NCBI RefSeq assembly: GCF_014898155.1 | Contig: NZ_CP062938.1 | Span: 1-64,000, forward strand | DNA: 64,000 bases | Direction: 5' to 3' | Origin: Bifidobacterium eulemuris | GTDB taxonomy: Bacteria; Actinomycetota; Actinomycetes; Actinomycetales; Bifidobacteriaceae | Shown: positions 1-64,000 of the stretch, in pieces | Position numbering within the stretch: the stretch's first letter is position 1 | How the letters are laid out: every line of letters begins with the position of its first letter | Made by a program: the position numbers and the translations under genes | Notes under the pieces: model-generated | What the model saw: only the letters and a program-made list of their open reading frames with translations | Told to the model about the DNA's origin: nothing | The model's database searches: none

Positions 1-1401
1 CCGATCGCCGTTACCACGTGGAGCTGCGCGCGTGCTTTCCCGAAGGGGCGAGCGCGATCCGGCTCGCCGAAGGAAGCTTCCGCACGGAAACGGTCAAACG
101 CGACATCGACGTGTCGCGCCCGCCATACAACGCCGTTGGCGACGGCGTGACGATGAACACGCGGGCCATCCAACAGGCGCTCGACGATTGCGACGCCTCC
201 AGCCGCGTCGTCATACCCGCGGGTGTGTTCCTCACCGGGGCCCTGACCATGCATTCGGAAAGCGAACTGCATGTGAAGGCCGGGGGAGTTGTGCAGGGAA
301 GCGTCGATCCAAGTGATTACGAGCCGCGCGTATGGAGCCGCTTCGAAGGCGTGGAGCGCGAATGCTATGCGAGCCTGGTCAATATCGGCGTGCTTGACCA
401 TACGGCGGGCCCCACTACCCATGACGTGCGGCTGTCGGGGGAGGGGGCGATTCGCGGCGGCGGCGCCCGGCTGATGCGCGCCACCATCGACCGCGAACGC
501 GTGCGGATGGGCGGAGAGCTCGACGGCATGGCCGACTACATCGCCGCATGCGAGAACGAGGACACCGTTCCGGCCCGCGCCCGAGGCCGCTTGATTTCCA
601 TCTGCAACGCCGAGCGCGTCGAGCTTGCCGGACTGGCCTTCGAGGACGGGCCCGGCTGGAACATCCACTGCGTCTATTCGCGTCACGTCGTCACCCATGG
701 GGCGATGATCCGCTCGTGTGGCGTGTGGAACGGCGACGGGTGGGATCCCGATTCCAGCGAGGACTGCGTGCTGTTCGACACGACGTTCGACACCGGCGAC
801 GATATGGTGGCCATCAAATCCGGCAAGAATCCGGAAGGCAACCGCATCAACCGGCCACGCGCCGCGTGCGGATATTCTCATGCTCCGCCTCGGCGGCCAT
901 GGCATCGCCATAGGTTCGGAGATTTCGGGCGGCGTCGAGGACGTGCGCATCTGGGACGTCGACCTCGCGCGCTCGCGGTACGGCATCCATATCAAGGCCA
1001 CCGCCAAACGCGGCGGATACGTGCGCGACGTCAGCGTGCGCGACTCGACCGTTGCGGCGGTCACCATCCATTCGGTCTCCTACAACGACGACGGCGAAAG
1101 CGGACCGGACCAGCCGTATTTCGAGCGTTTCCGGTTCGAACGGCTGCACGCGCTCGGACGCTATTGGGGCGAGACCGCGGACGACGTGTATCCCAGCACG
1201 GCCGTGCTGGTCAAAGGATTCGACAAACCCGGCCATGAGGCCCGCGACATCGTGTTCAAAGACGTGACGTTGGGCGGTGTGGACGGCGGCTGCGGGCGCG
1301 TCGAACTATGCGACTGCGCCGGAGTGGTGTTCGACCGCGTCGACGCCGCCTCCAATCCCGTCACCGACCCCAGCCGACCGTTCAAGGCCGCCGCTGCTTG
1401 A
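1..1401 (+). pseudogene. GH28 polygalacturonase, 5' end cut by window edge, frameshifted
   Basis: Glycoside hydrolase family 28 (exo-)polygalacturonase-like right-handed beta-helix protein that would remove galacturonate from pectin oligosaccharides. The reading frame is already open at position 3, so the true start lies before the window. GH28 motifs are visible: NGDGWDPDS, then GDDMVAIKSG (acidic pair), later GHGIAIGSE, then GIHIKAT in place of RIK. The protein cannot be read in one frame. It leaves the first frame after NPEGNRINRP (about 852-858), the middle piece RRVRIFSC lies in another frame, and GGHGIAIGSE onward (from about 885) lies in the third. Restoring one C near 856 and one T near 885 would rebuild a continuous GH28. 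No signal peptide can be judged. It precedes the broken uxaB by 174 bases in the same direction. Either the gene is decaying or the assembly has two indel errors. Confidence 0.85.
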
Positions 1402-1435
1402 ACGGACGGCTGGGCGGCGCCGCCGGCCTCTGCAA

Positions 1436-1456
1436 TCCATGGCAACATGTTGACGG
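1436..1456. promoter_or_regulatory. Candidate LacI-type operator (GGCAACA family) before uxaB
   Basis: The perfect 10-bp palindrome CAACATGTTG (1443-1452) sits in GGCAACATGTTGAC, about 125 bp before the uxaB start. It shares the GGCAACA half-site with sites before the uxaC, symporter, SDR and uxaA genes. A second dyad, GATACG-N9-CGTATC at 1502-1522, lies closer to the gene. Binding is inferred, not shown. Confidence 0.45.
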
Positions 1457-1575
1457 GCCCGACTCGTTTCGCCGTAGCCTTGAGGGCATCAATCCCAAAC
1501 CGATACGCCACGCGGCCGTATCGTATCGGATGGGATCCGACCTGATTGAACGCCACAGCGAAACGAGGAACTCAT

Positions 1576-3020
1576 ATGGAACCCATCAATGCCGGCATGG
1601 CTCTCGAACGCGGACTGACCACGGCGCGGGCGGCGGACCGTCCGATCAAGGTGGTCCAGTTCGGCGAAGGCAATTTCCTACGCGCGTTCGTGGACTGGAT
1701 CATCCAGCGGCTGAACGACGAGGGGCTGTTCGACGGCAATGTCGCGATCGTCCAACCGTTGGAGCGCGGGCGCGTCAAGGAGCTCGAGGCGCAGGACCGC
1801 CTGTACACGGTGATGCTCGAAGGCATCAAGGACGGCCGGGAGGTCCGCAGCCGCGAGCTGATCGACTCCATCGGCGCCACCGTCGACATGTATGAGGATT
1901 GGGAGGGCTATCTCGCCCTGGCGGACAACCCCGACCTGAAAATTGTCGTCTCCAACACCACCGAAGCGGGCATCGCGCTCAGCGACGAGGACGCGCCGGA
2001 CGCCAAGCCGCCGAAAAGCTATCCGGCCAAACTGGCGCAACTGCTCAAGCGCCGCTACGACCGGGGCCTCGGCGGACTGCTGATCATACCCTGCGAGCTG
2101 ATCGAGGACAACGGCCCGGCCCTGAAGCGCTGCCTGACGGACACCGCCCGCCGCTTCGGCTGGAGCGAGGATTTCGTCGACTGGCTCGAGCGTGAGAACA
2201 CCTTCGTCTCCACGCTGGTCGACCGCATCGTTCCGGGATATCCGCGCGACAACGCCGAAGCGCTGTGGGAGGAGCTCGGCTACCGCGACGACAACATGGT
2301 CAAAGCCGAACCCTTCGCCCTGTGGGTGATCGCCGGCGACGCCGAGTCCCAGGCCACGGTGGAGCGGCTGCTGCCGGCGAAACGGCTCGGCATCGATCTG
2401 GTGACCTGCGACCAGGTGCGTCCCTATCGCGAACGCAAGGTGTTCCTGCTCAACGGCCCCACACCACCATGGCCCAGGTCGCGCGACTGGCGGGCCTTGG
2501 CTCCGTGGGCGAGGTCATGGACGACGACGAGCTGCGCTCCTTCATCGAACGCGAGATGCGCGAGGAGATCATCCCCGTGCTGACCCTGCCCGAGGACGAG
2601 CTCGAAGGCTTCGCCGACGCCGTGCTCGAACGGTTCCGCAACCCCTTCGTCAAGCATTCGCTCGACTCCATCGCCTTGAATTCCGTGGCGAAGTTCACCG
2701 CGCGCCTGCTGCCCATCGTGCACCGCAATGTGGAGCAGGGGCGTGGCGTGCCCCGTCGCGTCGCCCTCGCCCTCGCCGCCCTGATCGCCTCCTACGCGCG
2801 GCTGGCCCCGGTCGAGGTCGCCGTCGCCGATGTCGATGACGTCACGACGCGTCTGGCGGGCGCGACCGCCGAAAGGGACTCCGTCGTTCGGGCGCTCGCC
2901 GACACGGCCCTGTGGGGCGAGGATCTCACCGCCATCGACGGATTGGCGGATCTGGTCGCCGACGACGTCGAGACGATCGCCGCGGGAGGCATCAGAACCC
3001 TGATCGCGCCGTTGGCGTGA
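1576..3020 (+). pseudogene. uxaB: Tagaturonate reductase / altronate oxidoreductase, single-base frameshift
   Basis: Mannitol-dehydrogenase-family NAD-dependent reductase that would convert D-tagaturonate to D-altronate, the second step of galacturonate catabolism. The ATG at 1576 follows a GAGGAA ribosome-binding site. The N-terminal dinucleotide-binding segment reads KVVQFGEGNFLRAFVDW. The frame runs to KVFLLNG at about 2457 and is then lost. The rest (HTTMAQVARLAGL onward, ending IRTLIAPLA) continues in another frame to the stop at 3018-3020. One extra C in the run at 2457-2460 would restore the family signature LNG-x-HT and give a normal protein of about 481 residues. As sequenced the enzyme is cut in the middle and should be inactive, which would block the uxaC-uxaB-uxaA route unless another reductase exists. 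Real mutation and sequencing error in a C tract cannot be separated here. Confidence 0.88.
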
Positions 3021-3116
3021 GCCGACGCGTGGGGCTCTAGGCCGCATGGGCGGCCCAAAGCCCGCGCGTTCGAACAACGTGGAACCCGTTTCGTCATGCG
3101 TGTTCCTTCCTTCCCA

Positions 3117-3162
3117 ATGAGGCCGCCACCCGGGTGCCAACGGGTGGCGGCCTCATGGCCTT
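3117..3162. terminator. Strong rho-independent-type hairpin after uxaB
   Basis: Perfect 16-bp inverted repeat (3117-3132 with 3141-3156, arm ATGAGGCCGCCACCCG) with an 8-nt loop, followed by a short pyrimidine-rich tail. It ends the GH28-uxaB unit before the lacI gene. Confidence 0.8.
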
Positions 3163-3221
3163 CTTCCGCTATGATGAATGCTCAGAGGCATACCAAGGCG
3201 CGAGCGGAGGGGAGCATACGC

Positions 3222-4223
3222 ATGAGCGAGGGCAAGGTGACGATCCGCGACGTGGCGAGGGAGGCCGGCGTATCCCCATCCACCGTCTCCCGCGCGTTCG
3301 CCCGACCCGACCGTGTGAGCGCCGCCACCGCCACCATCATCTTCGACGCGGCCAACCGACTGGGCTACCACAGCGAACCGGTGCAGACCGTGCCGCTGCG
3401 CGGCATCCGCGGCGTCATCGCCGTCATCGTGCCCGATATCGCCAACCAATTCCTCTCCGACGTGATCCGCGCCGTGCAGCATGAATGCGACACGCACGAC
3501 TACGCGCTGATTGTGGCCGAATCACGCGAAAGCGCCTCCATGGAACGCACCGCCTTCGACCGCATCGCCCCGCTGGTCGACGGCGCGATCCTCACCTCGT
3601 CGCGCATGCCCGACGCGATGATCCGCAAATGCGCGCAGACCCGGCCCATCGTCTCGGCCAACCGCATCGTGCGCGGCGTGGACAGCGTGGTCATCGACAT
3701 CAACGACGGCGTCGAACAGCTCGCCGACCATATCCAACGCATGGGATTCGACCGCGTCACCTATCTCGACGGGCCCGCCACCTCATGGTCGGTGGGATTC
3801 CGCTGGCATACCGTCTCGCAGGCCTGCGCGGCGCGTGGGATCGCCGCGCGCAGACTATGGCCGGGCGCTCCCACGGTGGAGGGCGGCTTCGCCTTCGCCG
3901 GAAAATACCTCGACGATCCCACCGGCATGGTCGTGGCGCACAACGATCTGATGGCCGTCGGCTTCATGGCCGCCATGCGGCGACAGGGCAGGCACTGCCC
4001 ACAGGATTATTCGATCGCGGGATTCGACAACGATCTGATCGGGCAGATCTCGCAGCCGACGTTGACCACGGTCCGCCAGTCGCCCGCCCTGATGGGCACG
4101 CGTGCGGCGCGCATCCTCTTCGACCGGCTCAAAGGGGAGCGCCCCGCGCAGGACATCACCACCGTGCCCACCTCGCTGATCATACGCGAGAGCACCCGCC
4201 GCCCGGGCGGGGAAGGCGCGTGA
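3222..4223 (+). CDS. LacI-family transcriptional regulator, uxaC-proximal
   Basis: LacI/GalR-type sugar-responsive DNA-binding protein of 333 residues. The ATG at 3222 is chosen because GGAGGGGAG stands just upstream and MSEGKVTIRDVAREAGVSPS is the usual LacI N-terminus. The helix-turn-helix reads VTIRDVAREAGVSPSTVSRA. The core then starts at GVIAVIVPDIANQF. Between them the usual hinge motif (PN-x-x-A-R-x-L) is missing; the linker is HSEPVQTVPLRG. The C-terminal core has the family's VVAHNDLMAVGFM and GFDNDLIGQISQPTLTT. It is a clear paralogue of the regulator at 7444, with the same HECxxHxxxLxVAESR pattern. It lies directly before uxaC and probably controls the galacturonate genes through GGCAACA sites. 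The inducer is unknown, likely an uronate or pathway intermediate. Confidence 0.93.
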   Translation: MSEGKVTIRDVAREAGVSPSTVSRAFARPDRVSAATATIIFDAANRLGYHSEPVQTVPLRGIRGVIAVIVPDIANQFLSDVIRAVQHECDTHDYALIVAESRESASMERTAFDRIAPLVDGAILTSSRMPDAMIRKCAQTRPIVSANRIVRGVDSVVIDINDGVEQLADHIQRMGFDRVTYLDGPATSWSVGFRWHTVSQACAARGIAARRLWPGAPTVEGGFAFAGKYLDDPTGMVVAHNDLMAVGFMAAMRRQGRHCPQDYSIAGFDNDLIGQISQPTLTTVRQSPALMGTRAARILFDRLKGERPAQDITTVPTSLIIRESTRRPGGEGA

Positions 4224-4265
4224 CGCCGTTCGGTCGGCATCCATATGGCCGGCGGCGAACCCCGT

Positions 4266-4286
4266 CCACAACGTTTGGCAACAAAC
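4266..4286. promoter_or_regulatory. Candidate LacI-type operator before uxaC
   Basis: CGTTTG-GCAA-CAAACG (about 4272-4287) is a perfect 6-bp inverted repeat with a 4-nt centre. It contains TTTGGCAACAAA, the motif also seen before uxaA. It lies about 65-80 bp before the uxaC start, in the lacI-uxaC intergenic region. Confidence 0.5.
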
Positions 4287-4350
4287 GGGCGTAAGCGGCC
4301 GTCGTCTCCTTAAGCTGACGGCACGACGCAACCAGCATGAAGGAGTGCAT

Positions 4351-5760
4351 ATGAATTTTCTGGACGACGACTACCTGCTGACCACCGATCTGGCCCAAGA
4401 GCTGTTCCACGCCCACGCCGCGACCATGCCCGTGGTCGACTACCATTGCCACCTGCATCCCGAGGAGATCGTCGAAGACCCCTGCTTCACGGATATCGTC
4501 GCCGCATGGCTCACCGACGGCAACAACTACGGCGATCATTACAAATGGCGTCTGATGCGAGCCAACGGCGTGCCCGAAGCGCTGATCACCGGAGACGGCG
4601 ATCCATGGGAGAAATTCCTCGCCTACGCCACCACAATGGACAAGGCGATCGGCTCCCCGGTGTATCTGTGGACGCATATGGAACTGCGCCGCTACTTCGG
4701 CATCGAGGAGACGCTGACCGAAAAAAGCGCCAAAGCCATCTTCGACGAATGCAACGCCAAGCTCGCCACCCCGGAATTCTCCCGCAGGTCCCTGCTGCGC
4801 CGCATGAATGTGGACACGGTGTGCACCACCGACGATCCGGTCGACGATCTGCACTACCACGAGGAGTTCGCGCGTGAGGGCGACACCTTCGCCATGCTGC
4901 CCGCCATGCGCCCCGACAAGGCCCTCAACCCCGACAAGGAGGGCTTCGTCGAGTGGGTGGAGCGACTTGAGGCCGTCAGCGGCACGACCATCTCCTCGTT
5001 CGACGACTTCATCGCCGCGATGAGCCGGCGCATCGACTTCTTCCACGAGCACGGGTCGCGTCTGGCCGACCATGCCGCCGACCTGATGACCTACGACGAG
5101 GCCACGCCGGCCGAACTCGACGCGATCCTCGCCAAAGCGCGCGCCGGCAAGGAGCTGACCGCGCTCGAGGTGTCGCAGTACCGCACCGCCTTCATGGTCC
5201 AACTCATGCGTCTGTACTCGGACAAGGGATGGGCCATGCAGATCCACCTGCACGCCATGCGCAACGTCAACACCCGCGAATTCGGCATCCACGGCGCCGA
5301 CACCGGATACGACGCGATCAACGACCGTTCCATCGCCGAACCGCTGTATCGTCTGCTCGACGCCGCCGCGCGCGGAGGCGACGTGCCGAAGATGCTCATC
5401 TACTCGCTGAACCCGAACGACTACATGGCCATCGCCACCGTCATGGGCGCGTTCCAAGGCGATATGAAGCAGCGGCTGTCGCTGGGCAACGCCTGGTGGT
5501 TCAACGACACCCGCACCGGCATCCGCCGGCAGCTGGAGGTGCAGGCCGAAACCTCGCTGCTGGGCAACGCGGTGGGCATGACCACCGACTCCCGCTCCTT
5601 CCTGAGCTTCCCCCGGCACGAGTTCTTCCGCCGCATCCTGTGCGAGCTGATCGGCGACTGGGCCGCCCGGGGCGAGGTGCCGAACGACGTCGACTACCTC
5701 GCGCCGCTGGTCGAGAACGTCTCGTTCAACAACGCCAAGGAGCTGTTCCTATGCGACTGA
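4351..5760 (+). CDS. uxaC: Uronate isomerase (glucuronate/galacturonate isomerase)
   Basis: Cytoplasmic amidohydrolase-superfamily isomerase that converts D-galacturonate to D-tagaturonate and D-glucuronate to D-fructuronate. The 469-residue product matches the family length of about 470. The metal-site motif PVVDYHCHLHPEEI lies near residues 25-38. WLTDGNNYGDHYKWRLMR, RRMNVDTVCTTDDPVDDL, and HLHAMRN further on are typical UxaC segments. The ATG at 4351 is preferred over the in-frame GTG at 4345 because AAGGAG at about 4339-4344 is best spaced for it. Its last codons overlap the start of the downstream GH28 gene, so the two are translationally coupled. The galacturonate released by the neighbouring exo-acting GH28 enzyme would be its substrate. 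Uronate isomerase is not a usual bifidobacterial gene, which supports acquisition of the island by transfer. Confidence 0.96.
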   Translation: MNFLDDDYLLTTDLAQELFHAHAATMPVVDYHCHLHPEEIVEDPCFTDIVAAWLTDGNNYGDHYKWRLMRANGVPEALITGDGDPWEKFLAYATTMDKAIGSPVYLWTHMELRRYFGIEETLTEKSAKAIFDECNAKLATPEFSRRSLLRRMNVDTVCTTDDPVDDLHYHEEFAREGDTFAMLPAMRPDKALNPDKEGFVEWVERLEAVSGTTISSFDDFIAAMSRRIDFFHEHGSRLADHAADLMTYDEATPAELDAILAKARAGKELTALEVSQYRTAFMVQLMRLYSDKGWAMQIHLHAMRNVNTREFGIHGADTGYDAINDRSIAEPLYRLLDAAARGGDVPKMLIYSLNPNDYMAIATVMGAFQGDMKQRLSLGNAWWFNDTRTGIRRQLEVQAETSLLGNAVGMTTDSRSFLSFPRHEFFRRILCELIGDWAARGEVPNDVDYLAPLVENVSFNNAKELFLCD

Positions 5761-7334
5761 GCATCGTTTGGAAATGCGCGCGGGCCGCCGTCGTCGAAGC
5801 CGATGACGGCGGGGTGTACCGCACCCGAACCCAGTGGCGCATCATCGTCAACGACCGGTTGTGGGGAACCACCGACCTGGTCGAAACCTATCTCGACGGC
5901 CTCGAGCCGAACACCACGTACCGCGTGCGCTACGAACGAGACCTCGCCGACGGCACCGTGGAGTCGTCCAACGCCGTGTTCGTCACCGAACCGGAGACCT
6001 TCACGCTGGACGTGCGCGATTTCGGCGCGGCCGGCGACGGTGAGCGCGACGACACCATCAGCCTGCAGGCCGCCATCATGGCCTGCCCCCGAGGCGGGCG
6101 CGTGCTGGTGCCGGCCGGCGAATACCGGGTGAAGAACCTGTTCCTCACCAGCGGGCTGACCCTCGAACTGGCCGAAGGCGCCACCATCGCCGCCCGGCAT
6201 GACCGCGAGAACCTCGCCTATCTGCCCGGCACCGTGCAGGGCGAGCCCGGGGCCGGCTACGCGGGCGGCGACAAACTTCCGTTGGGTCGATGGGAGGGCG
6301 AGTCCTTCCCCATGTTCTGCGGCATCCTCACCGGGCTGGGCGTGAACGACGTGACCGTGTACGGCCGCGGCGTCATCGACGGCGGCGCCAACGACGACGA
6401 GGACAACTGGTGGTACGAGGCCAAGCGCATGCGCGTCGCCACACGCCCGCGCATGGTGTTCCTCTCCGACTGCGAACGGGTGGATTTGGTCGGCGTCACG
6501 GTGCGCAACAGCCCCAGCTGGAACATCCATCCGGTGCTGAGCCGGAACCTGCGCTTCCTGAACCTCACCATCGAAAGCCCCAAGGTCTCGCCCAACACCG
6601 ATGGGCTGAACCCCGAATCCTGCGACGACGTGCTGATCAAAGGATGCCACTTCTCCGTGGGCGACGACTGCATCGCCGTCAAATCCGGCAAAATCGCCAT
6701 GCCGAAGGAACTGCGCCCCGCATGCCGCAATCTGGTGATCGAGCAGTGCCATATGCACGACGGGCATGGCTCCATCGTGCTCGGCTCCGAAGCGGCCGGC
6801 GGCATCAAAGGCCTGATCGCCCGCGACTGCCTGTTCGAACGCACCGACCGCGGCCTGCGCATCAAAACGAGGCGCGGGCGCGGACGCGACAGCGTGTATG
6901 AGGCGATCCAATTCGACCATATCGTGATGGACGAGGTGAAGGTGCCCTTCGTCGTCAACTCGTTCTACTACTGCGACGCGGACGGCACCAGCGATTACGT
7001 GCAGAACCGCGGACCCTTGCCCGTCGACGACGGCACGCCGAATGTGGCGTCACTGTCGTTCCGCAATATCGAGGCCACGAACTGCCATGCCGCGGCGGCC
7101 TATATCACCGGCCTGCCGGAAAGCAAGATCGGACGCGTGGCCTTCCACCACGTGCACGTCACCTTCGCGCCCGACGCCCAGCCCTTCCTGCCCGCCATGG
7201 CGTGCGGTGTGGAGGAGATGACGCGTCAGGGCATCATCGCCCAGAACGTCTCCTGTCTGGTGCTCGACGACGTGGACATCGAAGGGCAGGAGGGGGATGC
7301 GGTGCTGCCGTCGAATATCGACGTCGTCGAATGA
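5751..7334 (+). CDS. GH28 polygalacturonase with N-terminal Fn3-like domain
   Basis: Intact 527-residue GH28 enzyme. The N-terminal ~85 residues resemble a fibronectin type III-like module (WRIIVNDRLWGTTDLVETYL, then LEPNTTYRVRYERD). The pectate-lyase-like start FTLDVRDFGAAGDGERDDT follows, then the beta-helix. All four GH28 signatures are present: NTDGLNPES, GDDCIAVKSG, GHGSIVLGSE and RGLRIKT. There is no signal peptide, so it should act in the cytoplasm on imported oligogalacturonides, probably as an exo-enzyme. The ATG at 5751 overlaps the uxaC stop by 10 bases, which couples it to the isomerase that uses its product. The first GH28 gene of the window is broken, so this copy may carry the activity. 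Exo versus endo action is inferred from architecture and location. Confidence 0.95.
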   Translation: MRLSIVWKCARAAVVEADDGGVYRTRTQWRIIVNDRLWGTTDLVETYLDGLEPNTTYRVRYERDLADGTVESSNAVFVTEPETFTLDVRDFGAAGDGERDDTISLQAAIMACPRGGRVLVPAGEYRVKNLFLTSGLTLELAEGATIAARHDRENLAYLPGTVQGEPGAGYAGGDKLPLGRWEGESFPMFCGILTGLGVNDVTVYGRGVIDGGANDDEDNWWYEAKRMRVATRPRMVFLSDCERVDLVGVTVRNSPSWNIHPVLSRNLRFLNLTIESPKVSPNTDGLNPESCDDVLIKGCHFSVGDDCIAVKSGKIAMPKELRPACRNLVIEQCHMHDGHGSIVLGSEAAGGIKGLIARDCLFERTDRGLRIKTRRGRGRDSVYEAIQFDHIVMDEVKVPFVVNSFYYCDADGTSDYVQNRGPLPVDDGTPNVASLSFRNIEATNCHAAAAYITGLPESKIGRVAFHHVHVTFAPDAQPFLPAMACGVEEMTRQGIIAQNVSCLVLDDVDIEGQEGDAVLPSNIDVVE

Positions 7335-7443
7335 TGGCGGCACCTGCCCCAGGCTTTCGCGGGCCGGCGGCATGGCCTAGACTGGTTGGCGACGCCGGTC
7401 GGCGAAGAACGCCCAACACGTGAAGCATTGCGGGAGGCTGCCC

Positions 7444-8463
7444 ATGAAGAAGGTCACGATACGCGACGTCGCCAAAGCGGCCGGAGTGGCGCCCTCGACG
7501 GTTTCGCGTGCGTTGAGCGCCACCGAGCGGGTGAGTTCGGAGACGACGCGACGCATCTTCGAAATAGCCGAACGCCTCGGATACCAGATGCCCGGCGACG
7601 AGGCCGCCGCCCCTTCGCCGGCGCTGAGGCGTCTGCTCGGCATCGTCGTGCCCGATCTGACCGATTCGTATTGCGCCGCCGTCACGCACGCCGTGGAGCA
7701 TGAATGCTTCGGACATGGGTTCTCCCTGGTGGTCGCCGAATCGCGCGGCAGCGTCTCCTGGGAGCGTATGGCGCTCGACGGGGTGCTGAGGAACTGTGAT
7801 GGCGCGCTGCTGTTCTCATCGCGGATGCAGAACGCGCAGATACGCGAGTACGCCGACCGTCTGCCGTTGGTGGTGATGGACCGGCAGATCAGGGGAGTGG
7901 GGTGTGTGGTCGTGGATCTGACGGCGGGTATCGGCCAGGCCATGAGCCTGTTCGCCGTGCGCGGCTACGAGCGCGTCACCTATCTGGCCGGCCCGGGCTT
8001 CGCCAAGGACGCGGCCTACCGTCTCAAAACGTTGGAATCCGCCTGCGACGAGCACGAACTCGCCGTGCGTCATCTGTGGCCCGGCGACCCCACCTTCGAG
8101 GGCGGACGGGCCTTCGTCGGCAAATATCTCGAGGATCCCACCGGCGCGGTGATCGCCTATAACGACATGATGGCGTTGGGATTCATGGCCGGCATGCGCG
8201 AACGGGGATACGAAGCGCCCCACGACTACGCGATCATCGGATTCAACGACAACGTCTCGGCCCGGGCGGCGACCCCGGCGTTGACCAGCGTGCGCATGTC
8301 CGCCGACGCGCTGGGCTCGTCCGCGGCACGTCTGCTGATGCGCCGGCTTGAGGGGGCGGGGGATGACGAGTCCCTTCGCGACGCCTATGTGACGGTGCCG
8401 TCCTCGCTGGTGCTGCGTGGCAGCGTCGGCACCGCGGAGCGCAACGAAAGGCGACGGACATGA
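7444..8463 (+). CDS. LacI-family transcriptional regulator, paralogue of the 3222 gene
   Basis: LacI/GalR regulator of 339 residues. The ATG at 7444 follows a CGGGAGG ribosome-binding site; the HTH reads MKKVTIRDVAKAAGVAPSTVSRA. The ligand domain starts at LLGIVVPDLTDSY. As in its paralogue, the canonical hinge helix (PN-x-x-A-R) is absent, replaced by a Pro/Ala-rich linker (QMPGDEAAAPSPALRR). The core carries the family's VIAYNDMMALGFM and GFNDNVSARAATPALTSVR. The recognition helix PSTVSRA is nearly identical to that of the 3222 regulator, so both may bind the same GGCAACA operators. Its stop overlaps the start of a second LacI-like gene that has no HTH, so the two are probably made together. 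Confidence 0.93.
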   Translation: MKKVTIRDVAKAAGVAPSTVSRALSATERVSSETTRRIFEIAERLGYQMPGDEAAAPSPALRRLLGIVVPDLTDSYCAAVTHAVEHECFGHGFSLVVAESRGSVSWERMALDGVLRNCDGALLFSSRMQNAQIREYADRLPLVVMDRQIRGVGCVVVDLTAGIGQAMSLFAVRGYERVTYLAGPGFAKDAAYRLKTLESACDEHELAVRHLWPGDPTFEGGRAFVGKYLEDPTGAVIAYNDMMALGFMAGMRERGYEAPHDYAIIGFNDNVSARAATPALTSVRMSADALGSSAARLLMRRLEGAGDDESLRDAYVTVPSSLVLRGSVGTAERNERRRT

Positions 8464-9380
8464 ACAACGCACAGATGATGCAGTCAACCGTGGGGCCTTT
8501 GGACCGGGTCGAAGGTCTGATCACGCTCGCCATGCCCTCGATATCACGCCCCTACCGCGCCCAGCTCGCTTCCACGGTGATCGCCGAGGCCCGCTCGCAT
8601 GGCTGGCGGGTGGATATGGTCGTCTACCAGGACGAATGGGGACTGAGCGCCGAGGAATATCTCGACACCCGGCATGGGCCGTGCGATGGCCTGCTGCTGT
8701 ATCTCGTGGGCGACGACACCCTGAGCGAGCGGGCGCTCACGCAGCCGTTCCCCGTGGTGTGCATGGGGCCGCGCCGCCAGACCTACGGCATGGCCGACCA
8801 GGTGTTGGCCGACAATGTGGCCGACGCGCGCAACGCGACCGAACTGCTCATCTCCGCCGGCAGCCGCAGACTTGTGCTGCTGGGGGCGCAGGCCGCCTTC
8901 GACGGCGTCGCCGTGGACGCGACGCGCGAGACCACGCGCGGCTGGGAGCGCGTGCGCGGAGTGCTCGAAGCATGCGAGACGCATGGCGTCGCCTTGGATC
9001 CGGCGCTGATAGGCGTGACGGGGAACGAATGGACCATCGGCGCCGGCTATGAGACGATGATGCGTCTGGCCCGTGCGGACGCGCCGTTCGACGGCATCGT
9101 CGCATTGAACGACCAACTGGCCATCGGCGCGCTGTTCGCGATGAAGATGCTCGGCCGTGACGTGCCCCGCGAGGTGCAGGTCGTGGGATTCGACAACACC
9201 TTCGAAGGCGAACGCATGGTTCCTCCGCTGACCTCCGTGGATTCCAACATCACATGGATCGCGTCCGCCGCCGTCGACCTGCTTTCCCGGCGTATCCACG
9301 AACGCGCCGCCGGATACGACGTCGAGGCGGTGCGGTTCCAGCGCGAATCGATGATCGTGTTGCGCGGTACGACGCGCTAA
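8460..9380 (+). CDS. LacI-like effector-binding protein without DNA-binding domain
   Basis: A 306-residue protein that matches only the periplasmic-binding-protein-like core of LacI/GalR regulators. After a 20-residue leader it enters the core at GLITLAMPSISRPYRAQL, where full-length members come out of the hinge. The end has the usual AIGALFAMKMLGRDVP and VGFDNTFEGERMVPPLTSVD. There is no HTH and no signal peptide or lipobox, so it should be cytoplasmic. The ATG overlaps the TGA of the preceding lacI as ATGA (8460-8463), showing translational coupling. No missing HTH lies upstream, because that DNA codes for the end of the preceding lacI. It may pair with the full regulator, buffer the inducer, or be a truncated regulator kept by chance. 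The function is inference. Confidence 0.85.
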   Translation: MNNAQMMQSTVGPLDRVEGLITLAMPSISRPYRAQLASTVIAEARSHGWRVDMVVYQDEWGLSAEEYLDTRHGPCDGLLLYLVGDDTLSERALTQPFPVVCMGPRRQTYGMADQVLADNVADARNATELLISAGSRRLVLLGAQAAFDGVAVDATRETTRGWERVRGVLEACETHGVALDPALIGVTGNEWTIGAGYETMMRLARADAPFDGIVALNDQLAIGALFAMKMLGRDVPREVQVVGFDNTFEGERMVPPLTSVDSNITWIASAAVDLLSRRIHERAAGYDVEAVRFQRESMIVLRGTTR

Positions 9381-9390
9381 GAAACAGATG

Positions 9391-9420
9391 GTGCAACAAG
9401 AACGCAACAAAGTTGTTGCC
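9391..9420. promoter_or_regulatory. Candidate operator, distal site of the symporter promoter
   Basis: GCAACAAAGTTGTTGC (9404-9419) is a perfect 7-bp inverted repeat with a 2-nt centre; on the minus strand it reads GGCAACAACTTTGTTGC. A further half-site GTGCAACAAG stands at 9391-9400. This is the best palindrome of the GGCAACA family and the natural reference for the others. Confidence 0.6.
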
Positions 9421-9488
9421 ATCATTTGCTGAGCGCGGATGACACGCGGCTGAGATGGTTGATATATCAATAATCCTATCGTCTTGGG

Positions 9489-9535
9489 CTGTTGCGCAAA
9501 TGTTGCGTATTAAGCTGAAATTAATGCAACATACA
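9489..9535. promoter_or_regulatory. Second operator cluster before the GPH symporter
   Basis: TTGCGCAA (9492-9499) is an 8-bp palindrome. It is followed by a dyad with outer halves TGTTGC (9501-9506) and GCAACA (9526-9531) around an AT-rich centre. The region is much more AT-rich than its surroundings and lies about 95-135 bp before the start at 9626. With the site at 9404 it gives a two-operator layout compatible with LacI looping. Confidence 0.45.
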
Positions 9536-9625
9536 AAGTATGTGTGTTGCGCCGAATATCATTCCTGTCACGATCGACGCCAATGGCATCGCAGCCGCGC
9601 CGATCAGGCCTCCAAGGAGGGAAGC

Positions 9626-11233
9626 ATGGCTGAACAAGCGGTTCCGCAACAGCGCAAGGTGGGATTCCTCACCCGTCTCGGATATGGGTCCGGCAATCTC
9701 GTCGGATCGGGCGCGCTCGCGATCTCGGCCTCATGGCTGACGATCTTCTACACCACCTACTGCGGTCTGAGCATGGCCCAGGCGACGTTCATCTACTCGT
9801 TCGCCCTGATCGCCGATGTGGTCATGAACCCCATCGCCGGATTCATCTCCGATTCCTTCAACAACACCAAACTCGGCCGTCGTTTCGGCCGCCGCCGCTT
9901 CTTCATCCTCATGGCCGTGCCGGCCCTGGGCATCCTCAACCCGCTGATGTGGATCGTGGTTCCCGGAGGATTCTGGTACTACTTCGTGATCTATCTGGTG
10001 TACAACCTCATCTACACCACCGTGATGATCCCCTACGACGCGCTGCCCGCCGAGATGACCGGCGACTTCAAGGAACGCACCTATCTGTCCGGCCTGCGCT
10101 CCATCTTCGGCAAAGGCGCCAACTTCCTGACCGCGGCGCTGCCCGGCGTGTTCTTCGTGACCTTCGGCGAGAAGAACCCGATGGCGTTCTTCTACATGGG
10201 CCTGGCATTCGGCGTCATCATGGCCGGTGCCATGCTGTTCGTGTACCTGACCACATGGGAGCGTCCCGTCGACGACACCACCATGGAGAAGGTCGACAAC
10301 CCGCTCGAAGCCCTGAAGAAGCTGTTCGTCGACATCTTCTCCACCCTGCGCATCCGCACCTTCCGCCACCTGCTGGGCATGTACCTCTTCGGCTTCGGCG
10401 CGGAATGGCTGTTCAACTCCACCTTCAGCTACTACGTGGTCTACGTGCTCATGCTCCAGAAGTCCAACGCCTCCTGGTGGCAGTCGCTCAGCCCCATCCT
10501 GCAGGTCGTCTCCACGCTCGGCGTCATGTTCCTCATCGCGAAGATCGGCTTCAGGAAGCCCTACATCATCGCCGAATGCGTGATCATCACCTGCGCCATC
10601 GCCTACGCGGCCTGCGGATTCTTCCATCTGGACGCCTCGTCCGCCGCCGGCATGGTCGCCATCACCTCCATCGTGGTCGTGTTCGGTCTGGGCACCGGCG
10701 CCGTCTACTACATCCCATGGCAGACGTACCTGTTCGTGGCCGACGCCGACGAGATCGTCACCGGCCGCCGCCGCGAGGGCACCTTCTCCGCCGCCATGCA
10801 CCTGTGCGGCAAGCTGATGAACTCCGCCGTCGTCGCCATCCTCGGCACCGCGCTGGCCGCCGCCGGATTCATCGAATCCACCGCCGACAACCAGGTGGCC
10901 GCCGCCGACCAGCCGGCCGCCGTGCACACCACCATCCTGCTGGTGCTCGTCATCGGCGTGGGCGGCCTGTCCCTGCTCGGCATGCTCTCCGCCCATCTGA
11001 TGAAGATGGACAAGAAGAACGACGAGATCGCCATCGCGGAATGCGAGCGCATCAAGAACGGCGGCCGCATGGAGGACGTCGACCCCGAGGTCAAGCGCAT
11101 CTGCGAGGAGCTCACCGGCGTCCAGTACGAGATCTGCTTCGGACACAACACCGTCGGCTACCACACGCCCGAGGAGCTCGCCCGCATCAAGGCCGAACTG
11201 CCGGAGCGCAAGGCGCTGAACTTCGGCAAGTAA
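9626..11233 (+). CDS. GPH-family sugar:cation symporter
   Basis: Integral membrane transporter of 535 residues, glycoside-pentoside-hexuronide (GPH) family of the MFS clan. The ATG at 9626 is chosen for its strong AAGGAGG at 9614-9620. About twelve hydrophobic segments can be read. Typical GPH sequence appears at YGSGNLVGSGALAISASWL, VMNPIAGFISDSFNNTKLGRR, MIPYDALPAEMTGDFKERT and ADEIVTGRRREGTFSA. The C-terminal ~60 residues are a charged cytoplasmic tail. GPH members of pectin loci take up galacturonides and unsaturated digalacturonides. Here it stands before a GH105 gene, so its cargo is probably a (rhamno)galacturonan disaccharide. Several GGCAACA-type operators precede it. Confidence 0.93.
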   Translation: MAEQAVPQQRKVGFLTRLGYGSGNLVGSGALAISASWLTIFYTTYCGLSMAQATFIYSFALIADVVMNPIAGFISDSFNNTKLGRRFGRRRFFILMAVPALGILNPLMWIVVPGGFWYYFVIYLVYNLIYTTVMIPYDALPAEMTGDFKERTYLSGLRSIFGKGANFLTAALPGVFFVTFGEKNPMAFFYMGLAFGVIMAGAMLFVYLTTWERPVDDTTMEKVDNPLEALKKLFVDIFSTLRIRTFRHLLGMYLFGFGAEWLFNSTFSYYVVYVLMLQKSNASWWQSLSPILQVVSTLGVMFLIAKIGFRKPYIIAECVIITCAIAYAACGFFHLDASSAAGMVAITSIVVVFGLGTGAVYYIPWQTYLFVADADEIVTGRRREGTFSAAMHLCGKLMNSAVVAILGTALAAAGFIESTADNQVAAADQPAAVHTTILLVLVIGVGGLSLLGMLSAHLMKMDKKNDEIAIAECERIKNGGRMEDVDPEVKRICEELTGVQYEICFGHNTVGYHTPEELARIKAELPERKALNFGK

Positions 11234-11240
11234 CATATCG

Positions 11241-11275
11241 AAGGCCGTCCTCCGCGCGAGAGGGCGGCCTTTCCC
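11241..11275 (+). terminator. Hairpin between symporter and GH105 gene
   Basis: AAGGCCGTCCTC (11241-11252) pairs with GAGGGCGGCCTT (from about 11260 to 11271) with one G-U pair, followed by TTT then GC-rich sequence. It lacks a long T tract, so it may weaken rather than stop transcription into the GH105 gene, whose start is only about 20 bases further. Confidence 0.6.
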
Positions 11276-11290
11276 GCGACAAGGAGAACC

Positions 11291-12436
11291 ATGGGAAGCT
11301 CACGCATCCTCAACACCTACATCCAGCAGCTCATCGAGACCTCGACGCCGGAGGCGCCCGCGTGGAACATCGAGAAGATTCGCGCCGGCAAACCGAACAC
11401 GTGGAACTACATCGACGGCTGCATGATCAAGGCGCTGATCGAACTCAACGAGATCACCGGCAAAGACGTCTACCTCGACTTCGCGGACCGGTTCATCGAC
11501 TACTTCGTCGACGACGACGGCATGATCGCCAGCTATGACCCGCTTGAATACAATCTCGACAACATCAACGCCGGCAAGACGCTGTATGGACTGTACAACA
11601 TCACCGGCAAAACCAAGTACCGCAAGGCCATGGACGTGATCTACGGCCAGCTCGAAGGCCAGCCGCGCACCAAGGAAGGCAACTTCTGGCACAAGCTCAT
11701 CTACCCCAACCAGGTGTGGCTGGACGGTCTGTACATGGCCCAGCCTTTCTACGTGCAGTACGAGCTGAGCTACCGCGACGGACGCGCCTGCTCCGACTCC
11801 TTCCACCAGTTCCAGGTGGTGCACGATCTGATGCGCAACGAGCGCAACGGACTGTACTACCATGCCTACGATTCGTCGCGCAAGGACTTCTGGTGCGATC
11901 CGGTCACCGGACTGTCGTCCAACTTCTGGCTGCGCGCCGAAGGATGGTTCGCGATGGCGCTGATCGACACGTGGGAGCTGCTTCCGGCCAATATGAGCGC
12001 CGAGAAGGACACGATGCGCCGCATGTTCAGCGAGCTGGTCGACGCCATGCTGCCCTATCAGGACGAGAAAACCGGCATGTGGCATCAGGTGATCAATCTG
12101 GGCCGCATCGCGCCGAACTATCTGGAGACCTCCGGATCGGCCATCTTCGCCAACGCGATCATGAAAGGCGCGCGTCTGGGCGTGCTCGACGAACGCTACT
12201 GGGATTACGGATACAAGGCCTACAAGGGCATCTGCGACACCTGCATGAACGAGGAAGGCGGACGCCTCACACTCGACAACATCTGTCTGGTCGCCGGCCT
12301 GGGCAACACCGAACACCGAGAAGGCACCTTCGACTACTACATGAGGGAGCCCAAGGTTCGCAACGACGCCAAGGGCGTCGCGCCGCTCGTCCTCGCGTAC
12401 ATCGAGGTGCTGCGGCATGAGCGCGGCAAGCGCTGA
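11291..12436 (+). CDS. GH105 unsaturated (rhamno)galacturonyl hydrolase
   Basis: Family GH105 (YteR/YesR-like) (alpha/alpha)6-barrel enzyme of 381 residues. It hydrates the delta-4,5 unsaturated galacturonate at the end of lyase-generated pectin disaccharides and releases 5-keto-4-deoxyuronate. The signature IYPNQVWLDGLYMAQPFYVQ carries the catalytic Asp; WNYIDGCMIKAL, WLRAEGWFAMALIDT and LETSGSAIFANAIMKG are also family-like. The ATG at 11291 follows AAGGAG. There is no signal peptide, so it works in the cytoplasm on material brought in by the symporter. Its product is the substrate of the following SDR / RpiB-like pair. No pectate or rhamnogalacturonan lyase is visible, so the substrate is probably made by other gut bacteria or by genes outside the window. 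Confidence 0.92.
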   Translation: MGSSRILNTYIQQLIETSTPEAPAWNIEKIRAGKPNTWNYIDGCMIKALIELNEITGKDVYLDFADRFIDYFVDDDGMIASYDPLEYNLDNINAGKTLYGLYNITGKTKYRKAMDVIYGQLEGQPRTKEGNFWHKLIYPNQVWLDGLYMAQPFYVQYELSYRDGRACSDSFHQFQVVHDLMRNERNGLYYHAYDSSRKDFWCDPVTGLSSNFWLRAEGWFAMALIDTWELLPANMSAEKDTMRRMFSELVDAMLPYQDEKTGMWHQVINLGRIAPNYLETSGSAIFANAIMKGARLGVLDERYWDYGYKAYKGICDTCMNEEGGRLTLDNICLVAGLGNTEHREGTFDYYMREPKVRNDAKGVAPLVLAYIEVLRHERGKR

Positions 12437-12437
12437 C

Positions 12438-12475
12438 GCTGGCAACAGCATGCAACCAATTTGGTCTGAGCGACT
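12438..12475. promoter_or_regulatory. Candidate operator before the SDR gene
   Basis: CTGGCAACAGCATGCAACC (about 12440-12458) carries the GGCAACA half-site and a second GCAAC half. It lies about 85 bp before the SDR start, in the short gap after the GH105 gene. Confidence 0.35.
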
Positions 12476-12537
12476 CGTTCGGCTTCAATACAACATCAAC
12501 GGCCGTCGCGGATGACGGCACAGAAAGGACGGATGAC

Positions 12538-13344
12538 ATGACATTCGATATGGGCAGGTTCTCGTTGGAGGGCAAGGTGGCGCTGGTCACCGGCGCCTCC
12601 TACGGCATCGGCTTCGCCATCGCCTCGGCCTTCGCCGCGGCGGGCGCGAAGATCGCGTTCAACGACATCAACGAGGAGGCTTTGGAGCGGGGCAAACAGG
12701 CCTATGCCGAAGCCGGCATCGACGCCCGCGGCTATGTGGCCGACGTCACCGACGAGGAGCAGGTCGCCCGACTCGTCGCCGATATCGAGCGCGATCTGGG
12801 CACCGTCGACATTCTGGTCAACAACGCGGGCATCATCAAGCGCGTCCCCATGCTCGACATGCCCGTCGAGGACTGGCGCAAAGTCATCGACGTCGACCTC
12901 AACGCCCCCTTCATCGTCTCCAAAGCCGTCATCCCCGGCATGATCGCCAAAGGCCACGGCAAAATCATCAACATCTGCTCTATGATGAGCGAGCTCGGCC
13001 GCGAAACCGTCTCCGCCTACGCGGCGGCCAAGGGCGGTTTGAAAATGCTCACCCGCAACATCTGCTCCGAATACGGCGAGGCCAACATCCAATGCAACGC
13101 CATCGGACCGGGCTATATCGCCACCCCGCAGACCGCGCCTTTGCGTGAGCTTCAGGCCGACGGATCGCGCCATCCCTTCGACCAGTTCATCATCGCCAAG
13201 ACGCCGGCCGCCCGTTGGGGCACCACCGAGGATCTGCAGGGCCCCGCCGTGTTCCTCGCCTCCGACGCCTCCGACTTCGTCAACGGACACGTGCTGTATG
13301 TGGACGGCGGCATTCTGGCTTATATCGGCAAGCAGCCCGCCTGA
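12538..13344 (+). CDS. SDR oxidoreductase, DhuD/KduD-like
   Basis: Classical short-chain dehydrogenase of 268 residues. The cofactor motif is TGASYGIGFAIA, with NNAG in LVNNAGIIKRVPM and the catalytic pattern Ser (ICSMMSELG) - Tyr-x-x-x-Lys (YAAAKGG). VDGGILAYI closes the fold. It resembles gluconate 5-dehydrogenase / 2-keto-3-deoxygluconate oxidoreductases. Between a GH105 hydrolase and an RpiB-like isomerase it most likely plays the DhuD role, reducing 3-deoxy-D-glycero-2,5-hexodiulosonate (DK-II) to 2-keto-3-deoxygluconate, as described for streptococcal unsaturated-uronate metabolism. The start at 12538 follows AGAAAGGAC. A 16-bp inverted repeat separates it from the isomerase gene. KduD proper or a gluconate dehydrogenase remain alternatives. 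Confidence 0.85.
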   Translation: MTFDMGRFSLEGKVALVTGASYGIGFAIASAFAAAGAKIAFNDINEEALERGKQAYAEAGIDARGYVADVTDEEQVARLVADIERDLGTVDILVNNAGIIKRVPMLDMPVEDWRKVIDVDLNAPFIVSKAVIPGMIAKGHGKIINICSMMSELGRETVSAYAAAKGGLKMLTRNICSEYGEANIQCNAIGPGYIATPQTAPLRELQADGSRHPFDQFIIAKTPAARWGTTEDLQGPAVFLASDASDFVNGHVLYVDGGILAYIGKQPA

Positions 13345-13350
13345 TCGAAG

Positions 13351-13404
13351 TAAATCGCGCGGTGACGGAGCGCCTTGAAGTCGCACACGTCACCGCGCGA
13401 TTTA
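13351..13404. terminator. Perfect 16-bp inverted repeat inside the dhuD-dhuI pair
   Basis: TAAATCGCGCGGTGAC (13351-13366) is exactly repeated in inverse orientation at 13389-13404, with a 22-nt loop. Both ends are AT-rich (TAAA / TTTA), but no T tract follows. Between two genes of one pathway it may be an attenuator, a processing or stability hairpin, or an operator. Confidence 0.6.
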
Positions 13405-13449
13405 CCGGATAGACAATTGGATAATTTCAACAGCAAAGGAAAACAACCG

Positions 13450-14088
13450 ATGCGCATCGCTTTGATCAATGAGAATTCCCAGGCCGCCAAGAACGGTCTG
13501 ATCTACGAGGCCCTGAAGAAGGTCGCCGACGAGAAGGGATTCGAAGTCGACAACTACGGCATGTACGCGGCCGACGACGACGCCCAACTCACCTACGTGC
13601 AGAACGGCATCCTCGCCGCGGCCCTGCTCAACACCGGCGCGGCCGACTTCGTGGTCACCGGCTGCGGCACCGGCGAAGGCGCCATGCTCGCCCTCAACTC
13701 CTTCCCGGGCGTGATCTGCGGGCACGTCGAGGACCCGCTCGACGCCTACACCTTCGCGCAGATCAACGACGGCAACGCCATGGCCATCCCCTTCGCCCTG
13801 AAGAACGGCTGGGGGCAGGAACTCCAACTCAAGTACATCTTCGAACAGATGTGGCTCGAGGCGCCGGGCTCCGGCTATCCCAAGGACCGTGTGGTTCCGG
13901 AACAGCGCAACAAGAAGATCCTCGACGGCGTGCGCGAAGCCGCCTTCAAGCCGCTGGTCGACATCTACAAGGCCCTCGACCCCGAACTGGTCAAAGGCGC
14001 GTTCGCCGGAGCGCGTTTCAAGGAGCTCTTCTCCGCCCACGCGGCCGACGGCGAGATCAAGGACTATGTGCTGTCGCTAGTTGGATGA
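13450..14088 (+). CDS. RpiB/LacAB-family isomerase, DhuI-like
   Basis: A 212-residue RpiB/LacA/LacB-type sugar isomerase. The start MRIALINENSQAAKN and TGCGTGEGAMLALNS (the GxGxG-like substrate loop with its active Cys) are family hallmarks. It is longer than standard RpiB (about 150), as DhuI-type proteins are. DhuI converts 4-deoxy-L-threo-5-hexosulose-uronate, the rearranged product of unsaturated uronate hydrolases, to DK-II, the substrate of DhuD. Pairing with the SDR and GH105 genes supports this over a pentose-phosphate role. The ATG at 13450 follows AAAGGAAAA. A hairpin terminator stands 22 bases after the stop. Confidence 0.85.
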   Translation: MRIALINENSQAAKNGLIYEALKKVADEKGFEVDNYGMYAADDDAQLTYVQNGILAAALLNTGAADFVVTGCGTGEGAMLALNSFPGVICGHVEDPLDAYTFAQINDGNAMAIPFALKNGWGQELQLKYIFEQMWLEAPGSGYPKDRVVPEQRNKKILDGVREAAFKPLVDIYKALDPELVKGAFAGARFKELFSAHAADGEIKDYVLSLVG

Positions 14089-14109
14089 CTCCTTCTCATT
14101 CGGTTTGCC

Positions 14110-14143
14110 GGCCGTGCGGTCTATTGAGTCCGTACGGCCTTTC
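14110..14143 (+). terminator. Terminator after the DhuI-like gene
   Basis: GGCCGTGCGG (14110-14119) pairs with CCGTACGGCC (14130-14139) with one G-U pair, then TTT. It ends the SDR-isomerase unit. The remaining 200 bases up to 14340 hold no gene that I can support. Confidence 0.7.
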
Positions 14144-14340
14144 CATGCTTTTAGGGGAGATTGTATGGATTTGAGATGGGGCGTTGAAAATGGACGTCGG
14201 TCTTAGTTATCCAATGCCATGGCTGCGGTTCTGCGGTTTCGTCGCAGGTTCGCCGGTGATAGACTTCCGACTGTGTTGTTCACGGCTGTGCCAAGATGGT
14301 TGTGTGCCGTGAGTCTCGCTCCCAAAGGAGGGCTCCTGGT

Positions 14341-15077
14341 ATGTCTGAAACGGTTATCTATGCGTTCGGAGACAGCATTGTCAACGGTCATGCCTATCCG
14401 CAGCAAGGCAGCGTGGAACGTGCCGCCGCGTCGATTGGCGGCTGTCGAGTGATCAAGATGGCCCGCAATGGTGCCACCATCTGTTGTACTGAATTACACA
14501 ACGCCGATCTGGGGGACAGATTAAAACCCAGATCGATGAGGTGCCGGCGGATGCTCCCGAGCCCGACATCATCGTGTTCGATGGTTTGACAAACGATGTG
14601 CATCAAGGTTTTATTCGTGAGAATCCCGGCTCGTTAACCGCGCTGGATGAATTCGATCCGGCGTGCTTTGATTCGGATACCTATGCTGGTTGTTTCGAGT
14701 CAACCATCGCTGAATTTCGTCGTCATTGGCCGAGCGTGCCAATCATCTATCTGGCTGTGCATCGCAACGGTGGCCAAAGCTATGATGATCAGCTGACAGC
14801 CCGCCGACTGGCGTTGGGGGCGTGCTCTAAATGGAATGTCGCTGTGGCCGATGTGTGGGCGGACTCTGATCTTGACACCCGCCGGACTGCGGACCGGGAA
14901 CGATATTCTTTTGACGCTCTGGGTTGTGACGGTCTGCCTGGAACCCCTGAAACCATTACCTATAGTCAACCGGACACGCAACCGAGTGGCACCCACCCTA
15001 ATTTTCCGGCCATCGACCGGTTCTATACGCCGGTGTTGGGCGAGAAGATTTCCTTCGTAATAGAAGGTTTGCGCTGA
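14341..15077 (+). pseudogene. SGNH/GDSL-family esterase, single-base frameshift
   Basis: SGNH hydrolase-like protein, perhaps a carbohydrate deacetylase acting on acetylated pectin or xylan pieces. The ATG at 14341 follows AAAGGAGG. Block I reads YAFGDSIVNGH with the nucleophile Ser. The last block SGTHPNFPAIDRFY holds the Asp/His-type end motif. The first frame runs to NADLGD near 14516, then the sequence continues in another frame as QIKTQIDEVPADAPEPDIIV. One more G in the run at 14511-14515 would restore a protein of about 245 residues. Base composition is visibly lower in GC than the flanking core genes. The cause may be mutation or a homopolymer read error, as in uxaB. Confidence 0.75.
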
Positions 15078-15083
15078 TCTCAT

Positions 15084-15188
15084 TTGTGAAATCACTGCGC
15101 TGGACTTCCATGGGAAGTCGATGGCATAACGGTCGCCGTTCATGTGCCAGGGGACCGCGATGATCGACTCGTCGAGGGTCGTCCTCGT
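15084..15188 (-). pseudogene. Possible protein-coding remnant, reverse strand
   Basis: On the minus strand, about 35 residues read like real protein (DESIIAVPWHMNGDRYAID followed by FPWKSS), with no start or stop of their own. They end where the convergent esterase pseudogene begins. It could be the last trace of a gene removed when this block was inserted. I do not recognise the family. Confidence 0.25.
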
Positions 15189-15261
15189 TGACGACGGCTC
15201 CGTGGAATCGTCAGTGGTTGCGACACGCCAAACTTGCATCGATGGGAAACGTCGATATTCT

Positions 15262-15292
15262 AGTAAATACGTATCGAGTAAATACGTATCGA
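15262..15292. promoter_or_regulatory. Tandem ATACGTAT operators before the ABC importer
   Basis: The 15-base unit GTAAATACGTATCGA occurs twice in a row (15263-15277 and 15278-15292). Each contains the 8-bp palindrome ATACGTAT. A near-identical site, GATACGTATCGA, stands before the third lacI gene at 21728. This is the expected layout for local repression by that LacI with autoregulation. Confidence 0.6.
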
Positions 15293-15373
15293 CAATAACA
15301 AGCGCGATCAGATCTGAAGGATCACTGGTCGTTTCTGGAAGCGGCGAAGAAGCTGCTCAGGGAAAGGAAATCG

Positions 15374-15466
15374 ATGAAACAGGATCATTCCGCGCGATTC
15401 CAATATCGCGCCCGTCGTGGCTTTGTCAGTCGTGGCGGCGTCTGCCGAAAGGGGGACGAGTCGTGA
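15374..15466 (+). CDS. Small basic leader ORF (30 aa) coupled to the permease
   Basis: An ATG at 15374 with AAAGGAAA just upstream opens a 30-codon frame (MKQDHSARFQYRARRGF then VSRGGVCRKGDES). Its TGA overlaps the GTG of the permease gene as GTGA (15463-15466). The peptide is strongly basic with no membrane segment. The overlap and ribosome-binding site suggest it is translated and couples translation into the permease. It has no recognised family and may be a leader peptide with no role of its own. Confidence 0.4.
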   Translation: MKQDHSARFQYRARRGFVSRGGVCRKGDES

Positions 15467-16395
15467 GCGCAGCAAGCGAATTCGCCGTTTTGCTTAAGAA
15501 TCGAGGTAAGTCCAAAGACAAGGCCACCGATACCCGGGCTGCTTTGGGTTTTCTGGCTCCTTGGCTTATTGGAGCGATATGTCTGACCCTCGTTCCCATG
15601 ATAGTCTCGCTTTATCTGTCGTTGACCAAGTACAACATGTTGACCAGTCCGAAATTCGTCGGTCTGCAGAACTACGCAACCTTGTTTCAGGACACACGGT
15701 ATATCCAATCCTTGAAGGTCACGTTCAGCTATGTGATCATTTCGGTACCGCTGCAGCTGATCGTCGCCCTCGCTCTGGCCGTGGTACTTGATCGGGGAAT
15801 GAGAGGTTTGACGTTCTACCGATCGGCCTTCTATCTGCCCTCCATGCTGGGAGGCTCTGTAGCTATCGCGGTGTTGTGGAAGATGGTGTTCGGCTCCGAG
15901 GGTCTGTTCAATCAGGCTTTGGGATTGTTTGGATTGGAAGTCACCCAGTCGTGGATCGCAAACACCGCCACCGCCAACGGCACGCTTATGGTATTGCATA
16001 TCTGGCAATTTGGCTCGCCCATGGTGATTTTCCTTGCAGGACTTCGCCAAATACCACGAGAGCTGTATGAGGCCGCAAGCGTTGACGGCGCGGGAAAGTG
16101 GCGTCAGTTTGTGTCCATCACCTTGCCGATGCTCAGCCCGATCATCTTCTTCAATTTGGTGATAAGCATCATCAACAGCTTCCAGACCTTCACTCAAGCG
16201 TTCGTCGTTTCCGGAGGCACCGGCGGCCCCAACGATGCGACCTTGTTCTACACGCTTTATCTGTATATGCAAGGCTTCGGTTCGATGAAGATGGGATATG
16301 CCGCCGCCATGGCATGGATTCTCGTGGTCATCGTTGCCGCGCTGACCGTAATCAATTTCGTCCTTTCGAAGTATTGGGTGCACTATGATGACTAA
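15463..16395 (+). CDS. ABC sugar transporter permease 1 (MalF/UgpA type)
   Basis: Inner membrane permease of 310 residues, carbohydrate-uptake-1 family. Start chosen at GTG 15463 after AAAGGGGGA; longer readings have no ribosome-binding site. Six hydrophobic segments are visible, first at FLAPWLIGAICLTLVPMIV. The EAA loop that contacts the ATPase is YEAASVDGAGKWRQFVSITL. Upstream are the tandem ATACGTAT operators and a 30-codon ORF. It overlaps the second permease gene by 11 bases. No ATP-binding gene is in the cluster, so a shared MsmK-type ATPase elsewhere is expected. Neighbouring GH115-like and DUF624 genes suggest uptake of glucuronate-containing oligosaccharides. Confidence 0.93.
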   Translation: MSAASEFAVLLKNRGKSKDKATDTRAALGFLAPWLIGAICLTLVPMIVSLYLSLTKYNMLTSPKFVGLQNYATLFQDTRYIQSLKVTFSYVIISVPLQLIVALALAVVLDRGMRGLTFYRSAFYLPSMLGGSVAIAVLWKMVFGSEGLFNQALGLFGLEVTQSWIANTATANGTLMVLHIWQFGSPMVIFLAGLRQIPRELYEAASVDGAGKWRQFVSITLPMLSPIIFFNLVISIINSFQTFTQAFVVSGGTGGPNDATLFYTLYLYMQGFGSMKMGYAAAMAWILVVIVAALTVINFVLSKYWVHYDD

Positions 16396-17290
16396 TGCGA
16401 CAACCACTGTTAACGCCGTTTCGGCTGCGTCGATTCCCGTCCGAAAAGAGGAGCATAAGATTCGCAGGATCATCCTGCAGGTGGTCAAGCAACTGGTGGT
16501 GCTCGCCTTCGCGCTGATCATGCTGTACCCCATCCTGTGGATGGTGGCTTCAAGTCTGAGGAAGCCATCCGAGATCTTCACCAATATGGGGCTGTGGGTT
16601 TCCGATCCTCAATGGCACAATTATGTGGACGGCTGGAACGCGCTGAGTTACAGTTTCGGCAGATACTTCCTCAACTCGTTCATCATCGTAGCCTTCGCAA
16701 TCGTGGGCAACGTCCTCACCTGCTCGATGGCGGCCTATGCCTTCGCTCGACTCAACTTCAAATTCCGGGGCTTGATGTTCGGATTTATGCTGTTGATGCT
16801 CATGATTCCCGTGCATGTGGTGATTATTCCGCAGTACATCATCTGGAACAACTTGGGGTTGATCAACACGTATGTGCCGCTGATCTTGCCGAAATTCCTG
16901 GCGATGGATGGTTTCTTCACATTCCTGTTCTACCAGTTCATCCGTGGACTTCCGCGGGACCTCGATGAAGCCGCCAAAATTGACGGTGCTGGACATATTC
17001 GGATTTTCTTTCAGGTGCTGCTGCCGCTGATGAAACCGGCCATCGGCACCACCGTTGTGTTCACATTCATGTGGACGTTCAACGACTTCTTCAGCCAGTT
17101 GATCTATCTGACCGACCCGGCCAAATACACGGTGCCGATTGCGCTGAGGAACTTCATCGATGCGACGAGCCAGTCGAGTTACGGCCCGATGTTCGCCATG
17201 AGCGTGCTGTCCATCATCCCGCTGTTCATCGTGTTCTGCTTCGGACAGAAGTATCTGGTCGAAGGCATCGCCACCACCGGAGGAAAGTGA
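16385..17290 (+). CDS. ABC sugar transporter permease 2 (MalG/UgpE type)
   Basis: Second inner membrane permease, 301 residues. The membrane region begins at QLVVLAFALIMLYPILWMVA and the EAA loop reads LDEAAKIDGAGHIRIFFQVL. The start overlaps the preceding permease stop (16385-16395), so the subunits are translationally coupled. Two adjacent ATG codons at 16385 and 16388 make the exact start uncertain by one residue. A gap of 136 bases follows before the binding-protein gene, an unusual order because binding proteins mostly come first. Confidence 0.93.
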   Translation: MMTNATTTVNAVSAASIPVRKEEHKIRRIILQVVKQLVVLAFALIMLYPILWMVASSLRKPSEIFTNMGLWVSDPQWHNYVDGWNALSYSFGRYFLNSFIIVAFAIVGNVLTCSMAAYAFARLNFKFRGLMFGFMLLMLMIPVHVVIIPQYIIWNNLGLINTYVPLILPKFLAMDGFFTFLFYQFIRGLPRDLDEAAKIDGAGHIRIFFQVLLPLMKPAIGTTVVFTFMWTFNDFFSQLIYLTDPAKYTVPIALRNFIDATSQSSYGPMFAMSVLSIIPLFIVFCFGQKYLVEGIATTGGK

Positions 17291-17426
17291 GGTAAGGGAG
17301 GAAGAAGTAGCTGAAGACAAGCTGGAAAAGGCTTTGTTCCTCAAATTTCGATATCGCAGGCAATGAACGTTTTGAGGCGTTCGAAGAAGTAACCGGCGAA
17401 TGCCGACAACAACAAAGGAGTTAACC

Positions 17427-18746
17427 ATGAAGTCCATGAAGAAGTGGATTAGCGCCACCGCGATTGTAGCGGTAGCATCGATGACTTTGGCGGGATGCGC
17501 AGGCGGCACGTCCGCCACAGGCGATGCCGAGGTGAAGGCGTCGGACGAGGCCGTCACCATTCGTATCAGTTGGTGGGGTTCCGACACGCGAGTGCAGATC
17601 ACCGAAGACGCCATTGAAGCGTTCGAAGCAGAACACTCCAATATTGAGGTTGAGACCACGTACAACGACTGGTCAGGATACTGGGACAAATTAGCCACTG
17701 AAAACGCCGGCAAAAACGCTCCGGATGTGATGCAGATGGACGAGCTCTACCTTGCTTCATATGCTTCGCAGGGTTCACTGTTTGATTTGGATAAGACGTC
17801 CGAGTATTTGAGCCTCGATGGCATGGACGAATCGTTGAGGGATATGGGAAAGGTGGATGGCGTCCAGTATGCCGCCCCGATTTCATCGACCGCCTTCGGC
17901 GTGGTCATCAATAATGATGTCGTGGAACAGTTGGGATTGACCGTTCCGGACACCTCCGCATGGACATGGGATGACCTCATTGAGTTCGCCGAACAGGTCG
18001 TTCAGGCCTCGAACGGTGAGACCGTAGGCATCGCACCGCTGAACAACGGCATGAGCCTGCAGCTGTGGGCGCGCCAGCAAGGCGAGAACCTCTTCGAGGA
18101 CGGTGAGGTCTCCATTTCGGAGGATACGCTGGCCTCGTATCTGCAGATGTCCTACGACTGGACTCATGGCGACAATCCGATAGCCGGCACGCCGGACCAT
18201 CAGGCTGAACAGTCTTCCGGAACCGTGGACCAATCCGATTTCGCCACCAACAAGCAGGCGATGATCTTCACGCAGTCCACTCAGATCAGCACCTATGCCA
18301 AGGCGGCGGGCACGGATAATATGACCCTCGTGCCTATGCCGAACGATGATGCCTCCAATAAGTACGGTTACCTGAAACCCGGCATGTATTGGGCGGTGTC
18401 CTCTCAATCCGAGCATCCGGCCGAGGCCGCCATGCTGATCGATTATCTGCTGAACAACGAAGAGGCTGGCAAGACCCTCGGCACGGATCGCGGAATCCCC
18501 TCCAACAACACGATTCGCGAATCTCTCGCCGAGACTTCCACCGGCACTGATAAGCAAGCGTTGGATTTCCCCTCCCAAATCGAGGACACTCTCGGCGATG
18601 CTCCGGCCATCACACCTAACGGTGCCTCCGACCTCGACAAGATCATCGCCCGCTACAACCAGAAGGTGATGTTCGGAGAGCAGTCGGCCGCCGATGCCGC
18701 CAAGGCCATGATCAGCGAGATCAACACCGCAATCGCATCCGCCTAA
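17427..18746 (+). CDS. Extracellular sugar-binding lipoprotein of the ABC importer
   Basis: Family 1 solute-binding protein (UgpB/MalE-like), 439 residues. The N-terminus MKSMKKWISATAIVAVASMT followed by LAGC is a lipoprotein signal; the Cys near residue 23 would be lipidated and anchor the protein outside the membrane. ISWWGSDTRVQITEDAIEAF and MQMDELYLASYA fit the family. The start at 17427 follows AAAGGAG. It delivers substrate to the two permeases upstream. The ligand cannot be read from sequence; the GH115-like enzyme next door suggests a glucuronate-substituted oligosaccharide. Confidence 0.93.
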   Translation: MKSMKKWISATAIVAVASMTLAGCAGGTSATGDAEVKASDEAVTIRISWWGSDTRVQITEDAIEAFEAEHSNIEVETTYNDWSGYWDKLATENAGKNAPDVMQMDELYLASYASQGSLFDLDKTSEYLSLDGMDESLRDMGKVDGVQYAAPISSTAFGVVINNDVVEQLGLTVPDTSAWTWDDLIEFAEQVVQASNGETVGIAPLNNGMSLQLWARQQGENLFEDGEVSISEDTLASYLQMSYDWTHGDNPIAGTPDHQAEQSSGTVDQSDFATNKQAMIFTQSTQISTYAKAAGTDNMTLVPMPNDDASNKYGYLKPGMYWAVSSQSEHPAEAAMLIDYLLNNEEAGKTLGTDRGIPSNNTIRESLAETSTGTDKQALDFPSQIEDTLGDAPAITPNGASDLDKIIARYNQKVMFGEQSAADAAKAMISEINTAIASA

Positions 18747-18755
18747 TGACGACGT

Positions 18756-18791
18756 CTGAGGTGGGGTCAGGCAACCATGATTCCACCTCAG
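18756..18791 (+). terminator. Intra-operon hairpin after the binding-protein gene
   Basis: CTGAGGTGG (18756-18764) and CCACCTCAG (18783-18791) are perfect 9-bp complements with an 18-nt loop and no T tract. Such hairpins after binding-protein genes often protect the upstream message or reduce read-through. Confidence 0.45.
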
Positions 18792-18856
18792 GCCATCTTG
18801 AATAACAATTCGTGAACGTCAACGTGTCGAACCCAGGCCAGCGGAGGAATGGCATC

Positions 18857-19537
18857 ATGAATCTCACTGAACGCATCGTGAATCCACCGGAGTCGAGTTC
18901 CTCCCTGCAAAAGAACAATGCCAAACCTCTGACGGGCATCCGCTTGTTTGGTCACCTTGTCTGCGCGTATCCATGGGCGTTGGTCAAGCTGAATGTGCTG
19001 TTCGTCGTCTCCTGCGTTCCCATCATCACAATCCCGGTCGCGTTGGCCGCGATGGCCGACGTGTTGGGCATGGTGGCCGGGCGTCGCATGGTGTTCGTCT
19101 GGCGTGATTATTGGTGCGCCTGGAAAAGACTGTGGAGGCGCGCCTATGCTGTCGGGACGTCGTATTGTGCGGCCATGCTGCTTGCGATGATCGGTGTGCG
19201 ATTCTACCTGAATTCTGGCCTGACTGCGGGCGTTATACTTGCGGGGGTTTGTGGCGTACTCGCGATATGGGGATTCGTGGCAGGCGCATACCTGTTTGCG
19301 ATGATCGCGAATACTGCATTGCGTCCCGCGCAGGTATGGCGTAATGCGGTGCTGCTGGTGATCGCGAGGTTCCAATCCAGTCTGCTGGTCATGGTGTTCG
19401 ATTCGGTGATACTGATGGTGGTTTTTCTATTGATGCCGTGGACGGTTGCCGTTTTTCCCCTGTTCGGATTGAGTTTGATTGGGATTGCGGGCGCGGTGAT
19501 GACCAAAGAGAGTCTGGCCGCTCTGGTGTTGAAATAA
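18857..19537 (+). CDS. DUF624 (YesL-type) membrane protein
   Basis: A 226-residue protein with about five hydrophobic segments, matching the DUF624/YesL family. LVKLNVLFVVSCVPIITIPV is the typical start of the first membrane segment. The ATG at 18857 follows GGAGGA. In Bacillus the yesL gene sits with a rhamnogalacturonan ABC importer, and the association recurs in many sugar importer operons, but the biochemical role is not established. Here it lies between the binding protein and the GH115-like gene, so it probably assists the same importer. Confidence 0.85.
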   Translation: MNLTERIVNPPESSSSLQKNNAKPLTGIRLFGHLVCAYPWALVKLNVLFVVSCVPIITIPVALAAMADVLGMVAGRRMVFVWRDYWCAWKRLWRRAYAVGTSYCAAMLLAMIGVRFYLNSGLTAGVILAGVCGVLAIWGFVAGAYLFAMIANTALRPAQVWRNAVLLVIARFQSSLLVMVFDSVILMVVFLLMPWTVAVFPLFGLSLIGIAGAVMTKESLAALVLK

Positions 19538-19585
19538 CGAAATCGTTCCGATCCGTATGTTCTTCCAAGTTATGAGGATATAGCC

Positions 19586-21718
19586 ATGTTGATTGATGCC
19601 AACACCGTTATTGCGGCAGATGGGCGCTCATCGTCGGTATGCTCCGCGGTCGCCGACGTGCGTCGCGATCTGGCCGAGGTGTGTGGAACCACGCACGATC
19701 CGCACGAAAGTGAAATGACGGCCAATAGCGTACATATCGTATTTATTGACGCTGAGTTCCCCTCTGAAGGCATGTTCCGTGTCTCGTCCGTTGCGAACCG
19801 GCGAGAATTGGTTGTTGCGGCCGGCGATGATTTCGGTTTCATCTATGGCCTGTACCACATCAGCCGTGAACTGTTGGGGGTTCCTGACCTGTGGTTCTGG
19901 ATGGATTGGAAGCCCTCTCGTGTCGGCACGGTCGAGGTGCCCGACGACTACCGTTTCGAGTCGCGCCCCTTCGCCGTCGCCGAACGTGGTTGGTTCGTCA
20001 ATGACGAAGTGCTGCTGATGGGATGGCAGCTGGAGAACGATCCCGACCTGCCATGGCAGATGGTGTTCGAGGCGCTGCTGCGCTGCGGCGGCAATATGGT
20101 CATTCCCGGAACAGGCAACAACTCCGCCCGACATGCCGTTGCGGCCACGACCCGTGGCTTGAAGATTGCGCAGCATCACGCCGAGCCGTTGGGCGCGCGC
20201 CTGTTCTCATCCGTCTATCCCGATCTCAAACCCTCATGGGACGAGCATAAAGACTTGTTCATCGGGTTGTGGAAGGAATCATTGTCCGCGCATGCCGGAC
20301 AGCATGTGATCTGGAACGTGGGATTCCGTGGTCAAGGTGATGAGCCGTTCTGGTGTTCGGATCCCTCCTACGATACCGATGACAAGCGCGGTGCACTGAT
20401 GAGTGAGATCATCCGAATCCAGCGGAAGATGGTGTTGGAATCAGATCCTGACGCGCGTTGCTGCGTCTATCTATATGGCGAGACGCTGGAACTATATCGT
20501 CAGGGCGTACTCGATCTGCCGGACGATGTGATCAAAATTTGGTCTGACAATGGATTCGGACGTATGGTCACCCGTCGTCAAGGCAACCACAATCCGCGTA
20601 TCGACGCCATGCCCAACCCGGACGACGATGGCGCGCAAGGCATCTACTATCATGCGTCGTTCTACGATCTGCAGGCTGCCAACCATATCACCACTCTGCC
20701 TAATCAGCCGGTGCATATCGTCCGCGAATTGGGTGCTGTGCTGGCCTGTGGAGGTGACGCGTTCTGGATCGTCAACTCGTCGAATGTTAAACCCCACGCG
20801 TACTACCTTGATCTGATGGCCCGGTTGTGGCGCGAGGGTATGCCAGCGCTGGCGGCATCCGCCGACACTGATTGCACGCGGGATGCCATCGAATCTGTAT
20901 GCCAATCCATTGTCGACCAGCATGCGCAGGATTTCGCGACCACCTATTATGGCGAGCCCGACGCGCGGGCAGTGGCCGAGGCCTACCAAGCGTATTTTGA
21001 CGCGGCTGTGCCTTATGGCGAGCAGTGGGATGAACACGCGGCAGAACAGTATTTTAATTATGGTCCGCGCGAATTGATCACCCAATTCATGCACGATCGC
21101 ACATCCGTCTGCTCCGATCTGCTGTGGGCTACCGGCGATCGGTCGTTGATCGATCAGATAGTCATCATCGACAAAGCGTCTGTCATAGGTATGCGTCAAT
21201 ACGCGGAGTTAGCGGAACGCAATGTCGTGGCCTCAGCTGGCATGACGGAACATGGGGCGAGGTTGTTCAACGACTCTATCGCTTTGCATACACTCATCTA
21301 CGCCCACTGCTGTACGGCCACCCATTTGGTGTGCGAGGCGTTGCGTGAAGGCCTGGAATCCGATTGGCAACGGGCGTTCTGGCATGCGGGATTGGCCCGC
21401 AGGGAGTTCCAGCGGGCTCGTGAGGCGATGCTGTCGCGTGAGCATGGCAAATGGCGGGGCTTTTACGCCAACGAGTGTCTGACTGATGTGGCGCAGAGCG
21501 CTTGGGTCGTATCCGGTCTTATGTCGTTCCTGCGCGCCATGGGCGACGGTCCTTATTTCTACCAATGGCAGCGAGACTTTATCTACAGCCGTGAGGAGGC
21601 GAAGGTCACCACATTGCTCAACCTCGAAAACCATCTGACCAACGACGAGCTATTCGACGCTATGCTCGTCAAATGGGAGGATGACAGAATTGGGGATATA
21701 TACCGGTGTGTTGACTAG
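19586..21718 (+). CDS. GH115-like alpha-1,2-glucuronidase
   Basis: A 710-residue protein resembling glycoside hydrolase family 115, whose members remove (4-O-methyl-)glucuronate from xylan-type chains. Supporting segments are GFIYGLYHISRELLGVPDLW (family start, near residue 90), FAVAERGWFVNDEVLLMGW near 130, and WNVGFRGQGDEPFW near 245. It is shorter than many members, which carry a further C-terminal domain. No signal peptide is present, so it should act inside the cell on oligosaccharides from the upstream importer. The released glucuronate could enter via uxaC. The ATG at 19586 follows GAGGA. The gene ends 36 bases before the lacI start, with an ATACGTAT site between. Family membership is from sequence patterns, not a search. 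Confidence 0.75.
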   Translation: MLIDANTVIAADGRSSSVCSAVADVRRDLAEVCGTTHDPHESEMTANSVHIVFIDAEFPSEGMFRVSSVANRRELVVAAGDDFGFIYGLYHISRELLGVPDLWFWMDWKPSRVGTVEVPDDYRFESRPFAVAERGWFVNDEVLLMGWQLENDPDLPWQMVFEALLRCGGNMVIPGTGNNSARHAVAATTRGLKIAQHHAEPLGARLFSSVYPDLKPSWDEHKDLFIGLWKESLSAHAGQHVIWNVGFRGQGDEPFWCSDPSYDTDDKRGALMSEIIRIQRKMVLESDPDARCCVYLYGETLELYRQGVLDLPDDVIKIWSDNGFGRMVTRRQGNHNPRIDAMPNPDDDGAQGIYYHASFYDLQAANHITTLPNQPVHIVRELGAVLACGGDAFWIVNSSNVKPHAYYLDLMARLWREGMPALAASADTDCTRDAIESVCQSIVDQHAQDFATTYYGEPDARAVAEAYQAYFDAAVPYGEQWDEHAAEQYFNYGPRELITQFMHDRTSVCSDLLWATGDRSLIDQIVIIDKASVIGMRQYAELAERNVVASAGMTEHGARLFNDSIALHTLIYAHCCTATHLVCEALREGLESDWQRAFWHAGLARREFQRAREAMLSREHGKWRGFYANECLTDVAQSAWVVSGLMSFLRAMGDGPYFYQWQRDFIYSREEAKVTTLLNLENHLTNDELFDAMLVKWEDDRIGDIYRCVD

Positions 21719-21725
21719 AATGTGA

Positions 21726-21740
21726 CTGATACGTATCGAC
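21726..21740. promoter_or_regulatory. ATACGTAT operator before the third lacI gene
   Basis: GATACGTATC (21728-21737) is a perfect 10-bp palindrome followed by GA, matching the tandem sites at 15263-15292. It lies in the 36-base gap between the GH115-like gene and lacI, suitable for autoregulation. Confidence 0.55.
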
Positions 21741-21754
21741 TGAGAGGGTGTGAT

Positions 21755-22801
21755 ATGAGCACTGTGGTTCCGACCGGAATACGAGGAAAAGCGACCAGCA
21801 AAGACGTCGCCAAGCTGGCCGGTGTGGCGCAAAGCACGGTATCGTATTACATGAACGGCAGCAGGCCGGTGTCAAAAGACGCTCGGGCGCGCATCGAAGC
21901 AGCGATGGCGACGCTCGACTACCACCCGAACTCCAGCGCCCGTACGTTGCGCACCCAACGCACGAATCTCATCACCCTTATCGAACGATTGGATTACGAA
22001 TCGGATGCATCGGATGTGGCGCCGTATCTGACCTCCATCATCGAAGAGGCCTATCGGCAAGGTTATGACGTCATCCTGAACACCACCAAGGCCGATCCGG
22101 ACAGCCTGCGCCGCATGGACGGACGCAATATCTGCGATGGATTCATCCTGATGGATATCAAGCGGCATGACGAGCGTATCCCTGTGGCTGCCCAGATCGG
22201 CCTGCCTACAGTGGTCTTCGGCAAGCCCGATGACGCGCACGGGTTGGACGTCATCTATTTCGACTATGAAAGCGCCGGCGCAATCATTGCGGACTATTTG
22301 GCCGGGTTCGGGCATCGCACCGTGGTGTTCTTGGATGAAAATCCTTTAGAGAACAGCAGCTACATCTCGTATCAAAGTATGTATGAGTCGCTACGGAAGC
22401 GTTGCTCTGATCATGGCATGTCATTCGATGCCATACCGTTCGATCGAGACCATGAACAGTCAGCGATGGAGATGGTCGGCGAGAATATCCACAACCGGCT
22501 GGCTGTGGTCACGCGCCAGCCGCGCTCCACCAAAGCATGCATGGATGCTTTAGTAAGACATAACCTGATTCCGGGGCGCGACCTGACACTGGTGAGTCTC
22601 TGTCCGGATTCCAAAATTGACTCGTTTAGTCTGCAGCCTTCGAACCTTTCACAGCGTCCACGGGAGATTTCAATACAAGCCGTGCATATGCTGATCGATC
22701 GCATCGAGCATCCCAGTCGACCCCAATCCATCATGACCGTCAAAACAGATCACGTCACTACCAGGGACACCACCGTCGATTTTCGAGGTGAAGACGACTG
22801 A
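21755..22801 (+). CDS. LacI-family regulator of the ABC importer / GH115 block
   Basis: LacI/GalR regulator of 348 residues. The HTH reads ATSKDVAKLAGVAQSTVSYY. Unlike the other two LacI proteins here it has a standard hinge (HPNSSARTLRTQRTNLI), so it should kink DNA in the usual way. The core follows from ITLIERLDYESDASDVAPYL. The start at 21755 follows GAGAGGG; an in-frame GTG at 21722 is less likely. Its recognition helix differs from the paralogous pair, in line with a different operator (ATACGTAT) before it and before the importer. It is the last gene of its block and is followed by a hairpin. Confidence 0.92.
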   Translation: MSTVVPTGIRGKATSKDVAKLAGVAQSTVSYYMNGSRPVSKDARARIEAAMATLDYHPNSSARTLRTQRTNLITLIERLDYESDASDVAPYLTSIIEEAYRQGYDVILNTTKADPDSLRRMDGRNICDGFILMDIKRHDERIPVAAQIGLPTVVFGKPDDAHGLDVIYFDYESAGAIIADYLAGFGHRTVVFLDENPLENSSYISYQSMYESLRKRCSDHGMSFDAIPFDRDHEQSAMEMVGENIHNRLAVVTRQPRSTKACMDALVRHNLIPGRDLTLVSLCPDSKIDSFSLQPSNLSQRPREISIQAVHMLIDRIEHPSRPQSIMTVKTDHVTTRDTTVDFRGEDD

Positions 22802-22803
22802 CT

Positions 22804-22846
22804 GTCACGGCCATCACTACCAGTGGTGCGGAGCGATGGCTGTGAC
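22804..22846 (+). terminator. Terminator-like hairpin after lacI
   Basis: GTCACGGCCATC (22804-22815) pairs with GATGGCTGTGAC (22835-22846), one G-U pair, with a small inner stem CAC-GTG. No long T tract. Confidence 0.55.
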
Positions 22847-22881
22847 TAATCGGCATTCCGACAGACAGGCATGCTCGAAGT

Positions 22882-23153
22882 ATGCGCTACCGGTACCATG
22901 TTCACCGTGTTTGGGATCAGCCGGGACGCGTTGAATCGGGAGCCCGGTACATGGTTATGGTGGATGGTGTCATCGCAACGCGTGGCAACCATGCTTACTC
23001 GCCGTCACTGGCTTGATGCCGGAATGCGAGTACCAGCTGGTGGTTTATTTCGAGAAACCGGGCCATGAAGCCTGGAGCATCGTGGTCAAGGACTGCATGC
23101 TCAGCGGTGTGGAACATGGCAGTGGTCGCATCGAACTGTGCGATCAGCCGTAG
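22882..23153 (+). pseudogene. GH28 remnant: N-terminal module joined to C-terminal end
   Basis: From the ATG at 22882 one frame reads an Fn3-like N-terminus (VWDQPGRVESGARYMVMVDG). It is interrupted near 23005, where the sense shifts by one base to LMPECEYQLVVYFE. Directly after comes KPGHEAWSIVVKDCMLSGVE and GSGRIELCDQP, ending at TAG 23151-23153. That tail matches the C-terminus of the first GH28 in the window (KPGHEARDIVFKDVTLGGVD ... GRVELCDC). The whole catalytic beta-helix is missing, so this is a GH28 gene collapsed by an internal deletion plus a frameshift. It shows that a third GH28 once stood here. Confidence 0.7.
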
Positions 23154-23188
23154 GAATCACGAATACCTTGTTATCCGATTGGCTAAGA

Positions 23189-24055
23189 TTACAGATTCCC
23201 ATACTGCCGTGCGGCCCGCGCGATGGCCTCGTTGGTGGTGTGCTCGAGGATGACGGGAATCCACGGGCGGCGGCCGTTGGCGAGACGGACGATGCCCTCG
23301 ATGTCGAGCTCGCCCGTGCCCGCGTCGCAACGGCGGATATTCGTGCCGCACGCCGTCGCATCCGAAGGCTCGACGGTGAAATCGGAGATATGCACGGCCA
23401 TGATGCGCTCGCCGAAACGATCGAAGGCCTCATGCGCGAGCTCCAGCTGCGTCGAACCGTCGACGGTGCGGCCATCGGGCGTGGTATAGGCGGTCGCGTC
23501 GAAGACAACACCCAGCCAAGGCGAATCGACATCGGCCAAAAGGCGCTCTGTGGTGGCGATATCGTATATCGGATGGTTCGCGCCCGGCTCGACGGCCACC
23601 ATCGTGCCGAAACGTTCTCCGGCCGTGACAAGACGGCGGATCGACGCCAAAGCCTCCTGATACATCGATTCGGTGAAATTGGCTTCGGTGAATCCGCCCG
23701 GAACGGCGTCGACTGATCCCGTCTCGCTGGCCACCATCGGAGCGCCGAAAAACCTCGCGTTGGCCAGATACGCTTCGAATTTGCGCAGACCGGCCTCGCG
23801 TGCGGCCATATCGGGATGCGTCATATTGATATAGCAGCCCAACACCGCGATATCGACGCCGTGTTTGGCCAGAACCCGCCGAATGCGCATGCCCATTCCC
23901 GGATTGATGTCGGCCGCGCCGCTTGGCAGATCGGGGAAGGACTTGCCCAACGCCAACTGCGTGACGTGCACGCCGTATCCGGACAATCCTTCGGCCAACC
24001 GCTCCGGAGTATCGCCCCACGTCACATCATGTCCGCGCGTGCCGAGATTGATCAT
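23189..24055 (-). CDS. Sugar isomerase/epimerase-like TIM barrel (AP endonuclease 2 family)
   Basis: A 288-residue xylose-isomerase-like TIM-barrel protein of the AP_endonuc_2 fold, used by many sugar isomerases and epimerases. The start MINLGTRGHDVTWGDTPERL at 24055 follows AGGAAAGGCGG on the minus strand. Likely metal ligands fall in VAVEPGANHPI (Glu/His), VVFDATAY (Asp) and MAVHISDFTV (His, Asp), with the last Glu in PVILEHTT. It diverges from uxaA across a 205-bp region with a GGCAACA operator, so both are probably controlled together. The substrate is unknown; an uronate or aldonate epimerisation would fit. Confidence 0.85.
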   Translation of the reverse strand: MINLGTRGHDVTWGDTPERLAEGLSGYGVHVTQLALGKSFPDLPSGAADINPGMGMRIRRVLAKHGVDIAVLGCYINMTHPDMAAREAGLRKFEAYLANARFFGAPMVASETGSVDAVPGGFTEANFTESMYQEALASIRRLVTAGERFGTMVAVEPGANHPIYDIATTERLLADVDSPWLGVVFDATAYTTPDGRTVDGSTQLELAHEAFDRFGERIMAVHISDFTVEPSDATACGTNIRRCDAGTGELDIEGIVRLANGRRPWIPVILEHTTNEAIARAARQYGNL

Positions 24056-24204
24056 CGAATCCGCCTTTCCTGGGATGCTCGGCCGTACGACGGGCCGATG
24101 CGGCCCAGCGTAAAGGATGACGGGTGGTCCTGCGAATCCGCTGCCAAGGGTTGCCGGCGAAATCGGACCATATATCATGGATCCTGCGCACACGCCAGAG
24201 CGAA

Positions 24205-24225
24205 CGCAACGATTGGCAACAAAAG
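24205..24225. promoter_or_regulatory. Candidate operator between the isomerase-like gene and uxaA
   Basis: GATTGGCAACAAAAGCC (about 24208-24224) has the TTGGCAACAAA core also found before uxaC. It lies about 40-55 bp before the uxaA start. uxaA has no clear Shine-Dalgarno; TACGTT at 24249-24254 could be a -10 box six bases from its ATG. Confidence 0.45.
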
Positions 24226-24260
24226 CCACGAAACGCGAAGCGCCTTCGTACGTTTAGCGT

Positions 24261-25898
24261 ATGAACGCAAAGCAGCCTGATCACAACATCGCCAACATCC
24301 CCGCCGACGACTGCGCCGAACGCGTCGCCTCGACGGGATTCATCCCCACCTGCGCCGACGGCGTCGCCCCGAACCACGACTATGTGGCCGAGATTCCCGA
24401 AAACACCGGCTTGGACACGATCTTCCTCGCGCAAGGCGATATGGTCTGCGTCGCCGCCCGCCCCATCAAAGCGGGGGAGAGAGTGCAGGTCGAAGGGCAC
24501 GAGCCGCTGACGGTGCTCGACGATGTGCCCCGCGGACACAAAATCGCGCTGGTCGACGTTCCCGAAGGCGTCAACGTCGTCAAATACGGCTTCGAAATCG
24601 GCCGCGCCAAGCAGCCGATCAAACGCGGCGCATGGGTGCACACCCACAACATCGCCACGAATCTCGGCGCGAACCTCGAATACACGTACGAGCCCACCGA
24701 CGACACCGTCAAACCGGGCCAACCCACCATGACCTTCCAAGGCTACCGCCGTGCCAACGGCAAAGTCGGCATCCGCAACGACCTGTACATCGTGCCCACC
24801 GTGGGCTGCATCTCCGGACTGGTCGCCACCATGGCGCGCATGTTCACCTCACGCCACAACGGCAACGGCAACTTCGACTCCGTGGTCGTGGCGCGTCATC
24901 CCTACGGCTGCTCGCAGCTCGGCGGCGATCTCGAATGGACGCAGAACACCCTGCGCGGCATCGTCGAACATCCGAACGCCGGAGGCGTGCTGGTGGTGGG
25001 CCTCGGCTGCGAGAACAACCAGATGTCGCTGTTCAAAGCCGGACTGGAAGGCATCGACGAATCCCGCGTCAAAACCATGATCTGCCAGGAGGAGACGGAC
25101 GAGTTCGACCGCGCGGCCGATCTGCTGGAGGAACTCAACGAGGCTGCGGCCGGCGACCGGCGCGAACCCATCCCGATGAGCGAGCTCAAAGTCGGCGTCG
25201 AATGCGGCGGCTCCGACGGCATGAGCGGCATCACCGCCAACCCCATGGTCGGACGTTTCGCCGAATGGCTGGTAAGCCAGGGCGGATCCGTGGTGCTCTC
25301 GGAAGTGCCGGAGATGTTCGGCGCGGAAACCGTGCTGATGAGCCAGGCGCGCGACGAAGGCGTGTTCCACGACATCGTGGATCTGATCAACAACTTCAAA
25401 GGGCATTTCCGCAAATACGGCGAAATCATCTCCGACAACCCCTCGCCGGGCAACAAGGCCGGCGGCATCACCACCCTGGAGGACAAATCCCTGGGTTGCA
25501 TCCGCAAAGGCGGCCGCTGCGAGGTCGAGGACGTGATCCTCTACGGACACCGCATCAAGCGCAACGGACTGTCGCTCATGCAGACGCCGGGCAACGATAT
25601 GGTGTCCACCACCGCCAAAGGATCCGCGGGCTGCCATCTCATCCTGTTCACCACCGGCCGCGGCACGCCGTTCGGATGCTTCGTGCCGACCATCAAAGTC
25701 GCCACCAACACTCCGCTCGCCGAAAAGAAGAAACGCTGGATCGACTTCAACGCCGGACGCCTACTGGACGAGCCCGCCTCGGTGGTGGATGAGGACTTCC
25801 GCAAACTGGTGCTTGAGGTCGTCGACGGACGCAGGACCAACAACGAGAAGAACGCGATGCAGGAGACCGTCATCTTCAAAGACGGCCCCACCGAATAA
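24261..25898 (+). CDS. uxaA: Altronate dehydratase
   Basis: A 545-residue altronate dehydratase (UxaA/GarD family). It removes water from D-altronate to give 2-keto-3-deoxygluconate, the third step of galacturonate breakdown. The N-terminal SAF-like domain spans residues ~45-150 (LAQGDMVCVAARPIKAGERV). The main domain opens at FQGYRRANGKVGIRNDLYIV and carries HPYGCSQLGGDLEWT, GLGCENNQMSL, VGVECGGSDGMSGITANPMV and TTAKGSAGCHLILFTTGRGT. It is intact, unlike uxaB. It lies far from uxaB and uxaC but in the same island and under a similar operator. The ATG at 24261 lacks a good ribosome-binding site, so the message may be leaderless. A terminator follows at 25930. Confidence 0.96.
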   Translation: MNAKQPDHNIANIPADDCAERVASTGFIPTCADGVAPNHDYVAEIPENTGLDTIFLAQGDMVCVAARPIKAGERVQVEGHEPLTVLDDVPRGHKIALVDVPEGVNVVKYGFEIGRAKQPIKRGAWVHTHNIATNLGANLEYTYEPTDDTVKPGQPTMTFQGYRRANGKVGIRNDLYIVPTVGCISGLVATMARMFTSRHNGNGNFDSVVVARHPYGCSQLGGDLEWTQNTLRGIVEHPNAGGVLVVGLGCENNQMSLFKAGLEGIDESRVKTMICQEETDEFDRAADLLEELNEAAAGDRREPIPMSELKVGVECGGSDGMSGITANPMVGRFAEWLVSQGGSVVLSEVPEMFGAETVLMSQARDEGVFHDIVDLINNFKGHFRKYGEIISDNPSPGNKAGGITTLEDKSLGCIRKGGRCEVEDVILYGHRIKRNGLSLMQTPGNDMVSTTAKGSAGCHLILFTTGRGTPFGCFVPTIKVATNTPLAEKKKRWIDFNAGRLLDEPASVVDEDFRKLVLEVVDGRRTNNEKNAMQETVIFKDGPTE

Positions 25899-25929
25899 CG
25901 ATTGCTGTAAAAGTGGTCAATGAAATGTG

Positions 25930-25973
25930 AAGTTTCCAGATGGCGAGTACTTTGTCATCCGGAAACTTTTTTT
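25930..25973 (+). terminator. Rho-independent terminator after uxaA
   Basis: AAGTTTCC (25930-25937) with GGAAACTT (25961-25968), extended inward by GATG-CATC, followed by a run of seven Ts. Confidence 0.85.
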
Positions 25974-25992
25974 ATTGAAAGGATGTGCTGAC

Positions 25993-26373
25993 ATGCCACT
26001 TCCCATTCCGCCGGAGGACTCCGGCTACGATCATGCCCACGCCATCGCATTGTCCAAGGCGGCCGGCGCCACCGACGCCGACATCGCCGAAGCCGAGACC
26101 TTCGGCCAGGCTCTCGACAAGCACAACGCGTGGGGACTGCCGTTCAACGGATACTGCAACGCTGCGGGCTACGGCTACGTGTGGGAGCCGACCATGGGCG
26201 TGGCGCAGGACGGCTGGGATTCCCATGAGGCGTTCCTGAAGTTAAGCCGCGGAGCGCAGACGGCGATCGTCTACACCAGCCTGGAACGCGGTCATGATAT
26301 CGACCGTGAATCCGCGCGCCAGTTTTTGAAGCATGAGCGCGGCATCATCATCCACGGCAATCAGCCGTACTGA
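25993..26373 (+). CDS. Hypothetical protein, 126 aa
   Basis: A small soluble protein I do not recognise. The ATG at 25993 follows GAAAGGATG. It is rich in Ala, Asp and His, with no membrane segment, signal or Cys pair. A segment rich in Trp, Gly and Tyr (AWGLPFNGYCNAAGYGYVW) occupies the middle. It lies 20 bases after the uxaA terminator, and only 73 bases separate its stop from the convergent membrane-protein gene. It has composition and codon use like its neighbours, so it is probably a real gene. Confidence 0.65.
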   Translation: MPLPIPPEDSGYDHAHAIALSKAAGATDADIAEAETFGQALDKHNAWGLPFNGYCNAAGYGYVWEPTMGVAQDGWDSHEAFLKLSRGAQTAIVYTSLERGHDIDRESARQFLKHERGIIIHGNQPY

Positions 26374-26445
26374 TCCGCCGATTCGCCGACCGTCATTCCT
26401 CGCGCCGGCCAGACGGATCCTCGGCGACGGACGTCATGCGAACGA

Positions 26446-27012
26446 TCAGACGCGTGCGCCGTCGTCGAAGAAATCCTCGCGGGTTTCGGTGTGGCCCTTG
26501 TGCTGCATGAGTAGGCCTCCCGCGCCGAGAATCGCGCACAGACCGAAGATGGTGCCGAGAATCGCCGCCATTGACGGTACGAACACCGAGAAGATGATCC
26601 CCGCGATACCGACGATCAGCAGCGCCCAGAACACCAGTTTGGAGGTTTTGACCGGACCGATCTGCGGGTTCGGCGGCACGAAGTCATCGCCGTAGCGGTC
26701 CATCACATCATCGGTGTCCAACCAGCTGGATCCGGTGAAATCGCGTGGGCCTTGCTGGCGCACACGTTCGCGCATGGGGCGCACGTCATCGGTGAAGGTG
26801 CCGGCATCGAGGTCGTTCACCGACAGCAACGCCTCCTTCTCCTTGCGCTGGGCGTGCTTCTCGAAGCGTTTCGCCTGCCGGGACGACTCCACATCCTTCA
26901 GATCGTCGGCATGGGCGGCGGCGAACGCCGCCCACGCGTCGTCGAGATTTCCGTCATCCGGCGTGGGGTTTGTACGCTCGTCGTCCGCATTGCTATTGTT
27001 GAGGTCAGTCAT
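26446..27012 (-). CDS. Hypothetical two-helix membrane protein
   Basis: A 188-residue protein beginning MTDLNNSNADDERTNPTPDD. The first ~125 residues are charged and probably cytoplasmic, with a coiled-coil-like stretch (RQAKRFEKHAQRKEKEALLS). Two hydrophobic segments follow (SKLVFWALLIVGIAGIIFSV and AILGTIFGLCAILGAGGLLM). This plan is common among small actinobacterial membrane proteins of unknown role. No ribosome-binding site is seen; TAGAGT lies exactly 7 nt before the ATG, suggesting a leaderless message. It diverges from plsC. Confidence 0.8.
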   Translation of the reverse strand: MTDLNNSNADDERTNPTPDDGNLDDAWAAFAAAHADDLKDVESSRQAKRFEKHAQRKEKEALLSVNDLDAGTFTDDVRPMRERVRQQGPRDFTGSSWLDTDDVMDRYGDDFVPPNPQIGPVKTSKLVFWALLIVGIAGIIFSVFVPSMAAILGTIFGLCAILGAGGLLMQHKGHTETREDFFDDGARV

Positions 27013-27019
27013 AGATACC

Positions 27020-27025
27020 ACTCTA
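27020..27025 (-). promoter_or_regulatory. -10 box for a probably leaderless message
   Basis: On the minus strand TAGAGT is followed by 7 nt and then the ATG at 27012, with no Shine-Dalgarno. The same spacing occurs at 40387 and 60671. Confidence 0.45.
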
Positions 27026-27062
27026 ATCGGGCATGAGGCCAATCATGCGGAGAGGAAGCCAC

Positions 27063-27752
27063 ATGTTGTATTGGTTCTTCGTCAAATCACTGGGATGGCT
27101 CGCGCGTCGGCGTCTCGGCCCCACGGTCACCGGTCTGGAGAACATTCCACGCGAGGGCGGGGCGATCATCGCCGCGAACCATCTGGCGGTGATCGACGAC
27201 GCGCTGCTGCCCATCACCTCGCCTCGCATGATCCATTTCATGGGCAAGGCGGAGTATTTCGAAGGCAAAGGATTGAAAGGCCGCTTCAAGAAGTGGTGGT
27301 TCACCTCCGTGGGCGTGTTCCCCGTGGACCGTTCCGGTGGCAATAAGTCATTGGGCGCGCTGACCCATGCGCGCGAGATCATCGAGGAAGGCCACCTGTT
27401 CGGCATCCATATCGAAGGAACCCGCAGTCCCGACGGCCGCCTGTACAAAGGACATACCGGTGCCGCGCGCCTCGCCTTCGAAACCGGCTGCGCGATCGTG
27501 CCCACGGCGATCATCGGCTCACGCGAACTGCAGGAGCCTGGCACGGTGATTCCGAAAAAGGGCAGAACCCAAGTGATCTACGGCAAGCCGATCGATGTGC
27601 CGAAGAAGCCCTCCGACGAGATCACGCACGAGGATCTGCGCGCGCTCACCGACCGGGTGACCGCGGAAATCCAGAAGATGAGCGGTCAGGAATACGTGGA
27701 CGAGTACGCCCAAACCGTCAAGAAGCGTCTGAAGGAGCAGTCCGCGGCCTGA
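27063..27752 (+). CDS. plsC: 1-acyl-sn-glycerol-3-phosphate acyltransferase (PlsC family)
   Basis: Membrane-associated lysophosphatidate acyltransferase of 229 residues, making phosphatidic acid for phospholipids. The catalytic NHLAVIDD (NH-x4-D) is at about residue 40 and the substrate motif EGTRSPDG at about 120, with VPTAIIG after it. The ATG at 27063 follows GGAGAGGAAG. It diverges from a small membrane protein and converges on the PASTA kinase gene, from which a perfect hairpin separates it. Confidence 0.92.
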   Translation: MLYWFFVKSLGWLARRRLGPTVTGLENIPREGGAIIAANHLAVIDDALLPITSPRMIHFMGKAEYFEGKGLKGRFKKWWFTSVGVFPVDRSGGNKSLGALTHAREIIEEGHLFGIHIEGTRSPDGRLYKGHTGAARLAFETGCAIVPTAIIGSRELQEPGTVIPKKGRTQVIYGKPIDVPKKPSDEITHEDLRALTDRVTAEIQKMSGQEYVDEYAQTVKKRLKEQSAA

Positions 27753-27776
27753 CGGCCTCGTCACGAAGCATCCAAG

Positions 27777-27820
27777 AAGGCCTCGTGGAATTTCCGCTGT
27801 GACGGATTCCACGAGGCCTT
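27777..27820. terminator. Bidirectional terminator between plsC and the PASTA kinase
   Basis: AAGGCCTCGTGGAAT (27777-27791) is perfectly inverted at 27806-27820, with a 14-nt loop. Being symmetrical, it can serve both converging genes. Confidence 0.85.
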
Positions 27821-27850
27821 GTCGTATGGGGCGTCAGGAACGCTCGAACC

Positions 27851-30043
27851 TCAGACCACGGTGAGGGTGACGACGGTGGCGTTGCCATCCGTGTCGCGCA
27901 GACGCACCTGCTCTCCGGGGGAGGGATCCTGCAGACGCACCGTATGCGTCAGATCGCCCAGGGGAGCGGAGACCTTCACCTGCAGACCCAGCGCCTCCAA
28001 CGTCTGCGTCGCCTCGGTGGTGCTTTGTCCGCGCACGTCGGGGATCGTCACCATCTCGGGGCCCCTGGAGACGACCACGTCGACCGTGTCTCCCCAATGC
28101 AATTGGGTGCCAGCATCGACGGAGGCGGAGATCACATCGCCCGCTTCCACGGTGTCGCTGTACTCCTCGGTGAAGTTGGCGTTCAGCTTCAGGTCGTCCA
28201 ACGCGGTCGTCGCCTCATCTTGGGAACGTCCGAGGATATCCGGCATACTCACCGGCATCGGACCCTTCGACAGCACGACGGAGACCTCGTCGTTATGGTT
28301 GAGCGTGGTGCCCGGATCAGGGGAGACGCTTACGGCCGTGCCCTCGGGCAGATTCTCCGAATACACGTCCTGCGACTCGTCATGCGTGATATTGGTGAAC
28401 CCGGCATCCTGCAACGCGTCCAAAGGCGCCTTGCCCGATTCGGAGGTCGGATCGAGGATATCCTCGGGAATGGTGGCCGTGCGCACGCCTTGGGAGACCG
28501 TCACGGTCAGCGTCGCACCGTCGCGTTTGCTCACATGACTGCCCACATACGCGGTCGAATCGCCGACGGTGGCCGTGATCACCGACCCCTCGGCGATGTC
28601 GTCGCTGTAATCCTCAACGGTTTCGTAAGGGATGCCCGCCACCTTCAAGGTGCTTTCGTAATCGCTCCACACGGCACCCGCCAACGAACAATCGGTCGCA
28701 TCCTGCTCGCAGGTGACGTCCGTGGGCTGCGGCACCGACCAGTAGCTGCCGGGACCGAGGAAATACCACCATGCGCCGCCTGAACCGATCAGCGCGAGCA
28801 CCAGAACCACCACTATGACGATGATCAGCGGCTTGCGCGGACGTTTTTTGGAAGGGTCGTCCGTCTTCGCCGACGCCGCGGCATCCGCGGTCATGATGGT
28901 CTGCGTGAACGCGTCATCCAATCCGCCCAATATCTGGGTTTGCTCGCCGAAGGCGCCGTCACCCCGCATCAGGGTGGACGGGGCGTCTCCCGACTGAGGC
29001 AACGGCACGACCCGCGTGGCCGAGGAATTGATGGCCGTGGTCGGCTGCGCGGTATCGGAGGCCGGGGGAGCGGGCGGCAGCGACGAGCCCGCGACGACCG
29101 GCGTGAACGTGGTGTCATCGGCCCTGTCCTGCGAATCGGATGCATCCAGACCCGGGGTTTTGCGGTACTGCCAGTCCTCAATGCCCAACGTGGCGCTGAG
29201 CGAGCGCAGCTCATCGGCGGCCTCGACGGCGCTCGCCGGCCGACGGTCGACCTGTCGCGCGGTCAGATGCGCGATGAACTCGGCCACGGCAGGAGCGACT
29301 CCCGGGCAGACGGTGGCTACGGACGGTACATCCTCATGCACATGTTTGAACACCAACGTCACGGGATTGTCGGAATGGAACGGCACGTCGCCGCTGAGCA
29401 TCTCCCATGCCATGATGCCCACCGAATACAGGTCGCCCTGCGGGGTGGCCTGGTTGTTCTCGATCATCTCCGGCGCCAGATACGCGGCCGTGCCCAACAG
29501 CATGCCGGTGGATGAGAGCGTGGCCTGCGACGCGGCCTTCGCCAGACCGAAATCGGTGATCTGCACGTGGCCGCGGGAATTGAGCAGGATGTTCTCCGGT
29601 TTGATGTCGCGGTGCACCACGCCGGCGCGGTGCGCGGAGGCGAGACCGTCCAGAGTTTCGGACACCACGCGCAAGGTCTCCCGCACCGAGAAGGTTCGCT
29701 GTTGGTTCATCTCATGGCGCAGGTTCACGCCATGCACGTATTCCATCACCAGATAGTCCAAGCCGTTGAACTCGCCGGTGTCATACACCTGCACGATATG
29801 CGGGTTCGCGATGGCGGCCGCAGATTTGGCCTCGCGCTTGAACCGCTCCACGAACTGCTCGCGGTGGGGGCCCTGCGCGAGCTGGGTGTGCATCACCTTA
29901 ACCGCCACCGTGCGGTCAAGGCGCTCGTCCACCGCTTCGAACACCGTGGCCATGCCGCCCTCGGCGATTTTGCGGACGACGCGATAACGGCCGTCGATCG
30001 TCGGCATGGTCTGGCCGTTGGGTTCCTCGAAGGCTTCAGTCAT
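27851..30043 (-). CDS. Ser/Thr protein kinase with PASTA domains (PknB type)
   Basis: A 730-residue membrane kinase that senses cell-wall fragments and phosphorylates division and wall-synthesis proteins. The kinase domain fills residues ~18-285: glycine loop [11 protein letters not shown], Lys in [22 protein letters not shown] and APEM. A Pro/Ser/Thr-rich linker follows, then one membrane helix ([17 protein letters not shown]) near 410. Outside are three to four PASTA repeats, each ending in a VSxGP or VSQGV type motif (VVLSKGP, VVVSRGP). It matches the PknB architecture in length and order. In many actinobacteria pknB lies with rodA/pbpA near the origin; here it stands beside a polyprenyl synthase gene, so it may be a PknB paralogue. 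Confidence 0.94.
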
Positions 30044-30175
30044 GATGGTGCTCGGTCGATTCCTTGATGTCGTGGTCCGAATGTCGTGGGGGCGGTGCGT
30101 CCCATGGAAGGGCCGCGATCATGCGACCCATCACGCTACCTAAGTGTACATGGCGGGAGCGAATCGCAAAGGCGT

Positions 30176-31264
30176 TCACCGTAACGATTCTGGGATGAAG
30201 TCGCGGCATGCGGCGAGCAGCCGGTCCTCCGCCTCATCGTGCAGAGCGAGCCGTCCGATTGCCTGACGCGACTGGGCCCACAGCGCGGCGATGCGTTCGC
30301 GCGACCTCTCGATCGCGCCGGTCTCGTCGAACAGGGCGATGACTCGGTCCACCTGCGTCTGATTGCGCTGGCTGGAGGTGAAGATGGCGAGCAATTCGTC
30401 GCGTTGCGCGTCTCCCGCCGCGGCCAATGCGTCCGCCAGCAGTACCGTGCGTTTGCCCTCGCGGATGTCGCCTCCGATGGGTTTGCCGGTGGCGGCGCTG
30501 ACGCCGATGACGTCAAGCAGATCGTCCGCAAGCTGGAAGGCCAGACCCAACGGCAGGCCGATCGCCATCGCATGCTCGCGCGCCTGGTCGGCCGGCATGC
30601 CGACGGCGAGCATGGCGAAACGCAACGGCGCGATGGTGGTGTAGCTGGCGGTTTTCCATCGGAACACGTTCAGCGAGGCCTGGGCGAGTTTTTCCGGATC
30701 GTCCAACGGCGAAGTCTCCACGGCCAAATCCAGCACCTGGCCGACCTCCACCTCGCGATGCATCTCCAGGAACGCGGCGACGAGATCGCCGCCGGAAGGC
30801 AGGTCCCGTACGGCCTGATGCACGATATCCACGCTGGCCGTGGCGAGGATATCGCCCAGCATCAGCCCCAATCCATTGCCGATGCTGCGGCTGCCCACCG
30901 CCTGTTCAAGCGCACGGTGCGCGGAAGGCTTGCCACGGCGCAGATCGGAATCATCGATGATGTCGTCATGCACCAGCGCCGCCGTTTGGAACACTTCGAT
31001 GCCGCAGGCCAGATCGACCATGGCTTGGCGCAGGACCGCGTCGCCGTCCAACGAGTCGAATGCGGCGAGCGTCAGCAGCGCGCGCAGCCGCTTGCCGCCC
31101 TCGCTGGATGCCACGGCCTGCGCGACCACCTCGTCCATCACCCGCGCGCCATCCGCCGCCATCGCGCCGTCTTCGCCGGAAAGGGCGGGGACGCCGGCAC
31201 GCTCGCGCACCAGCTCGGCGATACGAGGTTCAATGATCATACGATCCGTTTCGGTAAGGCTCAT
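30176..31264 (-). CDS. Polyprenyl (geranylgeranyl-type) diphosphate synthase
   Basis: Trans-prenyltransferase of 362 residues that elongates allylic diphosphates with isopentenyl diphosphate. Both Asp-rich motifs are present: ALVHDDIIDDSDLRRGKPS (first, DD-x-x-D) and LAFQLADDLLDVIG (second), with GGKRLRALL for diphosphate binding. The start MSLTETDRMIIEPRIAELV at 31264 follows GGAGGC. The residues before the first Asp motif are small (Thr, Ala), which points to a longer chain than farnesyl, but the length cannot be fixed from sequence. It probably supplies the isoprenoid for quinone or lipid-carrier synthesis. The upstream 227 bases hold only a tandem ACCATTGCAC repeat (31451-31470). Confidence 0.92.
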   Translation of the reverse strand: MSLTETDRMIIEPRIAELVRERAGVPALSGEDGAMAADGARVMDEVVAQAVASSEGGKRLRALLTLAAFDSLDGDAVLRQAMVDLACGIEVFQTAALVHDDIIDDSDLRRGKPSAHRALEQAVGSRSIGNGLGLMLGDILATASVDIVHQAVRDLPSGGDLVAAFLEMHREVEVGQVLDLAVETSPLDDPEKLAQASLNVFRWKTASYTTIAPLRFAMLAVGMPADQAREHAMAIGLPLGLAFQLADDLLDVIGVSAATGKPIGGDIREGKRTVLLADALAAAGDAQRDELLAIFTSSQRNQTQVDRVIALFDETGAIERSRERIAALWAQSRQAIGRLALHDEAEDRLLAACRDFIPESLR

Positions 31265-31491
31265 GCCTCCTAACTTATCGACAGGCCATGTCGAATGCTG
31301 TGGATGCGTGGGGGAATTATGCACATCGAAGGCTTTTTCCCGAGGCTGGTTCCACATCACCCGTTTCGGCTTGCGCGGCTTACGCTCGCTCGCTCATGGT
31401 GGAGGCATGCGGCCGCGAAACCGGCCGCGGCTTTTCCTACTCGCAACCGCACCATTGCACACCATTGCACAACGATGTCAAGGAGGACATG

Positions 31492-32166
31492 ATGAACGCC
31501 ACAGCCACCAGCGCGCGTGTGAACGACGCGCGCTTCCGCGCCCGCATCCGCGAGGATGTCGGATGCTGCGAGAACCCCGTCGACGAGGCTTCTCTTGAGG
31601 AGATGACGCGACTGTTTCGCACCCAACGCCGCAGAGACGGCCATCGCAAAGCGACGTCCGCATGGTTGGATGGGCCCTTGGACGATTGGCTCGCCAACCT
31701 CGACGACGGCGAAACCGAATTGGGCGGCGACGATATGGCCGCGATCGCCGTGGGCATGCACGAGACGCTGTCGATCCGCGACGCGCTGATTCTTTCGATG
31801 ATCACCGACGAGGAAGCCTGTCCCAAAGCGCAGCTTATGGAGTTCGCGGCCAGACCGCAATTGTCGCGTTCGAAGCGGCGCATGTGCGAGCTGTTGTCCG
31901 CGGCGTTCGAGGACGAGGGCATCACCCCGGATGTGGAGCGTTGCCAGACGGGAGTGATGATGCTGCTCGACATCGCCCGCGCGGTGCCGACCGATCTCGC
32001 CGTGCAGCCATTGGCGGTGGTCGCCTACGCGTTGTGGTGGATGGGCGACGAGCATGCCATCCTGTTCGCGATGCACTGTCTGGCCATCGACGACGAATGC
32101 TCGTTGGCATCGATTGTGTTCTCCGCGATCAACAGGGGCATTAGGCCGGCATGGTGCGCCTGCTGA
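31492..32166 (+). CDS. DUF4192-like protein
   Basis: A 224-residue protein of unknown function. The C-terminal half (LAVQPLAVVAYALWWMGDEH then FAMHCLAIDDECSLASIVF) resembles the actinobacterial DUF4192 family, in which a Trp-containing helix and a Leu-rich end are usual. The N-terminal half is Arg-rich. AAGGAGG at 31480-31486 suits the ATG at 31492 better than the adjacent one at 31489. A GGCGGGGCG/CGCCCGCC hairpin follows the stop (32169-32189). It lies between the polyprenyl synthase and sigA genes. Confidence 0.75.
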   Translation: MNATATSARVNDARFRARIREDVGCCENPVDEASLEEMTRLFRTQRRRDGHRKATSAWLDGPLDDWLANLDDGETELGGDDMAAIAVGMHETLSIRDALILSMITDEEACPKAQLMEFAARPQLSRSKRRMCELLSAAFEDEGITPDVERCQTGVMMLLDIARAVPTDLAVQPLAVVAYALWWMGDEHAILFAMHCLAIDDECSLASIVFSAINRGIRPAWCAC

Positions 32167-32168
32167 TC

Positions 32169-32189
32169 GGCGGGGCGCATTCGCCCGCC
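32169..32189 (+). terminator. GC-rich hairpin after the DUF4192-like gene
   Basis: GGCGGGGCG (32169-32177) pairs with CGCCCGCC (32182-32189) over a 4-nt loop. No T run. Confidence 0.55.
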
Positions 32190-32281
32190 ATCCATACGAC
32201 GGGTGGCGACGGCGACGAGGAGAATTGCGCGCGGTGGGAATAATCGTCCTTGCAAGGTGGTTTACTCACATAGTTGACGAT

Positions 32282-32311
32282 TTGCCCTTGCCAGAAGTGC
32301 GCCTTTATGGT
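32282..32311 (+). promoter_or_regulatory. Possible sigA promoter
   Basis: TTGCCC (32282-32287), an 18-nt spacer and TATGGT (32306-32311) give a plausible -35/-10 pair about 35 bp before the TTG start. TTGACG at 32274 is a better -35 but too far away. Confidence 0.3.
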
Positions 32312-32346
32312 ATGTGCCGATGGCAGGAACACGCAGGAGGAAAGTT

Positions 32347-33768
32347 TTGGCCACGAAGGAAACGACGGCAACCAAGAACACGGCTGACATGGACGAGGAG
32401 CTGACCTCCGCCGCCAAGAAGCCGGCCGCGCGCAAGACCTCCGCCGCGAAGAAGGCCACCGGTGCCAAGAAAACCGCCGGTGCCAAGAAGACCACGGCCA
32501 AAACCGCCGCCAAGAAAACCATGGATGACAACGCCGAAGTGATCGATGAGGCCGATCAGCTCGACGATGTGGATGATCTCGACGCCGACCAGGTGGACGA
32601 CGTCGATTTGGACGTCGAAGATTTGGACGCCGAGGATCTCGACGCCGCCGCCGATGACGACGTCGAGGTGGATGAGGAATTGGACGTCGAGGATCTCGAC
32701 GAGGATGTGGCGGACGACGAGGAGGAGGCCGAGAAGGCCCAGGCCCCCGAACGTCCGAAGGAGAAGGGCGCGTTCGTCCTTTCCGACGCGGACGACGAGG
32801 AAGAGCCTCCCGTCCGTGCCGGCAATCCCAAGCGTCGTGTGATCGCCGCGGGCGCCACCGCCGACCCCGTCAAGGACTACCTGAAGCAGATCGGCCGCGT
32901 GAGCCTGTTGAACGCCGAACAGGAGGTCGATCTTTCCGAACGCATCGAGGCCGGCCTGTACGCGCAGCATCTGCTCGACACCGAAGGCGACACCATGGAT
33001 TTCAAGCGCAAGCGTGAACTCAAGTGGGCGGCGTCCGACGGCAAGAAGGCCAAGGACCATCTTCTGGAGGCCAACCTGCGACTGGTGGTGTCGCTGGCCA
33101 AGCGCTACACCGGCCGCGGCATGCTCTTCCTCGATCTCATTCAGGAAGGCAACCTCGGTCTGATCCGCGCCGTCGAGAAGTTCGATTGGAAGAAGGGCTT
33201 CAAGTTCTCCACCTACGCCACCTGGTGGATCCGCCAGGCCATCACCCGCGCCATGGCCGATCAGGCGCGCACCATCCGCGTGCCCGTGCACATGGTCGAA
33301 GTGATCAACAAGCTCAGCCGCGTGCAGCGTCAGATGCTGCAGGACCTCGGCCGCGAACCCACGCCCGACGAGCTGGCACGCGAGCTCGACATGCCCGTCG
33401 AGAAAGTTCAGGAAGTGCAGAAGTACGGCCGCGAGCCGATTTCGCTGCACACCCCGCTGGGCGAGGACGGCGATTCCGAGTTCGGCGACCTGATCGAGGA
33501 CACCGACGCCATCGCCCCGTCCGACGCGGTCGCGTTCTCGCTGCTGCAGGAGCAGTTCAAGCAGGTGCTCGAGACCCTGTCTCCCCGCGAGGCCGGCGTG
33601 ATCAAAATGCGCTACGGCCTTGAGGACGGCCAGCCCAAGACGCTCGACGACATCGGCCGCGTGTACGGCGTGACCCGCGAACGCATCCGCCAGATTGAGT
33701 CGAAGACCATGTCCAAGCTGCGTCACCCCTCCCGTTCGCAGACCCTGCGTGACTTCCTTGATCAATAG
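32347..33768 (+). CDS. sigA: Principal RNA polymerase sigma factor (SigA/RpoD)
   Basis: Housekeeping sigma-70 factor of 473 residues. The TTG at 32347 is preferred because GGAGGA is five to six bases upstream; an in-frame GTG at 32314 has none. The first ~40 residues are Lys/Ala-rich like a histone tail, followed by a very acidic stretch to about residue 150. Region 1.2 starts at [11 protein letters not shown]. Region 2 carries [20 protein letters not shown] and the -10 recognition helix [16 protein letters not shown]. Region 4 ends with [20 protein letters not shown], the -35 recognition helix. A hairpin terminator follows. Gene position before parE is usual for bifidobacteria as far as I know. 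Confidence 0.97.
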
Positions 33769-33810
33769 GTCGTCGCAGTCGACCTGTTTTATACCGAATC
33801 ATGCGATTAC

Positions 33811-33836
33811 GGCTGAGTCGTGGAGACGACTCAGCC
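33811..33836 (+). terminator. Terminator after sigA
   Basis: GGCTGAGTCGT (33811-33821) and ACGACTCAGCC (33826-33836) form a perfect 11-bp stem with a GGAG loop. Only a short TT follows. Confidence 0.75.
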
Positions 33837-33904
33837 GGTTCCATCACGTCCGCGGATAAGATTCGCCGACGTCAGACGGCAATACCCCCACAAGATAGAG
33901 AGTT

Positions 33905-36184
33905 ATGGCAACTGAAGAATACGGCGCCAAAGACCTGTCCGTCCTCGAAGGTCTGGACGCGGTGCGCAAGCGCCCCGGCATGTACATCGGCACCACCGAC
34001 TCGCAGGGTCTTATGCACTGCCTGTGGGAGATCATCGATAATTCCGTGGATGAGGCGCTGGCCGGATTCTGCACCAATATCGTCGTGACCCTGCATACGG
34101 ACGGTTCTGTGGAGGTGGCCGACAACGGCCGTGGCATCCCGGTCGACAAGGAGCCGAAAACCGGCCTGTCCGGCGTGGAGGTCGTGCTCACCAAACTGCA
34201 TGCGGGCGCGAAGTTCGGCAATTCGTCGTACAACGCGGTCGGCGGTCTGCACGGCGTCGGCTCGTCGGTGGTCAACGCGCTGAGCTCCCGTCTCGAGGTC
34301 GAGGTGGACCGCGACGGCAAAACCCATCACATGTCGTTCCATCAGGGGCATCCGGGCGTGTATGAGGACGCCGATCCGGCGCATCCCTCGCCCGACTCGC
34401 CGTTCAAGCGCACCCGCAAGAACAAACCCACCGAGCTTGAGGTTATCGGCAAGGTACCGCCCAAAACCACGGGCACGCGCATCCGCTACTGGTACGACCC
34501 GGAGATTTTCAACAAAACGGCGGAATTCTCCTACGAGCAGCTGGTCGACCGCGTGCGCCAGACCAGCTTCCTCGTGCCCGGCCTGAAAATCACCGTCGTC
34601 GACGAGAACATCCCCGAGAATTCCTCCGTCATTTCGAGCGACGCTTCCCTCGTCATTCCGAGCGATACCTCTTCCGTCATTCCGAGCGAAGTCGAGGAAT
34701 CTCCCTCCCTCATTGACGACGCCCCTTCCATCAGCGAAAGCGACGCCTCCGCAACCCCCACCGTCGTCGACGGCGCCTTCGGCAAGCAGCCCGCCCATGA
34801 GCGCGTCGTGGAATTCCTCCACACCGGCGGCGTGAAGGATTTCGTCGACTTCCTCTCCAAAGGCGAGGCCATCTCCGACATCTGGCGCATCCAAGGCGAA
34901 GGCACCTACAGGGAGGAGACGCAGGCCGTGGGAGCGGGCGGCGAACTGCACGCCGAGGAGATTGAACGCACCTGCGGCGTCGACATCGCCCTGCGTTGGG
35001 TCAACGGCTACGACACCACGATCATGAGCTTCGTGAACATCGTGGAGACCCCCGGCGGCGGCATGCACGTCGACGGCTTCATGAACGCGATCACCAAGCA
35101 GATCCGCAAAACCGTCGAAGACAACGCGCGCAAGCTCAAGGTGAACCTCAAGGACTCTGCCATGAAGGTGGAGCGCGACGACATTCAGGCCGGTCTGGTG
35201 GCCGTGGTCACCGTGCGCGTGGCCGAACCGCAGTTCCAAGGCCAGACCAAGGACGTGCTTGGCACCGCGCAGGTCAAGCCGATCGTCACCCGTCTGACCG
35301 ACAAACAGTTCGGCGAGATGATCACCGGCTCCAAGCGCGGGTTCAAGGACCAGTCCGGCCGTGTGTTGGAGAAGATCGTCGGCGAGATGCACGCGCGCAT
35401 CCAGTCACGCAAGGCCAAGGAGGTCACGCGCCGCAAGAACGCGCTCGAATCCGCGTCCATGCCGGCCAAACTCTCCGACTGCCAGCCGGGCAACGACGAT
35501 GTGGCCGAACTGTTCATCGTCGAGGGCGATTCCGCGCTCGGCACCGCCAAGGCCGCGCGCAACGCCGGCTTCCAGGCGCTGCTGCCGATCCGAGGCAAGA
35601 TCCTCAACGTGCAGAAGGCCTCGATCACGCAGATGCTCGGCAACAAGGAATGCGCGGCCATCATCCAGGTGGTGGGTGCCGGCTCCGGACAGAGCTTCGA
35701 CATCACGCAGTCGCGCTACCACAAGGTCATCATGATGACCGATGCCGACGTGGACGGCGCGCATATCCGCATCCTGCTGCTCACCCTGTTCTACCGCTAT
35801 ATGCGGCCGCTGATCGAACACGGCTACGTGTACGCCGCCGTGCCGCCGTTGCACCGCATCGCGCTGACCGGCTCGCGCAAGGGCGAATACATCTACACGT
35901 ATTCCGACGACGAGCTGGCCGTCAAACTTGCGGAACTCGACGCCAAGCATATCGGCTACAACGACGACATCCAGCGGTACAAGGGTCTGGGCGAGATGGA
36001 CGCCGACCAGCTGGCCGACACCACCATGGATCCGCGCACGCGCATGCTGCGCCGCATCCGCATGGAGGACGCCGCCAACGCCTCGGCCGTGTTCGACCTG
36101 CTCATGGGCGACGACGTGCCTCCGCGCAAGCAGTTCATCGTCGACAACGCCGACGACTTCGACCGTTCCAAAATTGACACGTGA
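33905..36184 (+). CDS. parE: DNA topoisomerase IV subunit B
   Basis: ATPase subunit of topoisomerase IV, 759 residues, which works with ParC to separate daughter chromosomes. The GHKL ATPase motifs are IIDNSVDEALAG, VADNGRGIPVD and VGGLHGVGSSVVNALS. The TOPRIM motifs are LFIVEGDSALGTA and MTDADVDGAHIR. QGQTKDVLGT and YKGLGEMDADQLADTTMDP are family-like. ParE rather than GyrB is assigned because parC lies nearby. Residues ~238-300, between the transducer start and AHERVVEFLHTGGVKDFVDF, are an insertion rich in Ser, Asp and Glu. It contains three 8-residue units built on a palindromic DNA repeat (34627-34698). The insertion is in frame and everything else is conserved. Confidence 0.95.
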   Translation: MATEEYGAKDLSVLEGLDAVRKRPGMYIGTTDSQGLMHCLWEIIDNSVDEALAGFCTNIVVTLHTDGSVEVADNGRGIPVDKEPKTGLSGVEVVLTKLHAGAKFGNSSYNAVGGLHGVGSSVVNALSSRLEVEVDRDGKTHHMSFHQGHPGVYEDADPAHPSPDSPFKRTRKNKPTELEVIGKVPPKTTGTRIRYWYDPEIFNKTAEFSYEQLVDRVRQTSFLVPGLKITVVDENIPENSSVISSDASLVIPSDTSSVIPSEVEESPSLIDDAPSISESDASATPTVVDGAFGKQPAHERVVEFLHTGGVKDFVDFLSKGEAISDIWRIQGEGTYREETQAVGAGGELHAEEIERTCGVDIALRWVNGYDTTIMSFVNIVETPGGGMHVDGFMNAITKQIRKTVEDNARKLKVNLKDSAMKVERDDIQAGLVAVVTVRVAEPQFQGQTKDVLGTAQVKPIVTRLTDKQFGEMITGSKRGFKDQSGRVLEKIVGEMHARIQSRKAKEVTRRKNALESASMPAKLSDCQPGNDDVAELFIVEGDSALGTAKAARNAGFQALLPIRGKILNVQKASITQMLGNKECAAIIQVVGAGSGQSFDITQSRYHKVIMMTDADVDGAHIRILLLTLFYRYMRPLIEHGYVYAAVPPLHRIALTGSRKGEYIYTYSDDELAVKLAELDAKHIGYNDDIQRYKGLGEMDADQLADTTMDPRTRMLRRIRMEDAANASAVFDLLMGDDVPPRKQFIVDNADDFDRSKIDT
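34627..34712 (+). repeat. Interspersed-repeat copies captured inside parE (three 24-bp units)
   Basis: Three tandem units of 24 bases (34627-34650, 34651-34674, 34675-34698) begin CGTCATTTCGAGCG or CGTCATTCCGAGCG. The last continues AAGTCGAGGAATCTC, the full left arm of the interspersed repeat. They encode VISSDASL, VIPSDTSS and VIPSEVEE. The same DNA motif occurs in Lhr at 41637. Confidence 0.8.
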
Positions 36185-36208
36185 CAAACAGCCCAGTGGG
36201 CTGTTTGT
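36184..36208. terminator. Terminator at the parE end
   Basis: ACAAACAGCCC (36184-36194) and GGGCTGTTTGT (36198-36208) form an 11-bp stem with a 3-nt loop. The left arm recurs at about 36249 (GCAAACAGCCCAGT). It lies between convergent parE and the DUF4173 gene. Confidence 0.7.
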
Positions 36209-36269
36209 AGCAGCGAGCAGCGATAGCGTCGCGAGCGTCGCATATGTTGCAAACAGCCCAGTCTTGGTG

Positions 36270-37817
36270 TCACACGCATAGCGGTGCGGCATACGTGATA
36301 TTCCATGTGTCGATGACGTTGTCCGGATTGGCGAAGCCGATGATCAGCCACCATGCCAGCAGCAGCGCCAGTGCGATCGTGATCAGCGGCAGACATTCGA
36401 CGAAGAGACGCACCAGCGCCAACACTAGCGTGATGGCCAGGGCCACGATGAACGTCATCGACAGATACCGAAGCCAGGTCAGACCATAGGCCTGAATATA
36501 CAGGGCGAGCCGCATGGCCGCGGATACGAGCATCACGCCGGTGGCGGCGATAAGACCGATCTGCATCCCGATCAGCGGCGCTCGTCGTGGCGCATAGGTC
36601 GCAACGACACCGAATCCGATGAGATTGACCGAGGCGACGAACAGCAGCTGGAAGAATCCCGTGCGCGCATATTCAGCGTAGGTATAGCCGTCCGGCAGAC
36701 CATGCCCCGCGAACAGGAACGTAAACTGGATGGCGCAGAACAGCAGATAGACCACCAGCACGACGCCCAGCACGATGCCGCTGATCAACGGATCGAACGG
36801 ACGGTTGCGGCGAGCCGCTTCGAGACTGGACAACATGGGCTCATGCTTGCGAGTCTCCACGCTCGCCAGAAGCGAGAACAGGAACGGCGCCGGAACCAAT
36901 ATCACCATGGCATGCATGACGAAGTCGCTCAGGTCGAGATTCGACACCACTCGGCTGAGCACATAGGAGAACACTTCGTCCGTCTCCATCAACAGCGGTA
37001 CGACCACGACCAGAATGGGCGCGCAAATCAGCAACGCCACCCCGATACGTCCCCAGAACCGCCGTGGTGTCGTTGTGCCGTTCGAGCCGTTTGCACCGTT
37101 TGCGCCGGTGACGAGGGCGATCGCATCCGAACAGGTGCGGGCCAATACCGGCCAATGCGTGAACCACGAGAGCGTCCATCCGCGCAGCCAGTCGACAATA
37201 AGCTCCGATGGACGATGGACGTTGAGCGTTCCCGACGAGAGTTGCAGAAAGGCCATCAATGTTGCGGGCAGCACAAGCGTGGCGGTTGTGATCGCATATG
37301 CGAGATTCGCCGGCGGAATGCGGAACGCGGCGGTTTGCGCGGTGACCGTCATCAGCCACACGCTCATGGCGAGAGCCGCGACGCCGGTGATCCACCACAA
37401 GGCGGTACGGCGTGCGCGTACGGCGAACAGCGCTGCGCCTATCAGCGTGATGAGCGCGCACCAGCACCCCCATGCCTGAAAGAGGGTGGTCCCGTCGCTG
37501 ATCGAACCGCTGACGAACAGCCGGTCGAACAGCAGCGGAATGGCAAGGGCCGCCGCCAGCAACGCATACCGTCGTCGAGGCGGCGTTGCGCGGGCGATTT
37601 CTTCCATCGATTCCGCGGTTGGCGTATGGAGTGTTGCGGAGGATGCCTTCGGCCGGGCCATATGCGGGACCGACATGGTTAGCGGTTGCGCGGTATCCGC
37701 GCCGGATGACGTTTCGGCGGGAAGCGTCGCAGCGGCTTGCTCCGCCGTCGCGATTTGGCTTGGTGGATTGGGCGCGTCGGTCGCGTTGGATGCGTTGTGT
37801 GTCGGGCTGTCTGGCAT
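36270..37817 (-). CDS. DUF4173/DUF4153 multi-pass membrane protein
   Basis: A 515-residue integral membrane protein with about ten to twelve hydrophobic segments after a ~75-residue Ala/Thr/Pro-rich cytoplasmic leader. GLPDGYTYAEYARTGFFQLL is the signature of the DUF4173/DUF4153 family, whose function is not established. The ATG at 37817 follows AAGGAGG. It diverges from the DUF2975-XRE pair across a 193-bp AT-rich region with palindromic CTATCG sites, so the two units may be regulated together. Confidence 0.85.
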   Translation of the reverse strand: MPDSPTHNASNATDAPNPPSQIATAEQAAATLPAETSSGADTAQPLTMSVPHMARPKASSATLHTPTAESMEEIARATPPRRRYALLAAALAIPLLFDRLFVSGSISDGTTLFQAWGCWCALITLIGAALFAVRARRTALWWITGVAALAMSVWLMTVTAQTAAFRIPPANLAYAITTATLVLPATLMAFLQLSSGTLNVHRPSELIVDWLRGWTLSWFTHWPVLARTCSDAIALVTGANGANGSNGTTTPRRFWGRIGVALLICAPILVVVVPLLMETDEVFSYVLSRVVSNLDLSDFVMHAMVILVPAPFLFSLLASVETRKHEPMLSSLEAARRNRPFDPLISGIVLGVVLVVYLLFCAIQFTFLFAGHGLPDGYTYAEYARTGFFQLLFVASVNLIGFGVVATYAPRRAPLIGMQIGLIAATGVMLVSAAMRLALYIQAYGLTWLRYLSMTFIVALAITLVLALVRLFVECLPLITIALALLLAWWLIIGFANPDNVIDTWNITYAAPLCV

Positions 37818-37851
37818 GCTGCCTCCTTGGTGGTGATGCCGTCATCGTAAG

Positions 37852-37935
37852 CTATCGAAAAACGATAGATAGTAATCGAATATCATTTCTTCACGGAAGT
37901 TGCATATCGATTTTCGATAGGTTATTATCGAAAAT
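37852..37935. promoter_or_regulatory. Palindromic CTATCG operators in a divergent promoter
   Basis: CTATCGAAAAACGATAG (37852-37868) and ATTTTCGATA-N6-TATCGAAAAT (37910-37935) are two inverted repeats sharing TATCG-CGATA halves. Further TCGA/CGAT half-sites lie between. The region is much more AT-rich than the flanking genes and separates divergent units. The small XRE protein encoded at 38590 is the likely binder. Confidence 0.5.
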
Positions 37936-38010
37936 CAGTTATGGTGTCGTGTTGGGCGACGCCGGGGCGTCTCTTAGAGGATCTCGGAGGCAGCGAGAAA
38001 GGAGCGCGGT

Positions 38011-38589
38011 ATGGAGCGGATGCATCGAAGGCGTGGAAGTGAGGCGTCGGATGGTGCGCGAGACGAGCGACATCCCGTCGCCGTCGCTGTGTTGAAAGGC
38101 ATGGTCGTGCTGTTCGAACTGCTGTGTCTTGCGGCGCAGTGCATCATCGTGCCGTTGTCCGGCGAGGCGGTCGCCATGTATCCCGAAACCGCGCCGATGC
38201 GCTGGCTCTATGTTGTGCTGGGGATCCTCGCCGTGGCATGCTTCGAGATCGCGCTGGCCGGCTTGTGGCGGCTGCTGACGATGGTGCGCCGCCATGACGT
38301 GTTTTCGGGCGAGGCGATGCGGCCCGTCAATCTCATCATCGGATGCGCCGGGGCGGAAGGGGCTGTGGTGTTCGTCGTGCTGCTGCTGTCCACGGTGCTG
38401 GAACCGCCCCTGATATGGGATTCCGCTCGCGGCGCCTTCGTACCCGCGGCGGTGGGTATGCCGGCGTTGTCGCTGGCATTGGTTGTGGCGCTGTTGCTGA
38501 TCGTCGCCTTCATCATGCTCATGCTGGTCATGCGCTCGCTGCTCGCGCAGGCGACCGCCCAGCGCGACGAGCTCGCGGTGGTGATCTGA
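38011..38589 (+). CDS. DUF2975 membrane protein
   Basis: A 192-residue protein with four hydrophobic segments (VLKGMVVLFELLCLAAQCII first, ALSLALVVALLLIVAFIMLM last) and RRHDVFSGEAMRPVNLI in the middle loop, typical of DUF2975. Such proteins are usually encoded next to a small XRE regulator, as here. The ATG at 38011 follows AGAAAGGAG. The stop is directly followed by the ATG of the regulator, so both are made together. The function of the family is not established; membrane control of the partner regulator is a reasonable guess. Confidence 0.85.
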   Translation: MERMHRRRGSEASDGARDERHPVAVAVLKGMVVLFELLCLAAQCIIVPLSGEAVAMYPETAPMRWLYVVLGILAVACFEIALAGLWRLLTMVRRHDVFSGEAMRPVNLIIGCAGAEGAVVFVVLLLSTVLEPPLIWDSARGAFVPAAVGMPALSLALVVALLLIVAFIMLMLVMRSLLAQATAQRDELAVVI

Positions 38590-38802
38590 ATGACGATCCG
38601 TGTGAACCTCGACGTGATGCTCGCCAAACGCAAGATGAGCGTGAACGAACTGGCCGACCGCATCGGCATCACGCCGGTGAACGTGTCGGTGCTGAAGAAC
38701 GGACGCGCCAAGGCGATCCGCTTCTCCACCCTCGACCAGATCTGCAGCGTTCTGGACTGCCAACCCGGCGACATCCTCGAATGGGCGGAGGGCGAGGAAT
38801 AG
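38590..38802 (+). CDS. Small XRE-family (YozG-like) transcriptional regulator
   Basis: A 70-residue Cro/CI-type HTH protein that is little more than the DNA-binding domain. VNLDVMLAKRKMSVNELADR then GITPVNVSVLKNGRAKAI cover the two HTH helices; FSTLDQICSVLDCQPGDILE is the classical end. It begins directly after the DUF2975 stop. It probably binds the CTATCG palindromes of the upstream divergent promoter and so controls its own unit and the DUF4173 gene. Confidence 0.9.
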   Translation: MTIRVNLDVMLAKRKMSVNELADRIGITPVNVSVLKNGRAKAIRFSTLDQICSVLDCQPGDILEWAEGEE

Positions 38803-38919
38803 CCGGGCGGCGGTCCGCACCGTTCTGGGCGGCGCGCGGTGCCGCCGGCGCGGATGGATCGCGCGTGGCGGCGCGGCGTTTTTGCGTATGCCTTGCATGT
38901 CGCGTCGGAAAACATGTTT

Positions 38920-38939
38920 GAATGACATCGTTATCATTC
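38920..38939. promoter_or_regulatory. Imperfect palindrome before the MFS gene
   Basis: GAATGACATCGTTATCATTC is a 20-bp imperfect palindrome with 6-bp perfect arms (GAATGA/TCATTC), about 35 bp before the MFS start. It is a candidate operator only. Confidence 0.3.
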
Positions 38940-38973
38940 GTTCGTGCGATGTGTGCGGAAGCGAGGGCGAGTC

Positions 38974-40161
38974 GTGGTCAACCTGTTGTTGGCGGTAATC
39001 TACGTGGCGTTCATCAGTCTGGGACTGCCGGACTCGTTGCTGGGGGCGGCCTGGCCCACCATGCGTCAGGATCTCGGCGTGCCCGTCTCATGGCAGGGCG
39101 GCATCTCGATGATCATCTCCGCCGGCACCATCCTCTCCGCGTTGATGAGCGACCGTATGACGCTCAGATTCGGCGCGGGCAAGGTCACCGCCGTGTCGGT
39201 CGGCATGACCGCGGCCGCGCTGTTCGGCTTCTCCGTCGCTCCGAACTATTGGGTGCTGCTGCTCATCGCCATCCCGTACGGCCTTGGCGCCGGCGGCGTC
39301 GACGCGGCGTTGAACAACTACGTCGCCATCCACTACAGCAGCCGACATATGAGCTGGCTGCACTGCATGTGGGGGCTCGGCGCCTCGATCGGCCCATACT
39401 TCATGAGCTTCGCGCTGCTCAACGGCCAAGGTTGGCCGTGGGGGTACCGTTACATCTCCATCCTGCAGGTGGTGCTCACCGCGATTCTGGTGTTCAGTCT
39501 GCCGTTGTGGAAAACGCGTGACGCGGGAGCCGCCGCTGATGAGAGCGATGCCAAGAAGGCGTCGGAATCCGTCTCGACGAAGCCTTTGGGCCTCGGGGAA
39601 GTGCTCGCCATCCGCGGTGCCAAAGAGATCATGATCATGTTCTTCTGCTACTGCGCGGTCGAGACCACGGCCGGACTGTGGGCCAGCAGCTATATGGTGA
39701 TGCATGTCGGCATCGACAAGACCACGGCCGCCAGCTGGGCCAGTCTGTTCTATGTCGGCATCACCGTGGGACGTGCGCTGAGCGGTTTCATGACCATGCG
39801 GTTCTCCGACCCGGCGATGATCCGTATCGGTCAGGCCACGGTGGCTCTCGGCATCGTGCTGATGGTGTTGCCCCTGCCCAACCATATCGGTGTGATCGCA
39901 GGCCTGGTGACGGTCGGTCTCGGCTGCGCTCCGATCTACCCGTGCGTCATCCACTCCACGCCCGCGTATTTCGGTGAGGATAAATCGCAGGCCATCGTCG
40001 GCGTGCAGATGGCCAGCGCCTATGTCGGTTCGCTCGCCGCTCCGCCGCTGTTCGGTCTGATCGCGCAGTATGTGTCCATCGCCCTGTATCCGCTGTATAT
40101 GCTTGTGATTCTCGTGTTGATGGTCGTGATGCACGAACGTCTGCGCAAGCTGCGCGGCTAG
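38974..40161 (+). CDS. MFS transporter, sugar-type
   Basis: Major facilitator superfamily protein of 395 residues with about twelve hydrophobic segments. It begins VVNLLLAVIYVAFISLGLPD; the GLPDSLLGAAWP segment and VDAALNNYVAIHY followed by WLHCMWGLGASIGPYF recall the fucose/glucose-type MFS group. GEDKSQAIVGVQMASAYVGS lies in the second half. GTG 38974 is preferred because GAGGGCGAG is close upstream and the first membrane segment follows at once. Substrate unknown. It stands alone between the XRE gene and the helicase gene. Confidence 0.85.
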   Translation: MVNLLLAVIYVAFISLGLPDSLLGAAWPTMRQDLGVPVSWQGGISMIISAGTILSALMSDRMTLRFGAGKVTAVSVGMTAAALFGFSVAPNYWVLLLIAIPYGLGAGGVDAALNNYVAIHYSSRHMSWLHCMWGLGASIGPYFMSFALLNGQGWPWGYRYISILQVVLTAILVFSLPLWKTRDAGAAADESDAKKASESVSTKPLGLGEVLAIRGAKEIMIMFFCYCAVETTAGLWASSYMVMHVGIDKTTAASWASLFYVGITVGRALSGFMTMRFSDPAMIRIGQATVALGIVLMVLPLPNHIGVIAGLVTVGLGCAPIYPCVIHSTPAYFGEDKSQAIVGVQMASAYVGSLAAPPLFGLIAQYVSIALYPLYMLVILVLMVVMHERLRKLRG

Positions 40162-40386
40162 TTTCACGCCTGTGCGCGCCTCTCGACCGGGATGGCGCGC
40201 GGGCCGCGGGTGCGACTGATGCCTCCGGTCTCGGAGGCGAGGGGCGGCGATGGGCGAAGGTGTGAATCGCGGGTGCGGATTGAAGCGCCGGCGACGCGCC
40301 GGACTGCCGTTTTTGTGCCGTCGGGCCTGATGGATGGACCGTTCGAAGGCGACGCGCAGACGCTAGCCAAGATGGCGGGCACGCTC

Positions 40387-40392
40387 TACAAT
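40387..40392 (+). promoter_or_regulatory. -10 box for a probably leaderless lhr message
   Basis: TACAAT is followed by CGAACAT (7 nt) and then the ATG at 40400. There is no Shine-Dalgarno. With a usual -10 to start-site distance, transcription would begin at the A of the ATG. No clear -35 box is visible. Confidence 0.55.
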
Positions 40393-40399
40393 CGAACAT

Positions 40400-43300
40400 A
40401 TGTACGATTGCATGGATGCGTTCGCCGAGCCCACCCGGGCATGGTTCGCCCATGCGTTCGGCGAGCCCACCGAGGCGCAGCGGCGGGCATGGCCCGCGAT
40501 TCGATCCGGGCGCGACACGTTGGTGATCGCGCCCACCGGATCGGGCAAAACCCTGGCCGCGTTCCTTTCATCCATCGACCGGCTGATGTCTCACACGATA
40601 GGCGAGCCATCGGCCCGCGGCCGGCAAGAAGACGTCGAAGCCTCCCCTGTTCGGAAGCGTCGAAGCGGACGCAAGACGAACCGTGGCGTCAGCGTGCTGT
40701 ATATCTCGCCGCTGAAGGCCTTGGCGGCGGATGTGGCCAAAAACCTCATGCGCCCGCTTGACGGCATCGCCGCCGAATGCGAAGCGATGGGGCTTCCCGC
40801 GCCCGAAGTCACCGTAGCCATGCGCAGCGGCGACGCCACGCCACAGGAGCGACGCCGCATCGTCTCGCATCCGCCGGACATCCTCGTCACCACACCCGAA
40901 TCGCTGTATCTCATGCTCACGTCGAAGGCGCGTGACGTACTGGCGACGGTCGACACGGTGATCGTGGACGAAGTGCACGCCGTGGCGGGCACCAAACGCG
41001 GTGCGCATCTGGCGCTCAGCCTTGAACGTTTGGACGAGCTGGTGAGCCGGTCTCAACGCGGTTGCGGCGCGGAATCCGGTCGAAGCGATCGCGCTGATGA
41101 AACGGAGCCGCAGGGGAGTCGGCGCGTGCAGCGCATCGGCCTGTCCGCCACGGTGAAACCTCCCGAGGAAGTGGCGCGGTTCCTCGCGGGATCGCAGCCG
41201 GTTGAGATCATCGACCCCGGTAGCGCGCCCGATATGGATTTGAAGATCGTCGAGCCCCTCGCCGATATGCGCGACCTGCAATCGGCGAATGTGAAGCACC
41301 GCGCCGGCGGCGTCGATGCGCGGCCCGCTGGCGAACCGGCGATTTCAGGAGTCACACCGGCCATGCGCCGCTTGGCCAAACGCAAAGGGCTGGCCAAAGC
41401 GGACGGCGACGGCATCGGCTATCAGGCCATCGTCGGAGCGGCGGGCGACGGCATGGGCGGCATGGGCTCGCCCACGGGCGACCAGGCCGGCTCGATATGG
41501 CCCGTCATCGAGCGCAGCGTGCTCGAGGAGATCCTCGCGCACAAAACCACTCTGGTGTTCGTCAACTCGCGCGGCCTCGCCGAAAAACTCACCGCTCGCC
41601 TCAATGACCTCTACGCGGACACCATCGCCCCGTCTCGTCATTCCGAGCGGAGCGCAGCGCAGCCGAGGAATCCCGACACCGGCTCGCCGGAAGGCCGCTC
41701 GTCGTTCGCCCGACATTACGACGCCGTGGTCGGCGGCACCACGCAGCTGGTCCATTCCCATGAGACTAGTGACGTGATCGCCATGGCACACCATGGATCC
41801 GTGTCCAAAGACCGTCGCAAACGCATCGAGGACGACCTCAAAAACGGTCGTCTGCGTTGCGTGGTGGCGACCAGCAGTCTGGAACTCGGCATCGACATGG
41901 GCTCGGTTGATCTGGTCATCCAAATCGCGCCGCCGTTAAGCGTCTCCAGCGGACTGCAACGCGTCGGCCGCGCCGACCATCGCGTGGGCGGCGTCTCGCA
42001 CGCCCTGTTCTACCCGTTGACCCGCGAACAGATCATCGGCTCGGCTGCCAGCATCGAAGCCATGCGGGCCGGCGATATCGAACCGATCCACATGCCTCGC
42101 AACCCGCTTGACATTCTCGCCCAGCACACGGTGGCCGCCGCGTCGATGGACGATCTCGACGCCGACCATTGGTTCGAGATCGTCCGGCGTGCCGCACCCT
42201 TCGCCGGTCTCGAACGCGGCGTTTTCGACTCGGTGATGGGCATGATGACCGGCGCCTATAACAGCGAGGATTTCTCCGCGTTCCGTCCGCCGCTAATGTT
42301 CAACGAGGATGCCGGTCTGATCTCCGCCCGCCCCGGAGCCCAGCGGCTGGCCGTCACCTCAGGCGGCACGATTCCCGACCGAGGGTTGTACACCGTGGTG
42401 CTGCCCGAAGCCGACGCGGGCAAAGGGCCGCGCCGCGTGGGCGAACTCGATGAGGAGATGGTCTACGAATCACGCGTCGGCGATGTGATTACGTTGGGCA
42501 CCTCCACATGGCAGATTCAGGAGATCACCCGAGACCGCGTGACGGTGCTGCCCGCGCCCGGACGCACCGCGAGACTGCCGTTCTGGCATGGCGATGGCAA
42601 CGGACGTGACGCGGCCTTCGGACGAACTAAAGGCCGATTCCTTCGCGAAACCAGCGCCGCCCTCATCCCCAGCCATCCAGACCACGACCCAGCTTCTTCC
42701 CGTCCTCCTGAGGAGATGCTTCGACTCCGCTGCGCTCCGCTCAGCATGACGAATAAACATCATCAACGTCCTTCCGAACAGAGCACAACCTCTGCTTGTC
42801 CTCCTGAGTGGACCGCAGCCTCTTCTTGTCATCCTGAGCGGAGCGCAGCGGAGTCGAAGGATCCCTCCCCGCGATTCTCCGAATCCACCGAACAACGCCT
42901 TATCGCCGACGGCCTCGACCGCAACTCCATCGACAATCTCGCCGCCCTGCTCGCCGAACAGCGGGCCTGTACCGGCGTGGTGCCCAACGACCGGCATCTC
43001 GTCATCGAACGCTGCCCAAGCGAGGAAGGCGACTGGCAGGTCATCCTCCATTCGCCGTACGGTCGGCGCGTCCACGAGCCTTGGGCCATGGCCGTAAGCC
43101 ACCGCATCAAACAGCGCTACGGATTCGACGGCCAGACCTATGCCGCGGATGACGGCATCATCCTCCGATTGCCGGACGGCGTGGCGGTCGGCGAATCCCT
43201 GTCTTACGGTGAGACGTCTGCGGACACCGCAGCCGCCGACGTCTCTTATACCGGCCAAGACCGGCCGTTATCCGACGGCATGTCGTCCTCATGGCTGCGC

Positions 43301-45808
43301 GACATGTTCCTGTTCGACACGGACGAACTGACGCGCGATGTGGAGACGCAGGTTGGGGAGTCGGTGCTGTTCGCCGCGCGGTTCCGCGAATGCGCGGCGC
43401 GTTCGCTGTTCCTGCCGCGTACCGACCCCGGCAAACGCGTACCGCTGTGGCAGCAGCGGCTGCGGGCCGCGCAGCTGCTCAACGCCGCGCGCACCAGACG
43501 CAACTTCCCATTGCTGCTGGAAACCGCGCGCGAATGCCTGCAGGATGTCTACGATATGGCCGCCCTGCGCGAACTCATGACCGGGCTCAACGCCGGAACC
43601 ATCGCGCTGGGAGAGGCGGAAACGCAGCGTCCCTCTCCGTTCGCGGAAAACCTGCTGTTCGGATACGTCGGCCAAGTGATGTACCAGTATGACGTGCCGC
43701 AGGCCGAACGCAGCGCGCAGTTGCTGTCGATCGACCCCGAAGTACTGGAACGCCTACTGGGAAGCTCCGATATGACCAGCGTGCTCGACGAGCAGGTCAT
43801 CACGCAAGTCGAAGCGGAACTCGCCGCACGCACCTTCTGGAACGATCTCGACCTCTCCGACGTGGTCGGCCGCGTCACACGATTCGCCAAAACCCATGGG
43901 CCCTTCACCTCCGACGAAGTGATGCGCGAGCTGGCATTGGACGCCTCGACCGTCGTCCGCACGCTCGACGAGCTCACCCTACGTGGCGAATTGCTGCATG
44001 GTCGGTTCACGGCCCAACCCGTGTCGGGGGAGTCGAGGAAGGCCCACGCGGACGCCGGAGGAACAGGCGGTCTGGAATCGCAATTCACAGAATCACACGC
44101 CTCGGAACCGGAACCGCGTGTTGTGGAGCCGCATACTTCGGCATCACATGCAGCGGATTCGCACCCCGACCAGTGGTTGCACAGGGATGTGTTCCGGCGG
44201 ATTCGTTCGCGCTCGCTCAAGAAGGCGCGCGAATCCGTCAAACCAGTGGACGTCTCGACCTTCCAAACCTTCCTGCTTGACCGGCAGGGCGTCGGTCCGG
44301 TCGGCGGTGAACGATACGAGGGCGTCGACGGATTGATGCGCGTCATCGAACAGTTGGAAGGCGTGGCACTACCGGCGTCCGTATGGGAACGCAGCGTGTT
44401 TCCGGCCCGCGTGCGCGATTATCAGCCCGCGCTGCTCGACGAGCTCATCACCTCCGGCGATGTGGTCTGGATCGGATCCCAATCCGGCGCCAAGCCCAAG
44501 GAACGAGTCAAAGAACCCGGGCTGGTGTCGTTCCATCCCGCGAATTCGCCATTACCGGAACGGTTCGGCCATCGCGACAGGCGCGCCGCCGCCGGCGTGG
44601 GGACCCTGCCCGACGCGATCGCCGACGTGCTGTCGTCGTCGGGCGCGTATCGCGCCGACCAACTGGCGGCCTTGTCGCGCGGACGTTGGGAGGAAATAGC
44701 TCCCGAAGTGGATTCCGACACCGGCGAGATCGTCGGCAAGGCATGGTCGGACAGTCAATTCGAAGAGGCGCTCTGGTCGCTGGTCTGGCAGGGAAGGGTG
44801 ACCAACAGCTCATTCTCGCCGGTGCGGGCGTTGGATGCCGGCACGCGAGCTGCACGAGCCCCGTCAAGGGCCTCCCGCAGACATATGCGCATGGCACCGG
44901 CCATTCCCCTCAACATGACGGGCCTATGGATGGCCGTGGACGGCGCGGATGGTTCCGAGGCGGATGATCGGTCGGACGGGGCGGTGATCCGCGCCACCGG
45001 CATGTCGCCTGAGGCGGTGCGGAGCTTCGCCGCAAGCGGGAATCCCAACACCGGCGGTTCCGATGCCAGCGAGGTTGGGCCGTCGGTGGGACGTTCCGAT
45101 GGGAGACGGCTCTCGTCGCGGCCTGAACAGGTGGCGATCGCACGTGTCGAGGCCCTGCTGGACCGCTACGGGGTGGTCGCTCAGCCGCTTGTGGACAAGG
45201 AGAACCTGCCGGGAGGCTTCTCCGCGCTCTACCCGGTGCTGAGGCGTATGGAGGAGCACGGCACGCTGGTGCGCGGCATGTTCGTCAAAGGGTTCGGCGC
45301 GGCTCAATTCGCCTCCAAAGAGGTGGTCGACGTGCTGCGCCAATCGACGGAAGGACACGTCGAATCGGCGGTGGCGTTGAGCGTGCTCGACCCCGCGAAT
45401 CTCGCTGGATCCGCAGTGGCCTGGCCTGATGTGTCAGCGGGCGCGACCAAACCAATCCGTCGCGCCGGCGGCGTGGTCGTCATCGCCGCCGGTCGACCGG
45501 TCGCCTATGCTGCGGTCAAATCCAAACACCTCACCATATTCGACGGGGCGGCCGGGCGTGGTGGCGAGAACCGTGATGGCAGCGAGAACAACGAGGACGG
45601 CGAGAAGAGCGAGAGCTACGAGAACAACGAGCTGTTGCGGCGCGCCTTAAGCGAACTCACGTACGCCTTGCGGCGCGACAGTCCCACCGGCAGCATCACC
45701 TTCGCCGATGCGAACGGCGAATCGTTCGCCGGAGGCAACCCTTATACGCGGGTGCTCCGACTGGTGGGGTTCACGCTCACGCCGCAAGGCATGAAGCTGT
45801 ACCGCTGA
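40400..45808 (+). CDS. lhr: Lhr-like ATP-dependent helicase with in-frame repeat insertions
   Basis: Very large superfamily 2 helicase of 1802 residues; most Lhr proteins have about 1500-1600. Lhr enzymes unwind DNA or DNA:RNA and are linked to repair. Motifs: Q-like FGEPTEAQRRAWPAI, Walker A APTGSGKTLAAF (residues ~35-46), VDEVHAVAG (~190), LSATVKPPEEVARFL (~250), helicase C with TSSLELGIDMGSVDLVIQI and QRVGRADHRVGG (~510). The Lhr core and winged-helix region follow to the C-terminus (EAQRRAW and FTLTPQGMKLYR at the ends). Two stretches do not belong to the family: residues ~412-425 (SERSAAQPRNPD) and ~755-825 (PPEEMLRLRCAPLS, CPPEWTAASSCHPERSAAES). These are translations of a palindromic interspersed repeat. 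An Asn/Glu/Ser-rich run lies near residue 1725. The message is probably leaderless. Confidence 0.93.
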   Translation: MYDCMDAFAEPTRAWFAHAFGEPTEAQRRAWPAIRSGRDTLVIAPTGSGKTLAAFLSSIDRLMSHTIGEPSARGRQEDVEASPVRKRRSGRKTNRGVSVLYISPLKALAADVAKNLMRPLDGIAAECEAMGLPAPEVTVAMRSGDATPQERRRIVSHPPDILVTTPESLYLMLTSKARDVLATVDTVIVDEVHAVAGTKRGAHLALSLERLDELVSRSQRGCGAESGRSDRADETEPQGSRRVQRIGLSATVKPPEEVARFLAGSQPVEIIDPGSAPDMDLKIVEPLADMRDLQSANVKHRAGGVDARPAGEPAISGVTPAMRRLAKRKGLAKADGDGIGYQAIVGAAGDGMGGMGSPTGDQAGSIWPVIERSVLEEILAHKTTLVFVNSRGLAEKLTARLNDLYADTIAPSRHSERSAAQPRNPDTGSPEGRSSFARHYDAVVGGTTQLVHSHETSDVIAMAHHGSVSKDRRKRIEDDLKNGRLRCVVATSSLELGIDMGSVDLVIQIAPPLSVSSGLQRVGRADHRVGGVSHALFYPLTREQIIGSAASIEAMRAGDIEPIHMPRNPLDILAQHTVAAASMDDLDADHWFEIVRRAAPFAGLERGVFDSVMGMMTGAYNSEDFSAFRPPLMFNEDAGLISARPGAQRLAVTSGGTIPDRGLYTVVLPEADAGKGPRRVGELDEEMVYESRVGDVITLGTSTWQIQEITRDRVTVLPAPGRTARLPFWHGDGNGRDAAFGRTKGRFLRETSAALIPSHPDHDPASSRPPEEMLRLRCAPLSMTNKHHQRPSEQSTTSACPPEWTAASSCHPERSAAESKDPSPRFSESTEQRLIADGLDRNSIDNLAALLAEQRACTGVVPNDRHLVIERCPSEEGDWQVILHSPYGRRVHEPWAMAVSHRIKQRYGFDGQTYAADDGIILRLPDGVAVGESLSYGETSADTAAADVSYTGQDRPLSDGMSSSWLRDMFLFDTDELTRDVETQVGESVLFAARFRECAARSLFLPRTDPGKRVPLWQQRLRAAQLLNAARTRRNFPLLLETARECLQDVYDMAALRELMTGLNAGTIALGEAETQRPSPFAENLLFGYVGQVMYQYDVPQAERSAQLLSIDPEVLERLLGSSDMTSVLDEQVITQVEAELAARTFWNDLDLSDVVGRVTRFAKTHGPFTSDEVMRELALDASTVVRTLDELTLRGELLHGRFTAQPVSGESRKAHADAGGTGGLESQFTESHASEPEPRVVEPHTSASHAADSHPDQWLHRDVFRRIRSRSLKKARESVKPVDVSTFQTFLLDRQGVGPVGGERYEGVDGLMRVIEQLEGVALPASVWERSVFPARVRDYQPALLDELITSGDVVWIGSQSGAKPKERVKEPGLVSFHPANSPLPERFGHRDRRAAAGVGTLPDAIADVLSSSGAYRADQLAALSRGRWEEIAPEVDSDTGEIVGKAWSDSQFEEALWSLVWQGRVTNSSFSPVRALDAGTRAARAPSRASRRHMRMAPAIPLNMTGLWMAVDGADGSEADDRSDGAVIRATGMSPEAVRSFAASGNPNTGGSDASEVGPSVGRSDGRRLSSRPEQVAIARVEALLDRYGVVAQPLVDKENLPGGFSALYPVLRRMEEHGTLVRGMFVKGFGAAQFASKEVVDVLRQSTEGHVESAVALSVLDPANLAGSAVAWPDVSAGATKPIRRAGGVVVIAAGRPVAYAAVKSKHLTIFDGAAGRGGENRDGSENNEDGEKSESYENNELLRRALSELTYALRRDSPTGSITFADANGESFAGGNPYTRVLRLVGFTLTPQGMKLYR
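41637..41674 (+). repeat. Interspersed-repeat copy inside lhr (left)
   Basis: GTCATTCCGAGCGGAGCGCA and the following 18 bases (ending GAGGAATCCC) match the arm of the repeat found at 63884-63921, in the CATTCC/GGAATC variant also present in parE. The frame stays open and adds about 13 residues. Confidence 0.8.
42701..42867. repeat. Cluster of interspersed-repeat copies inside lhr (right)
   Basis: Three pieces of the repeat follow one another. Bases 42702-42750 start GTCCTCCTGAGGAG and end CGCTCAGCATGAC (a shrunken hairpin with both arms). Bases 42798-42819 read GTCCTCCTGAGTGGACCGCA. Bases 42828-42867 start GTCATCCTGAGCGGAGCGCA and end GTCGAAGGATCCC. The frame is kept through all, adding about 70 residues of low-complexity, repeat-derived sequence between two conserved parts of the helicase. 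Confidence 0.8.
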
Positions 45809-45831
45809 TGCGATACAGCGAGGCGGCCGCG

Positions 45832-48555
45832 TCAGCCGATGAAGGCGATGGGCGCGGCGAGGTCGGTTCCCGAACCATCGCGGCGCATATCCGGCTTGGG
45901 CAGCTCGACGGGGGAGTTGCCCTCGGTTGACGCATGCAGCGGGTAGGCGCCCACCCATGCGGCGATCAGCGTGTTCTGCCCCTTGAGGAAGCGCTGCGAA
46001 CGAACGCCACCGGTGCCGCGGCCCTTGGTCGGGTACATCTCCAACGGCGTGACCTTTGCCGCGCCGTTCTCGGTGCCGGGCAAAGCCTCGGAATCGCCGG
46101 CCACGGTCAGCACCACCGCGCCGGATGCCGAGGACAGACCGTTCTCGCCCTCCTCATACACCCAGGCGATCTTGCCGGCGGGCACCACGTTGAACGCGGC
46201 CACCTGCTCGCCCTCGGCCAAGCGGATGCCGGCCATGCCGCCGGCCGTGCGGCCCTGCGGACGCACATTGCCCGCCTCGAAGGTCAGTAGCGAGGAGTCC
46301 GTGGCGATGAACACCAGGCGATCCTCATCCTCGGCGGGAGCGGCGAACAGCGCCACATCGCCATCCTTTAGGTCGATGATCGGCCACGAATCCATCGTGG
46401 TGGGCGACTCGCGGTTCCACCTCTTGACCACGCCGCCCCGCGTGCCGATCGCCAGCGGCGGCAACGCGGCCGGCACGCCGGAAGCCGCCTCGGCATTTTC
46501 GGCACTTTCACCCTCGCCGGAGGCGGACTTCGCCGGCTCCATCGCGATGGCGGTGATCACCTTCTCGCCCGGCACCGGGTCGGTGCTTTCGGTCATGCCG
46601 ATGAGCTCATCCGCCTTCACGCCGCCGGTCAACGCCAGTGTGGTCGACGCGGGCAGCGCGGGAAGATCAGCCACATGCGCCAGCACCAGGCGACCCGCGG
46701 AGGTCACCAGACCATAGGACGCGCGGGTCGAGGTCGGGAAGATGGCGACGATCTGGTCGTCGGCCACACGCTTGTCGGAGGCGGAACGCGTTTCGAACAC
46801 GTCCATCGCGCTGGGCGTGGTTCGTGCGATCAGGCCGGATGCGCTCATCATCACCACGCACGGCTCGTCCTCGATCTTCAATGCACCCGCGAGCAGCGCG
46901 TCCTCGCCGCTCTTCTTCGCGGCCTGCGCGGCGGCCTCCACATCGGCGGCCGCGGACGATACGGTCTGCGCCGAGCGCACGGCCTCCATCGCGGATGCGG
47001 ACACGCTGGAATCACCCTCGACGGCCACGGGGGTCAGCGCGCCGTCCTCGCCCGCGTCCAGCAGCACCGTGCGGCGCGGCGAACCATACTTGGCGGCCGC
47101 CTCGTCCATCTCACGCACCACCACGGCATCCAGCTCCGTTTCGGAGGAGAGGATGCGGTCGAGCTCCTCGATGCGGCGCTTCAACTCGTCACGCTCGGCC
47201 TCGAGCTCGATGCGGCTCATACGGGTCAGACGGCGCAGGCGAAGGTCGAGAATGTACTGTGCCTGGATCTCATCGAGGTCGAACACGGCCATCAGTCGTG
47301 TTTTGGCGGCGTCCGCGTCGTCGGAGGAGCGGATCACCTGGATGACCTCGTCGATGTCCACCATGGCGAGCAGCAGGCCGTCGACCAAGTGCAGGCGTTC
47401 CAGCGCCTTCTTGCGGCGGTATTCGCTGCGTCTGCGGATCACCACGCGACGGTGGTCGATCCACACCTGCAGCATCTCCTTCAATCCCATGGTGTGCGGG
47501 CGGCCCTCGACCAGCGCCACATTGTTGATGGCGAAGTTGTCCTGCAGCGGCGTGTGCTTGAACAGCTGCACCAGCACCGCATGCGGGTCGAAACCGGTTT
47601 TGATCTCGATGACGATGCGCGTGCCGTTATGGCGGTCCGTCAAGTCGATCGCGCCGGAGATGCCCTCCAGCTTACGGTTCTTCACACCGTCGGAGATGCG
47701 TTCCAGAACCTTCTCCGGCCCCACCATATAGGGCAGTTCGGTCACGACGATCGCCTTCTTGCGGGCGGTCACGTTCTCGACATGCGTGGCGGCGCGCGTG
47801 GTCAGCGTGCCACGGCCCGTCGCGTACGCCTCGCGGATGCCGTCACGGCCGATGATGATGCCGCCGCCCGGCCAATCCGGTCCCGGCACGCGCCGCATCA
47901 GTTCCTCCAAAGAGGCGTCGGGATTCGTCATCAGATGCTTCGCAGCCGACACCACCTCGCCGAGATTATGCGTGGCGAGATTCGTGGCCATGCCCACCGC
48001 GATGCCCGAACCGCCGTTGACCAGCAGATTCGGAATCGCCGCCGGCAGCACGGTCGGCTCCTTGAGCTTGTTGTCGTAGTTCGGAGTGAAATCGACGGTG
48101 TCCTCGTCGATGTCGGCGTTCATGCCCAACGCCGCCGGTCCCAAGCGCGCCTCGGTGTAACGGGAGGCCGCGGGGCCGTCGTCAAGCGAACCGAAATTGC
48201 CGTGGCCGTCGACCAAGGGCAGACGCATGGCGAAGGGCTGCGCCAGACGCACCATGGCCTCGTAGATCGCGGAATCGCCGTGCGGATGGAGCTTGCCCAT
48301 CACCTCGCCGACCACACGGGCGGACTTCATGTACGGACGGTCCGGAGTGAGGTTCATCTGGCCCATTTGGTAGACGATGCGGCGTTGCACCGGCTTCATG
48401 CCGTCACGGGCGTCGGGCAGGGCACGCGCGTAGATCACCGAATACGCGTATTCGAGGAACGACTTGCTCATCTCCTCGTTCAACGGCGTTTCGACGATAT
48501 GCTCCTTGACCGTACGCGGGTCATAGGCCGGCTGGGCCGGTTTGCGTGATGCCAT
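45832..48555 (-). CDS. parC: DNA topoisomerase IV subunit A
   Basis: DNA-cleaving subunit of topoisomerase IV, 907 residues. The breakage domain is typical: [20 protein letters not shown], then [19 protein letters not shown], where the Ser and Glu of the quinolone-determining region are of the susceptible type. The catalytic Tyr is in [11 protein letters not shown]. The coiled-coil part follows ([34 protein letters not shown]). The C-terminal beta-propeller carries TRGGVVKRW and [20 protein letters not shown]. An Ala/Ser-rich linker between residues ~560 and 600 is longer than usual. The ATG at 48555 follows GAGGGAGC. Only 23 bases separate it from the convergent lhr end. It pairs with parE about 9.6 kb away. 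Confidence 0.95.
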
Positions 48556-48831
48556 ATGCGCTCCCTCAGTTCGAACAACCGCCCCATAATACCGTCAGCG
48601 TGCCCCAAAGCCGCGAATCGGCGACAACGGGGTGTCCGAAAGGCCCGCCAAAGCGCCCGCAAAAAACCGACATCGAGTTTGGTGTGTCCGATTGCCGAAA
48701 AACGCGCGTGGCCTAGGGGGCGACCCGCGCAAAACGGCGCAATGACGTAGAGGTCGGTTCGAAGTATCGGCAGGAGCGCACACCAAACTCGCCAAACCGT
48801 TTGGAACGGTCCCCTCGGGAGGGAAGTCGTT

Positions 48832-50160
48832 GTGCTTGAATGTGGGATTATGAGCGTCGAAGTGCCGGAAATGGAAGAATTATTGCGTTTGGTGCCCACC
48901 GCGCGGTATGGGGATGCGTCGCCGGGCGGCGACGGACGCGGTGACACCTCCAACGAGTCGTCGCATACGTCGTCGCATATGTCGTCAAACGCGCCGCGAG
49001 AGGCGGCCCAAGAGGAATTCCGAGGCGGCGCGCTGCACCTGTCGTCGCTGCTGCCCGCCGTATCCTCCGCCATCGGACATCCAGCCGCCACCGCGGTGCA
49101 CGCCGATCCGCGCCGCCTGCAGACCACGCTGGGACTGCCCGACGTGAAATCCGCCATTGTCGTGCTGGTGGACGGACTGGGCTACTGGAACATCGCCATG
49201 AGACTGGGCCACGCGCCCACATTGCGCTCGCTGATGAACGACGCCGCCAACCAGCGTCCCATCTCCACATGCGCGCCCAGCACCACGGTCGCCGCGATGG
49301 CCACCTTCGGCACCGGCACCTGCCCTGGACTGACCGGTATGACCGGCTACACGCAGAGGAACCCGCTCACAGGCCAACTCAGCCAGCTCATCCAATTCAA
49401 AGAGGCGTTGGAACCCGCCGACCTGCAACGCCAAGCCACCATATTCGAACGGCTGCGTGAGCGTGGCGTGCGTGTCACCAGCTCCGGCCTGCCCAAATTC
49501 GCCAACTCACCGCTCACCCAGGCCGCGTTGCGCGGCTCCGACTATATCGGCAGCGTGACGCCGCGGGACCGCGTGCTTGCCGCATGCAAAGCCGCCGCGA
49601 CCCCGGGGCTGAGCTACCTCTACATCCGCGACGCCGACAAGGTCGGGCACAACTATGGCTGGAACTCCGACCAGTGGATCGCCACCTTCGAACGCATCGA
49701 CGCGCAACTGGGGCTGCTGCGGCGCAGCGCGCCCGCCGGCACGCTGATCCTGGTCACCGCGGACCACGGCATGGTCAGTGCCGATCCCGACGAACGCATC
49801 GACATCGCCGAAGAGCCGCGTCTGTCCCAAGGCGTGGAACTCGTCGGGGGAGAACCGCGTTCGGTGATGCTATACGCGGATCAGCACACCTCGCCCGAGG
49901 AATTGGCCGCGCGATGGACGAATTTCCTCGGCGATAGGGCTCTGGTGCGCACCAAAACGCAGGCTGTCGAACAGGGGGTGTTCGGATCTGTGGACGCGCG
50001 CGTGCTGCCGATGATCGGCGACGTGCTCGTGCAGGCCACGGGCGCGGTCACCATCGTCGATTCGCGCTCGCAGGCGGAGAAGGCCACGCGACTGCCCAGC
50101 GTCCACGGCTCGCAGACACGTCTGGAAATGGATATTCCCTGTCTCGTCGACGTGGTGTGA
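48832..50160 (+). CDS. Alkaline-phosphatase-superfamily phosphodiesterase / nucleotide pyrophosphatase
   Basis: A 442-residue member of the type I phosphodiesterase / nucleotide pyrophosphatase family. The metal site is built from IVVLVDGLGYWN (Asp), STCAPSTTVAAMATFGTG (nucleophile Thr), YIRDADKVGHNYGWNS (Asp, His) and LVTADHGM (Asp-His), with a last His in LPSVHGSQT. The first ~75 residues are Ser/Gly/Asp-rich and probably disordered. The GTG at 48832 follows GGGAGGGAAG; an ATG at 48850 is the alternative. No signal peptide is visible, so it may be cytoplasmic. It diverges from parC; the 276 bases between show no clear hairpin or operator. Substrate unknown. Confidence 0.88.
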   Translation: MLECGIMSVEVPEMEELLRLVPTARYGDASPGGDGRGDTSNESSHTSSHMSSNAPREAAQEEFRGGALHLSSLLPAVSSAIGHPAATAVHADPRRLQTTLGLPDVKSAIVVLVDGLGYWNIAMRLGHAPTLRSLMNDAANQRPISTCAPSTTVAAMATFGTGTCPGLTGMTGYTQRNPLTGQLSQLIQFKEALEPADLQRQATIFERLRERGVRVTSSGLPKFANSPLTQAALRGSDYIGSVTPRDRVLAACKAAATPGLSYLYIRDADKVGHNYGWNSDQWIATFERIDAQLGLLRRSAPAGTLILVTADHGMVSADPDERIDIAEEPRLSQGVELVGGEPRSVMLYADQHTSPEELAARWTNFLGDRALVRTKTQAVEQGVFGSVDARVLPMIGDVLVQATGAVTIVDSRSQAEKATRLPSVHGSQTRLEMDIPCLVDVV

Positions 50161-50209
50161 GCGGGTTCTTCGTTTGCATTGGTGGACGGGTGGTGACGGC
50201 CGGTCTGGC

Positions 50210-51319
50210 TCAGTCTCCGAACAGAATCTCGTCCCAGCTGGGCACGGCGGAACGTCCGGATTTGCGCTTGGCGGCGGGTTTTCCAGCGGCGGGGGTCTGC
50301 TCGCGCGTTTCGGGGGCGGACCCGTCCGTGGACGCTTCGGTCGTGTTCTGCACGGCGGCGGGACGTTCCGCAGGAGTGGTGTCGGGAGCCGTTCCGCGCG
50401 CGTCGCTCTCATGGGAGATCTCCGCCAGGGTCTGCATGATATCCGGTTGCGTCAGTCCTCCCGGATATTGCTGCGGCTGTTCGTCGGCTTCCGTCTCATC
50501 CGCCGGATTCGGCACGCTCGTGGACTGATCCCGTCCGATATTCGGAGAGGCCTGCTGGCGTGTTTCGGGCCGTGCCGCCGGCAAAGTCGGCTTGGGAGTG
50601 TTCCATGCGGAGACGGCGCGTTCGATACGGGCCGATCTGACGGAATCGCCCGGCAGCGTCGGCATCGGCGCGTCAGGCGAGGCGTCGGCGCCGGCGTTCA
50701 GATTCTGCTCGCCCAGCAGTTTGCGGGCCGTGTTGTTCAGGCTGGCGACGGAATTGTCGTGCATATCCCACGTCCACTCGGCTTTGGCGGTGCGCCCCGC
50801 GGTGGAGAACTGCGCGGTGATGTGCCACGGCTCAAGACCGCGGCGGGTGGCGCGCCATACCACCGATTCCATACCGATGCCCACCGAGGCCAACGTGCGT
50901 TCCACCAGTTCGGAGAGCGTGCGCACCTTGCTTTCCTTGGGCGCGGGAACGCTGAGGAACTGTTCGATGGCGTACTGTTTCTCGGTTTCCACTGCCGCGG
51001 AGAAACGACGGACCAACGCTTCGCTCAGCTCGTAGCGTTCGGCCACGCGCGTCGGATCGGCACCCGCGCGAATCAGCGACTGGATCTGTGAAATGGGCAG
51101 TACGGTCTGCTGTCGGGGCTGTCGACTGTTCCGCTGGTGTTCGCTGGCGAGTTGCTTGGCCTCGAGAATGGCGTGTTCCAGGGCATCGTCCACCGTGACG
51201 GCGAACAGTTGTCCGCCGCAAGAGAACACGAGCTCGCCCGTCTCTCCAACGTGATCGAAGCGGGCTTCTTCAAGCCGATCCTGGGGCATATGCGCACCAC
51301 TTTCCATGCTGTGGAACAT
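50210..51319 (-). CDS. sepH: Septation regulator SepH
   Basis: SepH (formerly DUF3071) promotes FtsZ assembly at division in actinobacteria. The 369-residue product has the usual plan. The conserved N-terminal domain (residues ~12-230) starts ARFDHVGETGELVFSCGGQL and holds an HTH-like stretch, ISQIQSLIRAGADPTRVAER. A long Pro/Thr/Glu-rich disordered region follows, and the C-terminal peptide VPSWDEILFGD matches the conserved family tail. The start is uncertain: ATG 51319 has GAAGAAG upstream, while ATG 51289 gives a start closer to other members. It diverges from the DUF4193 gene. Confidence 0.88.
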   Translation of the reverse strand: MFHSMESGAHMPQDRLEEARFDHVGETGELVFSCGGQLFAVTVDDALEHAILEAKQLASEHQRNSRQPRQQTVLPISQIQSLIRAGADPTRVAERYELSEALVRRFSAAVETEKQYAIEQFLSVPAPKESKVRTLSELVERTLASVGIGMESVVWRATRRGLEPWHITAQFSTAGRTAKAEWTWDMHDNSVASLNNTARKLLGEQNLNAGADASPDAPMPTLPGDSVRSARIERAVSAWNTPKPTLPAARPETRQQASPNIGRDQSTSVPNPADETEADEQPQQYPGGLTQPDIMQTLAEISHESDARGTAPDTTPAERPAAVQNTTEASTDGSAPETREQTPAAGKPAAKRKSGRSAVPSWDEILFGD

Positions 51320-51444
51320 TACTTCTTCAAGTATGCCCCACGTGTCGAACTTTACGAGTATTTCAAATCGTGTATCCTATGGGCGAGTAAAGGCGTGTTT
51401 TGTTTCGGCGCCCAGTCGCGTTGGAACCGATGAAAGGAACCATA

Positions 51445-51738
51445 ATGGCACAGGATTATGATTCTCCCCGCAACAAGGACGAGGACGAGGAGTCGCTGCA
51501 GGCTTTGGGCAAAAGCGCCCAGAGCTCGTCGAGCGATATCGACGACGACGAGAACGCCATCGCCGAGGACTATGAGCTGCCGGGTGCCGACCTGAGCAAC
51601 GAGGACTCCTCGGTGACCGTGATCCCGATGCAGGGCGACGAGTTCATCTGCTCGCAGTGCTTCCTGGTCAAGCACCGCAGCCAGTTGGCGACCGTGGACG
51701 CCGACGGACAGCCGGTGTGCGAGGAGTGCGCCGCCTGA
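51445..51738 (+). CDS. DUF4193 zinc-ribbon protein
   Basis: A 97-residue actinobacterial protein of the DUF4193 family. The first two thirds are acidic (DEDEESLQ, DIDDDENAIAEDYELPG). The C-terminus has a four-Cys zinc ribbon, FICSQCFLVKHRSQL then VCEECAA. The ATG at 51445 follows AAAGGA. Its TGA overlaps the ATG of dut by one base, so both are translated together. Such genes stand next to dut in many actinobacteria. The function is unknown. Confidence 0.88.
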   Translation: MAQDYDSPRNKDEDEESLQALGKSAQSSSSDIDDDENAIAEDYELPGADLSNEDSSVTVIPMQGDEFICSQCFLVKHRSQLATVDADGQPVCEECAA

Positions 51739-52217
51739 TGACCTTCGACGTGGCCTACAACGAGCCGGAGAACACCGAAGTGCTCGTCAAGTCGTTGGAC
51801 CCCGACCATCCCGCGCGGCTGTACTATGCGCATGCGGGTGATGCCGGCGCGGACCTGATCACCACGGTTCGGGTCGAGCTCAAGCCCTTCGAGCGTGCTC
51901 TGGTGCCGACCGGCGTGGCGATCGCCCTGCCCGCGGGCTATGTGGCGCTCGTCCATCCACGCAGCGGTCTGGCCGCCAAGCAGGGGGTGACCGTGCTCAA
52001 CGCGCCCGGCACCGTGGACGCGGGCTATCGCGGCGAGATCAAGGTGCCGCTGATCAATCTCGATCCCGAACACACCGCGGTGTTCCAGCCCGGCGACCGT
52101 ATCGCGCAGCTGGTGATCCAACGGTACGTCGAGGCACGGTTCGTCGAGGCTGAGACGCTGCCCGGCTCGGATCGCGCCGAACGCGGCTTCGGATCGACCG
52201 GAGTGGCGACGGACTGA
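51738..52217 (+). CDS. dut: Deoxyuridine triphosphatase (dUTPase)
   Basis: Trimeric dUTPase of 159 residues that hydrolyses dUTP to dUMP, keeping uracil out of DNA and feeding thymidylate synthesis. All five motifs can be read: GDAGADLITT (1), VHPRSGLAAKQG (2), GTVDAGYRGEIKVPLINLD (3), PGDRIAQLVIQR (4) and the C-terminal arm RGFGSTG (5). The start overlaps the DUF4193 stop. The relA gene follows after 73 bases. Confidence 0.96.
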   Translation: MTFDVAYNEPENTEVLVKSLDPDHPARLYYAHAGDAGADLITTVRVELKPFERALVPTGVAIALPAGYVALVHPRSGLAAKQGVTVLNAPGTVDAGYRGEIKVPLINLDPEHTAVFQPGDRIAQLVIQRYVEARFVEAETLPGSDRAERGFGSTGVATD

Positions 52218-52290
52218 CGTTCCGCGACGGCGTGGTACGGGACGTGCATGCGCGTACTATGGTTGGAAACGCACGAGGGAGGTGACTGGC

Positions 52291-54621
52291 ATGACCGAGG
52301 AGACTGAGGAGCAGTATGCCGCCCGCATGCTGGGTTGCGAGATCAGCGCCGATCCGCTCAATCCGCTTGATCCCATCCTGAAGGTGTGCCAGGCGCACCA
52401 TCCCGACGAGGATATGTCGGTGCTTGAACGCGCCTACCGCCGCGCCGTCATCCAGCATTCGCCCCAGCGCCGCAAATCCGGAGAGCCGTACATCATCCAT
52501 CCTCTGGCCGTCTCGCAGATCCTCGCGGATCTGGGCATGGGGCCGATCGTCGTGGCGGCGGGCCTGCTGCACGACACGGTGGAGGACACCGATTACACGT
52601 TGGAGGAATGCCGCGCGGAGTTCGGCGACACCATCACCGGTCTGGTCGACGGCGTCACCAAGCTGTCCAAAATGGAATACGGCGATTCCGCCCAGGCGGA
52701 GACCATCCGCAAAATGGTGGTGGCGATGAGCCGCGACGTGCGCGTGCTCGTCGTCAAACTCGCCGACCGCGTGCACAACGCGCGCACCTGGCGCTACGTG
52801 AAAACCTCCAGCGCGCAGAAGAAGGCGCGCGAAACGCTCGACGTGTACGCCCCCCTGGCCAACAGGCTCGGTATGAACGCCATCAAAACCGAGCTGGAGG
52901 AGCTGAGCTTCAAAGTCCTCTATCCGAAGATCTACAACGAGATCGTGGTGCTGGTGGCGCGTCGTGCCGGCCAGCGGGACGTGTATCTCAAGCAGATCCT
53001 GGCCGAGATCAACGAGGATCTCGACGAGCAGCATATCAGCGGATACGTGACCGGCCGTCCGAAGGACTACTTCTCGATCTACCAGAAGATGATCGTGCGC
53101 GGCCATGATTTCTCCAACATCTACGATCTGGTCGGCGTGCGCATCATCGTCGACACGATCCAGGACTGCTATGCGGCGTTGGGTGCCGTGCACGCGCGGT
53201 GGAATCCGGTTCCGGGCCGGTTCAAGGACTACATCGCCATGCCGAAGCTCAACATGTACCAGTCGCTGCACACGACGGTGGTGGGGCCGGGCGGCAAGCC
53301 GGTCGAAATCCAGATCCGTACATGGGACATGCATCGCCGCGCCGAATTCGGCATCGCCGCGCACTGGAAGTACAAGGAGAACGGCCAGGCCGGACGCGCG
53401 CTCAGCTCGCCGGACAAGGCCGACCGCCAACGCGAGAACGTCGAAACGCAGGAATTGAGCGAGGCCGACAATCTCAAGTGGATCCAGCAGCTCGCCGATT
53501 GGACGTCGGAGACTCCGGACTCCAACGAGTTCCTCGGTTCGCTGAAAGAGGATCTCGGCGCGGCCGAGGTCTACGTGTTCACGCCGAAAGGCAAAATCGT
53601 CTCGCTGCCGGCCGACGCCACGCCGGTCGATTTCGCCTACTCCGTACATACGGAGGTCGGCCACCGCACCATGGGCGCGCGCGTCAACGGCCGTCTGGTG
53701 CCGCTTGACACCAAGCTGGAGAACGGCGATACCGTCGAGGTGCTCACCTCCAAGTCCGATGCGGCAGGACCCTCGCGCGACTGGCTGAGCTTCGTGAAAA
53801 GCCCGAAGGCCCGCAACAAGATCCGCCAGTGGTTCAGCAAGGAACGCCGATCCGAGGCGATCGAGGAGGGACGCGACGAGCTGGTGCGCGCCATGCGCAA
53901 ACGCAACCTGCCGATCAACACGCTGCTGACCGCCGAAGCGCTGGTCGGCATCGCCGACGATCTCAATTTCGCCAACGCCGACGCGGTATTCGCCGCCATC
54001 GGCGAGGGGCAGATCTCCACACAGAATGTGATCTCCCACCTCATCAAGGACGCGGGCGCCGACGAGGTGAACGAGGAGGTGGAGCAGGAGGCCCTGCCAT
54101 TGAAGCCGGTGGAACGCCGGTCCACCACCAGTTCCACAGGCGTGTCCGTCAAAGGCGTGGGCGATGTGTGGGTTAAACTCGCGCGCTGCTGCATGCCGGT
54201 TCCGGGTGATCAGATCATCGGCTTCATCACTCGCAACCAGGGCGTGTCCGTGCACCGCGCCGACTGCCAGAACATGATCGATCTGCAGGAACGCCAGCCG
54301 GAGCGTGTGATCGAGGTGGAATGGACCAGCACCAAGGGTGTGTTCATGGTCAAAATCCAGATCGAGGCCTTGGATCGCCGCAATCTGCTGAGCGACGTGA
54401 CCCGCGTGCTGGCCGACCACGGAGTGAACATCATCTCGGGATCGATCTCCACGGGGTCGGACCGTGTGGCCATCAGCCAGTTCAGTTTCGAAATGGCCGA
54501 TCCTCAGCATCTCAACACGGTGCTGGCCGCCGTGCGCAAGATCGAAGGCGTGTTCGACGTGTATCGCATCACCGGAGCCAAGGACTCCGCCGAGCCTCGG
54601 CTGCGTAAGATGAAGAGCTGA
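52291..54621 (+). CDS. relA: Bifunctional (p)ppGpp synthetase/hydrolase
   Basis: RSH-family stringent-response enzyme of 776 residues. The HD hydrolase domain is intact: YIIHPLAVSQILADL, GLLHDTVEDTDYT (HD-x-x-x-ED) and LADRVHNART. The synthetase domain has GRPKDYFSIYQKM, YDLVGVRIIVDT and YQSLHTTVVGPGGKPVEIQI. The TGS domain begins VYVFTPKGKIVSLPADATPV, and the ACT domain closes the protein (RRNLLSDVTRVLADHGVNI). It can therefore both make and degrade the alarmone. The ATG at 52291 with GGGAGGT upstream is preferred over the GTG at 52282. Gene order dut-relA is usual in bifidobacteria as far as I know. Confidence 0.96.
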   Translation: MTEETEEQYAARMLGCEISADPLNPLDPILKVCQAHHPDEDMSVLERAYRRAVIQHSPQRRKSGEPYIIHPLAVSQILADLGMGPIVVAAGLLHDTVEDTDYTLEECRAEFGDTITGLVDGVTKLSKMEYGDSAQAETIRKMVVAMSRDVRVLVVKLADRVHNARTWRYVKTSSAQKKARETLDVYAPLANRLGMNAIKTELEELSFKVLYPKIYNEIVVLVARRAGQRDVYLKQILAEINEDLDEQHISGYVTGRPKDYFSIYQKMIVRGHDFSNIYDLVGVRIIVDTIQDCYAALGAVHARWNPVPGRFKDYIAMPKLNMYQSLHTTVVGPGGKPVEIQIRTWDMHRRAEFGIAAHWKYKENGQAGRALSSPDKADRQRENVETQELSEADNLKWIQQLADWTSETPDSNEFLGSLKEDLGAAEVYVFTPKGKIVSLPADATPVDFAYSVHTEVGHRTMGARVNGRLVPLDTKLENGDTVEVLTSKSDAAGPSRDWLSFVKSPKARNKIRQWFSKERRSEAIEEGRDELVRAMRKRNLPINTLLTAEALVGIADDLNFANADAVFAAIGEGQISTQNVISHLIKDAGADEVNEEVEQEALPLKPVERRSTTSSTGVSVKGVGDVWVKLARCCMPVPGDQIIGFITRNQGVSVHRADCQNMIDLQERQPERVIEVEWTSTKGVFMVKIQIEALDRRNLLSDVTRVLADHGVNIISGSISTGSDRVAISQFSFEMADPQHLNTVLAAVRKIEGVFDVYRITGAKDSAEPRLRKMKS

Positions 54622-54752
54622 CGGCGCACGGACTCCATACCCGAGGCGCGCCGTGCGACCCTAAAACGCGACCGAAACGAACATTCGGGGTGCTGTTTCG
54701 CTGAGATTCCGCCAAACCCGTGCTGTGCGGGCGTGTGCGGAACTGTAACGAA

Positions 54753-54793
54753 AAGTCGCACGGATGGGCAGTCCGAATGTCTTTGTGCGACTT
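54753..54793 (+). promoter_or_regulatory. Leader hairpin before the ABC protein gene
   Basis: AAGTCGCAC (54753-54761) and GTGCGACTT (54785-54793) are perfect 9-bp complements with a 23-nt loop. Located about 65 bp before the start, not followed by Ts; it may be a regulatory leader element or the end of the relA unit. Confidence 0.4.
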
Positions 54794-54859
54794 CGCCTCC
54801 GGCGAAGAGCGGGTGGGGGCCCATTTGGTATCCTCTCCCATAGGCCCAAGGAGGAATTC

Positions 54860-57622
54860 GTGCTGCAAATCAAGTCCATTTCCAAACAATACCGTGTCGG
54901 CGATTTCACGCAGAAGGCTCTGGACGGCGTCAGCCTGAACCTGCGCGACAACGAGTTCGTGGCCATCCTCGGCCCCTCCGGCTCCGGCAAAACCACGTTG
55001 CTCAACATCATCGGCGGTCTCGACCGCTACGATGACGGCGACCTCGTGATCAATGGCATCTCCACCAAGCAGTACAAGGACCGCGACTGGGACTCCTACC
55101 GCAACCACACGATCGGTTTCGTGTTCCAAAGCTACAACCTCATCCCGCACCAGACCATCCTGTCGAATGTTGAGCTCGCGCTGACCATCTCCGGCGTCTC
55201 GAAGTCGCAGCGACGACACCGCGCCCGCCGTGCGCTCAAACAGGTCGGCCTTGGCGAGCATATCAACAAGAAACCCAACCAACTTTCCGGCGGGCAGATG
55301 CAGCGCGTGGCCATCGCCCGCGCCCTGGTCAACAATCCCGACATCGTGCTGGCCGACGAGCCGACCGGCGCGCTCGACTCGGACACCTCCGTGCAGATCA
55401 TGAACCTGCTCAAAGAGGTGGCCAAGGATCGTCTCGTCGTCATGGTCACGCACAATCCCGAACTCGCGCAGCAGTACGCCACGCGCATCGTGGAGCTGCG
55501 CGACGGGTCGATCCGCAGCGACTCCGACCCGTTCGAGGTGACGGGCCAGCAGTCGGGCGAGCCGGTGCACCGCACCATGGGCAAGGCCGCGATGGGCTTC
55601 ACTACGGCCCTGTCGCTGAGCCTGAACAATCTCGGCACCAAAAAGGCGCGCACCTTCCTCACGTCCTTCGCCGGATCCATCGGCATCATCGGCATCGCGC
55701 TCATCATGTCCGTCTCGAACGGCGTGAACACCTACATCGACGACATCCAACGCGAGACGATGACCTCGTACCCCATCACCATCGAGGAACAGTCCATCGA
55801 CCTAAGCAGTCTGATGAGCCAAAGCGCTACGGCGGGCGGCGGTGAGGAAGGGGCCGACCACGCCAACGACGGCATCTATCCGGACGATTCCAGCATCCAG
55901 CGGGCCTCCACGCTCACCACCTCCATCAGCGAGAACAATCTGACCGCGTTCAAGGAATACCTCGACGATCCCGACAGCGAAATCCACCAATACGTGGGCG
56001 GCAACGGCATCCAATACTCATATGACGTGAAATTCTCCGCATACACGCACGATCCCGACGGCACTTTGGTCAATACGGACGGCGTGACCGTGGGGGAGAG
56101 CGCCTCGAATGACTCGATGGCCGCGCAGATGGCCACCAGCACCCCCTACTCGTCGTCGACGAGCTCCATGTCGATGCTCACCGGAGAAACGGATGAGAAC
56201 GCCGCACCCAGCTCGTTCAGCGAGATCATGCCCGGCGCGGACGAGGAGACGCTGATCAGTCAGGTCGTCACCGACAACTACGAGGTGGTCGACGGCGCAT
56301 GGCCAACCGGCGCGGACGAGGTGGTGCTTGTGCTCAACGAGCGTAACGAGATCCCGCTGACCACCCTCTACGAGCTCGGTCTGCTGCCGGCCAGCGACTA
56401 TCAGACGATGATGGACCAGCTCAACGCCGACGAGGAGGTCGAGACCACCACCGACAAACTCGACTATGCGACCGCGCTCGACCAGACGATTACGCTGATT
56501 CCCGCATGCGACCAGTACGTCAAGGACGATTCCGGCCACTGGCGCTACATCGGCGACGACGCGGATGAGATCACGCAGCTCGTCGACTCCGGCACCGGCA
56601 CCTCGCTGAGGATCGTCGGCGTGGTCAAACCCGTCGAGGACGCGCAGACCACGCTGCTCAGCCCCGGCATCGGCTACACGCGGGCGCTGACCGACGATCT
56701 CATCGACCACACCGACTCCAGCGCCATCGTCACCGAACAGCAGGCCGACCCCGACCACAGCGTGCTCAACGGATTGGAGTTCTCCCCGGCCGACGACGCC
56801 GCCAAAGCCCAGGATGCGCGCACCTACGTGGCTTCGCTGGATGTGAGCGACAAGGCGAGCATGGCCCGCAGCATCATGGGCTCGTCCATGGACTCCGCGC
56901 AGTTGGCCGCGATGAGCGAACAGCAGATCGCCGACAGCTTCGACCAATATCTGGCCACCGCCGGCGATGACGTGCTTGTGACGATCTACGACCGTTACAT
57001 CTCCACCGGCACCTACGACGACAACCTCGCCGCGTTCGGCGTGGTCAGTCGCGACGCTCCCAGCGCCATCAACATCTACACCGACAGCTTCGAAGCTAAA
57101 GACGGCATCTCCCAGGCCATCGAGAACTACAACGCCTCGGCCGACGAGAACGACAAGATCACCTACACCGATTACGTGGGCCTGCTGATGAGCTCGGTGA
57201 CCACCATCGTCAACGTCATCTCCTACGTGCTCATCGCGTTCGTGTCGGTGTCGCTGGTCGTCTCGTCGATCATGATCGGCATCATCACCTACATCTCCGT
57301 GCTGGAACGCACCAAGGAGATCGGCATCCTTCGCGCCATGGGCGCCTCGAAGCACAACGTCTCGCAGGTGTTCAACGCGGAGACGGGCATCATCGGCCTA
57401 TGCTCCGGCCTGCTCGGCGTGGGGCTGACCGTGCTGCTGAATTTCCCCATCAACTCGATTCTGCACTACTTCATGGAGACGGATGAGGTGAACGCCGCGC
57501 TCAGTCCGGTCGCCGGCGTGGTGCTGGTGGTGTTGAGCGTGGTGCTCACCCTGATCGGCGGCATCATCCCCTCGCGCAAGGCCGCCAAGCAAGATCCCGC
57601 CACCGCGCTACGCACCGAGTAG
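54860..57622 (+). CDS. MacB-like ABC transporter, ATPase fused to FtsX permease
   Basis: A 920-residue one-chain ABC protein. The ATPase fills residues ~1-220: [13 protein letters not shown] (Walker A), [15 protein letters not shown] (signature), [14 protein letters not shown] (Walker B). The first membrane segment follows at [20 protein letters not shown] (~270). A long outside region of some 500 residues, rich in Asp and Ser, comes next, then three more membrane segments with FtsX/MacB character ([20 protein letters not shown]). Such fusions act in export or in mechanical signalling rather than import. The GTG at 54860 follows AAGGAGG. The gene converges on the LysR gene and overlaps its end by 15 bases. 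Confidence 0.92.
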
Positions 57623-58492
57623 ACGTTCGCGCGCGGACTCAAGGAACGCTGCGGCCGCGCGCGAGAGACGACGGTTGGTTTTCCACACCAGACTGAGCTT
57701 GGCCTCCAGTCGCGGCGCGAGTGGACGGAACGTCAGGTCGCTGTCTCCGCTGATGTTGATGATGCGGTCGAGCGTGAGCGCGTAGCCCAACCCCTCCGAC
57801 ACCATCAGCGCGGCGTTGTTCAGCAGATTGTATGTGCCGACGATAGTGAGATCCTGCTCGCCGGTGATACCCCACGCTCCGAATTCGCGGTCGAAGCGCG
57901 TCTGCCGCGATACGAGCAGCGGCATGGTTTTCAGATCGTCGGCGGTGATGTCGTGACGTGCCGCCATCGGATCATCGCGGCGCATGAGCACGCCCCATAC
58001 GTCGGCGGCGGGAAAATCCACGCAGGCGAACTTGGTCGTGTCCCACGGCTCGAACAATACGGCGAAATCCAGCAGTCCCGCATCGAGTTGCGCGACGACG
58101 TCCGCGGCATCGCCGCTGTACATGTGGAAACGCACACGAGGATACCTGTCGCGGGTGTCTTTCGCGGCCTGCGCGAGCAGACGCATCGCATCGGTTTCTC
58201 CTGCGCCGATGAACACCGGACCGCCGACCGGCTCGTCCATTTCGGTCAGTTCGGTTTTGGTGCGGTCGGTCAGTTCGATGATCTCCTGTGCACGGTCGCG
58301 CAATAGCTCGCCTTCCGGGGTGAGGGTGATGGTGCGGCTGCCGCGGATGAACAGCTGCTTGCCGAGTTCCTCCTCGAGCTCGCGCAGTTGGCGGGAGAGC
58401 GTGGGTTGGGAGATCATGAGGATGTCGGCCGCGCCGGTGATGCTTTCCTCTTCGACGACGGCGAGGAAATACCGCAGAACTCGCAGATTCAT
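57608..58492 (-). CDS. LysR-family transcriptional regulator
   Basis: LysR-type regulator of 294 residues. The winged HTH reads MNLRVLRYFLAVVEEESITG and ADILMISQPTLSRQLRELEE. The co-inducer domain starts near residue 90 (GPVFIGAGETDAMRLLAQAA). The start at 58492 follows GGAAGG. It lies 31 bases after the histidine kinase gene in the same direction, so it may belong to the same transcript. Its last 15 bases overlap the end of the convergent ABC gene. Target and inducer are unknown. Confidence 0.93.
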   Translation of the reverse strand: MNLRVLRYFLAVVEEESITGAADILMISQPTLSRQLRELEEELGKQLFIRGSRTITLTPEGELLRDRAQEIIELTDRTKTELTEMDEPVGGPVFIGAGETDAMRLLAQAAKDTRDRYPRVRFHMYSGDAADVVAQLDAGLLDFAVLFEPWDTTKFACVDFPAADVWGVLMRRDDPMAARHDITADDLKTMPLLVSRQTRFDREFGAWGITGEQDLTIVGTYNLLNNAALMVSEGLGYALTLDRIINISGDSDLTFRPLAPRLEAKLSLVWKTNRRLSRAAAAFLESARERLLGA

Positions 58493-58523
58493 GAGTGGCC
58501 TTCCGGAAGTATGGTCGGTTCGA

Positions 58524-59924
58524 TTATAGAAGTGTGGGAATGGGGATGAGGATGTTGAGGGAGAAGACGTGGTCGGCGGTGGCGATGTCGAGCTGGCCTT
58601 GGTATTTCGCCACTTGTCGGGCGATGGAGCGCATGCCGAAGCCATGGAAGCGTTTGTCGCCCTTGGAGGTTTGCGGCAGGCCGTCCGCCATGCGCACCTC
58701 GCCGGTGTAGTAGTTCTCCTCGCTTATGCGCAGCATACGGCCGTTGGCTCGCAGGTCGAAGGTGATCTGCCGGTCGGTGGCGTCCGGCAGCAGTGTCACC
58801 GCCTCGATCGCGTTGTCGAGGATATTGCCGAACAGCGCGTACACGTCGGAGCGGTCCATGAAGCCGAGCTGTTTGCCATCTGCCATGGCGGTCAGGGTGA
58901 TGCCATGCTGCGCGCAGTACAGGCTTTTCTCCGTCAGCAGCGTATCCAACGCGTCGTTGCCGGTATGGAAGATCGAATCGTACACGCGGATCGAACGCTC
59001 CATCCGCTCCAACGCCTCGGTGGGAATGCTTGGCACGGGGGAGTCGCCGGGCTGCGACTCCTGCGCGCGCTGCAGTTCCTGCGCCGTTTTGCGCAGCGAC
59101 GCGAGATCCTTGCGCACATCATGGAATTTGGTGTTCACCAATTCGATGTTCTCGCGGCTCATCTCATACTGCTGTTCCTTGAGCCGGTTGATCTGTTGAA
59201 TCACCGCCAGATCATTGGCCAGTCGGTCGTTGTTCGACACGGCGAGCAGCAGCGCGAACGCGAGTACGCTGCACACCAGGTCATATATGTAGCAAATGAT
59301 CTGAGGAACGAATCCCATCCATTCGCCATCGACGAGCTCCTCCACCGCCTGATTGAACACAATCACCAACGCCAACACGCCAAGACTCATCAGCACGCGG
59401 GCTTTCGTATCGCGGATCTTCTCCTCGTCCACAGCGAAATCACGGGCCACCAGCAACCAAATCAGCCAGTAGACGACGGCGAACACCACCAGATGCAAAG
59501 GAAGCAGCCGCATATCGTAGACATACAGCTGCGATCCCGCGATGGAGCGCAGAAGCGCCACGCATGCGAACGCGATATGCTGAGCGCAATAGCCCACGGC
59601 GACGATAACCAACGATTCCATCCACGACACGGAGCAGATCCAACGCAGCAATATGACGAGCAACGCCGCGCAGCAGGCGAAAAACGTGACGCTTGAGAGA
59701 AACCGTATGACGGGAATGAACGTTCCGTTGCCCCACGGCTCCGTCCATACCGAAGGCCATATCATGCGCGTGCCGGCCGCCGCCACGCTGAAGGCCACCA
59801 TCACGCATGCGCCGGCGGCTGCGCGGACGGGACGATGCCAGTCCAATCGCGTTGCGAACAGCAGCACGCCGACTACGAACTCCACCAGAAACGGCATAAA
59901 GAACAGCAACTGCATGACGGCCAC
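58524..59924 (-). CDS. GHKL sensor histidine kinase (AgrC-like)
   Basis: Membrane sensor kinase of 466 residues. The first ~230 residues hold six or seven membrane segments with almost no outside loop (LLFFMPFLVEFVVGVLLFAT, then FLSSVTFFACCAALLVILLR). A coiled-coil link (RLKEQQYEMSRENIELVNTK) leads to the phospho-acceptor His in FHDVRKDLASLR. The ATPase has the N box GNILDNAIEAV and G box HGFGMRSI, of the GHKL class found with LytTR regulators. The GTG at 59924 directly follows the response-regulator stop; an ATG at 59915 is possible. The signal is unknown; no peptide gene of AgrD type was seen. Confidence 0.93.
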   Translation of the reverse strand: MAVMQLLFFMPFLVEFVVGVLLFATRLDWHRPVRAAAGACVMVAFSVAAAGTRMIWPSVWTEPWGNGTFIPVIRFLSSVTFFACCAALLVILLRWICSVSWMESLVIVAVGYCAQHIAFACVALLRSIAGSQLYVYDMRLLPLHLVVFAVVYWLIWLLVARDFAVDEEKIRDTKARVLMSLGVLALVIVFNQAVEELVDGEWMGFVPQIICYIYDLVCSVLAFALLLAVSNNDRLANDLAVIQQINRLKEQQYEMSRENIELVNTKFHDVRKDLASLRKTAQELQRAQESQPGDSPVPSIPTEALERMERSIRVYDSIFHTGNDALDTLLTEKSLYCAQHGITLTAMADGKQLGFMDRSDVYALFGNILDNAIEAVTLLPDATDRQITFDLRANGRMLRISEENYYTGEVRMADGLPQTSKGDKRFHGFGMRSIARQVAKYQGQLDIATADHVFSLNILIPIPTLL

Positions 59925-60656
59925 CTATGCCCGCCTGTAGTAGGCGTTCAACGCCTGCATCAACGGTTTCTTGCGGGAGCGGGAGACGGGGACGCGCTCG
60001 CCGTCCACAACCACGGTATCGCCCTCGAAGGCTTCCACCCAAGCGAGATTGACCAAGCAGTACCGGCTTGCCGCCACGAAATCATGGCCGTTCAACTGTT
60101 CGGCCGTGGCTTTGAGCGAGCCCCAATCCCGCCATGTGCCTGTGGCGGTGTGGTAGAGCACGTTGTGCCCCGTCACCTCCACATAGCGGATGTCATGCGA
60201 GTCGAGGAAATGCATGTGGTCGTCGGATTTGATGGCGATGGTCGTGCCCTTGCGCGAGCCGATGATGCTTAACGCCTTGCGCATTTTCAGCGCGAAGCCC
60301 GGATATTCCAACGGTTTGACGAGATAGCCGACGGCGTCCACATCGTAGCCGACCGTGGCGTATTGGGCCATTTTGGTGGTGAACACGATCACCGTGCGCG
60401 TATCCCTTTCGCGCAGCAGACGCGCGGTCTCCAAACCGTCGATGCCGGGCATCTCCACATCGAGGAAGATCAGGTCGATGGGGCCGCGGTCGGCGTCGTC
60501 ATAGGAACGCAGCAGCGCGGCGCCATCCTCGAAGCGGGTGATGGCGAGACGGATGTCCTCGTCCGGATGGTCGGCGCAATAACGCCATACCATCGACTCG
60601 GTGATGGCGGCGTCATCGTCGACGTCATCGGTGATCGCTATCGAAATCAATGCCAT
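59925..60656 (-). CDS. LytTR response regulator
   Basis: Response regulator of 243 residues. The receiver domain has the acidic pocket in AITDDVDDDAA, the phospho-acceptor Asp in IDLIFLDVEMPGIDGLE and the Lys in GYLVKPLEY. The LytTR DNA-binding domain fills residues ~135-240 (IRYVEVTGHNVLYH, RYCLVNLAWVEAFEGDTVVV, VSRSRKKPL). It precedes and touches the kinase gene. The ATG at 60656 is chosen over that at 60665 because TAGAAT stands 7 nt before it without any ribosome-binding site, suggesting a leaderless message. It diverges from the GH3 gene. Confidence 0.93.
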   Translation of the reverse strand: MALISIAITDDVDDDAAITESMVWRYCADHPDEDIRLAITRFEDGAALLRSYDDADRGPIDLIFLDVEMPGIDGLETARLLRERDTRTVIVFTTKMAQYATVGYDVDAVGYLVKPLEYPGFALKMRKALSIIGSRKGTTIAIKSDDHMHFLDSHDIRYVEVTGHNVLYHTATGTWRDWGSLKATAEQLNGHDFVAASRYCLVNLAWVEAFEGDTVVVDGERVPVSRSRKKPLMQALNAYYRRA

Positions 60657-60663
60657 AGTAGGC

Positions 60664-60671
60664 ATTCTAGC
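60664..60671 (-). promoter_or_regulatory. -10 box for a probably leaderless response-regulator message
   Basis: On the minus strand TAGAAT is followed by GCCTACT (7 nt) and the ATG at 60656. The hexamer overlaps an upstream in-frame ATG at 60665. The remaining ~240 bases towards the GH3 gene hold no other site I can support. Confidence 0.45.
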
Positions 60672-60915
60672 CGGTGACGGCCGTCGGCCGAGGCCGATAT
60701 GAGACGGCTTATGCGACCACGATGACGGCTCGTGAAAAACCGCGATACGGCATTTCGCACCGTTTTATGGTGAACTCAACACCACGCACAAACCGGACAT
60801 TCGGCTCCATGACAAGGAAAGACGTGGAAGGCCGTGTGATTCAGACTTGTGCCCGGGCATGGCAGCCCGGCGGTGATTCCCAACCATAAGTCCAGTCCCA
60901 CAGAAGGAGAAGAAC

Positions 60916-63864
60916 ATGTTAGGCATCAATATGGCCGACGTGATCGGTGTGCTTGCATCGTTGCGCACGCAGCTCATCGTCGTCGGAGTGGCGCTGGTGG
61001 CTGCGCTGCTGGTCACGTTCATCGTCAACAAGCGCACCGTAAAGAACCAGGGTGTGCGCAAGCTCGTGCACAGCGAGACCTGGATCATCGCGGCCGTGAC
61101 CATGATCGTGGCTGTGAGCATGATGCTGTTCGGACCGTTGAACGCCACGCTTTCGCTGCTGTCCGGCGGCGGAAAGCTGACCGAGGAGACGACGGTCCGC
61201 GCCAATGATCTGGCCGTCGACATCCAGCGCGAAGGCACCGTGCTGTTGCAGAACAACGACGACGCGCTGCCGCTTGCGACCGGTCGGGTGAACGTGTTCG
61301 GATGGGCTTCTGCCAATCCGATTTACGGTGGTTCCGGTTCCGGCTCGCTCAACGACCAGTACGACACCACCTCCATCCTCGAAAGTCTGAACAACGCCGG
61401 CATCGAGACGAACACCGAGCTGACGCAGTTCTACACCGACTATCGCTCCGGACGGCCGACCATGGGCGTGTACAGCCAGGATTGGAGCCTTCCGGAACCG
61501 GGAGTGTCCTCCTATTCCGATGACATGCTCTCCAACGCCCGTGACTTCTCCGACACCGCGGTCATCGTGATCGCCCGTTCCGGCGGCGAAGGCGCGGACC
61601 TGCCACACCGCATGGGCGACATCTCCCAGACCGGGCCCGACGAAGAGTCCTCCGACGGGCAAGGCGAAGTGGATCGGGTCGCCGGACAGGTGGGAGCCGG
61701 TCAGGTCTATCACAACAACTCCAACGACTATAAGGACTTCGAGGACGACCAAGGTTACCTGACCCTGTCGCACAACGAATCCGACATGCTCGACCTGGTC
61801 ACCGAGAACTTCGACAATGTGGTGCTCATCTACAACGGCGCCAACACCTTCGCGCTCGACTTCGTGAACGACTATCCGCAGATCAAGTCCGTGCTGTGGG
61901 CGCCGCCCGCGGGCCAAGCCGGCTTCGCTGCCCTCGGCGAGATCCTCACCGGCGCCGTGAACCCCTCCGGCCACACCACCGACACTTTCGTGCATGACTT
62001 CTCACTCGCCCCGTGGTACAACAACATCGGCAACTTCGCCTACGACAATATGGACGAGTTCGGCGCGACCTCATACATCGGCACCAATACGCCCACTTTC
62101 GTGAACTATGTCGAAGGCGTCTACGTCGGTTACCGCTACTATGAGACGGCCGCCGACGAGGGCGCGATCGATTATGACGCGGTGGTGCAGTATCCCTTCG
62201 GCTATGGCCTGTCGTACACCACCTTCGAGCAGGAGATGGACGAGGTGAGCTATGCTGCCGACGGCACGATCAGCTTCGACGTGACCGTGACGAACACGGG
62301 TGACGTGGCTGGTAAGGACGCGGTCGAGGCCTACTACAATCCGCCGTACAGCAATGGTGGCATCGAGAAGGCCAGCGCGAACCTCATCGCCTTCGAGAAG
62401 ACCGAGGAGCTCGCTCCGGGCGAATCGCAGACCATCAGCATTGAATTCTCCGACGAGGACATGGCCTCCTACGATTACCAGAACGCCCGCGCCTACGTGC
62501 TCGAATCTGGCGACTATGGCATTTCGATCCGGTCCGATTCCCACACCATCATCGAGGAGCAGACCGTGACCGTTCCGGAAACCGTCACCTACTCCGGCGA
62601 GAACACGCGCTCCAGCGACCAGGCCGAAGTCACCAATGTGTTCGATGACGCCGCCGGCGATGTGACCTATCTGTCGCGCGCCGACCACTTCGCCAACTAC
62701 GATGAGGCCACGGCCGCGCCGAGCACCTACTCCATGTCCGAAGAATACAAGGCCACGTTCATCAACGCCTCGAACTATGAGAACGAGAACGACGATTCGG
62801 ATGAGATGCCGACCACCGGCGCGGACAACGGCGTCGACCTGGTCGATCTGTACGGCAAGGACTACGACGATCCGATGTGGGATGACCTGCTCGACCAGCT
62901 CACCTTTGACGACATGGATGAGCTGATCGCGAACACCGGATACAAGACCGTGGCCATTGCCGCAATCAACAAGCCCCAGCAGTCCGATGTGGACGGCCCC
63001 GCCGCGCTGAACAACAACTTCACCGGCGTCGGTTCCATCGGCCTGCCCGCCAGCGTCGTCGTGGCCAACACCTTCAATGCGGATCTGGCCACCGAATACG
63101 GTGAGATCATCGGCGATATGGCGCATGAGATGAATGTGACCGGCTGGTACGCACCCGCTATGAACATCCACCGTTCCGCCTACGCGGGCCGCAACTTCGA
63201 GTACTTCTCCGAGGATCCGCTGCTCTCCGGCGTGATGGCCGCCAACGAGAACGCCGCTGCTGCCAGCAAGGGCGTGTATGGCTTCATCAAGCACTTCGCG
63301 CTCAACGACCAGGAGACCAACCGCAACTCCATGATCTGCACCTGGGCCGATGAGCAGGCAATCCGTGAGATCTACCTGAAGCCCTTCGAGATGGCGGTTA
63401 AGGACGGCGAAGCCACCGCGGTGATGAGCTCCTACAACTACATCGGCACCCGTTATGCCGGTGCCCATTCGGGCCTGCTCAACACGGTGCTGCGCGACGA
63501 ATGGGGATTCCGCGGATTCGTGGAAACCGACTATTTCGGCGGCTATGGTTACATGGTGGCGGACCAGGTCATCCGCAACGGCGGCGACGCGATGCTCGCC
63601 ACCATCGAAACCACCAACCATGTCACCGACCACAGTGCCACCTCTTTGATCGCCATGCGCAACGCGGCCCACAACATTCTCTACACCGCGGTGAACAGCT
63701 GGATCTACGAGGATGGGCAGCCCGAGGTCGCCACTCCGACCTGGCAGTACATCTACTACGCCGCCGTCGGCGTGCTGGGCGTGCTGCTGATCGCCGCCGA
63801 GGTCGTGGCCATCCGCCGCTTCCTCAAGCGTCGTCAGGCGACCGTGACGGTGTCCGCAGAATAA
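60916..63864 (+). CDS. Membrane-anchored GH3 glycosidase with swapped domain order
   Basis: Glycoside hydrolase family 3 protein of 982 residues, beta-glucosidase-like. Two membrane helices open it (LIVVGVALVAALLVTFIV near 20 and TWIIAAVTMIVAVSMMLFG near 56) and one closes it (YYAAVGVLGVLLIAAEVVAI). The order of domains is reversed: the alpha/beta sandwich first (REGTVLLQNNDDALPL, with VQYPFGYGLSYTTFE at its end), then the Fn3-like domain (VTVTNTGDVAGKDAVEAYYN), and the TIM barrel last (YAPAMNIHRSAYAGRNFEYF, KHFALNDQETNR). The nucleophile is most likely Asp872 in FVETDYFGGYG. The enzyme is probably tethered at the membrane. The ATG follows AGAAGGAGAAG. It diverges from the LytTR system, which may control it. 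Confidence 0.9.
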   Translation: MLGINMADVIGVLASLRTQLIVVGVALVAALLVTFIVNKRTVKNQGVRKLVHSETWIIAAVTMIVAVSMMLFGPLNATLSLLSGGGKLTEETTVRANDLAVDIQREGTVLLQNNDDALPLATGRVNVFGWASANPIYGGSGSGSLNDQYDTTSILESLNNAGIETNTELTQFYTDYRSGRPTMGVYSQDWSLPEPGVSSYSDDMLSNARDFSDTAVIVIARSGGEGADLPHRMGDISQTGPDEESSDGQGEVDRVAGQVGAGQVYHNNSNDYKDFEDDQGYLTLSHNESDMLDLVTENFDNVVLIYNGANTFALDFVNDYPQIKSVLWAPPAGQAGFAALGEILTGAVNPSGHTTDTFVHDFSLAPWYNNIGNFAYDNMDEFGATSYIGTNTPTFVNYVEGVYVGYRYYETAADEGAIDYDAVVQYPFGYGLSYTTFEQEMDEVSYAADGTISFDVTVTNTGDVAGKDAVEAYYNPPYSNGGIEKASANLIAFEKTEELAPGESQTISIEFSDEDMASYDYQNARAYVLESGDYGISIRSDSHTIIEEQTVTVPETVTYSGENTRSSDQAEVTNVFDDAAGDVTYLSRADHFANYDEATAAPSTYSMSEEYKATFINASNYENENDDSDEMPTTGADNGVDLVDLYGKDYDDPMWDDLLDQLTFDDMDELIANTGYKTVAIAAINKPQQSDVDGPAALNNNFTGVGSIGLPASVVVANTFNADLATEYGEIIGDMAHEMNVTGWYAPAMNIHRSAYAGRNFEYFSEDPLLSGVMAANENAAAASKGVYGFIKHFALNDQETNRNSMICTWADEQAIREIYLKPFEMAVKDGEATAVMSSYNYIGTRYAGAHSGLLNTVLRDEWGFRGFVETDYFGGYGYMVADQVIRNGGDAMLATIETTNHVTDHSATSLIAMRNAAHNILYTAVNSWIYEDGQPEVATPTWQYIYYAAVGVLGVLLIAAEVVAIRRFLKRRQATVTVSAE

Positions 63865-63883
63865 TCCGGTAGCTTCCTCTCGT

Positions 63884-63983
63884 GTCATCCTGAGCGGAGC
63901 GCAGCGAAGTCGAAGGATCTCTTACCTAACAACGGTGGAGATCCTTCGACTTCGTTCGTTTCACTCACTCCACTCAGGATGAC
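63884..63983. repeat. 100-bp palindromic interspersed repeat
   Basis: The left half is GTCATCCTGAG (63884-63894), a short GC-rich piece and GAAGTCGAAGGATCTC (63906-63921). The right half is GAGATCCTTCGACTTC (63938-63953), an imperfect piece and CTCAGGATGAC (63973-63983). Outer and inner arms are perfect complements, so the whole folds into one long hairpin. The same arms occur inside lhr and, as a variant, inside parE. It may also act as terminator of the GH3 gene. Confidence 0.85.
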
Positions 63984-64000
63984 GCCAAGAGGGAAGTCTC

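Follow-up and report, generated by a model that had tools for sequence, protein, structure and literature searches.

The closest described systems are the CGTC-tagged REPs, defined in 2013 by Di Nocera, De Gregorio and Rocco (PMC3733652), and according to the part of that paper used here, RPE-4 and RPE-6 of Rickettsia conorii as well as dRS3 of Neisseria belong to them. By the same part of the text, these REPs were reported from five phyla, Actinobacteria not being among these; they come without a dedicated transposase, and the question of what moves them was left open in 2013. Some copies lie within genes, many of these being DNA replication and repair genes (PMC3733652, same part). In-frame Rickettsia palindromic elements (RPEs) are described in the portion used of a 2024 review, where comparable events elsewhere are called conceivable (PMC10969869), and enterobacterial repeat units have also been found in frame in genes (PMC2759123, in the part used). 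In-frame capture is a known kind of event, and what the present case adds is a sister species for comparison and two palindrome families in one linker.

We analysed a stretch of 64,000 nucleotides of Bifidobacterium eulemuris DNA (the window), which includes the gene for the helicase Lhr. The domains DEAD, Helicase_C, WH_Lhr, DEAD_assoc, WH3_Lhr and WH4_Lhr are all six found above cut-offs in the product, its top match among solved structures is the Lhr of M. smegmatis, and it scores 1440.7 bits against NCBIfam PRK09751, slightly below the cut-off of 1496. Three full copies of a palindromic repeat and two half units lie in this gene, all of them in frame, with ends that were taken by eye, so that the coordinates of the repeat pieces are approximate:

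40400..45808, plus strand: Lhr helicase gene, 1802 codons, single uninterrupted frame
41636..41674, plus strand: REP copy at site 1 (RHSERSAAQPRNP), in a loop within the second RecA domain, differing from the 25-mer at 4 positions, placed by alignment
42713..42751, minus strand: inverted REP copy at site 2, translated EEMLRLRCAPLSMT, strict copy at 42716-42750
42767..42789, plus strand: degenerate 5' half unit at site 2 (PSEQSTT), placed by eye, beginning 30 nt ahead of the next half unit
42797..42819, plus strand: degenerate 5' half unit at site 2 (CPPEWTAAS), family D7, beginning 30 nt ahead of the full copy
42827..42865, plus strand: REP copy at site 2 (CHPERSAAESKDP), 0 mismatches to the 25-mer, strict copy at 42828-42862

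The original prediction held that pieces of an interspersed repeat are translated in frame in Lhr without ever breaking it, and both statements were borne out: all four peptides that it quoted were located, along with one further half unit, and the 1802 codons of Lhr run on without interruption. It went too far in making the protein about 200 residues longer than usual through the repeats. The open frame of 1813 codons compares with a median of 1665 and a range of 1549-2106 at 29 other bifidobacterial loci (complete genes only, duplicates removed, median computed by hand), and the repeat-bearing linkers account for about 57 of the approximately 148 surplus codons, so that most of the surplus is not repeat. 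The proposed position of the inserts between conserved domains is correct for site 2, which lies between WH_Lhr and DEAD_assoc where the M. smegmatis protein has a stretch of about 14 residues flanked by residues 641 and 656, but not for site 1, which is a loop within the second RecA (Helicase_C) domain. An AlphaFold model of Lhr residues 352-926, built with 25 sequences, is weak (mean pLDDT 56.8, pTM 0.39), and the inserts fall in its segments 60-103 and 410-469, which are coil of low confidence flanked by better-modelled helices. That the inserts form loops is plausible, since it fits both the variable length of these linkers and the low-confidence coil of this weak model.

The repeat belongs to a family that is abundant in the genome. 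A 25-mer of it, allowing up to 3 mismatches, occurs 82 times in the 2.92-Mb genome and the reversed pattern 0 times, and a wider exact pattern finds 247 strict copies, again with 0 for the reversed pattern. Across 112 Bifidobacterium genomes the wider pattern is present in 11, with reversed controls all 0: G111 has 305 copies, the B. eulemuris genome (G000) 247, its sister species G041 239, G050 155, G075 56, B. oedipodis (G053) 48, G055 26, G010 20, G005 3, and G003 and G066 1 each. One further copy in the window lies away from Lhr:

63883..63921, plus strand: REP copy outside any open frame of at least 80 codons

The anatomy of the family was read from 157 strict copies taken from 459 kb of the genome, namely the window plus 57 stretches that surround the 82 copies. 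The search pattern fixes GTC and the complementary AT at the first two stem positions; the base preceding GTC is C in 134 of 157 copies and T in 20, giving a CGTC or TGTC tag at one end, and the three bases 3' of the stem are CTC in 124 and CCC in 20 rather than CCA, the usual tail of CGTC REPs. The variable bases of the outer stem are paired in 106 of 108 distinct copies, compared with a mean of 38.7 and a maximum of 53 after shuffling. The inner 4-bp arm is paired in 19 of 20 copies of the 39-nt class (0.988 versus a shuffled maximum of 0.863), and in the 37-nt class its pairing only equals the shuffled maximum. Because changes in the stem are compensatory, the hairpin, as single-stranded DNA or RNA, is what is conserved. 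Its core is mostly 25-39 nt long, typically 25, 35, 37 or 39 nt, and it is built of a 5-bp outer stem and an internal core in place of a stem of 8-9 bp that closes a loop of 4-5 nt. Among neighbours within 150 nt of each other, 36 pairs are tail-to-tail, 24 head-to-head and 10 head-to-tail, so head-to-head pairs do not predominate. Tandem half units are spaced 20-44 nt apart, and 11 of 36 spacings are multiples of three, 3 of the 36 being in genes. REP dimers at 153018 and 832591 are absent at the syntenic places of G041, reflecting gain or loss. A known RNA family was considered and set aside, as Rfam at gathering thresholds gave no match in the window or in three further loci (L051, L059 and L017). 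Among the literature matches listed, none dealt with Bifidobacterium REPs.

With the CGTC-tagged REPs, as characterised in the part used of PMC3733652, this family shares the CGTC/TGTC tag, a compensatory palindrome and dimers, as well as a mostly extragenic location, the lack of a Y1 transposase and occasional copies within genes; the AT with which their stem starts is in this family set by the search pattern. It departs from them in its composite hairpin, in which a 5-bp outer stem encloses a conserved purine-rich core and an inner hairpin whereas theirs has an 8-9 bp stem and a 4-5 nt loop, and in having a CTC rather than a CCA tail, with tail-to-tail neighbours commonest (PMC3733652, same part). 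Since stem, tail and dimer features differ in this way, we regard the repeat as a related new family outside the four described CGTC REP families. The resemblance to RPEs that had been proposed from the sequence holds, in that a genome-wide palindrome family lies in frame in Lhr and carries the kind of tag seen in RPE-4 and RPE-6 (PMC3733652, in the part used). The portion used of PMC10969869 describes RPEs likewise as palindromes translated in frame in unrelated genes; they are about 150 bp long and frequent in genes, whereas the Lhr repeat is shorter and strongly depleted from genes. The Lhr repeat works like an RPE without being classed as one. The enterobacterial units RU-1 to RU-3 are also small mobile repeats found in frame in genes, but they are MITE-like units of 103-168 bp (PMC2759123, in the part used).

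Alignment of Lhr across the genus shows how restricted the inserts are. The repeat is present at site 1 in 2 of 50 Lhr genes (B. eulemuris and G041) and at site 2 in 3 of 43 scored genes (the same two and B. oedipodis, which has one eroded copy), the other 7 of the 50 being not scorable at site 2 by the expression used. The B. eulemuris gene is counted in both figures, and with the repeat in so few homologues, the outcome named in advance as refuting the idea, the same segments in all of them, is absent. The linker at site 1 ranges from 40 to 91 residues (median 45, B. eulemuris 56) and that at site 2 from 40 to 140 (median 59, B. eulemuris 105). G041 is 95% identical across the part of Lhr searched with a 627-residue query, its Lhr half units have the same 30-nt spacing as those of B. 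eulemuris (by eye), and the frame is uninterrupted in the portion of its gene that was seen. The segments in Lhr are almost certainly in-frame captures of an interspersed palindrome, and the element captured is a REP of the CGTC type.

The same linker has also received a second palindrome. In four of the 43 scored genes (L017, L021, L051 and L059), linker 2 contains an unrelated palindrome, GGCTCCCCTCTCCGAGGGGAGCTGTC...GACTGAGGGGAG, which is also in frame and is translated as SPLRGELSAQQTEG and similar. A 24-mer of it (up to 3 mismatches) occurs in 26 of 112 genomes, in up to 176 copies (G047), and in 0 copies in B. eulemuris and G041, which rules out that the two palindromes are one family. 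The genomes of L021, L051 and L059 have 13 (G067), 54 (G052) and 40 (G015) copies; that of L017 (G097) scores 0 since it carries a variant in which the runs of C and G are longer. We found no mobility gene for this second family. Judging from these alignments, two unrelated palindrome families were independently captured at one linker position of Lhr, which marks such linkers as safe landing sites.

Other genes of B. eulemuris have taken up the repeat as well. One of them lies in the window:

33899..36181, plus strand: open frame of a GyrB/ParE-like topoisomerase subunit (identified by Pfam; the extent is that of the open frame)
34628..34675, plus strand: two 24-nt 5' half units, in frame in this gene
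34675..34703, plus strand: short REP copy in this gene (VIPSEVEES), common to B. eulemuris, G041 and B. oedipodis

The segment VIPSEVEES is absent from 14 other aligned genomes (by eye), and the B. eulemuris genome has the two 24-nt half units in addition. In an ABC-F ATPase, the region between the second ATPase domain and the C-terminal domain contains half units as well as strict copies of either orientation; this region is shorter in G041, and 10 further aligned species have different linkers there. The 5' half of the B. eulemuris ABC-F gene (L124 / L154, near 2211390-2212964) is in a different frame, owing to a frameshift or a sequencing error, and the G041 orthologue is open across 811 codons. 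A GT4 glycosyltransferase has a repeat-like loop in B. eulemuris, B. oedipodis and G111, and none in one more distant relative. In-frame REPs were also seen in a heavy-metal P-type ATPase and an ABC exporter (L102 near 1393436 and L105 near 1546574). Copies near the predicted N-termini of a RadA-like protein (L099) and a NUDIX protein (L133) were excluded as likely miscalled starts. Six proteins of one genome thus carry in-frame REPs, and the sister genomes permit a comparison with and without them.

These copies are exceptions. A codon-usage rule places 7 of 157 strict copies in a frame with coding signal on both sides; applied to random positions of these stretches, it does so for 759 of 1160. 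The rule overlooks the Lhr copy at 42828, which is flanked by further repeat, and counts a doubtful copy at 158401. The latter was discarded as a capture, as it lies in a frame that runs from the end of one kinase into the beginning of another, and it is probably intergenic. Because REPs avoid genes, the in-frame copies look like survivors. Moreover, neither core lengths nor half-unit spacings are inherently multiples of three, which indicates that the frame is kept by selection on the gene and not by the element. Genes are purged of copies, and the remaining ones drift in tolerant linkers.

A candidate for what moves the family was an unexpected outcome of this analysis:

155783-156266 of the B. 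eulemuris genome: gene for a 92-residue GIY-YIG protein (PF01541, E 4e-18), lying between REPs

The gene is missing at the corresponding place of G041, and in B. oedipodis it occupies apparently the same place, flanks being compared by eye. It occurs in 5 of 112 genomes, in a single copy each (G000, G053, G050, G075 and G111), and all five are among the 8 genomes with at least 20 REPs. None was found in the other 104 genomes, nor in the REP-bearing G041 (239 copies), G055 (26 copies, assembly 74% complete) and G010 (20 copies). The hypergeometric probability of this co-occurrence, computed by hand, is about 4e-7, a figure that ignores shared descent, and the REP-rich genomes are related by descent and not independent. 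All five genes are flanked on both sides by repeats, four of them strict and that of G075 a variant recognised by eye (GTCATTTCGACCGAGCGAAGCGAG...), and in B. eulemuris and B. oedipodis a repeat adjoins the stop codon. Values of dN/dS of 0.07 (G000-G053) and 0.11 (G050-G111) point to purifying selection, and 44 columns are invariant in the five proteins. Like the UPF0213 proteins (PDB 1zg2 and 1ywl), this is a small stand-alone GIY-YIG domain, but those two, deposited as hypothetical proteins, are distant in sequence (E 7e-7 and 2e-4). A Y1 transposase (RAYT) was rejected as the mobiliser, since PF01797 is found in 7 of 112 genomes and in 0 of the REP-rich ones; the flanks of the 12 loci that were fetched have no common word longer than 10 nt.

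Relatives of the gene were then compared more widely. A tblastn search of 72,556 plasmid records gave 35 records, of which 17, about one per species, were used, and in an initial scan 9 of the 17 proved to have tagged palindromes on either side of the gene. These palindromes vary by taxon, with CGTCATCCCCGCGAAGGCGGGGATCCA in Azospirillum, CGTCATTCCCGCGCAGGCGGGAATCCA in Aeromonas and a similar one in Neisseria, and CGTCATCCTCGGGCTTGACCCGAGGATCCA in Shinella and Neorhizobium. A profile built from the five proteins was run against 396 Actinomycetota genomes and detected relatives in 42; of 17 matches above 100 bits outside the B. eulemuris genome, 16 were taken as loci (L198-L213), and 13 loci of weaker relatives (L214-L226) served as a comparison set. 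For the 38 loci together (5 Bifidobacterium, 17 plasmid and 16 Actinomycetota), hairpins tagged CGTC, TGTC or CCTC were sought within 400 nt, the tag list having been chosen after the flanks were read. Tagged hairpins lie on both sides of 24 of the 38 genes, on one side of 10 and on neither side of 4, compared with both sides of 7 of 1744 random windows (3 of 784 from 8 plasmids, 4 of 960 from G041), windows that are unmatched for intergenic position and represent 8 of the 17 plasmid records and G041, the other 9 (including Neisseria) and the Actinomycetota genomes lying outside this background. The 8 control stretches contain 46 tagged hairpins in 320 kb. None of the 13 weak relatives has tags on both sides. 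Some accepted hairpins look like chance, for example those upstream of L198 and downstream of L211; of the four loci without any, L178 has GGTC-tagged arrays outside the scan and L197 is a broken gene.

A test that takes no account of tags, and asks for a word common to both flanks, gave a similar separation for the 38 loci. Words of at least 14 nt were found at 23 of them and in 44 of 1744 random windows (25 of 784 and 19 of 960), and words of at least 18 nt at 18 loci and in 11 of 784 and 2 of 960 windows; 19 of the 25 plasmid controls at the shorter length and all 11 at the longer come from one 40-kb stretch of Azospirillum, which contains a 15.6-kb gene for an Ig-like protein. The weak relatives reach 14 nt in 5 of 13 cases, some of them with GGTCTCGATACG-like repeats. 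At L214, L216, L219 and L222, the flank words common to both sides belong to GGTCTCGATACG- or GGTCGTTGAGCG-like repeats, and the link to GIY-YIG proteins may extend to other repeat classes. The comparison of flanking sequences suggests that a GIY-YIG gene family is tied to tagged REPs across phyla, which is an association and not proof. No report of a link between GIY-YIG proteins and REPs was apparent from titles or the beginnings of abstracts among the literature matches listed, a search with subscription journals and preprints outside its scope, and the term GIY-YIG is absent from the text of PMC3733652.

The explanation that we favour, with a probability of roughly 0.75 for the whole of it, is capture of REPs in Lhr by insertion filtered through selection, combined with propagation in trans by the GIY-YIG nuclease. 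A mobile hairpin family of the CGTC type, its elements consisting of an unpaired CGTC/TGTC tag, an outer stem ATnnY/RnnAT, a GAGCG...GTCGA core, an optional inner hairpin and a CTC tail, would have inserted at two places in Lhr. The presence of the family differs between sister species, and the linkers at both Lhr sites vary in length across the genus. Insertion would be blind to frame, copies that break genes would be eliminated by selection, and in tolerant linkers in-frame copies would persist as nearly neutral passengers, growing through the addition of half units in tandem. The small GIY-YIG nuclease, encoded by a single-copy gene between REPs, would propagate the family in trans, and by analogy to RAYT/REPtron it would cut the tagged hairpin and thereby help to copy REPs and dimers to new sites. 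As described in the part used of PMC3733652, RAYT/REPtron with its REPINs is likewise a single-copy nuclease gene between REPs that it may move; the RAYT system has a GTAG tag and a Y1/HUH transposase where the present one has another tag, a GIY-YIG domain and no PF01797.

For the segments in Lhr themselves, other origins can be imagined. Local slippage in low-complexity linkers might have produced stretches that merely resemble the repeat, as the 30-nt tandem units and the simple repeats in the linker of another species (L005) would allow, but the copies at 42835 and 42719 match the genome-wide 25-mer without a mismatch and the outer stems of the Lhr copies are complete; this reading is disfavoured, and we give it the least credence of all. 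It is nearly as improbable that Lhr is decaying in this lineage and that repeats pile up unopposed. The REP-bearing ABC-F gene of the same genome, with its 5' half in a different frame, could be taken to hint at such decay, whereas the frame of Lhr is uninterrupted in B. eulemuris and in the seen part of G041, and between the two dN/dS is 0.16 over 936 codons outside the inserts, on which account a decaying Lhr was rejected. More worth considering, yet still unlikely, is the idea that the inserts are useful new segments retained for Lhr function, a role of the kind proposed for REPs that lie in DNA repair genes. Both Lhr and the GyrB/ParE-like protein act on DNA, one gene holds three full REPs, and elsewhere the genes that contain REPs often serve DNA replication and repair (PMC3733652, in the part used). 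However, insert 2 (77 codons) has a dN/dS of 0.88 between B. eulemuris and G041, from small counts of 5.5 synonymous and 15.5 non-synonymous differences, and because it evolves almost neutrally, a selected protein segment is disfavoured and the suggestion that the repeats form useful new segments loses its footing. Insert 1 (18 codons) has one non-synonymous and zero synonymous differences. Other species, furthermore, have unrelated palindromes or none in that linker, and captures occur in an ABC exporter, a P-type ATPase and a glycosyltransferase as well.

The most serious competitor accepts that the capture is genuine and differs on the nuclease, which would be a hitchhiking enzyme of the homing type that lands in abundant REPs, while the REPs spread by another route, be it the repair or replication enzymes of the host or a transposase yet to be found. 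GIY-YIG domains occur in homing nucleases, and the Pfam and NCBIfam matches of the protein include T5orf172 and, below threshold, an intron endonuclease model; G041, moreover, retains 239 REPs without the gene. The one copy of the gene in each of the five Bifidobacterium carriers, its purifying selection and flanks that carry each taxon's own palindromes speak against hitchhiking, yet each of the three is compatible with homing. We consider this alternative possible but doubtful. Our preferred reading has to accommodate the 14 of 38 GIY-YIG loci at which at least one side is without a tagged hairpin, and by analogy with RAYT the small nuclease is probably, by a modest preponderance, the mobiliser of the family.

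In-frame REPs are a known yet little studied source of protein change. It is somewhat probable that CGTC-tagged REPs in general are non-autonomous elements spread by a dedicated GIY-YIG nuclease, in which case they would form a second REPtron unrelated to RAYT/REPIN, with the inserts in Lhr as by-products. The tie between this gene family and tagged REPs provides a candidate answer to what mobilises CGTC REPs, and with tagged palindromes on either side of its members in Actinomycetota, Pseudomonadota, Cyanobacteriota and Bacteroidota, the question of the mover becomes directly testable. If the proposal is true, CGTC REPs, including the elements of Rickettsia and Neisseria, would gain a mobility gene that was thought to be missing.
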